Assembly (NCBI GenBank): GCA_028281365.1
Contig: JANQJZ010000046.1
Coordinates: 1-45,119, forward strand
Length of the DNA: 45,119 nucleotides
Source: Gammaproteobacteria bacterium
GTDB lineage: Bacteria; Pseudomonadota; Gammaproteobacteria; Eutrophobiales; Eutrophobiaceae
Reading direction: 5' to 3'
Below, piece by piece: positions 1 to 45,119 of the stretch. A program made the translations under genes and the position numbers. The notes beneath the pieces are model-generated. The model saw nothing but the letters and a program-made list of their open reading frames with translations, was not told the origin of the DNA and ran no database searches. How positions within the stretch are numbered: the first letter of the stretch is position 1; the number at the start of each line of letters is the position of its first letter.

Positions 1-3000
1 TTAGATATTACGTATATTATAATCTATTTTTATATTTTCTTTACCAATAGATTCAGACAGTTTATCTAATAATTCATCATTAATTGACAGACACCACTCA
101 TCACCTAAATGCACATTGGCTATTGCTTCGCCATTATTATATTGGATGAAAACCTGGGAATTGCCATTCTTATACGGAGTAAACAGTTGCTTGAGATGTT
201 CAATACCACCATTTTTTAAATTTTCGTATTTTATATTCAGTATTAATGAAGCCTGTTCCCGTCTTATTTCGTCCAGGTTAAATATTTCACTAGCACGTAT
301 CGAGATACCACTTTCAACATAATCATCCTCGACAGCTTTACCTTTGATAATGACCAGATGATCTTTTAACAATAAATGCCGATATTTTTGATATTCATCC
401 GAATAAACTGTAATTAGTGCACGGGCGGTTCTGTCATCTAATCTTAGTTCTGCCATTCGCCCACGACTTCCGGTGCGGGTACGAATACTCATTATGTATC
501 CGGCCACAATAACATTACCTAATTTAAATGTATTGAGCCGCGAGCTAACCAGTTTTTCCAGTTCCTGCTCATATCTATTGATCGGGTGTCCTTTAAGATA
601 GAATCCCAATGTATCTTTCTCACCAGTTAGCCTTTCATTATCACTCCAACCCGGAACTTCCTCATACAGAGACAATACATCGGATACTTCACTACTGTTG
701 CCTGTATCATCGAGACCAAACATATCATTTTGGCCACTTGTATTATTCAGATTATGTTGTTCTGCCAAAGATATCGCTTTTGAAAGATTATGCGTTAAAG
801 TACTTCTGTTTGGACCCAATTGGTCCATCGACCCGGAACGAATTAATGCATCAATTACACGTCGATTAACTTTTCTAAGATCCAGGCGCTTGCAAAAATT
901 AAAAAGATCTGGATAATTTCCATTTTCATCCCTTTCTTTAACAATGATCTCAATAGCTGCTGCACCAACACCTTTAATAGCTCCCAATCCATAATAAATT
1001 GTTTTATCGTCTATAACGGTAAAACTATATTGGCCTTCATTTACAGACGGTGGTAATAAGTTGATATCCATTTCACGAATTTCTTCCCTTAGTGTTACCA
1101 CTTTATCTGTATTATCCATGTCAGATGATAGTACTGCTGCCATAAATGCTGCCGGGTAATGTGTTTTTAACCAGGCAGTTTGATAGGCAACCAGCGCATA
1201 AGCTGCAGAATGGGATTTATTAAATCCATAACCGGCAAATTTTTCCATAAGGTCAAAAATCATTGCCGCTTGACGTTCATTCACTCCACGATCAATTGCC
1301 CCTTCCGTAAAGATTGCACGCTGTTTTGCCATCTCTTCCGGTTTTTTCTTGCCCATCGCACGACGTAACAGATCAGCAGAACCGAGAGTATAGCCGGCTA
1401 ATTCCTGTGCAATCTGCATAACCTGTTCTTGATAAAGAATAACTCCATATGTCGGTTTTAAAATAGGTTTTAATATTGGTTCTAAATCATTATGAATATA
1501 CTTTACACGTGCACCATGCTTTCTTTCGATAAAGTTATCAACCATCCCCGATTGCAACGGTCCTGGCCGGAACAATGCAACTAATGCAATCAAATCATCA
1601 AATACATCCGGATTTAAACGCTTTACCAACTTTTTCATACCATCAGATTCCAGCTGAAAAACAGCAGTAGTATCCATGGCTTGAATCAATTTATAAGTTG
1701 CCGGATCATCTAATGGTATATTATGTATATCAATCTTATCTTTATTTTCTTTTGCTCTAAGCCTGTTAATATCAGTTATAGCCCAGTCTATAATAGTAAG
1801 TGTTCTAAGCCCCAAAAAATCGAATTTCACCAAACCAATTGATTCAACATCACCCATATCAAATTGCGTTACTGTAGATTGCGACCCCTGTTCACAATAA
1901 AGTGGCATATACTGATATAAAGGATTTGGCGCGATAACGACTCCACCCGCATGTCTGCCCGCATTACGTGATATCCCTTCAAGCTTTTTCGCTAAATCAA
2001 TTAATGATTTGACATCTTCTTCTGATTTATAGCGTTTCTTTAATGCCTGTTCCTCTTCCAGGGCTTTGTCTAAAGTCATATTTAAATCAAAAGGAATTAA
2101 TTTTGCGATCTGGTCACAAAAACCATAGGGAAATCCAAGCACCCTGCCAACATCTCTGACAACAGCTTTTGCCGCCATGGAACCATATGTAATAATTTGC
2201 GAAACATGGTCCCGTCCGTATTTATCAGCAACGTATTCAATTACCTCATCTCTACGCTCCATACAAAAATCCACATCGAAATCAGGCAATGACACACGTT
2301 CCGGGTTAAGAAACCGTTCAAATAACAAATCGTATTCAATTGGATCCAGTTCTGTTATATCAAGTGCAAAAGCAACAAGTGAACCTGCACCTGAACCACG
2401 GCCCGGACCTACCGGTATTCCGTTATTTTTTGCCCAACGTATAAAATCTGCAACAATAAGAAAGTAACCGGAAAATCCCATGTTAGTGATAACATCGATT
2501 TCATTCTGTAAACGTTCAAAATAGTTTTTACAATCTGATTCTGTAATCGAATCTTTTTCATTGATGATCCTTTTTAAACCTGAGTTAGCATCTTCTATTA
2601 AACGGCTATCTTGCGTCTCATTTTCTTTAATTGGAAAATGCGGAAGGAAATGTTTTCCTAATTTAAAATCGACATTGCAACGTTCTGCAATTTTTACTGT
2701 ATTGTCGATTGCTTCAGGAATATCAGAAAATAATTCCTTCATTTCATTTGTTGAAAGAATATATTGATGATCCGTATAGGCTCTTGGACGTCTTGGATCA
2801 TTCAATGTGTAACCTTGGTGTATACAGACTCGTGCTTCGTGTGCCTCAAAATCTCCTTGTTCTAAAAATCGAACATTATTTGTTGCAACTACAGGTATAT
2901 TGAATTTTTCTGCATATTGTATTGCATTATGTATATACAAATTTTGCTGTTTGCTACCAATACGCTGTAATTCTATATAAAAACGATCAGGGAAAATCGA

Positions 3001-3465
3001 ATTCCATTTTTCAAGGCACTGTTCGATTTGCACACTATCTTGATACAAAATAGCCTTTCCAAATTCACCATGTTCTGCAGCTGATAATGCAATTAACCCT
3101 TCACTATGTAATTTTATCCAATCAAGCTGGACAACTGGATTACCCCGATACTGACCTTCTGTATAACTCCTGGTTATTAATTTAGTCAGGTTCTGATATC
3201 CATCAATATCCTGACAAAGTAATACTATATCGGATGAGTCACCATGCTTATCATTCCATACTTTTAACTCAGCGCCTATTAATGGCTTAATACCATTATT
3301 TAGCATTGAACGATAAAATTTTACTGCAGAAAACATATTGGATTGTTCCGTGACCGCGATAGCAGGCATGCTCAACTCAGCGATCTTATCAGACAGGCTA
3401 TCTATCTTGATTAAACCATCAAGCAGAGAATATTCGGTATGGACATGCAAATGAACAAAACTCAT
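1..3465 (-). CDS. dnaE: DNA polymerase III alpha subunit
   Basis: Catalytic subunit of the replicative polymerase holoenzyme. The frame is complete at 1154 residues (E. coli 1160), from the ATG at 3465 to the TAA at 1-3. The N-terminal PHP domain opens with HLHVHTEYS. The later PHP segment reads VTEQSN instead of the metal-binding TDHGN type, so the PHP site looks inactive, as in other gammaproteobacteria. The palm has GRGSGAGS near residue 355 and the catalytic aspartates in PDFDVDF near residue 396. An internal beta-clamp motif, QNDMF, lies at residues 912-916. An OB-fold segment follows near residue 990. It starts 5 bp after the rnhB stop and is the distal gene of the rpsB-dnaE block. Nothing is truncated. 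Confidence 0.98.
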   Translation of the reverse strand: MSFVHLHVHTEYSLLDGLIKIDSLSDKIAELSMPAIAVTEQSNMFSAVKFYRSMLNNGIKPLIGAELKVWNDKHGDSSDIVLLCQDIDGYQNLTKLITRSYTEGQYRGNPVVQLDWIKLHSEGLIALSAAEHGEFGKAILYQDSVQIEQCLEKWNSIFPDRFYIELQRIGSKQQNLYIHNAIQYAEKFNIPVVATNNVRFLEQGDFEAHEARVCIHQGYTLNDPRRPRAYTDHQYILSTNEMKELFSDIPEAIDNTVKIAERCNVDFKLGKHFLPHFPIKENETQDSRLIEDANSGLKRIINEKDSITESDCKNYFERLQNEIDVITNMGFSGYFLIVADFIRWAKNNGIPVGPGRGSGAGSLVAFALDITELDPIEYDLLFERFLNPERVSLPDFDVDFCMERRDEVIEYVADKYGRDHVSQIITYGSMAAKAVVRDVGRVLGFPYGFCDQIAKLIPFDLNMTLDKALEEEQALKKRYKSEEDVKSLIDLAKKLEGISRNAGRHAGGVVIAPNPLYQYMPLYCEQGSQSTVTQFDMGDVESIGLVKFDFLGLRTLTIIDWAITDINRLRAKENKDKIDIHNIPLDDPATYKLIQAMDTTAVFQLESDGMKKLVKRLNPDVFDDLIALVALFRPGPLQSGMVDNFIERKHGARVKYIHNDLEPILKPILKPTYGVILYQEQVMQIAQELAGYTLGSADLLRRAMGKKKPEEMAKQRAIFTEGAIDRGVNERQAAMIFDLMEKFAGYGFNKSHSAAYALVAYQTAWLKTHYPAAFMAAVLSSDMDNTDKVVTLREEIREMDINLLPPSVNEGQYSFTVIDDKTIYYGLGAIKGVGAAAIEIIVKERDENGNYPDLFNFCKRLDLRKVNRRVIDALIRSGSMDQLGPNRSTLTHNLSKAISLAEQHNLNNTSGQNDMFGLDDTGNSSEVSDVLSLYEEVPGWSDNERLTGEKDTLGFYLKGHPINRYEQELEKLVSSRLNTFKLGNVIVAGYIMSIRTRTGSRGRMAELRLDDRTARALITVYSDEYQKYRHLLLKDHLVIIKGKAVEDDYVESGISIRASEIFNLDEIRREQASLILNIKYENLKNGGIEHLKQLFTPYKNGNSQVFIQYNNGEAIANVHLGDEWCLSINDELLDKLSESIGKENIKIDYNIRNI

Positions 3466-3470
3466 AACAT

Positions 3471-4064
3471 CTATCTATTTATTATCGCCTTTACAGGTGA
3501 AAAACTTTTTCTATGGATATGTGTTACACCGAGTTTTTCAAGGCTTTCTAAATGTTGTTTGGTTGGATAACCCTTGTGTGAAGAAAAACCATAACCTGGA
3601 AATTTTTTATCCATATATTCCATTTCTTCATCACGCGTTACTTTTGCAATAATAGATGCAGCACTAATTTCCGGTATTAGACTATCTCCCTTGACTATTG
3701 CCAGGCTTTCATAACAAATTTCCGGTGTAAAACTGCCATCTACATAAACAATCTGAGGTTTAATGATTAAACTTTCTACAGCTCGTTTCATAGCTAATAA
3801 ACTTGCTTTTAAAATGTTAATTTCATCAATTTCTTCAACTTCAGCCCTGCCTAATGACCATGCTATTGCCTTGGATTTTATTTCTTCACACAAGTATATG
3901 CGTTTTTTATGGCTAATTTTTTTTGAGTCATTAAGTTCTGAAACCGGATTTTTATTATCCAGAATAACAGCTGCTGCAACTACCGGACCGGCCAGGGGCC
4001 CTCTGCCAACTTCATCAACTCCAGCAAGTAGTTTGCCAAAATGTTTTGCAGGGATTTCAAACAT
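3471..4064 (-). CDS. rnhB: Ribonuclease HII
   Basis: Cytoplasmic endonuclease that cuts RNA in RNA-DNA hybrids and at single ribonucleotides in DNA. The protein has 197 residues, a normal length. The family motif [11 protein letters not shown] holds acidic catalytic residues D17 and E18. Further conserved acidic positions lie in YVDGSF near residue 108 and in the segment [11 protein letters not shown], and the HKGYPT motif is present toward the C terminus. The ATG start overlaps the end of lpxB by 8 bp and the gene is followed 5 bp later by dnaE, which indicates translational coupling in the same transcript. The rnhB-dnaE adjacency is conserved in gammaproteobacteria. Confidence 0.97.
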
Positions 4065-5205
4065 ACGTCTTGTTATTTAATAAATTCAGTACGGCTTCTG
4101 CTGCTTTATTATCAGCATTCTTTCTTAATTGATTTGATAATTGTGTAAATATATCTGTTAACTCTGAAATTTTATCCTTTGAATTTAATAAACCGGTCAT
4201 TTCAGCTGCTATTTTTTCCGGTTTACAATCTGCCTGAAGACATTCTGGCACAAGCTCTTTTCCAGCAAGTATATTAGGTAAAGCTGCGTAAGGAATTTTT
4301 GCCAACAACTTCACTATAAAATACGTTACCCAGGAAAGTTTATAAGCTACCACCATGGGTCTTTTTAACAACATCGCTTCAAGTGTTGCCGTACCTGATG
4401 CCAGCATAATTATATCTGCGGCTTCCATTAATTTATGTGTTTTATCAACATATTTTTCTATATATAGATCGGGTACGATATTATTGTGAATTTGGTTAAA
4501 TTGATGTAATGATTTTTCATTCATTAAACTACAGGCAAAATATAAATCCTGAGAAGAGTAATTAATTATATTAGCTGCCGATAATAACGGGGCAGATATC
4601 ATTTTAATTTCATTTGACCGACTACCCGGTAATATTGCTACTATCGTTTTATCCTTTGGTAACGAAAGTTCTTCTCTAGACTTTTTCTTATCCGGTTCTA
4701 CAGGCAACTTATCTGCCAATGGATGCCCTACATAACAATTAGGCACACCGTATTTATCATATATTTTTGTTTCAAAGGGAAACAGGTTTAGAATTAAATC
4801 AACCGACTCCTTTATTTTTTTCACTCTATATTCACGCCATGCCCAAATGGATGGACTGACGTAGTGAACTGTTTTAATACCATTTTTGCGCAGTTCTTTT
4901 TCCAGCCAAAGATTAAAATCAGGAGCATCGATTCCGATAAAAATATCGGGTTTATTCTGTAGAAAATGGTTTCGAATATCATTCCGAATTTTATTTAATT
5001 CAACGTACCTGCTGATAACCTCTGTGATACCCATTACTGACAATTTTTCCATAGGATGAATTATTTTCATCCCTGCAGCTTTAAGCCTATCACCCCCAAT
5101 CCCTTCAACTTCAAGCGTTGGGATATGAGTACTCAACTCAGAAATTAAACCAGCTCCCAGGGTATCGCCCGATGCTTCCCCTGCGACAATTCCTATACGT
5201 ATCAT
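4057..5205 (-). CDS. lpxB: Lipid-A-disaccharide synthase
   Basis: Membrane-associated GT-B glycosyltransferase (family GT19) that joins UDP-2,3-diacylglucosamine to lipid X, giving lipid A disaccharide monophosphate. The protein has 382 residues, matching E. coli LpxB. The N terminus has the GEASGD motif right after the start. SIWAWRE near residue 117 and the donor-site region ASGTATLEA in the second half are typical. The ATG at 5205 is chosen because GEASGD begins 8 residues later. It lies 34 bp downstream of lpxA and overlaps rnhB by 8 bp. It acts downstream of the LpxA and LpxD products encoded beside it. Confidence 0.97.
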
Positions 5206-5239
5206 TGACTTAGGTTAATTATTAGGCATGGAATTAATA

Positions 5240-6013
5240 CTACCTGACAATTCCACGTTGGGAAGATGCAATAAATGAATACATTAACTCGACTTCTTTA
5301 GAGTCTTTAGAAAGCTCTTTTAATACATCAAGCGCATCCTTTAAAGCAAGGCCATCACGATATACGGTTTTATAGGCTTTTCGTAATTGGTTAATTGTGT
5401 CCGAATTAAAACCATGTCTTTTTAGGCCTTCGCGGTTAAGTCCGGAGGGTTTTGCCGTATTTCCGGAAACTAATACATAAGGTGGGACATCCTTAACGAT
5501 TACAGATGCTATCGCTGAAAAACTGTAACTGCCTACATGACAAAATTGATGTACGCCGGTAAACCCACCAAGAATAGCAAAGTCATCAATAACAACATGA
5601 CCCGCTAATGTCGCATTATTCGCGAATATTGTTTGATTACCAATAATACAATCATGGGCAATGTGGACATATGCCATAATCCAGTTTTCATTACCAATAA
5701 CCGTCTCTCCACCGCCGTCGGCAGTACCCCGGTTAATAGAAACATATTCCCGAAATGTATTACCTGAACCAATCTTTAAAACTGACTCGCTTTCCCCTTT
5801 ATATTTTTTATCCTGTGGATCATCACCAATTGAACAAAACTGGAAAAATCGATTATCAGTACCAATGTTTGCAGGTCCATTTATTACCACATGAGAATCA
5901 ATCCTTGTTCCTGATCCAATACTAACATCGGACCCTATTATTGAATAAGCTCCAACGTCTACATCAGAATCAATATTTGCATCAGCATGAATGATGGCGG
6001 AAGGATGGATCAT
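5240..6013 (-). CDS. lpxA: UDP-N-acetylglucosamine O-acyltransferase
   Basis: Cytoplasmic trimeric left-handed beta-helix enzyme that catalyses the first step of lipid A synthesis, transferring a 3-hydroxyacyl chain from ACP to UDP-GlcNAc. The protein has 257 residues (E. coli 262). Hexapeptide repeats run through about residues 1-190, followed by the helical C-terminal domain ending in SSQRGIVR, very close to the E. coli end. The catalytic base is H120 in HIAHDC (E. coli H125). The chain-length ruler segment before KDVPPYV differs from that of E. coli, so acyl length cannot be copied from it. The start is an ATG 4 bp after the fabZ stop. Confidence 0.97.
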   Translation of the reverse strand: MIHPSAIIHADANIDSDVDVGAYSIIGSDVSIGSGTRIDSHVVINGPANIGTDNRFFQFCSIGDDPQDKKYKGESESVLKIGSGNTFREYVSINRGTADGGGETVIGNENWIMAYVHIAHDCIIGNQTIFANNATLAGHVVIDDFAILGGFTGVHQFCHVGSYSFSAIASVIVKDVPPYVLVSGNTAKPSGLNREGLKRHGFNSDTINQLRKAYKTVYRDGLALKDALDVLKELSKDSKEVELMYSFIASSQRGIVR

Positions 6014-6017
6014 GGAT

Positions 6018-6452
6018 TTACTCCATGACTGTAGTCAATAATTCTGCAGAAGCTATTAATTTTGAATCAACATAGGCAGCTGCATCATATTTCCATATAT
6101 TTTTTTTAACTGTAAGAAACTTCACTTCAAGAATTAATTGATCACCCGGCCCTATCGGTTTTCTAAAGCGCGCCTTGTCGACACCTACCAGATAGAACAA
6201 GTTGTTTTCATCTACGCCACCATCAAGTCCTTCTACTCCAAGTAATGCAGCTGCCTGGGCGAAGGCTTCTATAATAAGCACTCCCGGCATTACTGGCTTG
6301 CTTGGGAAATGTCCCTGAAAAAAAGGTTCATTAATAGTTATATTTTTTAATGCCTTAATATGATGATTTGCTTCAACCTCCAGTACCCGATCTATCATCA
6401 AAAAGGGATAACGATGTGGTAAAATCTTTTTAATATCTTGAATATTCATCAT
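6018..6452 (-). CDS. fabZ: 3-hydroxyacyl-ACP dehydratase FabZ
   Basis: Hot-dog-fold dehydratase of type II fatty acid synthesis that removes water from 3-hydroxyacyl-ACP, competing with LpxA and LpxD for the same substrate. It has 144 residues from the ATG at 6452. The motif LPHRYPFLMID opens the domain, and GHFPSKPVMPGV holds the catalytic histidine, with the glutamate in IIEAFAQ. The frame also allows an upstream TTG at 6467 (149 aa) and a second ATG at 6449. I prefer an ATG because known FabZ proteins begin 8-10 residues before LPHRYPF. It sits between lpxD (17 bp gap) and lpxA (4 bp gap). Confidence 0.97.
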   Translation of the reverse strand: MMNIQDIKKILPHRYPFLMIDRVLEVEANHHIKALKNITINEPFFQGHFPSKPVMPGVLIIEAFAQAAALLGVEGLDGGVDENNLFYLVGVDKARFRKPIGPGDQLILEVKFLTVKKNIWKYDAAAYVDSKLIASAELLTTVME

Positions 6453-6469
6453 GTCTTTCGTCTTCAAAT

Positions 6470-7480
6470 TTAATCGTTATCCAGTTTATTCATAATTTTT
6501 TTAATTAACTCATCAAGCTGTCTGAAACGAACAATATTTCTTCTCCAGATTTTGTTTTCTGTAACAGGAATTCCAGCGGAATAAACACCTGGAGATTTTA
6601 TTGAATTTGAAACACCTGACATAGCAGTTATTACAACATCATCAACAATTTCAATATGCCCACTAATACCAACAGCGCCACCAATCATACATCGTTTTCC
6701 AACGATTGTACTTCCTGCAATACCCGTACATCCAGCGATAGCAGTATGTTCACCAACTATAACGTTATGACCGATTTGAACCTGGTTATCAATTTTAACT
6801 CCTGTCTCTATAATCGTATCTTCAATTGCACCACGATCAATAGTTGAATTTGCACCAATTTCCACCTTGTCTGAAACTATGACCGAACCAATTTGAGGGA
6901 TTTTAAGCCATTGTTTATTTTCCTGTGCAAGTCCAAAACCATCAGAGCCTATGACAACACCCGGATGTAATATAATTTCATCACCTAATTTAATATCATG
7001 ACATAAAGTAATATTGGCAATTAACAAACAATTATTACCAACTGTTACATTATCTTCGATAACGCAACCGGGTCCAATATAGGTATTTGATCCAACAGTT
7101 ACATTATTACCAATAGTGACATTTGCTGAAATCGATACCGAGCTATCAATTTTGCAATTTTCACCTGTAACAATATTATCCTGCCTTAATGATTTACGAT
7201 TATTATCTGGATAAAGATGAATTGCTATTTTTGCGTAAGCCAGATAAGGATTATCTGTAATTAAAGCATTAGTGGGACAATTAGCCAGATCATTTTCTGT
7301 TAAAATTACAGCTGATGCCCTGGTATTTTTTAAAAAACTTGTATAGTGTCGATTGGATAAAAAAGAAATTTCACCTTCATTTGCTGACTTTAACGTATTT
7401 ACCGCATTAATCTTGCAATCAGATTTGCCTACGAGTTTTGTGCCACTTAGCTTTGCTAATTCTTCCAGCGTTGATGGCAT
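6470..7480 (-). CDS. lpxD: UDP-3-O-acylglucosamine N-acyltransferase
   Basis: Third enzyme of lipid A synthesis. It adds a 3-hydroxyacyl chain to the 2-amino group of UDP-3-O-acylglucosamine, using acyl-ACP. The protein has 336 residues (E. coli 341). An N-terminal uridine-binding domain covers about residues 1-100, including EISFLSN. It is followed by a long run of hexapeptide repeats (left-handed beta helix). The catalytic histidine is in QIGHNV, and GGAVGISGH follows. The C-terminal helix ends IKKIMNKLDND. The start is an ATG 24 bp downstream of the skp stop. Confidence 0.97.
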   Translation of the reverse strand: MPSTLEELAKLSGTKLVGKSDCKINAVNTLKSANEGEISFLSNRHYTSFLKNTRASAVILTENDLANCPTNALITDNPYLAYAKIAIHLYPDNNRKSLRQDNIVTGENCKIDSSVSISANVTIGNNVTVGSNTYIGPGCVIEDNVTVGNNCLLIANITLCHDIKLGDEIILHPGVVIGSDGFGLAQENKQWLKIPQIGSVIVSDKVEIGANSTIDRGAIEDTIIETGVKIDNQVQIGHNVIVGEHTAIAGCTGIAGSTIVGKRCMIGGAVGISGHIEIVDDVVITAMSGVSNSIKSPGVYSAGIPVTENKIWRRNIVRFRQLDELIKKIMNKLDND

Positions 7481-7504
7481 CTAAATCTATCCTGAAGCAA
7501 AACT

Positions 7505-8029
7505 CTATTGGGACTTACCATTAGATTCCTTTTTCAAATGTTCAATAACCATATTACTGATATCAACTTTAGGACTTGCATAAATGACCCCCTCACTTAA
7601 TATAACATCATAATTATTTTGCTTTGCCACTTCCTGAATGGCCTGTACTATCCTTTTTTGAATCTTCGCAAATTCTTCATTACGACGAAAATTTAAATCT
7701 TCACGAAACTCATCCTGGCTTCGTTTTAAGTCACGTTTTTTAGAAATGATATCCCGTTCCAGTTTGGAACGTTCCTGCTCACTCATGATTGCTCCGTCTT
7801 TACTTAATTTGTCTTCCAGTTCTTTAACCTTTTTTTGTTGCGCAACCAGCTCTTTATCTCGAGGAGAAAATTCTTTTTGTATCATTGATCTTGCAGCATC
7901 AGCCTGTGGTGATTGTTCCAAAACACGAATAGCATTTACCGCTCCCAGTTTATATCCGTCTTCTGCATAAGAAATCGTGTACGAAAAATAGATTAACCCT
8001 GCTATTAATAACTTAAAAATAATTTTCAT
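7505..8029 (-). CDS. skp: Periplasmic chaperone Skp/OmpH
   Basis: Periplasmic holdase chaperone that binds unfolded outer-membrane proteins on their way to BamA. It has 174 residues from the ATG at 8029. An open frame extends 27 codons further upstream into the bamA end, but 8029 is chosen because it gives a clean signal peptide (ending near SYAED) and has a GGAG ribosome site about 8 bases upstream. The mature part starts with KLGAVNAIRVLEQSP. Residues about 60-135 are a charged coiled coil, as expected for the tentacles of the Skp trimer. It lies 22 bp after bamA. Confidence 0.93.
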   Translation of the reverse strand: MKIIFKLLIAGLIYFSYTISYAEDGYKLGAVNAIRVLEQSPQADAARSMIQKEFSPRDKELVAQQKKVKELEDKLSKDGAIMSEQERSKLERDIISKKRDLKRSQDEFREDLNFRRNEEFAKIQKRIVQAIQEVAKQNNYDVILSEGVIYASPKVDISNMVIEHLKKESNGKSQ

Positions 8030-8051
8030 GTATTGTTTTCTCCAGAAAAAA

Positions 8052-10352
8052 CTAAAAAGACGTGCCAAATGTAAACTGAAAATTTTCAACCTGATCTGTG
8101 CTTTTATCATTTAATGGAAAGGCGAAATTCATACTTACCGCACCAAATGGAGATATCCAGATTGCACCAAGACCAGTTGAAACACGTATCTCATCTAATT
8201 CAATATCTTCATCAGGTCCATAGACATTACCGGCATCGACAAAAGTCGTAACACGAACCGATTTTTTAAAGTCACTTAAAAATGGTACCGGCAAAATAAC
8301 TTCTGCTTTTCCTATTATCTTCGTATCTCCTCCAAGTGGTCTACCTGTACTGTCAAGAGGACCGAGTGTGTTCGCTTCAAACCCTCTTACTGATCTAGGA
8401 CCGCCTGCAAAAAAGTTTTCAAAGAAAGGTAGCTCTGACGTATCACTATAACCATCACCATATCCAAATTCACCGCCCAATGATAATATAAAATCTTCAT
8501 AAATATCTTTAAACCATTTCGTTTCGTAATTCAATTTGTAATATTCCAGGGAATTACTAAACGTTGGGATTGCAAATTCTCCATTTATTCTATGTAACGT
8601 CCCTTTATCAGGTAGAATTCGTTTATTGGTTGTATCATAAGAAAAACCAGCTCGTAAACTAAAGATATCAAAATTATCACCATTTTGATTCACAAAATCC
8701 TGAATCTGTGTACCACTACCACTTAATAAATCTATCTCCGTATTCTTGTATTCGGCAGCAAATGCAATAGAATTATTTTCCGTGACCGGATATCCAAAAT
8801 TTATATCGCCGCCGATATCACGCGTTTCATATATCGCCAGATTCGCATCTACTGCATCAGTTTCGCGGTAAAATGCATTAAATCCCTGACTAATACCATC
8901 AATGGTAAAATAGGGATCCAGATACCCTAAACCATATCTTGTATTAACATCACTATTATTAAAGTCAAAAGAAATACGTTTACCAGAACCCAAAAAGTTC
9001 TCCTGTACAATGCTTGTTGTAAAAATAATTCCTTGTCCGGGAGAAAAACCCAATCCGGCACCCAAACGTCCACCAGGCGCTTCTTCTACCGTATAGAGAA
9101 CATCAACCTGGTCAGTTGTTCCCGGAACTGCCGGTGTTTCAACATTGACATCTTTAAAATATCCTGTTCGTTGTAATCTTTGCTTGCCTCTTTCCACTTG
9201 TTTGGTAGATATCCATGCGCCTTCCTGTTGTCGCATTTCTCTTCGAAGTACTTCATCTTTAGTCTTTGAATTACCGGTAAAGGTAATTCGTCTGACATAA
9301 ACGCGTTTACCTGGATCAACAAAGAAAGTTATTGCAACAGTTTTTTCATCCTTGTTTATATCCGGGATAGAATTGACATTGGCAAATGAATATCCTTCTT
9401 CACCTAATCTGTCAGTTAATGCCTTACTACTATTTGTTACTTCTTTTCTTGAAAATAAATCACCAGAAGAAACTAATATTAATTTGAATAAATCTTCCTC
9501 CGGTAATACATAATCACCCGCTAATTTAACCTCAGTTACTTTGTATTGCTCACCTTCATTAATATTAATAGTAATATATATATCCTTTTTATCCGGTGTT
9601 ATTGAGACCTGTGTGGAGTCAACACTAAAATTCAAATAACCTCTATCAAGATAATAGGAACGTAAACTTTCCAGGTCACCAGAAAGTTTTTGTTTTGAAT
9701 ATTGATCATTTTTTGTAAAGAATGAAAACAGAGTTGGTGTACTCAATTCAAACTCATCAAGCAAATCTTCCTCTTCAAAAACTGCGTTGCCAACAATATT
9801 TATTTTCTTTATCTTGGCGGGCACACCTTCAGAGACTTCAATTAAAATAGCTACCCTGTTATTGTCCAGTTCAGTCACTGTCGAATCAATTTTGACAGCG
9901 TATTTACCAAATGAATAATATTGTCGTTGTAATTCCTGTTCTACCTGATCGAGTTGCGCCTGGACAAAAACCCGTCCTTCTGCAAAGCCGAATTGTTTCA
10001 GATTTTCCAGTAAATCATCGGTATCGATATCCTCATTCCCTGTCATCTGAATGGATCCAATTGCCGGTCTTTCTTTAAATATAAAGACAAGTACGTTGCC
10101 ATCACGCTCAAGCCTCACGTCATCAAAAAAGCCTGTTTTAAATAATGCCCTGACCGCCTCTGAAGATCGGGAATCATCAAATGTGTCACCCACCTGCATA
10201 GGCAAATAATTAAATACGGTACCCGGTGTAATTCGCTCAAGCCCTTCGACACGAATGTCCTCAATCACAAACTCTTGCGCAGCAAAAAGTTTGCAAATCA
10301 TGCAAATATATAGAAACGAAATATATAGTATTTTATTAAGACCAAGCCGCAT
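8052..10352 (-). CDS. bamA: Outer membrane protein assembly factor BamA
   Basis: Central, essential part of the BAM machine that folds beta-barrel proteins into the outer membrane. The protein has 766 residues. A signal peptide ends near residue 24 (LFAAQEF). Five POTRA domains cover roughly residues 25-425, beginning VIEDIRVEGLERI. A 16-strand barrel follows, with the conserved loop-6 motif VRGFEAN. The chain ends in an aromatic beta-signal (FQFTFGTSF). The ATG at 10352 starts 27 bp after the rseP stop. Its chaperone partner Skp is the next gene. Confidence 0.98.
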   Translation of the reverse strand: MRLGLNKILYISFLYICMICKLFAAQEFVIEDIRVEGLERITPGTVFNYLPMQVGDTFDDSRSSEAVRALFKTGFFDDVRLERDGNVLVFIFKERPAIGSIQMTGNEDIDTDDLLENLKQFGFAEGRVFVQAQLDQVEQELQRQYYSFGKYAVKIDSTVTELDNNRVAILIEVSEGVPAKIKKINIVGNAVFEEEDLLDEFELSTPTLFSFFTKNDQYSKQKLSGDLESLRSYYLDRGYLNFSVDSTQVSITPDKKDIYITININEGEQYKVTEVKLAGDYVLPEEDLFKLILVSSGDLFSRKEVTNSSKALTDRLGEEGYSFANVNSIPDINKDEKTVAITFFVDPGKRVYVRRITFTGNSKTKDEVLRREMRQQEGAWISTKQVERGKQRLQRTGYFKDVNVETPAVPGTTDQVDVLYTVEEAPGGRLGAGLGFSPGQGIIFTTSIVQENFLGSGKRISFDFNNSDVNTRYGLGYLDPYFTIDGISQGFNAFYRETDAVDANLAIYETRDIGGDINFGYPVTENNSIAFAAEYKNTEIDLLSGSGTQIQDFVNQNGDNFDIFSLRAGFSYDTTNKRILPDKGTLHRINGEFAIPTFSNSLEYYKLNYETKWFKDIYEDFILSLGGEFGYGDGYSDTSELPFFENFFAGGPRSVRGFEANTLGPLDSTGRPLGGDTKIIGKAEVILPVPFLSDFKKSVRVTTFVDAGNVYGPDEDIELDEIRVSTGLGAIWISPFGAVSMNFAFPLNDKSTDQVENFQFTFGTSF

Positions 10353-10379
10353 ATAATTGTTATTTAATTATTTTTTTAG

Positions 10380-11747
10380 TTATCCAAGTAGCCGGACTAT
10401 GTCATTATAAAAAGCGATACTCATAAGACCTAGCAACAAAATTAGCCCAACTTGCTGTCCAATAATCTGGGTCCCTTCTGATACCGGTTTTCCGATGACC
10501 AATTCTACAAGGTAATAGAGCAAATGTCCGCCATCCAGTAACGGGACCGGTAATAGATTAAGCACACCAAGACTAACACTGACAATTGCCATAAAACTTA
10601 AGAAAGCGATCAATCCAATACTGGCAGACTGCCCGGCATACTGTGCGATACTGATCGGTCCGCTCAGATTTTTTACTGATGCCTCGCCAACAAGCATTTT
10701 TCCTAAAACTCGTAACGTTAGTAGTGACATTTTCCATGTTTTAACTATTGCTTTAGGAATTGCTTCGAAGGCTGAGTAAGACTCCTTGGTAAAATAACTT
10801 TCGAATAATTTACCTGGTTCTAAAGCGGCAGCACCAATACGGCCAATGGTTTCATTGTCTGACTGTACAGACTCCGGAGTTAACTCTATTTGCACAATAC
10901 CATTGGAACGTAAAACCTCTACTGTTAAAACATTTTGAGGATTGTCACGAATAATTGAAACCCATTCATTCCACGATTCAACTTCTTTTCCATTGACTGT
11001 TAGTATTTCATCATATTTTAACAGACCACTTTTTTTTGCCGGTCCATCTGCCAGAACCTCTCCTATAATGGCAGGAAGCTTTAGTTCAATCACACTTAAT
11101 CCTAATACATCAAGTAATTTACCTTCAGCCATTTCATCGATTGTAATCCTGGAAAGATCAAGGGTAATCATTTGTTTTATTTTATTAACATCAATAACTT
11201 CCAATGTAATAACATCAGCATTTACAGTGTGATCAACCAGTTTATCAATTGCACTTGACCATGTTTTTGTTTTAATCCCATTGATTGATATGATTTCTTG
11301 CCCGGTCTTTAAACCTGCATTTTCACTAATTGATGCAGGTTTTATCTCACCTATAATTGGTTTTAATCCGTTTATTCCAATAACAAATATTAACCAGTAA
11401 GCAAATATGGCAAATATAAAATTAAACATGGGCCCCGCTAAAACAATTGCAAAACGTTTGCCTAAGGATTGCTGATTAAACGACCGTGGTAATTCCTCTT
11501 GTTTAACTTCACCTTCTCGTTCATCCAACATTTTGACGTATCCGCCTAATGGAAGTGCTGCTATAACGAATTCCGTTTGATCATCACCAAATAATCTTTC
11601 ATAGATTGGACGTCCAAAGCCAATCGAAAAACGAAGGATTTTTACATTACAACGTCGGGCAACCCAGTAGTGTCCATATTCATGGAAAGTAATTAATACT
11701 CCAAGAGCAATAATAAAAGCGATTATAGATTGTAATATATCAATCAT
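10380..11747 (-). CDS. rseP: Site-2 protease RseP
   Basis: Inner-membrane zinc metalloprotease of the S2P family. In E. coli it makes the second cut in anti-sigma factor RseA to release sigma-E, and it clears signal peptides. The protein has 455 residues. The metal site is HEYGH at residues 22-26 in the first membrane segment, identical in position to E. coli. The third ligand is in the LLDGGHL motif near residue 405. Two PDZ domains lie between, around residues 125-300. The start ATG overlaps the dxr stop (ATGA). No rseA or rpoE is in the window, so a sigma-E role here is assumed from family knowledge. Confidence 0.97.
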
Positions 11748-12925
11748 GCTGCGATATCCTTGATAGTATTCATTGCATATTCTCTTGCATCACGATCAGC
11801 GGCAAGGATAACTTCAATAGAGTCCGCATTTGTTTGAGTCACATTTTCAAGTACAGTTTCTATAACTTTTGCAATATCAGTAAATTTAATACGCTGTTGT
11901 AAAAATTCATTAACAGCAATTTCATTCGCTGCATTTAATATTGCACTGCTTGTCCCGCCATTATTCATGGCTTCTCTTGCAAGTCTCAGACAGGGGAAAC
12001 GTTCATGATCAGGCCTTTCAAAATTCAACTGTGAAACATGAAACAAATCCAATTTTTCAACACCTGAATTAATCCTTTCCGGCCATGCCAGACCATAGGC
12101 AATAGGGGTGCGCATATCCGGATTACCAAGCTGTGCCAGAACGGAACCATCATCATATTCAACTAAAGAATGAATTATACTTTGCGGATGGATAACAACT
12201 TCTATGTTGTCAGGGTCGGCATGAAATAACCAGCATGCCTCGATTATCTCAAGACCTTTGTTCATCATGGTTGCAGAATCAACCGATATCTTTTTTCCCA
12301 TGTCCCAATTCGGGTGAGCACAGGCCTGATCGGGTGTCACTGAAGATAATCTATCTAAAGATATTGTCCGGAAAGGGCCACCTGATGCTGTAAGTAAAAT
12401 TTTATTTATACCTACTTTATTCAGACCCTGATTAAAATCAGTTGGCATACACTGAAAAATAGCATTATGTTCACTATCTATTGGTAACAGCTCGGCATTA
12501 TTATCTCGAACTGTATCCATAAATAACTTGCCTGACATAACCAGGGATTCCTTATTTGCAAGCAATACCCTTTTGCCTGCCTTGGCTGCAGCCAGAGAGG
12601 GTAATAGACCTGCCGCTCCAACAATGGCTGCCATGACGTAATCTACATTGTCACTTTTAACAACTTCTAATAGACCATCTGTACCGGTAAGCACTTTTAC
12701 ATCTGAAGCTTTGTTTTTTAGTTCCTGTTCAAGCCTGGCTGCAGAATCTGCATCTACCATGACCGCGAATTCCGGCTTGTAAATCAGGCATTGCTCCAAT
12801 AAGGCTTCAACATTGGTATTTGCAGTTAATGCAATAACAGAATAATCGTTGGAATGGCGTGAAATAACATCTAGAGTACTAATACCAATGCTGCCTGTAG
12901 AGCCTAAAATGGTAATACCTTTCAT
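11744..12925 (-). CDS. dxr: 1-deoxy-D-xylulose 5-phosphate reductoisomerase
   Basis: Cytoplasmic enzyme that makes 2-C-methyl-erythritol 4-phosphate from DXP with NADPH, the committed step of the MEP isoprenoid pathway. The protein has 393 residues, a normal length. The NADPH site is GSTGSIG at residues 8-14. The metal and substrate region has SGGPFR, then [15 protein letters not shown] and MMNKGLE. It overlaps cdsA by 1 bp (TAATG) and rseP by 4 bp. It sits between cdsA and rseP, unlike E. coli, where dxr follows frr directly. Its product feeds the undecaprenyl chain made by UppS in the same block. Confidence 0.98.
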
Positions 12926-13743
12926 TAGTTATACCCGTAATAAATCACACCAAAAACGAAGACAGGCCCTGCAGCAGTTAAACTATCTAACCTGTCCATA
13001 ACGCCACCGTGACCTGGCAAGATGGAGCCACTGTCCTTAATATTAGCTTCACGCTTAACTAAACTTTCCATTAAATCACCAATTACAGACATAATTACGG
13101 TCGCAATTGATATCATTATAAAGGCCCAATCTTTAGTTAAATCCATGTTTAAAATAAACACATAGCATATTGTAACTACAATACCTGCCAAAATACCTGC
13201 AATTGTACCCTCCCAGGTTTTACCCGGACTGACACAATCAGCCAATTTTCGTTTTCCCCATTTTTTGCCGCTGAAATAAGCCGCCGTATCCGCAGACCAG
13301 ATTAATAACATTAAGAAGATGAGAAAAGATGCCCCTGTATTGAAATCAGTCTTTAACACTACCAGGCTCGACCACATGGGTACGAGTAATAATAAGCCAA
13401 CTATCATCAAGGCTGCAGGTGAGTGTGTTAAGAGTTTGTGACCTTTTTGATAAGCAACCACCAGCAATGTAGCAATTACCCAATAAATTACTCCGACCAA
13501 TATTACACTGTGGTATAGATTGCTATTATCTAGCCAATACAAACAGGCTAAAACTGAAATAACAAAAATACTATATATATACTTTATATACCCTTTTAAT
13601 TTACATATATCTGCCCATTCCCATGCGCCTATAGCTATAAATACAGCAAATAGACCTGACAGCCATATTGGATCCGGTAAAAAGATAGCTGCTATGACTA
13701 TTGGGATTAAAATAACAGCGGTAATAATTCGATATTTAAGCAT
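12925..13743 (-). CDS. cdsA: Phosphatidate cytidylyltransferase
   Basis: Polytopic inner-membrane enzyme that forms CDP-diacylglycerol from phosphatidate and CTP, the branch point of phospholipid synthesis. The protein has 272 residues, with about eight hydrophobic segments. The family signature is near the C terminus: [13 protein letters not shown] followed by [13 protein letters not shown], containing the conserved S-K-R-K-D-G-PGHGG-DR-D residues. The ATG at 13743 lies 4-5 bp after the uppS stop. The stop overlaps the dxr start. Confidence 0.97.
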
Positions 13744-13749
13744 TGTTTT

Positions 13750-14505
13750 TTACTGAACTACTTTTTTAACTTGTTCAGAGGTTTTACCAAACCTTCTCTG
13801 ACGTCCTTCAAACCATTCAATGGCAAGTTTAAATTGATCAGCATCGAAATCAGGCCAAAGTGTGTCAGTAAAATAAAGTTCAGTGTATGCAAGTTGCCAT
13901 AAAAGGTAATTGCTGATACGTTGCTCGCCACCTGTACGGATAAATAAATCAGGTTCATTAAAACCTACTAATGATAAATTTTTATTAATATCTTCTTCAT
14001 TGATATCTTTTAGATCCAGGTTTGTAGAAGTTTTATTTATTAATGAACGACAAGCCTGGAGTATATCCCATCGACCACTGTAATTGACCGCGACATTAAG
14101 GCATAAACCTGTATTAGATGAGGTCAATGCTTCAGCATTATTAATTGACTCTTGAAGTTTTTTACTGAAACTGGATTTTTCACCAATAAATTTCAATTTG
14201 ACATTATTTTTATGTAAATCCTGAACTTCAGATTGTAATGAAGACATGAAAAGATCCATTAATAAGCTAACTTCTCTTTCGGGACGCTGCCAATTTTCCC
14301 GGCTGAATGCATAAACAGTTATTACATTCAGATTTATTTCAACAGCAAATTCAATTAACTTCCTTAAGGCCTTTACACCGGCACGATGACCTGCTATCCG
14401 TGGTAACCCTCTTTTTTCAGCCCACCGACCATTTCCATCCATAATAATCGCAACATGATTTGGTCTGGTGTTTTTTTTCTCAGCATTCATAAATAAATGC
14501 GCCAA
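13750..14505 (-). CDS. uppS: Undecaprenyl diphosphate synthase
   Basis: Cytosolic cis-prenyltransferase that extends farnesyl diphosphate to the C55 lipid carrier for cell wall and O-antigen precursors. It has 251 residues from a TTG at 14505, or 246 from the ATG at 14490. The TTG has an AGAGA sequence 6 bases upstream and the ATG has no obvious ribosome site, so I keep the longer form with low certainty. The active-site motif MDGNGRWAEKRG includes the catalytic aspartate. RPEREVSLLM and RTGGEQRISN, with WQLAYTELYF after it, complete the family pattern. The gene is 38 bp downstream of frr. Confidence 0.96.
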   Translation of the reverse strand: MAHLFMNAEKKNTRPNHVAIIMDGNGRWAEKRGLPRIAGHRAGVKALRKLIEFAVEINLNVITVYAFSRENWQRPEREVSLLMDLFMSSLQSEVQDLHKNNVKLKFIGEKSSFSKKLQESINNAEALTSSNTGLCLNVAVNYSGRWDILQACRSLINKTSTNLDLKDINEEDINKNLSLVGFNEPDLFIRTGGEQRISNYLLWQLAYTELYFTDTLWPDFDADQFKLAIEWFEGRQRRFGKTSEQVKKVVQ

Positions 14506-14543
14506 AATAATTCTCTAGAAACACAAGCTGAATAAACCTTAAA

Positions 14544-15101
14544 TTATATTTCCATCATTTCAGCTTCTTTTTGTTCTAAATTTTTATCCACCAGTGCTAC
14601 ATTCTCATCAGTAAGTTTTTGAATTTGATCTTCCGCCCGCCGTTCATCATCTTCGGTTATCATCTTTTCTTTTACTAATTCCTTACAGGATGAATTCGCA
14701 TCACGTCGTATATTTCTTATTGCAACGCGAGCTTTTTCTGCTTCGGCCCGGACTACCTTAATCAGATCTTTTCGTCTTTCTTCTGTTAATGGCGGTAGTG
14801 GAACACGGATCACTTCACCGGCAGTAACAGGATTTAAACCAAGATCGGCATTCATAATAGCCTTCTCAATATCAGGTATGCTGCTTTTATCATAAGCATT
14901 GATACCTAAAGTTCTGGCATCAACGACATTTACGTTTGCAACCTGGTTTAATGGCGTATCAGAACCATAATAACTGACTTTAATATGTTCAAGCAGACTT
15001 GGATGTGCTCTTCCTGTCCGTATCTTTGCCATTTCTGTCTTTAAAGATTCGAGACTTTTATGCATCCGACTTTTTGTATCATTTATAATATCTTCAACCA
15101 T
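14544..15101 (-). CDS. frr: Ribosome recycling factor
   Basis: Splits post-termination ribosomes together with EF-G. The protein has 185 residues, the exact usual length. It starts [13 protein letters not shown] and contains the three-helix-bundle core with [15 protein letters not shown]. The hinge and C-terminal helix have [24 protein letters not shown] and [16 protein letters not shown] strong AGGAGCGAGGAA ribosome site precedes the ATG at 15101. It is 12 bp downstream of pyrH, the conserved neighbour in most bacteria. Confidence 0.98.
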
Positions 15102-15113
15102 ATTCCTCGCTCC

Positions 15114-15848
15114 TTAGTCTTCATTGCATACCAGGGTCCCTTCATCTTCTCCCTTGGCTGCCTTCAATAATGAACCGGGCTTTGTCATATCAAGTACCCT
15201 CAATGGCATATGGTTATCCCGGCACAATACAACCGCAGTTGTATCCATAACACCCAACTTTTTCTCAATGACTTCATCATAATTCAGTTTTTCATAACGA
15301 ACAGCGTCTTTATTCTTAACCGGATCAGCTGAGTAAACACCATCAACTTTTGTAGCCTTGATAAGCAATTCAGCGCCAATTTCTATTGCACGTAAACTCG
15401 CGGCAGAATCAGTTGTAAAAAAAGGATTACCCGTACCTGCGGCCAGAATTACAACTCGTCCTTTTTCCAAATGCCTTACCGCCCTGCGACGGATATAATC
15501 TTCACAAACCTGATTGATTTTAAGAGCGGACATTACTCTCGCATGCAGTTCTATTCTTTCCAGAGCATCTTGCATGGCAAGTGAATTCATAATCGTCGCC
15601 AACATACCCATGTGGTCTGCAGTAACACGATCAATACCGGCAGCTGCCAAACCGGTACCACGAAAAATATTACCACCACCAATGACAATTGCGATTTCAG
15701 CACCTTGATGACAAAGATCGGCAACTTCAGTAGCAAGGCGTTCAATAACGGCAGGGTCTATACCATAAGACTCATTGCCCATTAATGCCTCACCACTGAG
15801 TTTTAATAAAACCCGCCTATATTTTAGTGAAGTGGACGGGTCGAGCAT
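15114..15848 (-). CDS. pyrH: UMP kinase
   Basis: Hexameric amino acid kinase-fold enzyme that phosphorylates UMP to UDP for pyrimidine nucleotide synthesis. In relatives it is activated by GTP and inhibited by UTP. The protein has 244 residues. Motifs are LLKLSGEAL at the N terminus, [18 protein letters not shown] and [11 protein letters not shown] (UMP-binding and specificity loop). DGVYSADP follows. The ATG at 15848 is 4 bp after the tsf stop, so tsf and pyrH are probably coupled. Confidence 0.98.
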
Positions 15849-15852
15849 CTAT

Positions 15853-16722
15853 TTAGTCTCCTTTTGCCTGTGCCATGACTTCTTCAGCAAAATTATCCGT
15901 GCGTTTTTCTATACCCTCTCCTACTTCATAGCGGAGGAACGATTTTACTGAAGCATTGGCTGATTTAAGTAATTTTTCTACTGTCTGGTCCGGATCTTTT
16001 ACAAATGGTTGGCCAAGTAGTGTTATTTCCTTAAGAAATTTATTGATCCGGCCAGTAACCATTTTTTCAATAATTTCTGCCGGTTTGCCACTTTCTTCAG
16101 CCTGGGCTGTAAAGATTTCTTTTTCCTTATCCAACATATCCTGAGGAACCTGATCTTCACTGACACAAACCGGTTTGCTGGCCGCTATATGCATAGCGAT
16201 ATCTTTTGCAAGTGTTTCATCGCCACCATCAAGTTCGACTATCACACCAATCCGTGACCCATGTAAATAGGTGCCAATTTGGCCAGATAATGAGAAATTT
16301 TCAAATCGTCTAATTGTAATTTTTTCACCAATCTTGGCAATGAGTTGTTGATTTGCTTCTTCAATAGATTGGCCACTAATATCCAGTGTCATTAGTTCAT
16401 CAACATTCGACGGGGTTTGCTTGGCAATGGATTCGATAACATTATTAGCAAATGCAAGAAAATTCTCATCCTTGGCAACAAAATCCGTCTCACAATTTAT
16501 TTCAAGGATAATGACGTTATTACCATCCTGTTTAATAGTAATAATACCTTCAGCAGCGATACGTCCTGCCTTTTTGGCCGCTTTTGCTGCCCCGGATTTG
16601 CGCATTTCTTCAATAGCAACATCGATATCCCCATTAGCGTCTTGTAGAGCCTTCTTGCAATCCATCATACCTGCACCGGTACGTTCACGAAGTTCTTTTA
16701 CTAATGATGCTGTAATTTGCAT
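15853..16722 (-). CDS. tsf: Elongation factor Ts
   Basis: Guanine nucleotide exchange factor for EF-Tu. The protein has 289 residues (E. coli 283). The N-terminal UBA-like domain has [19 protein letters not shown]. The core has the EF-Tu contact region [13 protein letters not shown]. The end segment, including [15 protein letters not shown], is typical. The gene is 14 bp downstream of rpsB with an AGAGGACAAAT leader, the near-universal rpsB-tsf pairing. I saw no attenuator in the short gap. Confidence 0.98.
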
Positions 16723-16736
16723 TTATTTGTCCTCTT

Positions 16737-17753
16737 TTAATCTTCTTTATTTTCAGCTGCATCTTTAGCTTTTTTCGCGGTCTTTTTGCTCGCTTTTTTC
16801 GCAGTCTTCTTTTTGGTTACTTTTTTCTTGGCAACAGTCTTCTTCTTTGCGACCTTTTTCTTGGTTTTTTTAGTTACTGAGTCATCATCCTTTTGTTCTT
16901 CATCTATCGTGCTTTCTTCAGCACTTTCAATCTTCTTCGCCGCCTTCTTCTTTGTCGCTTTTTTGCTGACTTTTGTTTTTACTTCGACGCCATCCTTTAA
17001 TGCAATAGGCGTACCGCTGTCATCAATCTCAATAAGCTCATCACTGTCTTCACTGTCACCCAAATGTGCAATTGATTGACGGCTGTCCAGAATGGTATCA
17101 GCTACTCCCTTTGCATAAAGCGTAATAGAGCGAATAGCATCATCATTACCCGGAATAATATAATCGACTCCTTTAGGACTATTATTACTATCAACAATAC
17201 CAATAACGGGAATGCCAAGTTTTATTGCTTCACTGACAGCGATATTTTCATAACCGACATCAATAATAAATAAAGCATCAGGGATACTCTTCATATCTTT
17301 TATACCTGATAAGTTGGCTTCAAGCTTATCGAGTTCACGTTGATACATGAGCTGTTCTTTCTTGTTAACCCTGTCCAGGCTACCGTCCGCCTGCATAGTC
17401 TCGATTTCTTTTAAACGATTTATCGAACCGCGAACCGTTTTGAAATTGGTTAATAATCCGCCTAACCAACGTCGATTAACATATGGCATACCACAACGCG
17501 TTGCTTCTTCCGCAATAATTGATTGTGCAGCCCGTTTGGTACCAACAAATAAAATAGTGCCTTTTTTTGCTGCCATCTTACTGACGAAATTAATTGCTTC
17601 CTCATAGAGTGGCAGGGTTTTTTCCAGATTGATGATATGAATCTTGTTGCGCTGGCCGAATAAATAAGGTGCCATACTGGGGTTCCAGTAACGGGTTTGG
17701 TGACCAAAATGAACACCCGCCTCCAGCATTTCACGCATGGTGACATTAGACAT
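16737..17753 (-). CDS. rpsB: Ribosomal protein S2 with long Lys/Ala-rich C-terminal tail
   Basis: Protein of the small-subunit head-body junction. The protein has 338 residues, against 241 in E. coli. Residues 1 to about 230 are a normal S2 core, including [38 protein letters not shown] and PDALFIIDV. Residues about 231-338 are extra: an acidic linker ([15 protein letters not shown]), a first basic patch ([11 protein letters not shown]), a second acidic stretch near 277-291, then a long K-, A-, T- and V-rich part (residues 296-330) like eukaryotic H1 tails or AlgP. The frame is uninterrupted and the stop is 14 bp before tsf, so I see a genuine extension, not a frameshift. Ribosome site AGGAG before the ATG at 17753. 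Confidence 0.97.
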
Positions 17754-17885
17754 TTTATATTCTCCTGTTAGGGTTAAGCCTCCGCACCCCCCTTATACCA
17801 ACCTGCCAATAAAATGTTTCAGCAGGCACCCTATATAAGGTTGCAGCGTGCGTGTGACGTTGTGTGATTTATTTGCGAAAACCGC
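17754..17885 (-). promoter_or_regulatory. Structured 5' leader of rpsB (possible S2 autoregulatory site)
   Basis: The likely transcript leader is about 130 nt. It can form a hairpin with an outer stem CCTTATA/TATAAGG (plus-strand positions 17834-17840 and 17791-17797) and an inner stem CCTGC/GCAGG (17822-17826 and 17802-17806), separated by internal loops. S2 represses its own operon through the rpsB leader in E. coli, and structured rpsB leaders are described in gammaproteobacteria. The match to that known motif is inferred, not tested. Confidence 0.5.
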
Positions 17886-17891
17886 GGGCGC

Positions 17892-17920
17892 TTTATACCA
17901 TAGAATAATTGATACAACAA
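17892..17920 (-). promoter_or_regulatory. Sigma-70 promoter of the rpsB-dnaE block
   Basis: On the minus strand, TTGTTG (17915-17920), a 17-bp spacer and TATAAA (17892-17897) match a sigma-70 promoter. The bases after the -10 box are GC-rich (GCGCCCGCGG), the kind of discriminator linked to stringent control of translation genes. The expected start is near 17885, about 130 nt before the rpsB ATG. Confidence 0.65.
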
Positions 17921-17957
17921 ATACTTACCCTTTGAAATTCTCTAATGACTGGAAATT

Positions 17958-18728
17958 ATGCCAATATCGATAAAAACCGCTGATGAAATTGAGAAAATGC
18001 GTGTTGCAGGATCACTCGCAGCGGATGTACTGGAAATGATTGGGCCAGAGGTTCGTGGCGGTGTAACAACTGGTGAATTAGACCAACTTTGCCATAATTA
18101 TATCGTTGAACAACAACAAGCTATCCCTGCTCCATTAAATTACCGGGGTTTCCCCAAATCTATCTGCACATCAGTCAATCATGTTGTTTGTCACGGCATT
18201 CCAGGAGATAAAAAACTAAAAAACGGCGATATTATTAATATAGATATTACCGTTATAAAAGATGGCTACCATGGTGATACAAGTAAAATGTTTTATGTCG
18301 GTGAGCCTCCAATTCGGGCAAAACGCCTGGTTGAATTGACATATGAATGTATGAAAAAAGGGATAAAGATGGTAAAGCCCGGCACCTGTTTAGGAGATAT
18401 CGGGTATGCCATTCAGGCACTCGCCGAAAAAAATAAATATTCCGTTGTCAGAGAATATTGTGGGCACGGCATAGGTAAAGAATTTCATGAAGAACCTCAA
18501 ATTTTACATTATGGAAAACCGAATACCGGGTTAAAACTTGAGGCAGGTATGACTTTTACTATCGAACCGATGATCAATCTGGGCAAACGCCAGGTAAAAT
18601 TACTCGCTGATGACTGGACAGTGGTAACTCGTGATCGAAGCCTGTCTGCACAATGGGAACATACAATCCTGGTAACCAATGATGGTTTTGAAGTATTAAC
18701 TAAACGACCAGATGAAAACTTTAGTTAA
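17958..18728 (+). CDS. map: Methionine aminopeptidase type I
   Basis: Removes the initiator methionine from new proteins whose second residue is small. The protein has 256 residues, close to E. coli Map at 264. The pita-bread fold ligands are visible: D96 (INIDITV), D107 (YHGDTS), the histidine in CGHGIG, the glutamate in TIEPM and the glutamate in QWEHT. H79 in VVCHGIP is also conserved. The ATG at 17958 follows a weak GGAA. It is divergent from rpsB, as in E. coli, with about 200 bp between for both control regions, and 2 bp before glnD. Confidence 0.98.
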   Translation: MPISIKTADEIEKMRVAGSLAADVLEMIGPEVRGGVTTGELDQLCHNYIVEQQQAIPAPLNYRGFPKSICTSVNHVVCHGIPGDKKLKNGDIINIDITVIKDGYHGDTSKMFYVGEPPIRAKRLVELTYECMKKGIKMVKPGTCLGDIGYAIQALAEKNKYSVVREYCGHGIGKEFHEEPQILHYGKPNTGLKLEAGMTFTIEPMINLGKRQVKLLADDWTVVTRDRSLSAQWEHTILVTNDGFEVLTKRPDENFS

Positions 18729-18730
18729 CT

Positions 18731-21376
18731 ATGGAAAAAATTGTCTCTGATAATTTTTTATTTAACATATCCAGTTTTAAGAAAAAACTAAAACAGGAGG
18801 AACAACCACTACCTATTTTCAAGCAAGCATTAAAAGATGGCTATCAATTTTTAATTGAACGATTTAACTCGGGTGAAGATATAGAGCGAATTGTTAAACA
18901 ACAAGTATGGTTTATCGATCAGCTATTAATACTTGCCTGGCAACAATTTATTAACACAGATGAATTGAGTTTGATCGCAGTTGGTGGATACGGGCGAACT
19001 CAACTTTTATTAGCATCAGACATTGACCTCATGGTGCTGCAAAAACCACGCACAAAACCTGAAATTAATAAGCAGCTTGAATCATTCCTGACTTTTCTCT
19101 GGGACTTTGGGCTCGAAGTTGGCCATAGTGTAAGAACTACCAAAGACTGTCATAAAGAAGCAAAAAACGATATCACAATAATGACAAACATTATGGAATC
19201 TCGTTTGTTATGCGGCAATGAAAAACTCTACGATGAAATGCGTAGATTAACATCACCCAAGAAAATCTGGCCACCAAAAAAATACTTCGAAGCCAAATTG
19301 GAAGAACAAAAAATACGTCACAATAAGTACAGTGACTCTGAACATAAACTCGAACCTAATGTAAAAGAATCTCCTGGTGGATTACGCGATATCCAGATGA
19401 TTAGCTGGGTTGCAAAACGACACTTCGATAATTTGAGTCTTAGTGGTCTCGTCGAACATAAATTTTTAACTCGTGAAGAATATAAAATTCTGAAAACAGG
19501 GAGAAATTTTCTGTGGAGAATACGCTTCGCTTTACATATGACTACAAATCGTCGTGAAGATCGGCTTTTATTCGAGTTCCAAAGAAATGTTGCCGAGCTA
19601 CTTGGGTTTAAAAGCAAGGATAATAAAGGCATCGAAGAATTTATGAAGTTGTATTTTAAAACGGTTCGCGAGATGAATCGTTTAAACGAAATGTTACTAC
19701 AACATTTTGAGGAAGAAATTATATTTAGCAAACGAAGAGAAAAAATTACTTCAATAAATTCACGCTTTCAAAACAGAAATGATTTTATTGAAGTAGTAAA
19801 TAAAAATGTTTTTAAACGATATCCTTACGCGTTACTGGAAATATTTTTGCTACTTCAACAAAATCTAAAAATAAGAGGCGTACGAGCCAGTACCATCAGG
19901 CTGATAAGAAACCATTTACATCTTATTGATGATAACTTTCGAAAAGATATTCGTACACGAAGTCTATTTTTGGAAATTATACGACAACCTAAACAAGTCG
20001 GGCACAAACTAAGACAAATGCATCGCTATGGAGTCCTGGCCGCCTACATGCCTGTTTTTGCAAAGATAGAAGGTTTAATGCAATTTGATTTATTCCACGT
20101 TTTTACTGTTGATGAACATATATTAACTGTTGTTCAAAATATGCGTTTGTTTGGACTGGATGAATATAAAGACAGGTTTCCTGTTTGTCATTCAATCATA
20201 AAAAAGCTTCCCAAACTTGAATTATTATACTTGGCCGGATTGTTTCATGATATTGCAAAAGGAAGAGGCGGTGACCATTCCAAACTGGGAGCAATAGATG
20301 CTATTGAATTTTGTAAATTGCATCAACTAAGTGATTATGATTCAAAACTTGTTGCCTGGCTTGTAGAAAAACATTTGTTAATGAGTAAAACCGCCCAAAG
20401 AGAAGACATTGATGATCCGGATATAATAATAAACTTTGCCGATAACGTCCGGGATCAAAATCATCTGAATTACCTACATGTGCTCACCGTAGCAGATATC
20501 TGCGGAACAAACCCGGACCTTTGGAATAGCTGGAAAGCAACGTTAATGACAAACCTGTATCAACGCACTTTACAGGAACTCAGGCGCGGGAAAGAAAAAC
20601 CAATACTTATTAATGAGCTTATAAAAGATACAAAACGGGAAACTCTTGAATCATTCAAAAACAGCAAGTTTGATGACACTACAATTTTGAATCTGTGGAA
20701 AACATTAGGTAACGATTATTTCCTAAGACATCAACCAGATGAAATCAGCTGGCATACAGAAGGGATATTAAAACATAAAGATCATTCTAACCCGCTTGTT
20801 ATGGTAGAAAATTTTAACAGCCGTGGAGGCTGTCTTATCTTCCTTTATATGCGTGATCGAAAAAATATATTTTCTACTACAACCAGAGCAATTGAACGAC
20901 TTGGGCTTAATGTTCTTGATGCAAGAATTATTACAAACAAAAAAGGTTACACATTAGACACATTTGTTGTTCTTGAAAACGATGGCGAATTTGTTAAAAC
21001 GAAGGAACGTAAAAAAGAAATCAAGGATATGATTCTGAATAATCTTGATTCCTCTTCAGGACTTCCAGACAAGGCGAAATGGTTTGAGAAAAGACAATTA
21101 AAGAGTTTTACATTGCCTACAAAAGTTAATTTCACTATAGATGATAAAAATAACAGGACTATTATGGAAGTGAGCACAATGGACCGTCCAGGAGTATTAT
21201 CCAGAATTGGGTTAGCAATGGACATGTGCGGCGCTCGTCTGCAAGGGGCAAAGATTGCTACTTATGGAGAACGTGTTGAAGATATTTTTTATCTTCGTAC
21301 GAGTGACAATAAAGCAATTGACGATAAATTAAAATTTGAATGTTTGGAAAATTCAATTGTTGAAACTTTATCGTAA
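18731..21376 (+). CDS. glnD: PII uridylyltransferase / uridylyl-removing enzyme
   Basis: Bifunctional nitrogen sensor that uridylylates PII when glutamine is low and removes UMP when glutamine is high. The protein has 881 residues (E. coli 890), and all domains are intact. The nucleotidyltransferase has GGYGRTQLLLASDIDL at residues 85-100. The hydrolytic HD domain has HDIAKGRGGDHS near residue 510. Two C-terminal ACT domains start near residue 700 (LIFLYMRDRKN) and residue 815 (EVSTMDRPGVLSRIG), the glutamine-sensing part. The start is an ATG 2 bp after the map stop, so it is probably co-transcribed with map. No glnB is in the window. Confidence 0.98.
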   Translation: MEKIVSDNFLFNISSFKKKLKQEEQPLPIFKQALKDGYQFLIERFNSGEDIERIVKQQVWFIDQLLILAWQQFINTDELSLIAVGGYGRTQLLLASDIDLMVLQKPRTKPEINKQLESFLTFLWDFGLEVGHSVRTTKDCHKEAKNDITIMTNIMESRLLCGNEKLYDEMRRLTSPKKIWPPKKYFEAKLEEQKIRHNKYSDSEHKLEPNVKESPGGLRDIQMISWVAKRHFDNLSLSGLVEHKFLTREEYKILKTGRNFLWRIRFALHMTTNRREDRLLFEFQRNVAELLGFKSKDNKGIEEFMKLYFKTVREMNRLNEMLLQHFEEEIIFSKRREKITSINSRFQNRNDFIEVVNKNVFKRYPYALLEIFLLLQQNLKIRGVRASTIRLIRNHLHLIDDNFRKDIRTRSLFLEIIRQPKQVGHKLRQMHRYGVLAAYMPVFAKIEGLMQFDLFHVFTVDEHILTVVQNMRLFGLDEYKDRFPVCHSIIKKLPKLELLYLAGLFHDIAKGRGGDHSKLGAIDAIEFCKLHQLSDYDSKLVAWLVEKHLLMSKTAQREDIDDPDIIINFADNVRDQNHLNYLHVLTVADICGTNPDLWNSWKATLMTNLYQRTLQELRRGKEKPILINELIKDTKRETLESFKNSKFDDTTILNLWKTLGNDYFLRHQPDEISWHTEGILKHKDHSNPLVMVENFNSRGGCLIFLYMRDRKNIFSTTTRAIERLGLNVLDARIITNKKGYTLDTFVVLENDGEFVKTKERKKEIKDMILNNLDSSSGLPDKAKWFEKRQLKSFTLPTKVNFTIDDKNNRTIMEVSTMDRPGVLSRIGLAMDMCGARLQGAKIATYGERVEDIFYLRTSDNKAIDDKLKFECLENSIVETLS

Positions 21377-21390
21377 ATGATTAAATATAC

Positions 21391-22065
21391 ATGAATGTTT
21401 CTCCACCTGTTAATCTACAGGAACTAGTAAGACGAGCGAATGCCCTCTCCGGGATTACTCTTCAACAACTTGCTAACCAGGTAAATATAACGGTTCCCTC
21501 TTCGACTCATTCAGCAAAAGGCTGGGCTGGTAATCTATTGGAAATCGCGCTCGGTGCAGATGCAAAAAATGCCCCTGAACCTGATTTTAGAAAACTAGGC
21601 ATCGAATTAAAAACTATACCCATTGATAAAAATGGTAAGGCAAATGAATCTACCTATATTTGCATTGTTCAACTTGACCCTGGTGAATTAAAAGACTGGG
21701 ATACATCATTAGTTAAAGCAAAATTAAATAAAGTATTGTGGATACCTATCGAAGGAGATAAAGACATCCCCCTATCATTAAGGAGAATAGGGACGCCTGT
21801 ATTATGGAAACCGGATGTAAATGAAGAAAAACAATTGAGACAGGATTGGCAGGAACTCTGCGATATGATCGTTATGGGTGAAATTGATAAAATAAGCTCA
21901 TCAATGGGAAAGTATTTACAAATCAGACCAAAAGCAGCAAATGCAAAAGCGCTTACAAAAAATAAAAATCAATATGGTGAAACCAAAGCCACCTTGCCTC
22001 GTGGCTTTTATCTTCGTGCAACTTTTACGCAATCAATTATTGGTTCTTTAAATGATAATGACTAA
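21391..22065 (+). CDS. mutH: DNA mismatch repair endonuclease MutH
   Basis: Nicks the unmethylated strand at hemimethylated GATC sites once activated by MutS and MutL. The protein has 224 residues (E. coli 229). The nuclease triad is seen as D65, E72 and K74 in DFRKLGIELKT, with the same spacing as E. coli D70, E77 and K79. The C-terminal part has the LRRIGTPVLWKP and GKYLQIRPKA segments typical of MutH. Its presence implies that the host has Dam methylation. The start is an ATG 14 bp after glnD. The end overlaps dusA by 14 bp. Confidence 0.97.
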   Translation: MNVSPPVNLQELVRRANALSGITLQQLANQVNITVPSSTHSAKGWAGNLLEIALGADAKNAPEPDFRKLGIELKTIPIDKNGKANESTYICIVQLDPGELKDWDTSLVKAKLNKVLWIPIEGDKDIPLSLRRIGTPVLWKPDVNEEKQLRQDWQELCDMIVMGEIDKISSSMGKYLQIRPKAANAKALTKNKNQYGETKATLPRGFYLRATFTQSIIGSLNDND

Positions 22066-23038
22066 ATCTGTTACATATCATAAAATTTGTATAGCGCCGA
22101 TGATGGATCATACAGATAAGCATTTCAGATATTTCATGCGCTTATTATCAAAAAGTACCGTGCTCTACACTGAGATGATTACTACCGGTGCAATTATCCA
22201 TGGTAACCGGAATCGAATACTGGAATTTAATGAAATCGAACATCCTTTAGCGATCCAGCTTGGCGGCAACAGGCCTGAAGAATTAGCGGAAAGTGCGTAT
22301 ATTGCAGAGAACGAAGGCTATGATGAAATAAATCTTAACATTGGATGTCCAAGTGATCGTGTACAAAATGGTCAGTTTGGTGCTTGCCTAATGTCGAAGC
22401 CTGAACTTGTTGCTAATTGTGTCAGCGAAGTCCTGTCTAAAGTACATCTTCCAGTAACCGTAAAAACCCGAATCGGGATTGACGAACAGGATTCCTATGA
22501 ATTTTTAAAAAGTTTCATCACATCAGTAAGTAATGCCGGTTGTAATACTTTCATTATTCATGCAAGAAAAGCTATTCTCAGTGGACTAAGCCCCAAAGAA
22601 AATCGTGAAATTCCTCCATTACACTATGACCGTGTATATCAATTAAAAAGCGATTTTCCATCCTTAAACATTGTAATAAATGGTGGAATAACCAACCTCA
22701 ACCAGGTTAAAAACCATTTACAATATGTCGATGGTGTGATGCTGGGAAGGATTGCTTACCAGGATCCCTATATGCTTTCCCTGGTAGACAGATTGTTTTT
22801 TGAATCAGCCGCAATAATACCAAGTAGACAAGAAATCCTGGAAAACTACAAATACTATATTGATAAACAGATTAAAAATGGCATCCACCCAAAGAATTTA
22901 ACTCGACACATTATTGGTCTATTTCAGGGACAACCGGGTGCCCGTCAATATCGACGTTTATTATCGGAAACAAAACCAGAATCTGTAAATGATACTAGCT
23001 ATTTCGATGAAGCAATACGTCTGGTTTCAAACCATTAG
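22052..23038 (+). CDS. dusA: tRNA-dihydrouridine(20/20a) synthase DusA
   Basis: FMN-dependent TIM-barrel enzyme that reduces uridines 20 and 20a in the tRNA D-loop. The protein has 328 residues. The N terminus has IAPMMDHTDKHFRYF. The strongly DusA-specific run LYTEMITTGAIIHGN follows, and INLNIGCPSDRVQNG contains the catalytic cysteine. The helical tRNA-binding C-terminal domain includes LTRHIIGLFQGQPGARQYRR. ATGs at 22052 and 22058 are both possible and both overlap the mutH end. Overlap with mutH suggests coupled translation. Confidence 0.97.
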   Translation: MIMTKSVTYHKICIAPMMDHTDKHFRYFMRLLSKSTVLYTEMITTGAIIHGNRNRILEFNEIEHPLAIQLGGNRPEELAESAYIAENEGYDEINLNIGCPSDRVQNGQFGACLMSKPELVANCVSEVLSKVHLPVTVKTRIGIDEQDSYEFLKSFITSVSNAGCNTFIIHARKAILSGLSPKENREIPPLHYDRVYQLKSDFPSLNIVINGGITNLNQVKNHLQYVDGVMLGRIAYQDPYMLSLVDRLFFESAAIIPSRQEILENYKYYIDKQIKNGIHPKNLTRHIIGLFQGQPGARQYRRLLSETKPESVNDTSYFDEAIRLVSNH

Positions 23039-23130
23039 CATGATACTTATAAGTTGGCTAACCCGGTAATTTATGGGATGATGCGAGCTAACACCCTCCA
23101 TTAAAAATTATCAATCATAACGAGGTTTTC

Positions 23131-23802
23131 ATGAACTTATTGAAAATATCTATTTTATTATTATTTAGCCTGTCAATCCCTAATGTATATGCAGCAAAAA
23201 TTGAAACTGATAAACAGAAATTAAGTTATGCAATGGGCGTATTTTTTGGACAAAGCGTTTCAAGACAGGATATGGATCTGGACATAACTGCATTTATGCA
23301 AGCAGTTGAGGATATCTTAAAAGGGTCTGAATTAAAGCTGTCCAGAAGCGAAATGCAACAAATATTAAGTGATTATCAGAAAAAAGAACAAGAACAACGT
23401 GTTGCTCAGGCAAATGATAACAAACAGAGTGGCATTAAATATCTTGAAGAGAATAAAAAGAAAGACGGTGTAGTAGCATTACCAAATGGCCTGCAATATA
23501 AAATTATTAAAGAGGGAAAAGGCAAGAAGCCAGCTATTGATGATACTGTAATTGTTCATTACCGAGGCACATTAATTGACGGAACAGAATTTGATAGTTC
23601 ATTTTCAAGAGGACAACCTGCAGAACTTGGTGTAAACAGAGTAATTAAAGGTTGGCAAGAAGCATTACAACTTATGCCTGTTGGTTCTAAATGGCAACTC
23701 GCGATACCTTCGGATCTTGCCTATGGAGAAAGAGGTGCCGGTGGTGTAATTGGCCCAAATTCTACTTTACTGTTTGATATAGAACTAATTGACATTAAAT
23801 AA
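23131..23802 (+). CDS. Secreted FKBP-type peptidyl-prolyl isomerase (Mip/FkpA-like)
   Basis: Periplasmic or surface peptidyl-prolyl cis-trans isomerase. The protein has 223 residues: a signal peptide ending at VYAA near residue 22, a helical dimerisation domain with a long helix (about 23-110, rich in Q, K and E), then an FKBP domain (about 110-223). The FKBP core has VHYRGTLIDGTEFDSS, INRVIKGW-like VNRVIKGW, and AYGERGAGGVIGPNS. A CGAGG ribosome site precedes the ATG by about 7 bases. The layout matches Mip, FkpA and FklB; I cannot choose between them. It ends only 1 bp before the IS256-like remnant. Confidence 0.95.
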   Translation: MNLLKISILLLFSLSIPNVYAAKIETDKQKLSYAMGVFFGQSVSRQDMDLDITAFMQAVEDILKGSELKLSRSEMQQILSDYQKKEQEQRVAQANDNKQSGIKYLEENKKKDGVVALPNGLQYKIIKEGKGKKPAIDDTVIVHYRGTLIDGTEFDSSFSRGQPAELGVNRVIKGWQEALQLMPVGSKWQLAIPSDLAYGERGAGGVIGPNSTLLFDIELIDIK

Positions 23803-23803
23803 A

Positions 23804-23831
23804 GACCCTGTAAATAATTTTGTGTAACTGC
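23804..23831 (+). repeat. Terminal inverted repeat (distal end of IS remnant)
   Basis: Begins GACCCTGTAAATAATTTTG and matches the opposite end of the element at 24055-24082 at 22 of 28 positions. It starts 1 bp after the FKBP stop codon. Confidence 0.8.
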
Positions 23832-23836
23832 AGTGA

Positions 23837-24016
23837 TTAAACATAATTATCGGATTGTTCATGCTTGCTGTAACCCAGATGAGTATCCAACTCGGCTGCC
23901 AACATGGTTTCCAGTAACGCTTTACGGAAGGTACTGCTGAGCTTCGCTACGTCAGTTTCGGTTTTTAGACCCTTCGCCGCTTCTTTCGTCAGCACTTCGA
24001 TTTCTTTTTTGTTCAT
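23837..24016 (-). pseudogene. IS256-family transposase, N-terminal remnant
   Basis: A 59-codon fragment starting from the ATG at 24016, chosen over the ATG at 24040 because GGAGAT lies about 8 bases upstream. The translation (MNKKEIEVLTKEAAKG, then LETMLAAELDTHLGY and SKHEQ) matches the start of IS256/Mutator-type transposases, which are normally about 400 residues. After the SKHEQSDN segment the frame meets a stop near the distal inverted repeat. The DDE catalytic domain is absent, so it encodes no active transposase. Whether the short peptide is made is unknown. Confidence 0.8.
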
Positions 24017-24054
24017 TTGCTTATCTCCTCGTCCTATCATAGGACTATTGATAA

Positions 24055-24082
24055 GCAGTTATACAGTTTTATTTACAGTCTC
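24055..24082 (-). repeat. Terminal inverted repeat (proximal end of IS remnant)
   Basis: On the minus strand it begins GAGACTGTAAATAAAACTG. Its first 16 bases recur exactly at 26169-26184. The adjacent DUF4352-like gene stops at 24087, only 4 bp outside this end. Confidence 0.8.
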
Positions 24083-24086
24083 ATTG

Positions 24087-24695
24087 TTAATCGAATAATT
24101 TTACATATGCATTTTTATCTGACATATAACCACCAGATAATATTAATTTGTAATTAATATTTTTCTGAATATCAAAGACCACATATCCACGTTTACTAAC
24201 GTTGGGATTTATAGTCTCAAGAGCACCAATTGAATTGTCCAAATAAATAGCATCAGGTGTTGTATCATAAACTGCACCAGTTTCATCTATTAACTTAAAA
24301 TTAGGAATCATTCTTGGTTCTTTATCATCATTTCTGATAGTTACGTCAATGATCAAATATATAGCATCTGGTGAATGATCTAAAAATTGATTAGTAGTTA
24401 ATGTTTTTGTCCATGCTTTATCCCATATTGCATATGCTAGTTTATTAACAGAGACAGTATCACCGATATTATATTCTTTTGTTTTATTTTCAGTAATCGA
24501 AGTTTGAGGAGAAGCAGTATTATCTTTTGTGCTATCTGTAGAAAAGATACCAATTACTATTAGTATAAGGAATACTAGACCTATTACCTTAAAGAACGAA
24601 CCAATAATACTTATATTACTTTTATTGCAATGCGGACATTTTTTTAATTCATCTTCATATGCTTTTGAACAATGTTTGCAATAAGTTATGGACAT
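24087..24695 (-). CDS. Zinc-ribbon membrane-anchored DUF4352-like protein
   Basis: The protein has 202 residues and its function is unknown. An N-terminal zinc ribbon (C6, C9, C20, C23; pattern CKHC...CPHC) is followed by one membrane segment (about 32-51, GSFFKVIGLVFLILIVIGIF). A Ser/Thr/Asn-rich linker leads to a beta-sandwich-like domain (about 75-202) with YNIGDTVSVNKLAYAI, IYLIIDVTIRNDDKEPR and GYVVFDI, which resembles the telokin-like DUF4352 family. Likely topology is ribbon in the cytoplasm, sandwich outside. It sits 31 bp after a second zinc-ribbon gene and 4 bp from an IS end, and it is very AT-rich. It may belong to a transferred island. Confidence 0.8.
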   Translation of the reverse strand: MSITYCKHCSKAYEDELKKCPHCNKSNISIIGSFFKVIGLVFLILIVIGIFSTDSTKDNTASPQTSITENKTKEYNIGDTVSVNKLAYAIWDKAWTKTLTTNQFLDHSPDAIYLIIDVTIRNDDKEPRMIPNFKLIDETGAVYDTTPDAIYLDNSIGALETINPNVSKRGYVVFDIQKNINYKLILSGGYMSDKNAYVKLFD

Positions 24696-24726
24696 TATTT
24701 AAGGACACTAAAATACTTTAAGCATT

Positions 24727-25059
24727 TTATTCTGCTTTTGGTTTTGTCATAAGCATAAACAAACCCAGTATAATATCTCCAAATACCCATATTGTTAAAA
24801 TCAGCATAAAACCAATCCCTGTACCAATAGCAGCACCAGTTTGTTCTGCACCACTCATTGCCTCCATACCTTCAGTTGCAGCACCCATTCCAACAATTAA
24901 CCATATAGGCATAAAAATGTTAAAACATATAAAAACAAACTTAACTAATTTACCAAACAAACTACGTTTTGGTTTGATTAGTTGTAAACCGCATTTTGGA
25001 CACTTTGTTGCACTATCACTTACTTCTTCAGAACATTCAGGGCAGTTAATTAATGACAT
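24727..25059 (-). CDS. Small zinc-ribbon membrane protein
   Basis: The protein has 110 residues and its function is unknown. The N-terminal zinc ribbon has C6, C9, C20 and C23 (CPEC...CPKCG), the same spacing as in the next gene downstream. Two hydrophobic segments follow (about 36-57 and 79-104), with a Gly/Ala/Met-rich turn between. Many bacterial proteins pair such a ribbon with a few membrane helices, but none gives a firm role here. It appears to form a two-gene unit with the DUF4352-like gene. The start is an ATG at 25059 with no strong ribosome site. Confidence 0.75.
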   Translation of the reverse strand: MSLINCPECSEEVSDSATKCPKCGLQLIKPKRSLFGKLVKFVFICFNIFMPIWLIVGMGAATEGMEAMSGAEQTGAAIGTGIGFMLILTIWVFGDIILGLFMLMTKPKAE

Positions 25060-25471
25060 TTTAGTATTCCCCCAGCACCAGAATTAATTTCTTATTATTA
25101 ATGCTTAATTAATAATAGAATAACTTTACTAAATTATGAAATACCTATATTCGTATACGGAAAAAAAAGAAAACCAAAAAATTTATGAGATTTATTGTAA
25201 TAACAGGTACTTATAACTCATTATTGATTAAGACACATATGTTTTCATAATTTTTCCAGTTGTGATTCCAAAATATTCTATGGTTAAATTTTGACTAGAT
25301 TGATTTAATATTAATGTATCAGGATTTAATATCGTAATGAATTACGGAAAAGGTGCAGGAAACACTATAATTCTTTTTAAGTTTTAATCTATCTATACTT
25401 ATATAAATTGATAATTTAATTTTAAGAGAATAAAACTATCATTCTATGGTAGAAAGACTATAGGCATAATT
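25060..25471. other. 412-bp AT-rich intergenic region between divergent genes
   Basis: Lies between the minus-strand zinc-ribbon pair and the plus-strand lipoprotein gene, so it should hold promoters for both. I see no convincing reading frame or RNA gene. The only clear structure is a perfect 10-bp inverted repeat at 25094-25118. Composition is more AT-rich than the flanking core genes. Confidence 0.6.
25094..25118. repeat. Perfect 10-bp AT-only inverted repeat
   Basis: TATTATTAAT (25094-25103), 5-base loop GCTTA, then ATTAATAATA (25109-25118). It sits 35 bp upstream of the 110-aa gene. It could be an operator or a cruciform, but an all-AT palindrome may also arise by chance in this composition. 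Confidence 0.5.
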
Positions 25472-26149
25472 ATGAAAAGAATCTTCATTAGATTAATTTT
25501 AATTTTTTCATTATTTTTATTAAGTGCATGTAAACCAGATGATTTAGATATTGATATATACACATCTGATATAGAAGCAGCACTCCGAGGAGAAATAATA
25601 GAAATACCGATAAATGTTTCTTTTAGTATACTTGGTGAAGATAAAGAAAATTTATTACCTCAAGCAGTAGAAGTTGCAAAGCAATATTTATCTAAAGATT
25701 CTGAATTTTCCCAGTCAAAGGGTGATTTTGGAGAGCACTTAGTAATCAAAACTAAAATACCAATAGGGAAGTTAGATAAATTAGAAAGTCATTTAAATGA
25801 TAATCCATATCCTGCAGTAATTTCTGTTACACCAGGAAATGAACAGAATCACCACACTCTTGAACTATTTACAACAAAAACTACTAGTGAATTAGATAAG
25901 CAGTTGAATAAAATAAATTATGCACTAGGTGTTAAACTTCCTGCAAATAGAACAAACTTCAATATAATTAGTGATAGCAAAGTTAAAATAAATGTATACG
26001 CATATGCAGTTTTCGTACTTAAAAAACCTAATCTATTTCTACGTAAAGAATTAAATAAACGTGATAGTATTAAGATTACCTTTACAGGTGGAGATGGTAG
26101 TGTTTACTCCGAAATAGCGCCTATATTATATATAGATTATTCAAAGTGA
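25472..26149 (+). CDS. Putative lipoprotein of unknown function
   Basis: The protein has 225 residues. It starts with a lipoprotein signal (MKRIFIRLILIFSLFLLSAC) with the modified cysteine at residue 20 in lipobox LSAC, followed by Lys-Pro, so outer-membrane sorting is possible. The mature part is a mix of predicted strands and helices with no motif I recognise. It ends in FTGGDGSVYSEIAPILYIDYSK. Codons are strongly AT-biased compared with the core genes. It lies alone on the plus strand between the zinc-ribbon genes and a fragment of an IS end, so it may be part of the same acquired segment. Confidence 0.75.
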   Translation: MKRIFIRLILIFSLFLLSACKPDDLDIDIYTSDIEAALRGEIIEIPINVSFSILGEDKENLLPQAVEVAKQYLSKDSEFSQSKGDFGEHLVIKTKIPIGKLDKLESHLNDNPYPAVISVTPGNEQNHHTLELFTTKTTSELDKQLNKINYALGVKLPANRTNFNIISDSKVKINVYAYAVFVLKKPNLFLRKELNKRDSIKITFTGGDGSVYSEIAPILYIDYSK

Positions 26150-26168
26150 ATAATTAATTATAGTTTAG

Positions 26169-26184
26169 GAGACTGTAAATAAAA
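26169..26184 (+). repeat. Isolated IS256-type terminal sequence
   Basis: GAGACTGTAAATAAAA is identical over 16 bases to the outer end of the IS remnant at 24067-24082, in inverted orientation. No element body follows: the next 35 bases lead straight to the stop of the phosphatase gene. It marks a second, nearly erased IS copy or a recombination scar at the right edge of the island. Confidence 0.65.
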
Positions 26185-26221
26185 ACAACATAAGGTAAGT
26201 TGGCTTTCGTATATTTAATGC

Positions 26222-28153
26222 TTATTTCAATCTGCGTAAAGTCAGCATCGTTACATCATCATTAAGTTTGTTCCCCTGATATGTTTTCACTGATGCCAAT
26301 GCAGTATCACAAAGATCTTCCAGGTTCATATCTGCATTTGCAGAGAGTAATGTTCTGAAATGCTGTTCGCCAAAAAACTCTCCATCAATTAGGCGAGCTT
26401 CCAGAAAACCATCTGTATACAAAACAAGTGTTTCTGATTTTTGTAACGTAATTGATTCCTCGTCATATATGGCATCATCCAGCATACCAACAATCGTACC
26501 CGTTGTTTTACCAAATTGATCAGCAACACCATCCTTGTTAATAAGATATGGAAGGACATGCCCACCATTTGCATAACATAAGTTACCGTTCTTAATATCA
26601 TATTCTGCAACAAATACTGTTACAAACATGGGGTGTTCCCTGTCTTCAATTAATAATTTATTTAATTCAGTCAGTATCATTGCCGGGCTATGACCTTCTG
26701 CAGCAAGATCACGAATATGAGTACGACTAACAGCCATTAATAACGCCGGCCCTATACCCTTTCCTGAAACATCTGCAATAACAACAAATAATCGACATGT
26801 GTCAAGCAGGAAAAAATCGAAAAAATCTCCTGCTACATGTTTAGCAGGATGATTTATAGCAAAAAGATCAAATTCATCGTATCCAGGGAATGCCGGGAAA
26901 TTACTTGGTATAAGGGATGCCTGTATACTTCGTGCCAAACGTAATTCGTTTTCAACTGCATCCCTCTGTGCATATTGTTTTTCCAGCTCATTAATATATT
27001 GTCTTAGCTGCAGGGTCATTCTGTTGAAAGCTTTACTTAGCTGTCCAATTTCATCTCCTGTAGAGATGTCTTTTAAATTAACCGTTAAATCGCCCTGTCC
27101 CAATTTTTCAATGGCCTGGTTCAATTTAAATAGTGGTTTGGTCAGGTTACTGGCAACAACCATAACGCAAATTACGGTAAATAAAATGATCATTGTTATA
27201 CCTATCAAACCATAAATAATTTGTCGACGAGTGTATTCAAATATCTCTTTTTCCGGTAATCCTGTTGCAAAACTCCAGCCTATAGATTTAATCGGCGCAT
27301 AATATAGCCAATACGGTTCATTAAGATCTATTGACACGCTACTGACTCTCCTTTGTCCGCTTTTACCATTTAACATGTCGAGTGATATAGCTAGTAATTC
27401 TTCATCATTGATTTCTAGTGCATAATTTTTAAGATTTTTTTGCAAAATAAATTCAGGGTTGGGATGAGTTATAAATTGTCCTAATCGGCTTATAATCACA
27501 AAGGCTTGATCTGTTATTTCTTGCAACGCCGAATGCGATTGAATTTCGGACAAATCAATATCAATAAAACTGATCCCCGCAAAGTTGTTTTGAATATATA
27601 CAGGTAATACAGCAGTTACTTTAATTAAATCATTATCTGGCACATCATTATAAGGCTCTGACCACACCAGTCTGCCTGCTTCTTTTGCTTGTGTATACCA
27701 AAACCGATCTTCAACTTGATTTAAACTATTCTCCAGAATAATTATATTTTCGGAACTTGTATGTCCTTTGTGTAAATATAATGATTGATACTCATTTTTG
27801 TCTGCTATCAAATCATTAAAAACAAAACCGATTCCATGCACCAGTTTTGAACTATTTACTACGTCTTCACTCGCTGATATTAAATGCTGAATATTATCGC
27901 CAGTACGATTTATCATAACTTTTGCGATAATATTTAATTGCTTGGTAATAGCATCAAATTCAGCATTTAGTATTGTTGCATATTGTTGTGCCTGTATGAT
28001 TACTCTTTCCTTTAATTGCTGCTCGGCATTATTGCTTATTTTTAATATCGTAAAAAAAATTCCGGCAGTGGAAAAAATTAAAATCGGCAAAGCAATAAAC
28101 ACTATCAATTTAGTTCTAATAGAACGGGTAAATGTTTTTAATGATAAATGCAT
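26222..28153 (-). CDS. Membrane sensor PP2C-type Ser/Thr phosphatase (RsbU/SpoIIE family)
   Basis: The protein has 643 residues. A membrane segment (about 12-32), then a large extracytoplasmic sensor region (about 33-305, double-Cache-like, with GRLVWSEPYND and the YWLYYAPIKSIGWSFA strand), a second membrane segment (about 312-334), HAMP (about 335-388), a short coiled coil, and a PP2C/SpoIIE phosphatase domain (about 410-643). Metal-binding residues are intact: AGDFFDFF, DVSGKGIGPAL, YTDGFLEAR and DDVTMLTL. Such proteins usually dephosphorylate an anti-sigma antagonist in a partner-switch pathway. No RsbW- or STAS-like partner is next to it, so the target is unknown. It is divergent from the TPR gene, with 94 bp between. 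Confidence 0.93.
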   Translation of the reverse strand: MHLSLKTFTRSIRTKLIVFIALPILIFSTAGIFFTILKISNNAEQQLKERVIIQAQQYATILNAEFDAITKQLNIIAKVMINRTGDNIQHLISASEDVVNSSKLVHGIGFVFNDLIADKNEYQSLYLHKGHTSSENIIILENSLNQVEDRFWYTQAKEAGRLVWSEPYNDVPDNDLIKVTAVLPVYIQNNFAGISFIDIDLSEIQSHSALQEITDQAFVIISRLGQFITHPNPEFILQKNLKNYALEINDEELLAISLDMLNGKSGQRRVSSVSIDLNEPYWLYYAPIKSIGWSFATGLPEKEIFEYTRRQIIYGLIGITMIILFTVICVMVVASNLTKPLFKLNQAIEKLGQGDLTVNLKDISTGDEIGQLSKAFNRMTLQLRQYINELEKQYAQRDAVENELRLARSIQASLIPSNFPAFPGYDEFDLFAINHPAKHVAGDFFDFFLLDTCRLFVVIADVSGKGIGPALLMAVSRTHIRDLAAEGHSPAMILTELNKLLIEDREHPMFVTVFVAEYDIKNGNLCYANGGHVLPYLINKDGVADQFGKTTGTIVGMLDDAIYDEESITLQKSETLVLYTDGFLEARLIDGEFFGEQHFRTLLSANADMNLEDLCDTALASVKTYQGNKLNDDVTMLTLRRLK

Positions 28154-28183
28154 AAATAAATCAATATTTTATTGTCATAAATA

Positions 28184-28213
28184 TTGTTATTGTATGCCGA
28201 ATCTTGTTATATA
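28184..28213 (+). promoter_or_regulatory. Possible promoter of the TPR gene
   Basis: TTGTTA (28184-28189), 18-bp spacer, TATATA (28208-28213), ending 34 bp before the ATG at 28248. The region is AT-rich, so chance matches are likely. Confidence 0.3.
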
Positions 28214-28247
28214 TTCAGAACAAAATACCAGGATTTGACTCTCACTA

Positions 28248-28712
28248 ATGATGATTACTAGATTTCCAGGTCTATTTATCGCATTTTTAATCTATGTCCC
28301 GCCTCTATTACATGCTAATACGGGGGCATCAGATTCGTTTCAGGCTGGCTTTGAACTTTATGAACAGGACAAATATGACCTTGCAATTCCATTTTTAGAA
28401 AAAGCTGTAAAGCTCGAACCTGATAATGCGATATATCACCATATTCTGGCAAAGAGCTACGGACGGGAAGCAGAAAGGGTAAATTGGCTTAGTGCAATCA
28501 ATTTAGCAAAAAAAACCCTGTCTCACCTCGAAATTGCTGCAAATCTTGATAGTGATAACCTCGAAATCCTGGATGACTTGATGGAATACTATCGCGAGGC
28601 CCCCTCTTTTCTGGGAGGAGACGATAAAAAAGCGAATGAAATCGAAAAAAAAATCAAACTATTAAGCCATTCGGCTCAAAAAAATAGCGCAACAGCAATG
28701 GAAATTGAATAG
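28248..28712 (+). CDS. Secreted TPR-repeat protein
   Basis: The protein has 154 residues. A signal peptide is likely (FPGLFIAFLIYVPPLLHAN, cut near residue 24). It is followed by tetratricopeptide-type helices: FQAGFELYEQDKYDLAIPFLEKAV, with the next helix pair starting YHHILAKSYG and a third around LSHLEIAANLDSDN. This fits a small periplasmic protein-protein interaction module. AGGA lies about 14 bases upstream of ATG 28248, which is distant, and a second ATG follows directly. It stands alone, divergent from the phosphatase and 143 bp before prc. No specific partner is evident. Confidence 0.85.
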   Translation: MMITRFPGLFIAFLIYVPPLLHANTGASDSFQAGFELYEQDKYDLAIPFLEKAVKLEPDNAIYHHILAKSYGREAERVNWLSAINLAKKTLSHLEIAANLDSDNLEILDDLMEYYREAPSFLGGDDKKANEIEKKIKLLSHSAQKNSATAMEIE

Positions 28713-28855
28713 TTTTTGCATAAAAAAACTTTCAAAAGATAGTCAAAGAATGTTATTTCATACTAATATACATAATTTAAAGAGTGCCGGAAATACGCTG
28801 AAATTGTTATTACACTTTATTATTAAAATTAATATATTATAAATCACTTATCCAG

Positions 28856-31003
28856 ATGCATATTAAAAGGAAATCTATATTCGCATTCACATTGATATTC
28901 TTGTGTATAACAGTATATGCAGAAATACGCATTGTGCCTGTATCAGAACTTGGACCGGAAAATAAGCACCTGAGAGCAAGTGAACTGATAACCCATATAT
29001 TAACAACCTATCACTATAAAAAGACAAATCTTGACGATAACTTATCAGACTCAATATTAACGCACTATCTTGAAAATCTGGATCAAAATAAAGCCTACTT
29101 TATAAAAGCAGATATCGAAGATTTTGAAAAATATCGTTACCAAATTGATGATTCAATTCTTGATAAAAATCTTGACCCGGCCTTCGAGATATTTAAACGT
29201 TATAGACAACGTGTCGATGAACGCATTAATTTTGCGCTTAAGACCCTGGATACAGATTTTGTATTCACAAAAAAAGAATCCTATCGTTTTGATCGCAGGG
29301 AAGACGATTGGTCAAAAAATAAAACAATATTAGATGAATTATGGCGTAAACGTATAAAAAATGATGTCTTGAACCTGAAACTTACCGGTAAAAATCAGGA
29401 TGAGATAAAAGAAACATTAGCTGATCGCTATAAACGTATACGTACAAGTACCTTCCAGTTAAATTCAAATGATATTTTTCAGTCATTCATTAATGCATAT
29501 ACAACCTCAATAGAACCACACACGGCCTATTTTTCGCCGCGAACATCTGAAAACTTCGACATAAGTATGCGACTTTCACTGGAAGGCATCGGTGCTGTGT
29601 TACGGGGCGAAAGTGATTACACCCAGGTAGTAAAAGTAATAACCGGCGGCCCTGCCGACCTCAGTGGTCAAGTTAATGTTGATGACAGAATAATCGGTGT
29701 CGGTCAAGGTAAGGAAGGGAGAATAGTTGACGTAATAGGATGGCGTTTGGACGATGTAGTAGATCTAATCCGTGGGCCAAAAGGAACTATCATTAAACTG
29801 GAAATTCTTCCTGAAGATATTGGTGTTGAAGGACCATCAAAAATAATCACATTAACCCGTGATAAAATTAAACTGGAAGAACAGGATGCCAGTTCCAGTA
29901 TCATTGATATACCAGAAACCAAAACCAAAATTGGTGTAATTAATCTGCCAACATTCTATATTGATTTTGCCGCTCAAGCTGAAGGAAAAGATAATTACAA
30001 AAGTACTTCACGTGATGTTCGAAAGTTAATTAAATCAATGTTAAAGGAAAATGTTGATGGCCTTATTATCGATCTACGTGGTAATGGTGGAGGGTCACTG
30101 TCAGAAGCACTTGAGTTAACTGGCCTGTTTATCGATAGGGGCCCTGTTGTCCAAACCAAGGATGCATCTGGTAGAGTCGATATTAATTATGATCCTGAAC
30201 CAGGTGTGGTTTATCCAGGACCATTGGCTGTTTTAGTTGACCGAAATAGTGCATCCGCTTCAGAAATTTTTGCTGGCGCAATCCAGGATTATCATCGTGG
30301 TATAATTATAGGTGAACCTACTTTTGGAAAAGGTACTGTTCAAAACGTTATTGATTTAAACCGGTTTATAAAAGAAACCAGTGAAGACCACGGTCGTTTA
30401 AAGACCACTATCGCCCAGTTTTTCCGAGTCAGTGGTGGCAGTAATCAACATAAAGGCGTCGTTCCGGATATTATTTTCCCGACGGCAGAAGATGCATCAG
30501 ATCAAGGTGAACGGGCTTATGAAAATGCCTTACCCTGGGATAAAGTTAAACCAGCCCGATATTATCCTGCAAGTGCACCAGTAGATAATTTCCTTATTGC
30601 TAAAAAAGAACATGAAAAACGCATTAAGGAAAATAAATTATTCCAGCTTCTGTTAAATGAAATTGAATTAAAACGCGAAGCTGAAAATAAAAAAGAGATA
30701 TCCCTGCTTGAAAGCAAACGCAAAGAAGAACGTGAAAAATTACTGGAATCACGCAAAACAATCAAAAATGCAATGCGCGTAGCAAAGGGTTTACCTCCTG
30801 TGGAAGACACAGAGGAAGAAACTGAAAAAACAAATGAAGAAGATGAAGAAACAATAGATATTCTATTAAACGAGTCGGCTAAAATATTAAATGATTTAAT
30901 AGTCCCGCCTGTAGATAATCGAATTGATACAAGGACAGTAAATGCAGAGGAGATACCCGGGATAGATAGTAATTTGCAATCATATTTTAATAAATATCAA
31001 TAA
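28856..31003 (+). CDS. prc: Carboxy-terminal (tail-specific) protease Prc
   Basis: Periplasmic serine protease with a Ser-Lys dyad that trims C-termini and in E. coli degrades tagged proteins and the muropeptidase MepS. The protein has 715 residues (E. coli 682). A signal peptide ends near VYAEI (residue 22). The N-terminal helical domain contains YLENLDQNKAYF and TSIEPHTAYFSP, both typical of Prc. A PDZ domain lies near 245-340. The protease core has GNGGGSLSEAL, the nucleophile region RNSASASEIFAGA (residues 463 onward) and the lysine in GEPTFGKGTVQ. The C-terminal part is highly charged, with a Glu-rich stretch (about 645-665). No good ribosome site is seen before the ATG. Confidence 0.96.
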   Translation: MHIKRKSIFAFTLIFLCITVYAEIRIVPVSELGPENKHLRASELITHILTTYHYKKTNLDDNLSDSILTHYLENLDQNKAYFIKADIEDFEKYRYQIDDSILDKNLDPAFEIFKRYRQRVDERINFALKTLDTDFVFTKKESYRFDRREDDWSKNKTILDELWRKRIKNDVLNLKLTGKNQDEIKETLADRYKRIRTSTFQLNSNDIFQSFINAYTTSIEPHTAYFSPRTSENFDISMRLSLEGIGAVLRGESDYTQVVKVITGGPADLSGQVNVDDRIIGVGQGKEGRIVDVIGWRLDDVVDLIRGPKGTIIKLEILPEDIGVEGPSKIITLTRDKIKLEEQDASSSIIDIPETKTKIGVINLPTFYIDFAAQAEGKDNYKSTSRDVRKLIKSMLKENVDGLIIDLRGNGGGSLSEALELTGLFIDRGPVVQTKDASGRVDINYDPEPGVVYPGPLAVLVDRNSASASEIFAGAIQDYHRGIIIGEPTFGKGTVQNVIDLNRFIKETSEDHGRLKTTIAQFFRVSGGSNQHKGVVPDIIFPTAEDASDQGERAYENALPWDKVKPARYYPASAPVDNFLIAKKEHEKRIKENKLFQLLLNEIELKREAENKKEISLLESKRKEEREKLLESRKTIKNAMRVAKGLPPVEDTEEETEKTNEEDEETIDILLNESAKILNDLIVPPVDNRIDTRTVNAEEIPGIDSNLQSYFNKYQ

Positions 31004-31009
31004 TAATAT

Positions 31010-31024
31010 TCGTAGAAACTACGA
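31010..31024. repeat. Small perfect hairpin between prc and the dehydrogenase
   Basis: TCGTAG-AAA-CTACGA, 6-bp perfect arms and a 3-base loop, 7 bp after the prc stop and 31 bp before the AUU start. There is no T-run after it, so it is not a standard terminator. It could shape the 5' end of the downstream message. Confidence 0.45.
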
Positions 31025-31054
31025 CAACCATAAAAAAATACAGGGAGAGCGAGT

Positions 31055-32077
31055 ATTAAATCTACACCTGCAACGTTAATCGAAGGCGATGGTATCGGGC
31101 CTGAAATTCTGGATGCTACAACAGAAATCCTGGAGGCATTAGGTGCCAAGTTTGAATGGCAGCACTTTAAAGCCGGGATGTCCGCTTATGAAGAACATGG
31201 CGATCCACTACCACAAGCAATGCTCGATAATATTCGTGAAACCCGTTTGGCATTAAAAGCGCCTCTTGAAACACCTATAGGGGAAGGTTTTCGTTCAGCA
31301 AATGTCCGTTTAAGAGAAGAATTTAAACTTTATGCTAATGTTCGACCGGCTGTTTCATATCTTCATGATCGACGCCGCTACGATAATATCGATATGGTTC
31401 TTATTCGTGAAAATACAGAGGGGCTTTATGTTGGCGTTGAGCACTTTATTCCTATCGATAATGATCCTAAAGCTGTCGCTGAGGCCTCTGGTATTATTAC
31501 ACGTTCAGGATGTCGGCGTATTGCCAAATATACTTTTAATTATGCGATCAAAAACGGACGCAAAAAAGTGACAATTGTTCACAAGGCTAATATCTTAAAA
31601 GCATTAACCGGTTTATTTCTTGAAACTGCATTGGATGTAGGGAGAGAATATGAAGGCAAACTTGAAATTGAAGATCGAATTGTTGATAACACTGCTATGC
31701 AACTTGTTACCAATCCTTCCCAATTCGATATGATTTTGACAACAAATATGTTCGGTGACATCTTGTCCGATGAGATTGCCGGTTTAATCGGTGGTTTAGG
31801 TCTTGCACCAGGTGGCAACATTGGAGAAGATGCAGCTATATTTGAAGCTGTGCATGGAACTGCTCCAGATATTGCGGGCAAAGGGATCGCTAATCCAACA
31901 GCATTATTATTAGCAGCAGCAATGATGCTGGATCATGTCGATGAAAAACCGCTGGGCGATAGCCTACGCGCAGCCATCAAAGAAACATTAAAAGAACCAG
32001 AGACAAGAACCGGTGATTTAGGTGGAACTGCTTCTACAAAAGAATATACTGCTGCAGTAATAAACAATCTAAGTTAA
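31055..32077 (+). CDS. NAD-type isocitrate dehydrogenase, AUU start
   Basis: Beta-decarboxylating dehydrogenase that oxidises isocitrate to 2-oxoglutarate. It has 340 residues when started at ATT 31055. The first ATG in frame (31178) would delete the conserved [12 protein letters not shown] strand and helix. The frame is closed by TAA at 31031 and has no ATG, GTG or TTG between that and the motif. AGGGAG at 31042-31047 is 7 bases before the ATT. The active-site signs are NVRP (arginine), [12 protein letters not shown] (isocitrate-type substrate loop), KANILK (catalytic lysine), DNTAMQLV and [10 protein letters not shown]. It resembles NAD-linked enzymes of the short IDH/IPMDH type; homoisocitrate activity is not excluded. 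Confidence 0.9.
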
Positions 32078-32085
32078 TTTATTAT

Positions 32086-34020
32086 TTATAGAAATTCTAC
32101 AGGTTCGATTTCATCAGCGCATTCGAAGTCGAATATAGTTGAGTAAAAATAATATTCTGCTTCTAATGTGCGTTTAATATTATTTGCCTGACGGAATCCA
32201 TGCTGCTCTCCTTCGTAGGCAATATAAACGACTGGTATACCTTTTTTCTTTAGGGCTTCAACCATCATCTCTGCCTGATTAGGTAAGACAATCTTATCTT
32301 CAAGACCCTGAAAAAAAATTACGGGACAAGATAATTTATCAACTGCATTGATTGGTGATCGTTCATGGTATGTGTCTTTTTCTTCCGGATAAGGACCGAT
32401 TAATGAATCCAGGTAACGAGATTCAAATTTATGTGTTTCTTTTGCCAATGCTTCCAGGTCACTGACACCGTAGTGACTTGCCCCGGCTTTAAAGACATCT
32501 GTAAACACTAATGCTGCAAGTGTTGTAAAGCCACCTGCACTTCCACCTCGAATGGCTAATCTTTCCCTATCTACCAAACCTTTATCGGCAATAAATAAAG
32601 CCGCCTTACTACAGTCAGCAACATCAACGATTCCCCAGTTTTTATTTAAACGTTGACGGTAAGCTCTACCGTAGCCACTACTACCACCATAATTTACATC
32701 CAGTACTGCAAAACCCCGGCTGGAAAAAAACTGGATAACCATTTTTAATCCATTATGCGACTCACCAGTTGGACCACCATGACTGATCACAATCAAAGGG
32801 GGCTTTTCATTATCTAATCCAACATATTCTTTATTTTGAGGTCCATAAAAGAACGCATATGCATTATTTGTATCATTGACAGGAAAACTTAAAGTCTCAC
32901 CAACAGATATTGATTCTTGATCCAATTCAATTTCGCTTGCTTTCCGTATCACACTATAATTTTTATTTTTAGTTTTATATTCAATAATCGATGGGAACTG
33001 ATTTGGTGAAGCGGCAAGAAACGCTATGCTATCTTTCTCACAAGAGATTGATTCATAGTCAGTGAAAGGTAATGTCAGGATTTCACAGGATTTATCATAC
33101 ACATCAATCAATCCTAAATATGCTATTCCCTGCTGCCGATATATTGTTGCTATACTGTCATTACTAATAAAATCATAATTACTCTCTTTAAATGACCATT
33201 GTGGAACTGCAAATTCTGCCTCCATATTATAGATACACTCAATGGTATTATTTTTATAGCAATACAGATTCCACCAATTATTCCTGTCAGAAACAAAATA
33301 TAGTGTGTTATCAAGAGACCATTTAGGTTGACACACTGATTCGTCTTCAGCCGTAACAAGTATGGGTAAGCTTATATCACCAGAGTTATTTAAATCAGCA
33401 TAATATAAATTCGTAGCATCCCAGGGCATATTGGGATGCTGCCAACTGATCCAGCATATTTTTTTTCCATCATGACTTATACGTGGATTGGAATAAAAAT
33501 CAGCGCCCTCTATCAGGTCCTTTTCAACGTAAGGATCTTGCAAACTTATGGCGACGATCAAATTTTTAGGTTCTCCAGATGAAGCAGAATGATCTTCACA
33601 TACACAAATTATTCGATCATTATTTTTATCATAAACCATATCTGCATAACGACGATTTTTATTATCTGTCAATCTGATACTTTGTGAATGTTGATCTATC
33701 AAATATAAATCCTGGTCGCTAAAATTACTAAAAATTAACCCTTTCTCGGTCGGTAAGTATGATCCTCCACCATATTCATGAACTCGAGTTCGAGCATTGT
33801 AACCAGATGGAATAAGATCCGTACGCTTCCCTTCTTTAGATTGTTTTACAACGACATAACGACCTTTCTCCTGTGGGCGCATCTCGATCCAATAAAGATC
33901 TCCATCAAAATAACTGATTTCTCCAAGACCAACACTATCACTCAACATTAATTCTGTTGTAATTGGAGATTTCCATGATCCGAATGCAGCTTTTTGTTTT
34001 TCACTCATAGTAATCGGCAT
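32086..34020 (-). CDS. S9-family peptidase (acylaminoacyl/prolyl oligopeptidase type)
   Basis: Cytoplasmic serine peptidase acting on short peptides; no signal peptide is seen. The protein has 644 residues. A seven-bladed beta-propeller covers about residues 20-390 (repeated blades such as NPRISHDGKKICWISW). The alpha/beta-hydrolase domain follows, with HGGPTGESH (oxyanion side), NYGGSSGYGRAYR, the nucleophile S494 in RGGSAGG, the aspartate in GLEDKIVLPNQ and the histidine in GEQHGFR. Starts at 34020 and 34008 are both possible. It is convergent with the dehydrogenase, only 8 bp between stops, and divergent from the deacylase gene. Confidence 0.94.
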   Translation of the reverse strand: MPITMSEKQKAAFGSWKSPITTELMLSDSVGLGEISYFDGDLYWIEMRPQEKGRYVVVKQSKEGKRTDLIPSGYNARTRVHEYGGGSYLPTEKGLIFSNFSDQDLYLIDQHSQSIRLTDNKNRRYADMVYDKNNDRIICVCEDHSASSGEPKNLIVAISLQDPYVEKDLIEGADFYSNPRISHDGKKICWISWQHPNMPWDATNLYYADLNNSGDISLPILVTAEDESVCQPKWSLDNTLYFVSDRNNWWNLYCYKNNTIECIYNMEAEFAVPQWSFKESNYDFISNDSIATIYRQQGIAYLGLIDVYDKSCEILTLPFTDYESISCEKDSIAFLAASPNQFPSIIEYKTKNKNYSVIRKASEIELDQESISVGETLSFPVNDTNNAYAFFYGPQNKEYVGLDNEKPPLIVISHGGPTGESHNGLKMVIQFFSSRGFAVLDVNYGGSSGYGRAYRQRLNKNWGIVDVADCSKAALFIADKGLVDRERLAIRGGSAGGFTTLAALVFTDVFKAGASHYGVSDLEALAKETHKFESRYLDSLIGPYPEEKDTYHERSPINAVDKLSCPVIFFQGLEDKIVLPNQAEMMVEALKKKGIPVVYIAYEGEQHGFRQANNIKRTLEAEYYFYSTIFDFECADEIEPVEFL

Positions 34021-34029
34021 ATATTTTTA

Positions 34030-34053
34030 TTGTATGATTGTATGATTGTATAA
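34030..34053. repeat. Three tandem 8-bp repeats in a divergent promoter region
   Basis: TTGTATGA, TTGTATGA, TTGTATAA in direct tandem at 34030, 34038 and 34046, within the 79-bp gap between the S9 peptidase and the deacylase gene. The last copy overlaps a TATAAT (34049-34054). Slipped-strand expansion or a regulator site are both possible. Confidence 0.55.
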
Positions 34054-34099
34054 TAACTAAACGTCACATAATAAATATTGATACTTAAAAGTTATTTTA

Positions 34100-35065
34100 A
34101 TGAAAACAGGATTCTTAAAAGATGACCAGTTTTTACTACATGACACTGGTCCCGGACATCCGGAATGCAGTGCCCGCTTGTCAGAAACCATGCGTTTTCT
34201 GAACTATCAGGACTGGTTTGATTTATTAGTAAATTTTGAAGCCCAAAAAGCTGATATCGAAGATATTTTAATGGTACATGATATTAATTATGTTAAACGT
34301 GCAAAAGATGTATGTCGGTCAGGTAATAGTTACCTTGACTCTATGGATGTTAGTGTATGCAAGGAATCTTATGATATCGCCCTACTTGCAGCAGGTAGTG
34401 CAATAAAACTGGCTGATGAAGTAATGAATGATAACATTGATAATGGCTTTGCATTATTAAGGCCACCCGGTCATCATGCTGAAAGCAGTATGGCACTTGG
34501 ATTTTGTTTATTTAACAATATAGCTGTTTTAGCCCGTCATCTACAAAAGTCATATGGCCTGGAAAAGATCGCAATCATTGACTGGGATGTCCACCACGGT
34601 AATGGTACTCAGCATTTATTTGAAGAAGATCCTTCTGTCTTATATATCAGTACACATCAATATCCATTCTATCCAGGTACTGGCAATTATACAGAGACCG
34701 GTATCGGCAGGGGTAAAGGAGCAACACTTAATTGTCCAATGTATGCCGGAGCATCTGATCAGGATTATGAGTTAGTATTTACTGAAAAAATATTACCGAA
34801 AATAGACGAATTTCAACCAGAATTTATTTTAATTTCGGCTGGTTTTGATGCTCATAATGCTGATCCTTTAGCAAATATTAATCTAACATCCAATGCGTTT
34901 TCATGGATGACTGAAAGAATTATTGAAAAAGCAAATCAACACTGTGATAACAGGATAATCTCCCTACTGGAAGGAGGCTATAACCTGACTGCATTACCTG
35001 AATGTATTGCGAAACATCTACAAGTGTTATTACAACAACCATCTTTAACAAACCAGATATCTTAA
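34100..35065 (+). CDS. Histone deacetylase superfamily deacylase
   Basis: Zinc-dependent arginase/deacetylase-fold hydrolase of the class II HDAC, acetylpolyamine amidohydrolase or acetoin-utilisation group. The protein has 321 residues. Motifs are HDTGPGHPECSARL near the start, RPPGHHAESS (double histidine), DWDVHHGNGTQ (zinc ligands D and H), ISTHQYPFYPGTG, SAGFDAHNADPLA (zinc ligand D) and LLEGGYN. All catalytic positions are present, so it should be active. The substrate is not shown by the sequence; acetyl-polyamines or acetyl-lysine are candidates. It is 11 bp upstream of cbiX, so the two are likely co-transcribed. Confidence 0.94.
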   Translation: MKTGFLKDDQFLLHDTGPGHPECSARLSETMRFLNYQDWFDLLVNFEAQKADIEDILMVHDINYVKRAKDVCRSGNSYLDSMDVSVCKESYDIALLAAGSAIKLADEVMNDNIDNGFALLRPPGHHAESSMALGFCLFNNIAVLARHLQKSYGLEKIAIIDWDVHHGNGTQHLFEEDPSVLYISTHQYPFYPGTGNYTETGIGRGKGATLNCPMYAGASDQDYELVFTEKILPKIDEFQPEFILISAGFDAHNADPLANINLTSNAFSWMTERIIEKANQHCDNRIISLLEGGYNLTALPECIAKHLQVLLQQPSLTNQIS

Positions 35066-35076
35066 TTAATAATTTC

Positions 35077-35448
35077 ATGACCGCCTTAATAATCTTAGCT
35101 CATGGCAGCCGACGCACAGAATCAAATCAGGAAATTATTGAACTTGCCGATAAGGTAGCTGCTATTGCAAAAAAGAAATATAAACTGGTTACCTATGCTT
35201 TCCTTGAGGTTGTAGAACCAAAACTATTAGATGCGATTGATATGTTGATTGAGCAATCAATCGACGAGATTATCGTGTTACCCTATTTTTTAAATTCAGG
35301 TAATCATGTCACACATGACATTCCTGAAATAATTGAATCGGCAAAATCAAAATATTCCGATTGTATTTTCAGGTTGGCCCCTTGCGTTGGCTTACATCAG
35401 GATATGCCAAAATTAATTTTGTCACAGGCAGAATCAAATATTTTTTGA
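35077..35448 (+). CDS. cbiX: Short CbiX/SirB-type sirohydrochlorin chelatase
   Basis: Class II chelatase that inserts Fe2+ or Co2+ into sirohydrochlorin for sirohaem or cobalamin. It has 123 residues from the ATG at 35077. A longer frame runs 25 codons back into the deacylase gene, but the family begins at MTALIILAHGSRR. The metal-binding histidines are H8 in AHGS and H69/H73 in NSGNHVTHDIP. This is the one-domain CbiX form that works as a dimer. No other cobalamin or sirohaem gene is in the window, so the metal cannot be assigned. It sits 11 bp after the deacylase gene. Confidence 0.88.
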   Translation: MTALIILAHGSRRTESNQEIIELADKVAAIAKKKYKLVTYAFLEVVEPKLLDAIDMLIEQSIDEIIVLPYFLNSGNHVTHDIPEIIESAKSKYSDCIFRLAPCVGLHQDMPKLILSQAESNIF

Positions 35449-35551
35449 AAAAAGGAAGATATAAACCTGGCTGCAAAAGTATCAACCTTTTTCAATATAT
35501 AACTTCTGGTTAACGCTATATTTGGCCTGCTTTTTTGATATAGTACGCGCC

Positions 35552-36826
35552 ATGCAAATTCATCTAAAAACCCTTGGTTGCCGGTTAAACGAAGCAGAAC
35601 TGGAATCCTGGGCAACAGGCTTCCAAAACAAGGGCCATTCATTAACCCAATCTGCTGACAATGCCGACATTTTGGTAATAAATTCCTGTGCGGTTACCCG
35701 GGAAGCTGTAAAAAAATCCCGTCAGATGATAAGGCGGGTTCAACGATTTAACCCAACTGCAAAATTGGTAGTCAGTGGATGTTATTCCAGTCTAGATAAA
35801 AATTTAAAAAAAGACATTTCCGGAATTGATCTCGTTATTAGGAACGAACAAAAAGATAATTTAGTTGATATCACCCTGAATGAATTAAATTGTGAATCAA
35901 TGCCGGAAATATCTACCGAACCCGGGGAGGCCAGTTTATTTCAGCGTGGTAGAAATCGTGCATTTATCAAGATTCAGGATGGTTGCAGATACCGATGTAC
36001 TTTCTGCATAGTAACTGTTGCGCGAGGAGTTGAACGTAGTAAGACACATAAACAGATTATCGATGAAATAAATCAATATCATCAACAGGGGGTACAAGAA
36101 GCTGTCCTAACGGGTGTTCATGTAGGTGGTTATGGTAATGATATCAACTCCAGTTTATATGAGCTTATTAAAACAATTTTAAAAGAGACAGATATCCCAA
36201 GGATACGGCTGGCCTCAGTTGAGCCGTGGGATTTGCCAGATAATTTTTTTACATTGTTCCAAGACAACAGATTAATGCCCCATATGCACCTGCCCTTACA
36301 AAGTGGGGATGATAATGTACTAAAAAGAATGGCAAGAAGATGTAAAACAGATGATTTTAGTAACCTTATTCAACAGGCACGAAAAGAAATTAAGAATTTT
36401 AATATCACCACAGATATAATCGCTGGTTTTCCCGGTGAAACTGAACTGGAATGGTACAACTCAATCAATTTTATTGAAAAGACAGGTTTTTCTCATATTC
36501 ATATTTTTACTTACTCCAAGCGTGACGGGACAAAAGCAGCGACTTTAATGGATCAAGTAGAGAATAAAGTTAAAAAAGCCCGTAGCAAGCAACTCCATAA
36601 GCTCGCAAAATCTATGCGAAATAATTATCTAAAAAATCAAGTTGGAAGAAGTTTTACGGTGCTATGGGAAACAAAGAATGAAAACTGTACATGGACCGGA
36701 TATACAGATAATTATATTCGGGTTGAATTAGATCAAGATTGTAAAACAGATCTGGAAAACAGAATTACAAGAGTAAATATTACTGACATCGTTAATGACA
36801 ACTGTTACTGTCGAGTTTCAATGTAA
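35552..36826 (+). CDS. mtaB: Radical SAM tRNA methylthiotransferase, MtaB type
   Basis: Iron-sulfur enzyme that adds a methylthio group to t6A at tRNA position 37. It has 424 residues from the ATG at 35552, and the motif begins 4 residues later. The N-terminal UPF0004 domain has cysteines in LGCRLNEAE, NSCAVT and SGCYSS, forming the auxiliary cluster. The radical SAM motif is CRYRCTFC (CxxxCxxC). TGVHVGGYG, LPLQSGDDNVLKRMARR and TDIIAGFPGETE are typical. A TRAM-like C-terminal domain follows. LGCRLN rather than YGCQMN favours MtaB over MiaB or RimO. It is a single gene after a 103-bp gap. Confidence 0.92.
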   Translation: MQIHLKTLGCRLNEAELESWATGFQNKGHSLTQSADNADILVINSCAVTREAVKKSRQMIRRVQRFNPTAKLVVSGCYSSLDKNLKKDISGIDLVIRNEQKDNLVDITLNELNCESMPEISTEPGEASLFQRGRNRAFIKIQDGCRYRCTFCIVTVARGVERSKTHKQIIDEINQYHQQGVQEAVLTGVHVGGYGNDINSSLYELIKTILKETDIPRIRLASVEPWDLPDNFFTLFQDNRLMPHMHLPLQSGDDNVLKRMARRCKTDDFSNLIQQARKEIKNFNITTDIIAGFPGETELEWYNSINFIEKTGFSHIHIFTYSKRDGTKAATLMDQVENKVKKARSKQLHKLAKSMRNNYLKNQVGRSFTVLWETKNENCTWTGYTDNYIRVELDQDCKTDLENRITRVNITDIVNDNCYCRVSM

Positions 36827-36829
36827 ACG

Positions 36830-37324
36830 TCATCCGGATTTATTTTTTTTGTTCTCTTCAATCATTTCACTAACTTGATCCAATGTTTTGTGGGCAAAGT
36901 TAATCTTTGTTATCTCATCTTGTATCCCATCAACACTGGAAAATGCCCCCAACATATCCGGGTTTTTAATTAATTTTGTCGCATTTAATAATATTCTATT
37001 CATCTCTTTAGCCTGTTCGGTCGGGAATTCAAGCCCCCATATTTCATGTTTGATTCTGGCAAGCCTTCGTTTCAGTTTTTTTCGATTTTTTTCTAACTCT
37101 TCATATTTTGCAGTCATACGTACAATTTTTTCATCATCTGTTGAAGCTGAGTCACTAACAACAGCTACCGTCTCTTGTAATTGTGAATAATCTACAGCTG
37201 CAATTGGCTGCCTGTCTTTTTTTTCAGACACTTTTTCAGATAAATTAATTTCATCTGCGGGCCAAAATAACCTGAACCCGAATATCAATAGTATGAAAAT
37301 GACTAAAATTACCGTTGCTTTCAT
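36830..37324 (-). CDS. Membrane-anchored coiled-coil protein of unknown function
   Basis: The protein has 164 residues, and I do not recognise the family. An N-terminal membrane helix (about 2-21, VILVIFILLIFGFRLFW) is followed by an acidic and polar linker. A charged coiled coil lies near 68-95 (KYEELEKNRKKLKRRLARIKHE), and the rest is a mostly helical C-terminal part ending NKKNKSG. Most of the protein probably faces the periplasm, anchored by the helix. It is convergent with mtaB (3 bp between stops). The ATG at 37324 sits at the start of the hydrophobic helix. Confidence 0.75.
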   Translation of the reverse strand: MKATVILVIFILLIFGFRLFWPADEINLSEKVSEKKDRQPIAAVDYSQLQETVAVVSDSASTDDEKIVRMTAKYEELEKNRKKLKRRLARIKHEIWGLEFPTEQAKEMNRILLNATKLIKNPDMLGAFSSVDGIQDEITKINFAHKTLDQVSEMIEENKKNKSG

Positions 37325-37474
37325 TAGAAATACTCCACTTCTTTACATAACCTGAGTTGATACTGTTCACAAAATACATTCATAGAAAGTGATCCATTTA
37401 ATATTTTGTCAACGTCATTGTTCCCGTTGCGTTGTATATCGGTAAATTAATTCTACAAAAATGAGGATGTAGTT

Positions 37475-37651
37475 ATGAAGTTATCACTCTATATTAAAAA
37501 ATATTTACTAAACGACATAATATTATTATTGGTTTTAGCAGGCTTATTCTATCTGGTAGCAGATGTTCGGCATGAGAAAAACGAATTAGATGACGATACC
37601 ACGGTTGAATTGGTACCGCTCAAAATCGATGCGAACGACGAAATTAGCTGA
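37475..37651 (+). CDS. Small single-pass membrane protein (58 aa)
   Basis: A short frame with a strong GAGGA ribosome site (37463-37467) 7 bases before the ATG. The peptide is MKLSLYIKKYLLND, then a hydrophobic helix (about 15-28, ILLLVLAGLFYLV), then an acidic tail (residues 34-58, with ELDDDTT and KIDANDEIS). The positive-inside rule suggests that the basic N-terminus is cytoplasmic and the acidic tail is outside. It is unknown to me. It stands alone between the anchored coiled-coil gene and the PilZ-like gene. Confidence 0.6.
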   Translation: MKLSLYIKKYLLNDIILLLVLAGLFYLVADVRHEKNELDDDTTVELVPLKIDANDEIS

Positions 37652-37802
37652 TGTCAGCCAACATTGAACATGTTTACTTACCAACCCAGATCACCTTAAA
37701 AATGATAGTAAAATATATATTAATCAATTATTTATAGTATATTACACATATTATATTTTTAATGTTTTAAATTAGATAAAATATATAAATTAATGATATT
37801 AC

Positions 37803-37831
37803 TTGATTTTTATAAAAATATGCTCTAAAAA
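37803..37831 (+). promoter_or_regulatory. Possible promoter of the PilZ-like gene
   Basis: TTGATT (37803-37808), 17-bp spacer and TAAAAA (37826-37831), placing a start about 30 bp before the ATG at 37868. The -10 match is weak. Confidence 0.3.
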
Positions 37832-37867
37832 GGACTTTATAAGTAATTGATTAATTGGGAGATCGAG

Positions 37868-38383
37868 ATGTCAGCTGCAGTTAGTCAACACCAATCCACA
37901 AAACGCTCGGGTTTTACGGCGGTTAGCATTCCTAATAAACCGGATAATCCGGCCAGTTTCGATAACGACACTATCCAGGGTTTCATAAAACATCCGGAAC
38001 GCTTTCCACTCAATTTTAGGCGTTTGCGCTTTTGGGAACGTTCAAAAGCAAAGTTTGAACAGATTTCAAATGTAGGGCTAACCTTCTTTACACAAGAGTA
38101 TCAAAAACCAGGCAATATTCTGGAAATTACAATACCTACGCGTAAAGAGACACACCAGTTTTTAGGTAAAGTTGTGATGGTCAAGGAATCAGAAAATGGC
38201 TATGAGATAGGTGTGTGGCTATTAAATGTTGAAGATGGACCTAAATTAAGAATTATTGAACAAATTTGTCATATCGAACTCTATCTCAACGATAAACGCT
38301 ATGCAGATGGTCCTTTTTTAAGCAAAGAAAGATTAACTGAAGAGTGGGTTACCCGTTTTGCCAGTCGTTTCCCAGTAAGTTAA
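37868..38383 (+). CDS. PilZ-like domain protein, degenerate
   Basis: It has 171 residues from the ATG at 37868, chosen over an upstream TTG at 37847 because GGAG is 6 bases upstream of the ATG. A variable N-terminus (1-60) is followed by a beta-rich region (about 62-140) with the PilZ outline: ISNVGLTFF, then GNILEITIP, LGKVVMVKES and GYEIGVWLL. The canonical c-di-GMP motifs are imperfect. The D/NxSxxG position reads QISNVG, and the preceding arginine motif is not in standard form (RLRFWERSK). It may bind c-di-GMP weakly or act as a non-binding adaptor. It is followed 30 bp later by a small basic gene. Confidence 0.6.
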   Translation: MSAAVSQHQSTKRSGFTAVSIPNKPDNPASFDNDTIQGFIKHPERFPLNFRRLRFWERSKAKFEQISNVGLTFFTQEYQKPGNILEITIPTRKETHQFLGKVVMVKESENGYEIGVWLLNVEDGPKLRIIEQICHIELYLNDKRYADGPFLSKERLTEEWVTRFASRFPVS

Positions 38384-38413
38384 CAAGAACATACATCATT
38401 TGGAGATATAAAT

Positions 38414-38554
38414 ATGAATTATGTAAGAACCAGTGCCGGCGGTATGATGGCTATCACACCAAAAAGCAATACTATTATTGCGGTAAAGAAGCAAAGATTA
38501 TCCATTAAACCAGTAAAAAAATCCGCTAAGAATCGTGTAACAGGATCTAAATAA
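38414..38554 (+). CDS. Small basic protein (46 aa)
   Basis: A short frame with GGAG (38402-38405) 8 bases before the ATG, 30 bp after the PilZ-like gene and likely in the same message. The peptide starts MNYVRTSAGGMMAIT and is very basic in its second half (VKKQRLSIKPVKKSAKNR). There is no membrane helix. I know no family for it. A nucleic-acid or membrane-surface contact is possible from charge alone. It ends 25 bp before the convergent msrA stop. Confidence 0.5.
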   Translation: MNYVRTSAGGMMAITPKSNTIIAVKKQRLSIKPVKKSAKNRVTGSK

Positions 38555-38579
38555 CCTGTCTGGAATTCTTTCAAATATA

Positions 38580-39218
38580 CTAGAGCTTACAACTCACACC
38601 AGTTCCACCCAAACCACAATATCCATCTGGATTCTTGGCTAGATATTGCTGGTGATACTGTTCTGCATAATAAAATTCCGGTGCACTCAATATTTCCGTC
38701 GTAATTGATGCATAACCCGCATTGACTAAAGCGGATTGATATTCTTTTTTTGAAGATTCAGCCAATTTTTTCTGCTTTTCATTATAAACATATATGCCAG
38801 AACGATATTGGGTCCCGGCATCGTTTCCCTGTCGCATACCTTGTGTTGGATCATGCGATTCCCAAAATATCTTCAGTAGTTCCTGGTAGTTTATTTTTAC
38901 AGGATCATAAACGACTAACACTACTTCATTGTGTCCTGTTCTACCGGTACAAACTTCTTCATAGCTTGGGTTCGGTGTAAATCCTGCCGCATAACCTACG
39001 GCAGTAGAAAACACACCGGATTGTTGCCAAAACCGCTTCTCAGCACCCCAAAAACAACCCATGCCAAACATTGCTATATCCAGCCCATCAGGAAACGGTG
39101 GCAAAACAGGATTACCGTTAACAAAATGCTTATTCTGAATCGACATAGCAACCTGCCTGCCAGGCAAGGCTTCGTCTATAGTAGGCATTGTCGATTTATT
39201 AGATAGACCAAAAAACAT
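38580..39218 (-). CDS. msrA: Peptide methionine-S-sulfoxide reductase
   Basis: Repairs oxidised methionine (S-epimer) in proteins using thioredoxin. The protein has 212 residues, the same as E. coli MsrA. The long N-terminal extension before the catalytic site is of the E. coli type. The catalytic cysteine is C55 in [12 protein letters not shown]. Further motifs are [23 protein letters not shown] and [19 protein letters not shown]. Recycling cysteines are at the C terminus in [14 protein letters not shown]. The ATG at 39218 is kept because the N-terminal extension aligns with the long type. Confidence 0.97.
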
Positions 39219-39277
39219 ACAGGATAAGATTAATTAAGCTGAACCTGGTTCCGTTATGCACTCCGATATCTGTTTTT

Positions 39278-40033
39278 CTATAGACTGCTATCAGCAGTAT
39301 TGATTTCAAAGCAATCGAGAAATGCGACATAAACACTGGCACTCAATACAGGTAATAAAACCAAATAACCCAGTAATAATGGAATTGCCGCAATAATTGC
39401 AAGGATCAATACTACTAAACCATATAACGTAAACGGTAAAATATTTTTCATACAGGCATTAAAGCTTAAGATCATCGCAGAATGCGCTGCTTCATCAGTC
39501 TGAATGATGATTGCCGGGGCAAACCACATTGCCATTATTAATGGTAAAATTAGCGTGGCTAAAACCAGCAGGAATAACAGGAATTCTTCAGTATAGGCCG
39601 AAACATCATCTATCTGGCCCTGTTCAATTTGCTGGAAAATTTCCATGCTGCCCAAAATAGCAATTATGAGTATAACCGTTAAAACGACGATTATTAGAAG
39701 CGCAATCAAATAGAATACGCCTAACAATGTTAGTCGTTTAAAATATGGCTCTCGAAATCCGGCAAATAAATGTTGAAACTCAAATGAATTTCCCTGGTAA
39801 TGGGCCATACACCCCAACATATACCCGCCAATAATCACCGGATAAAATATATTTACAACTACAAACCCAAATGGAATTAACTCGAAGACAATAGAAAGAA
39901 TAAAAAAAACGATTATTGCGGCAATCCAACCCAATGGATTTCGAGAAAAATATGGAAATGCCTCGGTTATCCAGGATACCCCTCGACCTATACTGACAGA
40001 TTTTAATACCATATTCTTGTTTTCCCCGTGCAT
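39278..40033 (-). CDS. Polytopic membrane protein, BPSS1780-like
   Basis: It has 251 residues from the ATG at 40033; a GTG at 40039 and an ATG at 40012 are alternatives. The cytoplasmic N-terminus has VSIGRGVSWITEAFPYF, the typical opening of the BPSS1780 family of unknown function. About six membrane helices follow (roughly residues 33-70, 100-128, 148-172 and 195-245). A conserved-looking FxHLFAGFREPYF loop lies after the second helix. No catalytic residues are evident. The function is unknown, with a possible transport or scaffold role. It is divergent from the TauE-like gene, with about 87 bp between. Confidence 0.75.
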   Translation of the reverse strand: MHGENKNMVLKSVSIGRGVSWITEAFPYFSRNPLGWIAAIIVFFILSIVFELIPFGFVVVNIFYPVIIGGYMLGCMAHYQGNSFEFQHLFAGFREPYFKRLTLLGVFYLIALLIIVVLTVILIIAILGSMEIFQQIEQGQIDDVSAYTEEFLLFLLVLATLILPLIMAMWFAPAIIIQTDEAAHSAMILSFNACMKNILPFTLYGLVVLILAIIAAIPLLLGYLVLLPVLSASVYVAFLDCFEINTADSSL

Positions 40034-40120
40034 TAACACCGAACTTCAGAAATAGATATCATTAGAATCAGCATAACGATTTATGACTCATATTTATACG
40101 GCTTCTGGTAAATGTAACAC

Positions 40121-40843
40121 ATGATATATCTTTTGTTGGCTATATTCGGGCTTTTGGCCTGGTTTTTTAGCACAATTGCAGCTGGCGGTGCGGCTACATT
40201 ATTAATTCCGGTTATTACATTTCTTTTAGGCGCAGAGTTGGTCGCTCCGGTAATATCACTGGCAGCATTAATTGCAAATCCTTCCCGTGCACTTTTTTTT
40301 CGAAAAAATATAGATTGGCAAGTCATTCGATTTTTACTTCCAGGTAGTATATTCGGGGCAATAATCGGTGCCTGGTCATTAACCAATATCAATAGCCAAA
40401 TAATCCAGATCATTCTCGGTATTTTTCTTATTACTTATGTGCTACAGGACAAACTCTCGACAAAACGCCTGCAAATAAAAATGAAACTGCCCTGGTTTTT
40501 ACCACTTGGCTTTAGCGTATCATTTTTATCCGGACTGATAGGCGCAACCGGACCCGTACATAATCCATTCATGCTCAGTTATGGACTTGTAAAAGAGCGT
40601 TTAGTCGGTACGAAGGCGATCAACTCATTGGTCATGCAACTTACAAAATTGATCAGTTACGGTGGTTTTGGATTACTCACGTTGGAAATCGGGGGCTACG
40701 GTATCTGTTTAGGCGCTGGTGCGGTATGTGGTGTATTTTTGGCACGCAAACATCTTGAAAATATCCAAATCGAGCGGTTTAAAGAATATACCCTGATCCT
40801 GATGTTCCTGTGCGGGATAATAATGTTATATAAGGCATTTTAA
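40121..40843 (+). CDS. TauE/SafE (TSUP) family permease
   Basis: Inner-membrane transporter of the sulfite/sulfonate exporter family. The protein has 240 residues and about 7-8 hydrophobic helices, in two halves. The first half has GGAATLLIPVITFLLG, SLAALIANPSR and GSIFGAIIGAW. The second half repeats the layout with FLSGLIGATGPVHNPFML. Both halves match the TSUP signature. The substrate (sulfite, sulfoacetate, thiosulfate or other) is not shown by the sequence. It is not in an operon with sulfur genes. The start is an ATG at 40121. Confidence 0.88.
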   Translation: MIYLLLAIFGLLAWFFSTIAAGGAATLLIPVITFLLGAELVAPVISLAALIANPSRALFFRKNIDWQVIRFLLPGSIFGAIIGAWSLTNINSQIIQIILGIFLITYVLQDKLSTKRLQIKMKLPWFLPLGFSVSFLSGLIGATGPVHNPFMLSYGLVKERLVGTKAINSLVMQLTKLISYGGFGLLTLEIGGYGICLGAGAVCGVFLARKHLENIQIERFKEYTLILMFLCGIIMLYKAF

Positions 40844-40852
40844 GCCACTACC

Positions 40853-40868
40853 CTGCCCCGGCAGTTTT
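40853..40868 (+). terminator. Weak terminator-like hairpin after the TauE-like gene
   Basis: CTGC (40853-40856), loop CCCG, GCAG (40861-40864), then TTTT. The stem is only 4 bp, and it lies 9 bp after the stop codon. Confidence 0.3.
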
Positions 40869-40917
40869 CCATAACTATCTGAATTTAAAATAAGAATCAT
40901 GTCAATTCATAATTTTA

Positions 40918-40945
40918 TTGCGCTGCACAAAATATAGTTTACAAT
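40918..40945 (+). promoter_or_regulatory. Likely promoter of the SDR gene
   Basis: TTGCGC (40918-40923), 16-bp spacer, TACAAT (40940-40945), ending 38 bp before the ATG at 40984, which has its own GAGG ribosome site. Confidence 0.4.
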
Positions 40946-40983
40946 TATCAAATAATCTTTTAATGCTTTACTAGAGGTCATCT

Positions 40984-41802
40984 ATGGAAATTAAAGACAG
41001 GGTTGCACTGATTACCGGTGCTGCAAGTGGAATTGGTAGAGCCGTTGCATTTGAACTCGCACAAAGAGGTGTTAAGGCAATTGCGATGGTTGATATGACA
41101 GACGAAATTGATGTTGCAGCTGAGCAAGTTAATAATGAAGTTAACGCAAAAATAGCATTTCCATTTAAAGGAAATGTAACCAACGAAGATTTCCGTACTA
41201 AAGTATTCGAAACAATTAAAAAAGAATATGGCATGGTCAGCATATGTATACCGGCAGCAGGAATTACCCGCGATGCATTGGCTGTCAAGATCGACAGAGA
41301 AACTAAAAAAGCAAATATCTATTCAGTTGAAAATTTTAAACTTGTTGTAGATGTTAACTTAATTGCTCCTGTCTACTGGGCCATGCAAATGATTGCTGAT
41401 ATTGCGGAGGATCGTGCTTTACGTGGTTTAAAGAAATGGAACGCGGAGGAAGGCGTTCAAGGCACTGTTGTTTTCATAGGTTCAATTTCATCACAAGGTA
41501 ATAAAGGACAGGTTTCCTATGCTTCAACCAAGGCAGGATTGGAAGGTGCAGCTGCAACCTTGACTAAAGAGGCAATCTACCACGGTGTTCGCTGTGGTGT
41601 TATACACCCTGGATTTACCGATACACCAATGGTAAGAGCTATGGGCGAAGAATACATTGCAAAATATGTTTTACCTGATACTCAATTGGGTCGATTAATC
41701 AGACCCAAAGAAATTGCTGATGCGATTTGTTTTATGATTGCAAATTCCGCAGTAAGTGGAGAATTATGGGCAGATGCAGGCTGGCACCCCTCCCCTGCAT
41801 AA
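40984..41802 (+). CDS. Short-chain dehydrogenase/reductase
   Basis: Cytoplasmic Rossmann-fold oxidoreductase of the classical SDR family. The protein has 272 residues. The cofactor site is TGAASGIGRA (residues 12-21). The aspartate in AMVDMTD ends the second strand, which favours NAD(H). The catalytic serine is in FIGSISSQG, and the tyrosine and lysine are in SYASTKAG (YxxxK). The usual NNAG motif is IPAAG here. A loop insert (about residues 100-115 and 140-155, with KKWNAEEGVQG) is longer than usual. The end is LWADAGWHPSPA. The substrate is unknown. It is a single gene with its own promoter and terminator. Confidence 0.93.
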   Translation: MEIKDRVALITGAASGIGRAVAFELAQRGVKAIAMVDMTDEIDVAAEQVNNEVNAKIAFPFKGNVTNEDFRTKVFETIKKEYGMVSICIPAAGITRDALAVKIDRETKKANIYSVENFKLVVDVNLIAPVYWAMQMIADIAEDRALRGLKKWNAEEGVQGTVVFIGSISSQGNKGQVSYASTKAGLEGAAATLTKEAIYHGVRCGVIHPGFTDTPMVRAMGEEYIAKYVLPDTQLGRLIRPKEIADAICFMIANSAVSGELWADAGWHPSPA

Positions 41803-41814
41803 CTTTTTATTTGA

Positions 41815-41842
41815 AACCCAACTGGATTGTTGGGTTTTTTTT
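41815..41842 (+). terminator. Rho-independent terminator after the SDR gene
   Basis: AACCCAAC (41815-41822), loop TGGATT, GTTGGGTT (41829-41836), then a T-run to 41842. The 8-bp stem is perfect. It may also act for the convergent gene, as the complementary A-run lies on the other side. Confidence 0.92.
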
Positions 41843-41893
41843 GCCTTACCAAATATACTTCTTGATGCAAAATATAAGGATCCCGATACTTCG

Positions 41894-42259
41894 TTAAGGA
41901 CATTGTTCCTCACTAATTTTTTTTAATTTTATCTCCTTTAGTTCCGGATATGCCTCATCACGATAGAAGTTCCAATTTTGCTCATTTAATGAATCAAATG
42001 TTCCACCACTTTTAATATCTACAAACACCCAACGTTTTAGATCACTATCAATAGATTTATGTTTGATACAAGCAAGGATCCATTTAGCACTGTACCCCAT
42101 TTTCAAGATAGAAGGCTCTATCATTGTTATACCATCACGGTTAATTACATAATACTCCCCGGCATCATTTTGTCTTAATAAATGCCTGCCGGGTAGTTCC
42201 TTAGCGACCGTTGACATTGGCAATATTATAAATATTGTGAAGAGATATATTTTATACAC
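41894..42259 (-). CDS. Secreted protein of unknown function (121 aa)
   Basis: The protein has 121 residues from a GTG at 42259. That start is chosen because it gives a full signal peptide (MYKIYLFTIFIILPMSTVAKE, cut near residue 19); the next ATG would remove it. The mature part, about 100 residues, has two cysteines (CIKH and the C-terminal QCP) that may form a disulfide, and it looks mainly beta-stranded (EYYVINRDGITMIE, KRWVFVDIKSGG). I do not recognise a family. It is convergent with the SDR gene across the terminator. Its upstream 217-bp gap is shared with the divergent cNMP gene. Confidence 0.65.
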   Translation of the reverse strand: MYKIYLFTIFIILPMSTVAKELPGRHLLRQNDAGEYYVINRDGITMIEPSILKMGYSAKWILACIKHKSIDSDLKRWVFVDIKSGGTFDSLNEQNWNFYRDEAYPELKEIKLKKISEEQCP

Positions 42260-42408
42260 CGGGTCTATCCCACATTCATTTTTTGCGCAATATACATTGA
42301 AAATATTTCATATTCCTGTCTGTGTCATATATAAATTGCATAATATCGTGCACATTTGGCAAATTTTTAAGAATCTTATCTTGAGAACATTATATCCCAT
42401 AATATACT

Positions 42409-42437
42409 TTGCCATTGGCGGCAGTATCTCCTAAGAT
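42409..42437 (+). promoter_or_regulatory. Likely promoter of the cNMP/REC gene pair
   Basis: TTGCCA (42409-42414), 17-bp spacer, TAAGAT (42432-42437), ending 39 bp before the ATG at 42477. The match is 5 of 6 at -35 and weaker at -10. Confidence 0.4.
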
Positions 42438-42476
42438 TTCCAAATAATATTAGGAACTTAAACAGAGATTATACAC

Positions 42477-43115
42477 ATGGAAAACAATACTGAAGAAAAA
42501 GCTAAACCTCGTCTACTCGGCGAGTATTTATCATGTTCCCGTGGCTCAATACGGATAGCAATGCAAAAAAAGCGTGATTCAAAACTACGAGAAAAATCAC
42601 AAAAACGATTAGGTGAGGTGTTACTGGAACTGGAAATGATTGAACAGGAAGAACTTGAAAATGCATTACGCCGTCAACGGGCTGATCGCCTTGGACTTTG
42701 CTCTGTTTTTGAATCACTTACCCGAGCCGAACTTTCAGCCATAGGAAATCACTTCTCTGAGATTAGTATCCCTGCAGGTCAACAGTTTATATTTGAAGGT
42801 GAAAATGATCCGACACTATATATTTTAGTAGATGGAAAAATCGAGGTTTTTACAAAAGATGATAAGGGAAACGAAATCCACATTGCTTATGTACAACCTG
42901 TTGAGCCCATTGGTGAAATGGGATATTTTCAAGGAGGGATCCGAACAGCTTCCGTCAGAGCAGTTAACCCAACAGAATTATTATCGGCTGCATATAAAAA
43001 CCTGACACATTATTTTGAGCATGTCCCTCATGTTGCACACGCATTTCTAGACGTAATTAATCGACGACAGGCTGAAACTAATAAAAAACTCGGTAAAACG
43101 GATAGCCCTGAGTAA
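42477..43115 (+). CDS. Cyclic nucleotide-binding domain protein with MshEN-like N-terminal helices
   Basis: The protein has 212 residues. Residues about 45-68 (RLGEVLLELEMIEQEELENAL) look like the short MshEN/GspE N-terminal helical motif that binds c-di-GMP in some ATPases. Residues about 74-200 are a CAP-type cyclic nucleotide domain with FIFEGENDPTLYILVDGKIEVF and the phosphate-binding cassette IGEMGYFQGGIRTASVRA. The Glu and Arg needed for cNMP are present. There is no DNA-binding domain, so it is more likely an adaptor than a transcription factor. It is 53 bp upstream of the REC/GGDEF-like gene and probably in the same message. Confidence 0.85.
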   Translation: MENNTEEKAKPRLLGEYLSCSRGSIRIAMQKKRDSKLREKSQKRLGEVLLELEMIEQEELENALRRQRADRLGLCSVFESLTRAELSAIGNHFSEISIPAGQQFIFEGENDPTLYILVDGKIEVFTKDDKGNEIHIAYVQPVEPIGEMGYFQGGIRTASVRAVNPTELLSAAYKNLTHYFEHVPHVAHAFLDVINRRQAETNKKLGKTDSPE

Positions 43116-43168
43116 GAATCAATAGTTAGGAAATAAAATAATAATAACCGAATAACTGTATTCTAAAG

Positions 43169-45119
43169 ATGTCTGATTCCAGTTTAGAAAAAGTATTAAT
43201 AATCGATGATAGTTCAGATTACAGAAAGTTAATCAAAACCTTCATCAATAAATTATTACCAAAGATTGAAGTTATTGAATATGACCCTGTCTTTGAAGGA
43301 GCACCAGGTGATGATTTTGACTGGGCAGAAATTGATGTTTTATTACTTGATTATCATTTATCTATCGTTGGCACAACAGGCCTGGATATATTACACAAAC
43401 ATCATAAAAAACCGGAATTTCCTGCCACTATTATGTTAACCGGTGCCGGTACCGAGGAAACGGCTATCCGTGCACTAAAATTCGGTATATACGAATACCT
43501 GCCTAAACAATCCTTAACCAAGGACAAATTAAAACAATCAATAATCCATGCCTGGGAAGAAAAACTCGCAGAGAGAAAAAAACTTCAGGAAATTAGCCAA
43601 CATAACAGATCGTTTAGTAAAGAAGTCTTTTATGAAAATCTGGAAAAAGCATTCTCTCAAAAAGACCATAAACGTGTGCTGGTTGTTATAAAGCCAGACA
43701 ATATAAACGTACTTGAACAAAAGATAGGTGTTATTGGCAGAGATAATCTGGTAAATCACATTGGGAAAAACAGCTTTGAGGTTTTTAAGATTGGTGCCTG
43801 TAACCCAAACATAACACGCATTAGTGATGATGAGATAGCAGTACAAATTGATTACCCTGTTAATCAGGAAACACTTGAATTTAATATGCAAGGTCTTTGC
43901 AAACACCTTGCAAAGTGTACATTCAAGTTTTCTGATGAAAAATTCAAATTCACCGTGAGCATAGGTGTACTTGATCTGAGTCTTTTTGACATAAAAGCTG
44001 AACGATTAATTAATATTGCTCAAATAGCATCCGAACGTGTCAGTAATGTACAGGATAATTCTTATTACATTTGGAAAGAATCAGATGGGATTCCTGAATT
44101 ACCTGTTGTAAGTCAAAAAAATCAAGACAAAACCGAAGAGGCTAAAGATACTGCTAATGAAGAAAAACTAAAACTGGAGGCTGAACTAAAAGCCGCTGCC
44201 GAAGCGAAAGAACAGGCAGAAGCAAAAATTAAAGCCGAACAGGAAGCAAAGGTAAAACTTGAAGCCGAACTTAAAGCCGCTGCCGAAGCGAAAGAACAGG
44301 CAGAAGCGAAAATCAAAGCCGAACAGGAAGCAAAATTAAAGGCAGAGAGTGAAGCACAAGCAAAAGCAGATGCTGAAATACAGGCTGCAAAAGAAACAAG
44401 GGAAAAGCTTGAAGCCGAACTTAAAGCCGCTGCTGAAGCAAAAGAACAAGCAGAAGCGAAAATCAAAGCCGATCAGGAAACAAAATTAAAGGCAGAGAGT
44501 GAAGCACAAGCAAAAGCAGATGCTGAAATACAGGCTGCAAAAGAAGCAAGAGAAAAGCTTGAAGCAGAGTTAAAGGCAATTGAACTAGCTAAAGCTGAAG
44601 CAGAAGCCAAAGCAAAAGCAGATGCTGAAATTCGCGCTGAACAGGAAGCGAAAATCAAGCTTGAAGCAGAGTTAAAGGCAGCTGAAGAGGCAAAAGCAAA
44701 GGTTGAAGCAGAAATTCGTGCGGAACAGGAAGCGAAACAACGGCTGGAAGCTGAACTTAAAGCGGAAGCGGAAGCCAGGGCCAAAATAGAAGCGGAAGCA
44801 GAATTAAAAGCCGCTAAAGAAGCTAAAGAACGACTTGAGGCTGAATTAAAAGCTGCCGCTGAAGCTAAAGCAGCTGCTGAAGCAGAGATCAAGGCTGCTA
44901 AAGAAGCTAAAGAGCGACTTGAGGCTGAATTAAAAGCTGCGAGTGATAAAAAGGAAAAAACAAAATCAGAACAGGTTCAGGAAGAAAATGTCGAAGAACA
45001 AACAGCTAAAACCGAAGTTACCAAGGAAAAGGCTAGTAAACCAGAAGCAGAACCTGAACCTGAACCTGAATCAGAATCAAACGTTGAACCTTCCGTAAAA
45101 AAAGAAGATGTTTCGGAAG
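43169..45119 (+). CDS. REC plus degenerate GGDEF-like protein with very long Ala/Glu/Lys helix (partial)
   Basis: Open to the window end: 650 codons from the ATG at 43169 with no stop. Residues about 7-130 form a receiver domain with the acidic pair D13/D14, phospho-acceptor D61 (LLLDYHL), T91 (MLTGAGT) and K113 (YLPKQ). Residues about 145-315 resemble a GGDEF fold (RVLVVIKPDNINVLEQ, then FTVSIGVLDLS), but the GGDEF loop reads ISDDE, so it is unlikely to make c-di-GMP. Residues about 331-590 are a nearly pure A, E and K helix with few breaks, built of 28- and 50-residue units. An acidic Pro/Glu tail begins near 625. A downstream EAL or other output domain may lie beyond the window. FimX is the nearest architecture that comes to mind, without certainty. 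Confidence 0.88.
   Translation, partial: MSDSSLEKVLIIDDSSDYRKLIKTFINKLLPKIEVIEYDPVFEGAPGDDFDWAEIDVLLLDYHLSIVGTTGLDILHKHHKKPEFPATIMLTGAGTEETAIRALKFGIYEYLPKQSLTKDKLKQSIIHAWEEKLAERKKLQEISQHNRSFSKEVFYENLEKAFSQKDHKRVLVVIKPDNINVLEQKIGVIGRDNLVNHIGKNSFEVFKIGACNPNITRISDDEIAVQIDYPVNQETLEFNMQGLCKHLAKCTFKFSDEKFKFTVSIGVLDLSLFDIKAERLINIAQIASERVSNVQDNSYYIWKESDGIPELPVVSQKNQDKTEEAKDTANEEKLKLEAELKAAAEAKEQAEAKIKAEQEAKVKLEAELKAAAEAKEQAEAKIKAEQEAKLKAESEAQAKADAEIQAAKETREKLEAELKAAAEAKEQAEAKIKADQETKLKAESEAQAKADAEIQAAKEAREKLEAELKAIELAKAEAEAKAKADAEIRAEQEAKIKLEAELKAAEEAKAKVEAEIRAEQEAKQRLEAELKAEAEARAKIEAEAELKAAKEAKERLEAELKAAAEAKAAAEAEIKAAKEAKERLEAELKAASDKKEKTKSEQVQEENVEEQTAKTEVTKEKASKPEAEPEPEPESESNVEPSVKKEDVSE
44174..44557 (+). 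repeat. Tandem repeats encoding the long helix
   Basis: Two 150-bp units (44258-44407 and 44408-44557) differ at 7 bases by my codon-by-codon comparison, giving 3 amino-acid changes. A shorter 84-bp unit (44174-44257) precedes them and shares its first 25 codons with the longer unit. Similar segments at 44813 and 44897 are also 84 bp apart. The pattern points to recent in-frame duplication. Confidence 0.9.

Follow-up and report, generated by a model that had tools for sequence, protein, structure and literature searches.

The Ala/Glu/Lys repeat close to the 3' end of the analysed DNA (the window, 45,119 bases, which is the entire contig G000:C32) probably encodes the spacer between the domains of a FimX-type protein that is soluble and enzymatically degenerate, with the order receiver (REC), GGDEF, spacer and EAL, in which spacing would be needed and its exact length and chemistry would be only loosely constrained. 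As far as the sequences can tell, this assignment draws on the domain order of uncut relatives, an intact phosphorylation site, degenerate GGDEF and EAL domains, helix-favouring charges, an in-frame duplication, and a drift between the copies that is mostly synonymous. The repeat is real and had been rightly described in the original prediction; it sits in a gene whose second half that reader could not see. An odd low-complexity repeat thus becomes a signalling-scaffold component that can be tested.

Domain organization of the FimX-like protein

The open reading frame that carries the repeat (Table 1) has no stop codon because the contig ends there, and the stretch after the helix, mostly charged, continues up to that end. 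The domain plan was therefore read from relatives. When 53 genomes of the same family were searched, 25 of them, the window's genome included, had the receiver-GGDEF part at E <= 1e-60. Frames were read in the window and in 28 fetched loci (two genomes twice: L040 lies on the contig of L064 and L043 on that of L063, and each pair was counted once), among which 18 genes were uncut. These 18 share the order receiver, degenerate GGDEF, variable linker and degenerate EAL, with two exceptions, namely L060, where the receiver starts in another frame, and L065, which is almost without a linker. In keeping with the spacer role that had been predicted, the repeat stretch would thus lie between two folded domains.

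The phosphorylation site of the receiver is intact, with Asp13, Asp14, Asp61, Thr91 and Lys113 invariant in all 24 aligned sequences, the window's among them. The following domain is more diverged. Pfam returned no GGDEF match for the window protein, nor for L042, whether whole or as its C-terminal part alone; our profile A2, however, matched the REC-GGDEF structures 6zxm (E 1.3e-13) and 6zxc at about 1e-13, as well as the GGDEF domain of FimX (3hva, E 1.2e-9). None of the 24 aligned sequences has an intact GGDEF motif. Pfam gave no PAS match either, an observation that is weak by itself since Pfam also misses the GGDEF domain here. Nevertheless, the GGDEF-like part begins at about residue 145, straight after the receiver, thus leaving no room for a PAS domain.

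The C-terminal domain of the relatives is an EAL domain that has lost its signature. Profile A1, built from an alignment that leaves out L056 (G032), truncated within the EAL region, and L045 (G072), which has several frameshifts, found its best solved relatives in the FimX proteins of Pseudomonas and Xanthomonas (E from 4e-25 to 1e-15, with 3hv9, 3hv8 and 4afy at about 4e-25). A structural model of the relatives' EAL part (pLDDT 85.9) gave FimX as the top fold match (4ag0, E 3e-13, TM 0.73), with the GGDEF-EAL protein PA0861 second. By Pfam, the C-terminal part of L042 alone scored 33.8 bits for EAL against a cut-off of 31.3, and EAL was not listed for whole L042. In the register taken from the FimX alignment, the Glu of the ExLxR motif is missing in 18 of 18 aligned EAL domains and the Arg is replaced in 17, which makes binding of c-di-GMP in the manner of FimX doubtful. 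Judged by sequence and predicted fold, FimX is the closest known relative, and the window protein looks like a phosphorylation-controlled scaffold built on its plan.

A reach "from the membrane" and a likeness to TolA had also been suggested for the helix, and neither held up. The window protein, L042, L046 and L047 were checked and showed no transmembrane-like segment (the top 19-residue Kyte-Doolittle mean, 1.35, lies inside the receiver), so that the FimX-like protein should be cytoplasmic. A membrane-anchored, TolA-like periplasmic rod has a similar composition in its favour, together with a weak match of the NCBIfam TolA model (TIGR02794) to the linker of L042, the one protein scored. That match, 16.4 bits, is far under the cut-off of 59.45, and, where TolA has a transmembrane helix at its N-terminus and a TolA domain at its C-terminus, the window protein begins with a receiver and its relatives end with an EAL domain. 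We therefore reject TolA membership and regard such a rod as extremely improbable; the domain plan of the uncut relatives makes the repeat an internal spacer of a soluble protein instead.

Table 1. Features in and around the FimX-like gene of the window
Feature	Position	Strand	Basis or remarks
Neighbour: cyclic-nucleotide-binding domain after half MshEN c-di-GMP-binding motif	42477..43115	+	PF00027 E 4e-15
FimX-like protein ORF	43169..45118	+	650 aa, no stop, reaches contig end at 45119
Receiver (REC) domain, aa 9-125	43193..43543	+	Pfam PF00072 E 7e-11
Degenerate GGDEF domain, about aa 149-303 (start about 145)	43613..44077	+	Signature S-D-D-E-I; profile A2
Ala/Glu/Lys linker, aa 328-592, 265 residues	44150..44944	+	Predicted from AlphaFold2 helices and charge pattern
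84-bp (28-codon) unit, copy 1	44165..44248	+	TRF and direct comparison
84-bp unit, copy 2	44249..44332	+	8 differences from copy 1, 7 synonymous
150-bp (50-codon) unit, copy 1	44258..44407	+	TRF and direct comparison
150-bp unit, copy 2	44408..44557	+	7 differences from copy 1, 4 synonymous
Third array, more diverged, period 42 bp, 3.3 copies	44801..44940	+	TRF
Linker tail, charged, Glu/Pro-containing, 58 aa	44945..45118	+	AlphaFold2 pLDDT about 40

The missing 3' half of the gene

The degenerate EAL domain expected 3' of the linker tail was not found in the assembly of the window's genome. The EAL domain of L042, used as a query, had no match there, and the sole match of the EAL profile was a different GGDEF-EAL protein, on contig C46; the same profile recovered the FimX-like EAL half in six other genomes. 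The gene that lies downstream in relatives likewise has no ortholog-level match in this genome (best 40% identity, compared with 64-66% in G029 and G035), and the last 320 bases of the window contig match no other contig of the genome. A missing contig is the simplest reading, fitting better than a truncated gene, though it is unproven. As the window's own EAL half was not found, we infer its presence from the relatives.

Some relatives carry disrupted copies. The FimX-like gene is interrupted in two genomes of one genus, G010 (L060) and G032 (L056): in G010, an assembly of 3 contigs, the first 64 residues of the protein lie in a separate frame with a stop, and in G032 the gene's frame stops within the EAL region. 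At L045 (7201-10301; G072, 8 contigs), several frameshifts affect both the neighbour gene and the FimX-like gene; these are probably uncorrected sequencing errors.

Tandem duplication within the linker

Both unit pairs described in the original prediction are present as such, the 150-bp pair exactly, with its seven differences, and the 84-bp pair with eight (Table 1). Tandem Repeats Finder (TRF) reported 2.1 copies of the 150-bp unit with 94% matches (score 571), and 2.0 copies of the 84-bp unit with 92% matches (score 290). When the codons were shuffled (300 shuffles), the best 150-bp pair always had at least 59 differences and the 84-bp pair at least 30. When, instead, synonymous codons were redrawn with the protein kept, the 150-bp pair had 27.4 differences on average and 18 at minimum, against the seven observed. 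It is thus below every redraw and is therefore a real DNA duplication, not merely a repeated peptide. For the 84-bp pair, the redraws averaged 15.0 differences and their minimum, 8, equals the observation, which makes a recent DNA duplication less certain; this pair may be older. Chance and codon bias are accordingly ruled out as the source of the 150-bp pair and are undecided for the 84-bp pair, so that the claim of recent tandem duplication stands for the former and is weakened for the latter.

Synonymous changes account for 11 of the 15 differences between copies, as opposed to about three expected (near 21% under uniform change; p = 2e-5, with the reservation that the units overlap and the sites are not fully independent). 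The peptide was kept while the DNA of the repeat drifted.

Helical form and charge pattern of the linker

The repeat had been described as a 260-residue Ala/Glu/Lys helix of about 39 nm. The span then given, 44158-44940, yields 262 residues (32% Ala, 25% Glu, 18% Lys) with no Pro or Gly. A long helix is supported as its likely form, whereas a fixed length as its function is weakened, as detailed below. If uninterrupted, a helix over the whole linker would be about 40 nm long.

Opposite charges stand at i/i+4 in 90 pairs in the window linker, compared with 29 expected (z = 14). They are depleted at spacings of 1 (z -3.0), 3 (z -5.5) and 5 (z -5.0), slightly so at 7 and 8 (about -2), and enriched at i/i+2 (z = 5.5), so that the charge pattern is not purely one of salt bridges. 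As shuffling destroys the repeat as well, independent replicates, namely the linkers of other genomes, matter here. The i/i+4 excess recurs in every one of the 10 genomes whose helical linkers were tested, the window's included (z 4.5 to 13.5); it is absent from the Pro-rich linkers (n = 11, z at most 0.9). The Glu/Arg-rich linker of L057 is intermediate, with z 3.9 at i/i+4 and 5.5 at i/i+3.

The AlphaFold2 model of the window protein, computed from an alignment of nine rows and with a pTM of 0.34, draws helices at residues 328-423 and 442-592, that is, over 247 of the 265 linker residues, with a pLDDT that is about 50-70 over the first linker half and 70-84 over most of the second. We doubt that the gap at 424-441 is a real hinge: it repeats residues 374-391, located 50 residues upstream, with two changes, and the latter are drawn as helix. 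Together, the linker statistics and the model fit a single alpha-helix; a weak coiled coil is possible.

In a rival reading, the linker would be a dimeric or trimeric coiled coil that self-associates the receiver/GGDEF halves. The 28-codon unit corresponds to four heptads, as the original prediction pointed out, spacings of 4, 10 and 14 dominate among Leu, Ile and Val in the window linker, and Ala-rich coiled-coil cores are possible. FimX itself is described as a homodimer, probably formed through its REC domains (PMC8389850). The 50-codon unit, however, is not a multiple of seven and would shift the heptad register, large hydrophobics make up only 13% of the window linker, and the 3.5-residue hydrophobic period is absent in the six linkers tested (p = 0.15 and 0.175 for the window, the former for large hydrophobics; p 0.30 to 0.84 for the five others). 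A weak 3.6-residue hydrophobic period appears in three of the six, including the window's (p 0.005 to 0.04). Thus, the periodicity does not support a heptad coiled coil as the default reading, and we keep it as an unlikely rival to the single helix.

Linker variation among relatives

Linker boundaries among the relatives were set by fixed offsets, estimated to be good to about 20 residues. On this measure, the linkers of the 18 uncut relatives range from about 0 (L065) and 23 (L053) up to about 440 residues (L042); the zero length of L056 is an artefact of its early stop. Three are Ala/Glu/Lys helical linkers (L042, L046, and L047 with about 358 residues), L057 alone is Glu/Arg-rich, 11 are Pro-rich with 11 to 28% Pro (L044, L048-L052, L054, L055, L058, L059 and L061), and three are short or of neither type (L053, L060 and L065). 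These differences are between species, as each species is represented by one genome in the collection.

With such a range of lengths and 11 Pro-rich linkers, a fixed reach of 39 nm is unlikely as the conserved function. The original prediction had itself named relatives with a short linker and the same function as evidence against it; relatives with short linkers do exist among proteins of the same architecture, and these may share the function. From these sequences, the linker looks like an adjustable spacer rather than a fixed ruler, and it is the distance or the freedom of the two halves that seems conserved, rather than any one length.

The same variation can be turned into an argument that the linker is a selectively neutral repeat expansion, a mere tether in which neither length nor helix has a function. 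Among relatives of this architecture, linkers do span about 0 to 440 residues and alternate between helical and Pro-rich forms, and the duplications in the window are recent. Yet the copies drift mostly synonymously, and the i/i+4 charge pattern is kept in every genome with a helical linker that was tested. Thus, the helix seems to be maintained, and we consider neutral expansion somewhat improbable. Under the preferred spacer reading, the linker series of the relatives (about 0, 23, and on to about 440 residues, helical or Pro-rich) is a natural experiment on receiver-EAL spacing.

Assembly breaks at the linker

Assemblies break inside the linker in eight of the 12 genomes with the helical linker type, as opposed to none of the 14 receiver-GGDEF genomes with other types (p = 3e-4; seven of 11 and p = 7e-4 without G068). 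In G003, G006, G035, G069 and G071, the two halves of the gene lie at the ends of two different contigs. These contig ends share an exact overlap of 34 to 62 bases in three of the genomes and none in G035 and G069. G000 (the window's genome) and G067 have the first half only and G068 the second half only, whereas G018, G029, G002 and G072 are unbroken in the linker, G072 with its frameshifts. As the EAL profile was run on 15 genomes, the remaining ones may include further cases that, like G068, have the second half alone. Because the gene often breaks at the linker, its receiver half will often be annotated without the EAL half.

Since the linker breaks assemblies, the unit number in these assemblies is uncertain. 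The window's repeat number could accordingly be an assembly product, a collapsed or mis-joined array; besides the excess of breaks, this would agree with the end of the window contig in the linker tail, 175 bp past the helix. On the other hand, the contig crosses the array into sequence found nowhere else in the genome, the copies differ and are thus separable by reads longer than a unit, and two uncut assemblies (L042 and L047) have helical linkers of about 440 and 358 residues. We therefore treat an artefactual unit number as possible, if on the unlikely side; the gene and the helix exist at any unit count.

Neighbour gene and genome setting

Upstream of the FimX-like gene lies a gene for a cyclic-nucleotide-binding protein (Table 1), whose N-terminal part matches positions 1-31 of the 53 in the MshEN model NF053729 (E 1e-6; 28.4 bits, below the cut-off of 38). 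The MshEN motif is described as a c-di-GMP-binding motif of 53 residues (PMC5013675). Of 26 loci, 21 have a neighbour of this kind beside the FimX-like gene (11 on its upstream and 10 on its downstream side); L056 is left out of this count. At L048 and L049, a small opposite-strand frame is called between the two genes. The neighbour is present but frameshifted at L045, the contig of L050 ends shortly after the FimX-like gene, and no neighbour gene was seen at the L055, L057 and L065 loci. Adjacency that is kept through rearrangement suggests that the two proteins work together. As a separate observation, the protein with half an MshEN motif and a cyclic-nucleotide-binding domain is a possible split or dimer-built nucleotide sensor.

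The window's genome encodes a PilB that scores over its cut-off, six PilZ domains (one at 38048-38257 of the window) and 10 GGDEF domains, which makes a pilus or c-di-GMP setting plausible by homology. Annotation around the FimX-like gene covered the adjacent neighbour and the PilZ gene. The PilZ-domain protein at 37847-38383, about 5 kb from the FimX-like gene, matches PF07238 exactly at the cut-off (22.5 bits), and the gene order is conserved in several close relatives.

Comparison with known systems and a proposed mechanism

Several similarities and differences were found between the window protein and FimX, the degenerate REC-PAS-GGDEF-EAL regulator of type IV pili in Pseudomonas aeruginosa and Xanthomonas. 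Like FimX, the protein is predicted to be soluble and has the receiver first and a degenerate GGDEF domain followed, in the relatives, by a degenerate EAL domain; FimX gives the best sequence and fold matches of the relatives' EAL part, closely followed by PA0861 and other GGDEF-EAL proteins. FimX is a polar protein that interacts with PilB and PilZ and is needed to assemble type IV pili; on this side, the observation here is that the genome encodes the type IV pilus protein PilB and PilZ-domain proteins. The differences are fourfold. First, FimX has a PAS domain between the receiver and the GGDEF domain, and none was found in the window protein. Second, the phosphorylation site is intact in all 24 receivers here, whereas the FimX receiver is without one (PMC8389850). 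Third, ExLxR is lost in all 18 EAL domains here, whereas the EAL domain of FimX retains EVL and Arg479 (PMC3527489). Fourth, the long and variable linker between GGDEF and EAL is unlike FimX.

The linker itself resembles the single alpha-helix (SAH) domains known from myosins, for example, with which it shares the network of opposite charges at i/i+4, the tolerance of Ala, the scarcity of hydrophobics and the position as a spacer between folded domains. Such domains are said to act as semi-flexible linkers in proteins of both prokaryotes and eukaryotes (PMC5378345). The present linker, whose helix is a prediction, differs in having grown by long tandem units and in lying inside a bacterial REC-GGDEF-EAL protein. 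A second parallel is domain II of TolA and TonB, where, depending on the lineage, the same interdomain position is reported to be taken by an alpha-helical or a Pro-rich segment (PMC12204202). The same alternation is seen in the linkers of the FimX-like relatives; TolA and TonB, however, are periplasmic and membrane-anchored, whereas the window protein has no transmembrane-like segment and its end domains are unrelated. A third is provided by the periscope proteins, bacterial surface rods that are built of repeats and vary in length; in these, the number of units sets the projection of a domain, and they have been recognised with long-read data (PMC8201768). Their tandem units are highly similar, as here. 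They are, however, surface proteins with folded repeat domains, whereas the present protein is soluble, its repeat is probably helical, and the variation is seen between species. Among the literature matches listed, for which most subscription journals were outside the scope, no such helix or repeat was reported in FimX, GGDEF or EAL proteins. We regard the window protein as a variant of the FimX scaffold whose probably helical spacer grew by tandem duplication.

Taking the interdomain spacer as the preferred reading, we propose that the Ala/Glu/Lys stretch would form a monomeric or weakly associating single alpha-helix, and that this helix would keep the receiver/GGDEF half and the EAL half at a distance. 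Where or when the EAL half docks on a partner, plausibly the type IV pilus machinery, might then be controlled by receiver phosphorylation in concert with the cyclic-nucleotide/half-MshEN protein encoded by the adjacent gene.

A bolder version, which we put forward tentatively and hold to be rather doubtful in full, is a cytoplasmic spacer system of adjustable length. Here, a receiver-controlled, enzymatically dead GGDEF-EAL scaffold, which may itself have ceased to sense c-di-GMP, would have its two halves separated by tens of nm. Each lineage would rebuild the linker in one of two forms, a charged single helix grown by tandem duplication or a rod rich in Pro, as a cytoplasmic counterpart of the swap in domain II of TolA and TonB. 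The linker length would be under selection and would change by unit duplication.

Elsewhere in the window, a 33-bp repeat occurs at 16802-16864 on the minus strand, within a Lys/Ala-rich C-terminal extension of a protein that we take to be ribosomal protein S2; the adjoining gene presumably encodes elongation factor Ts.
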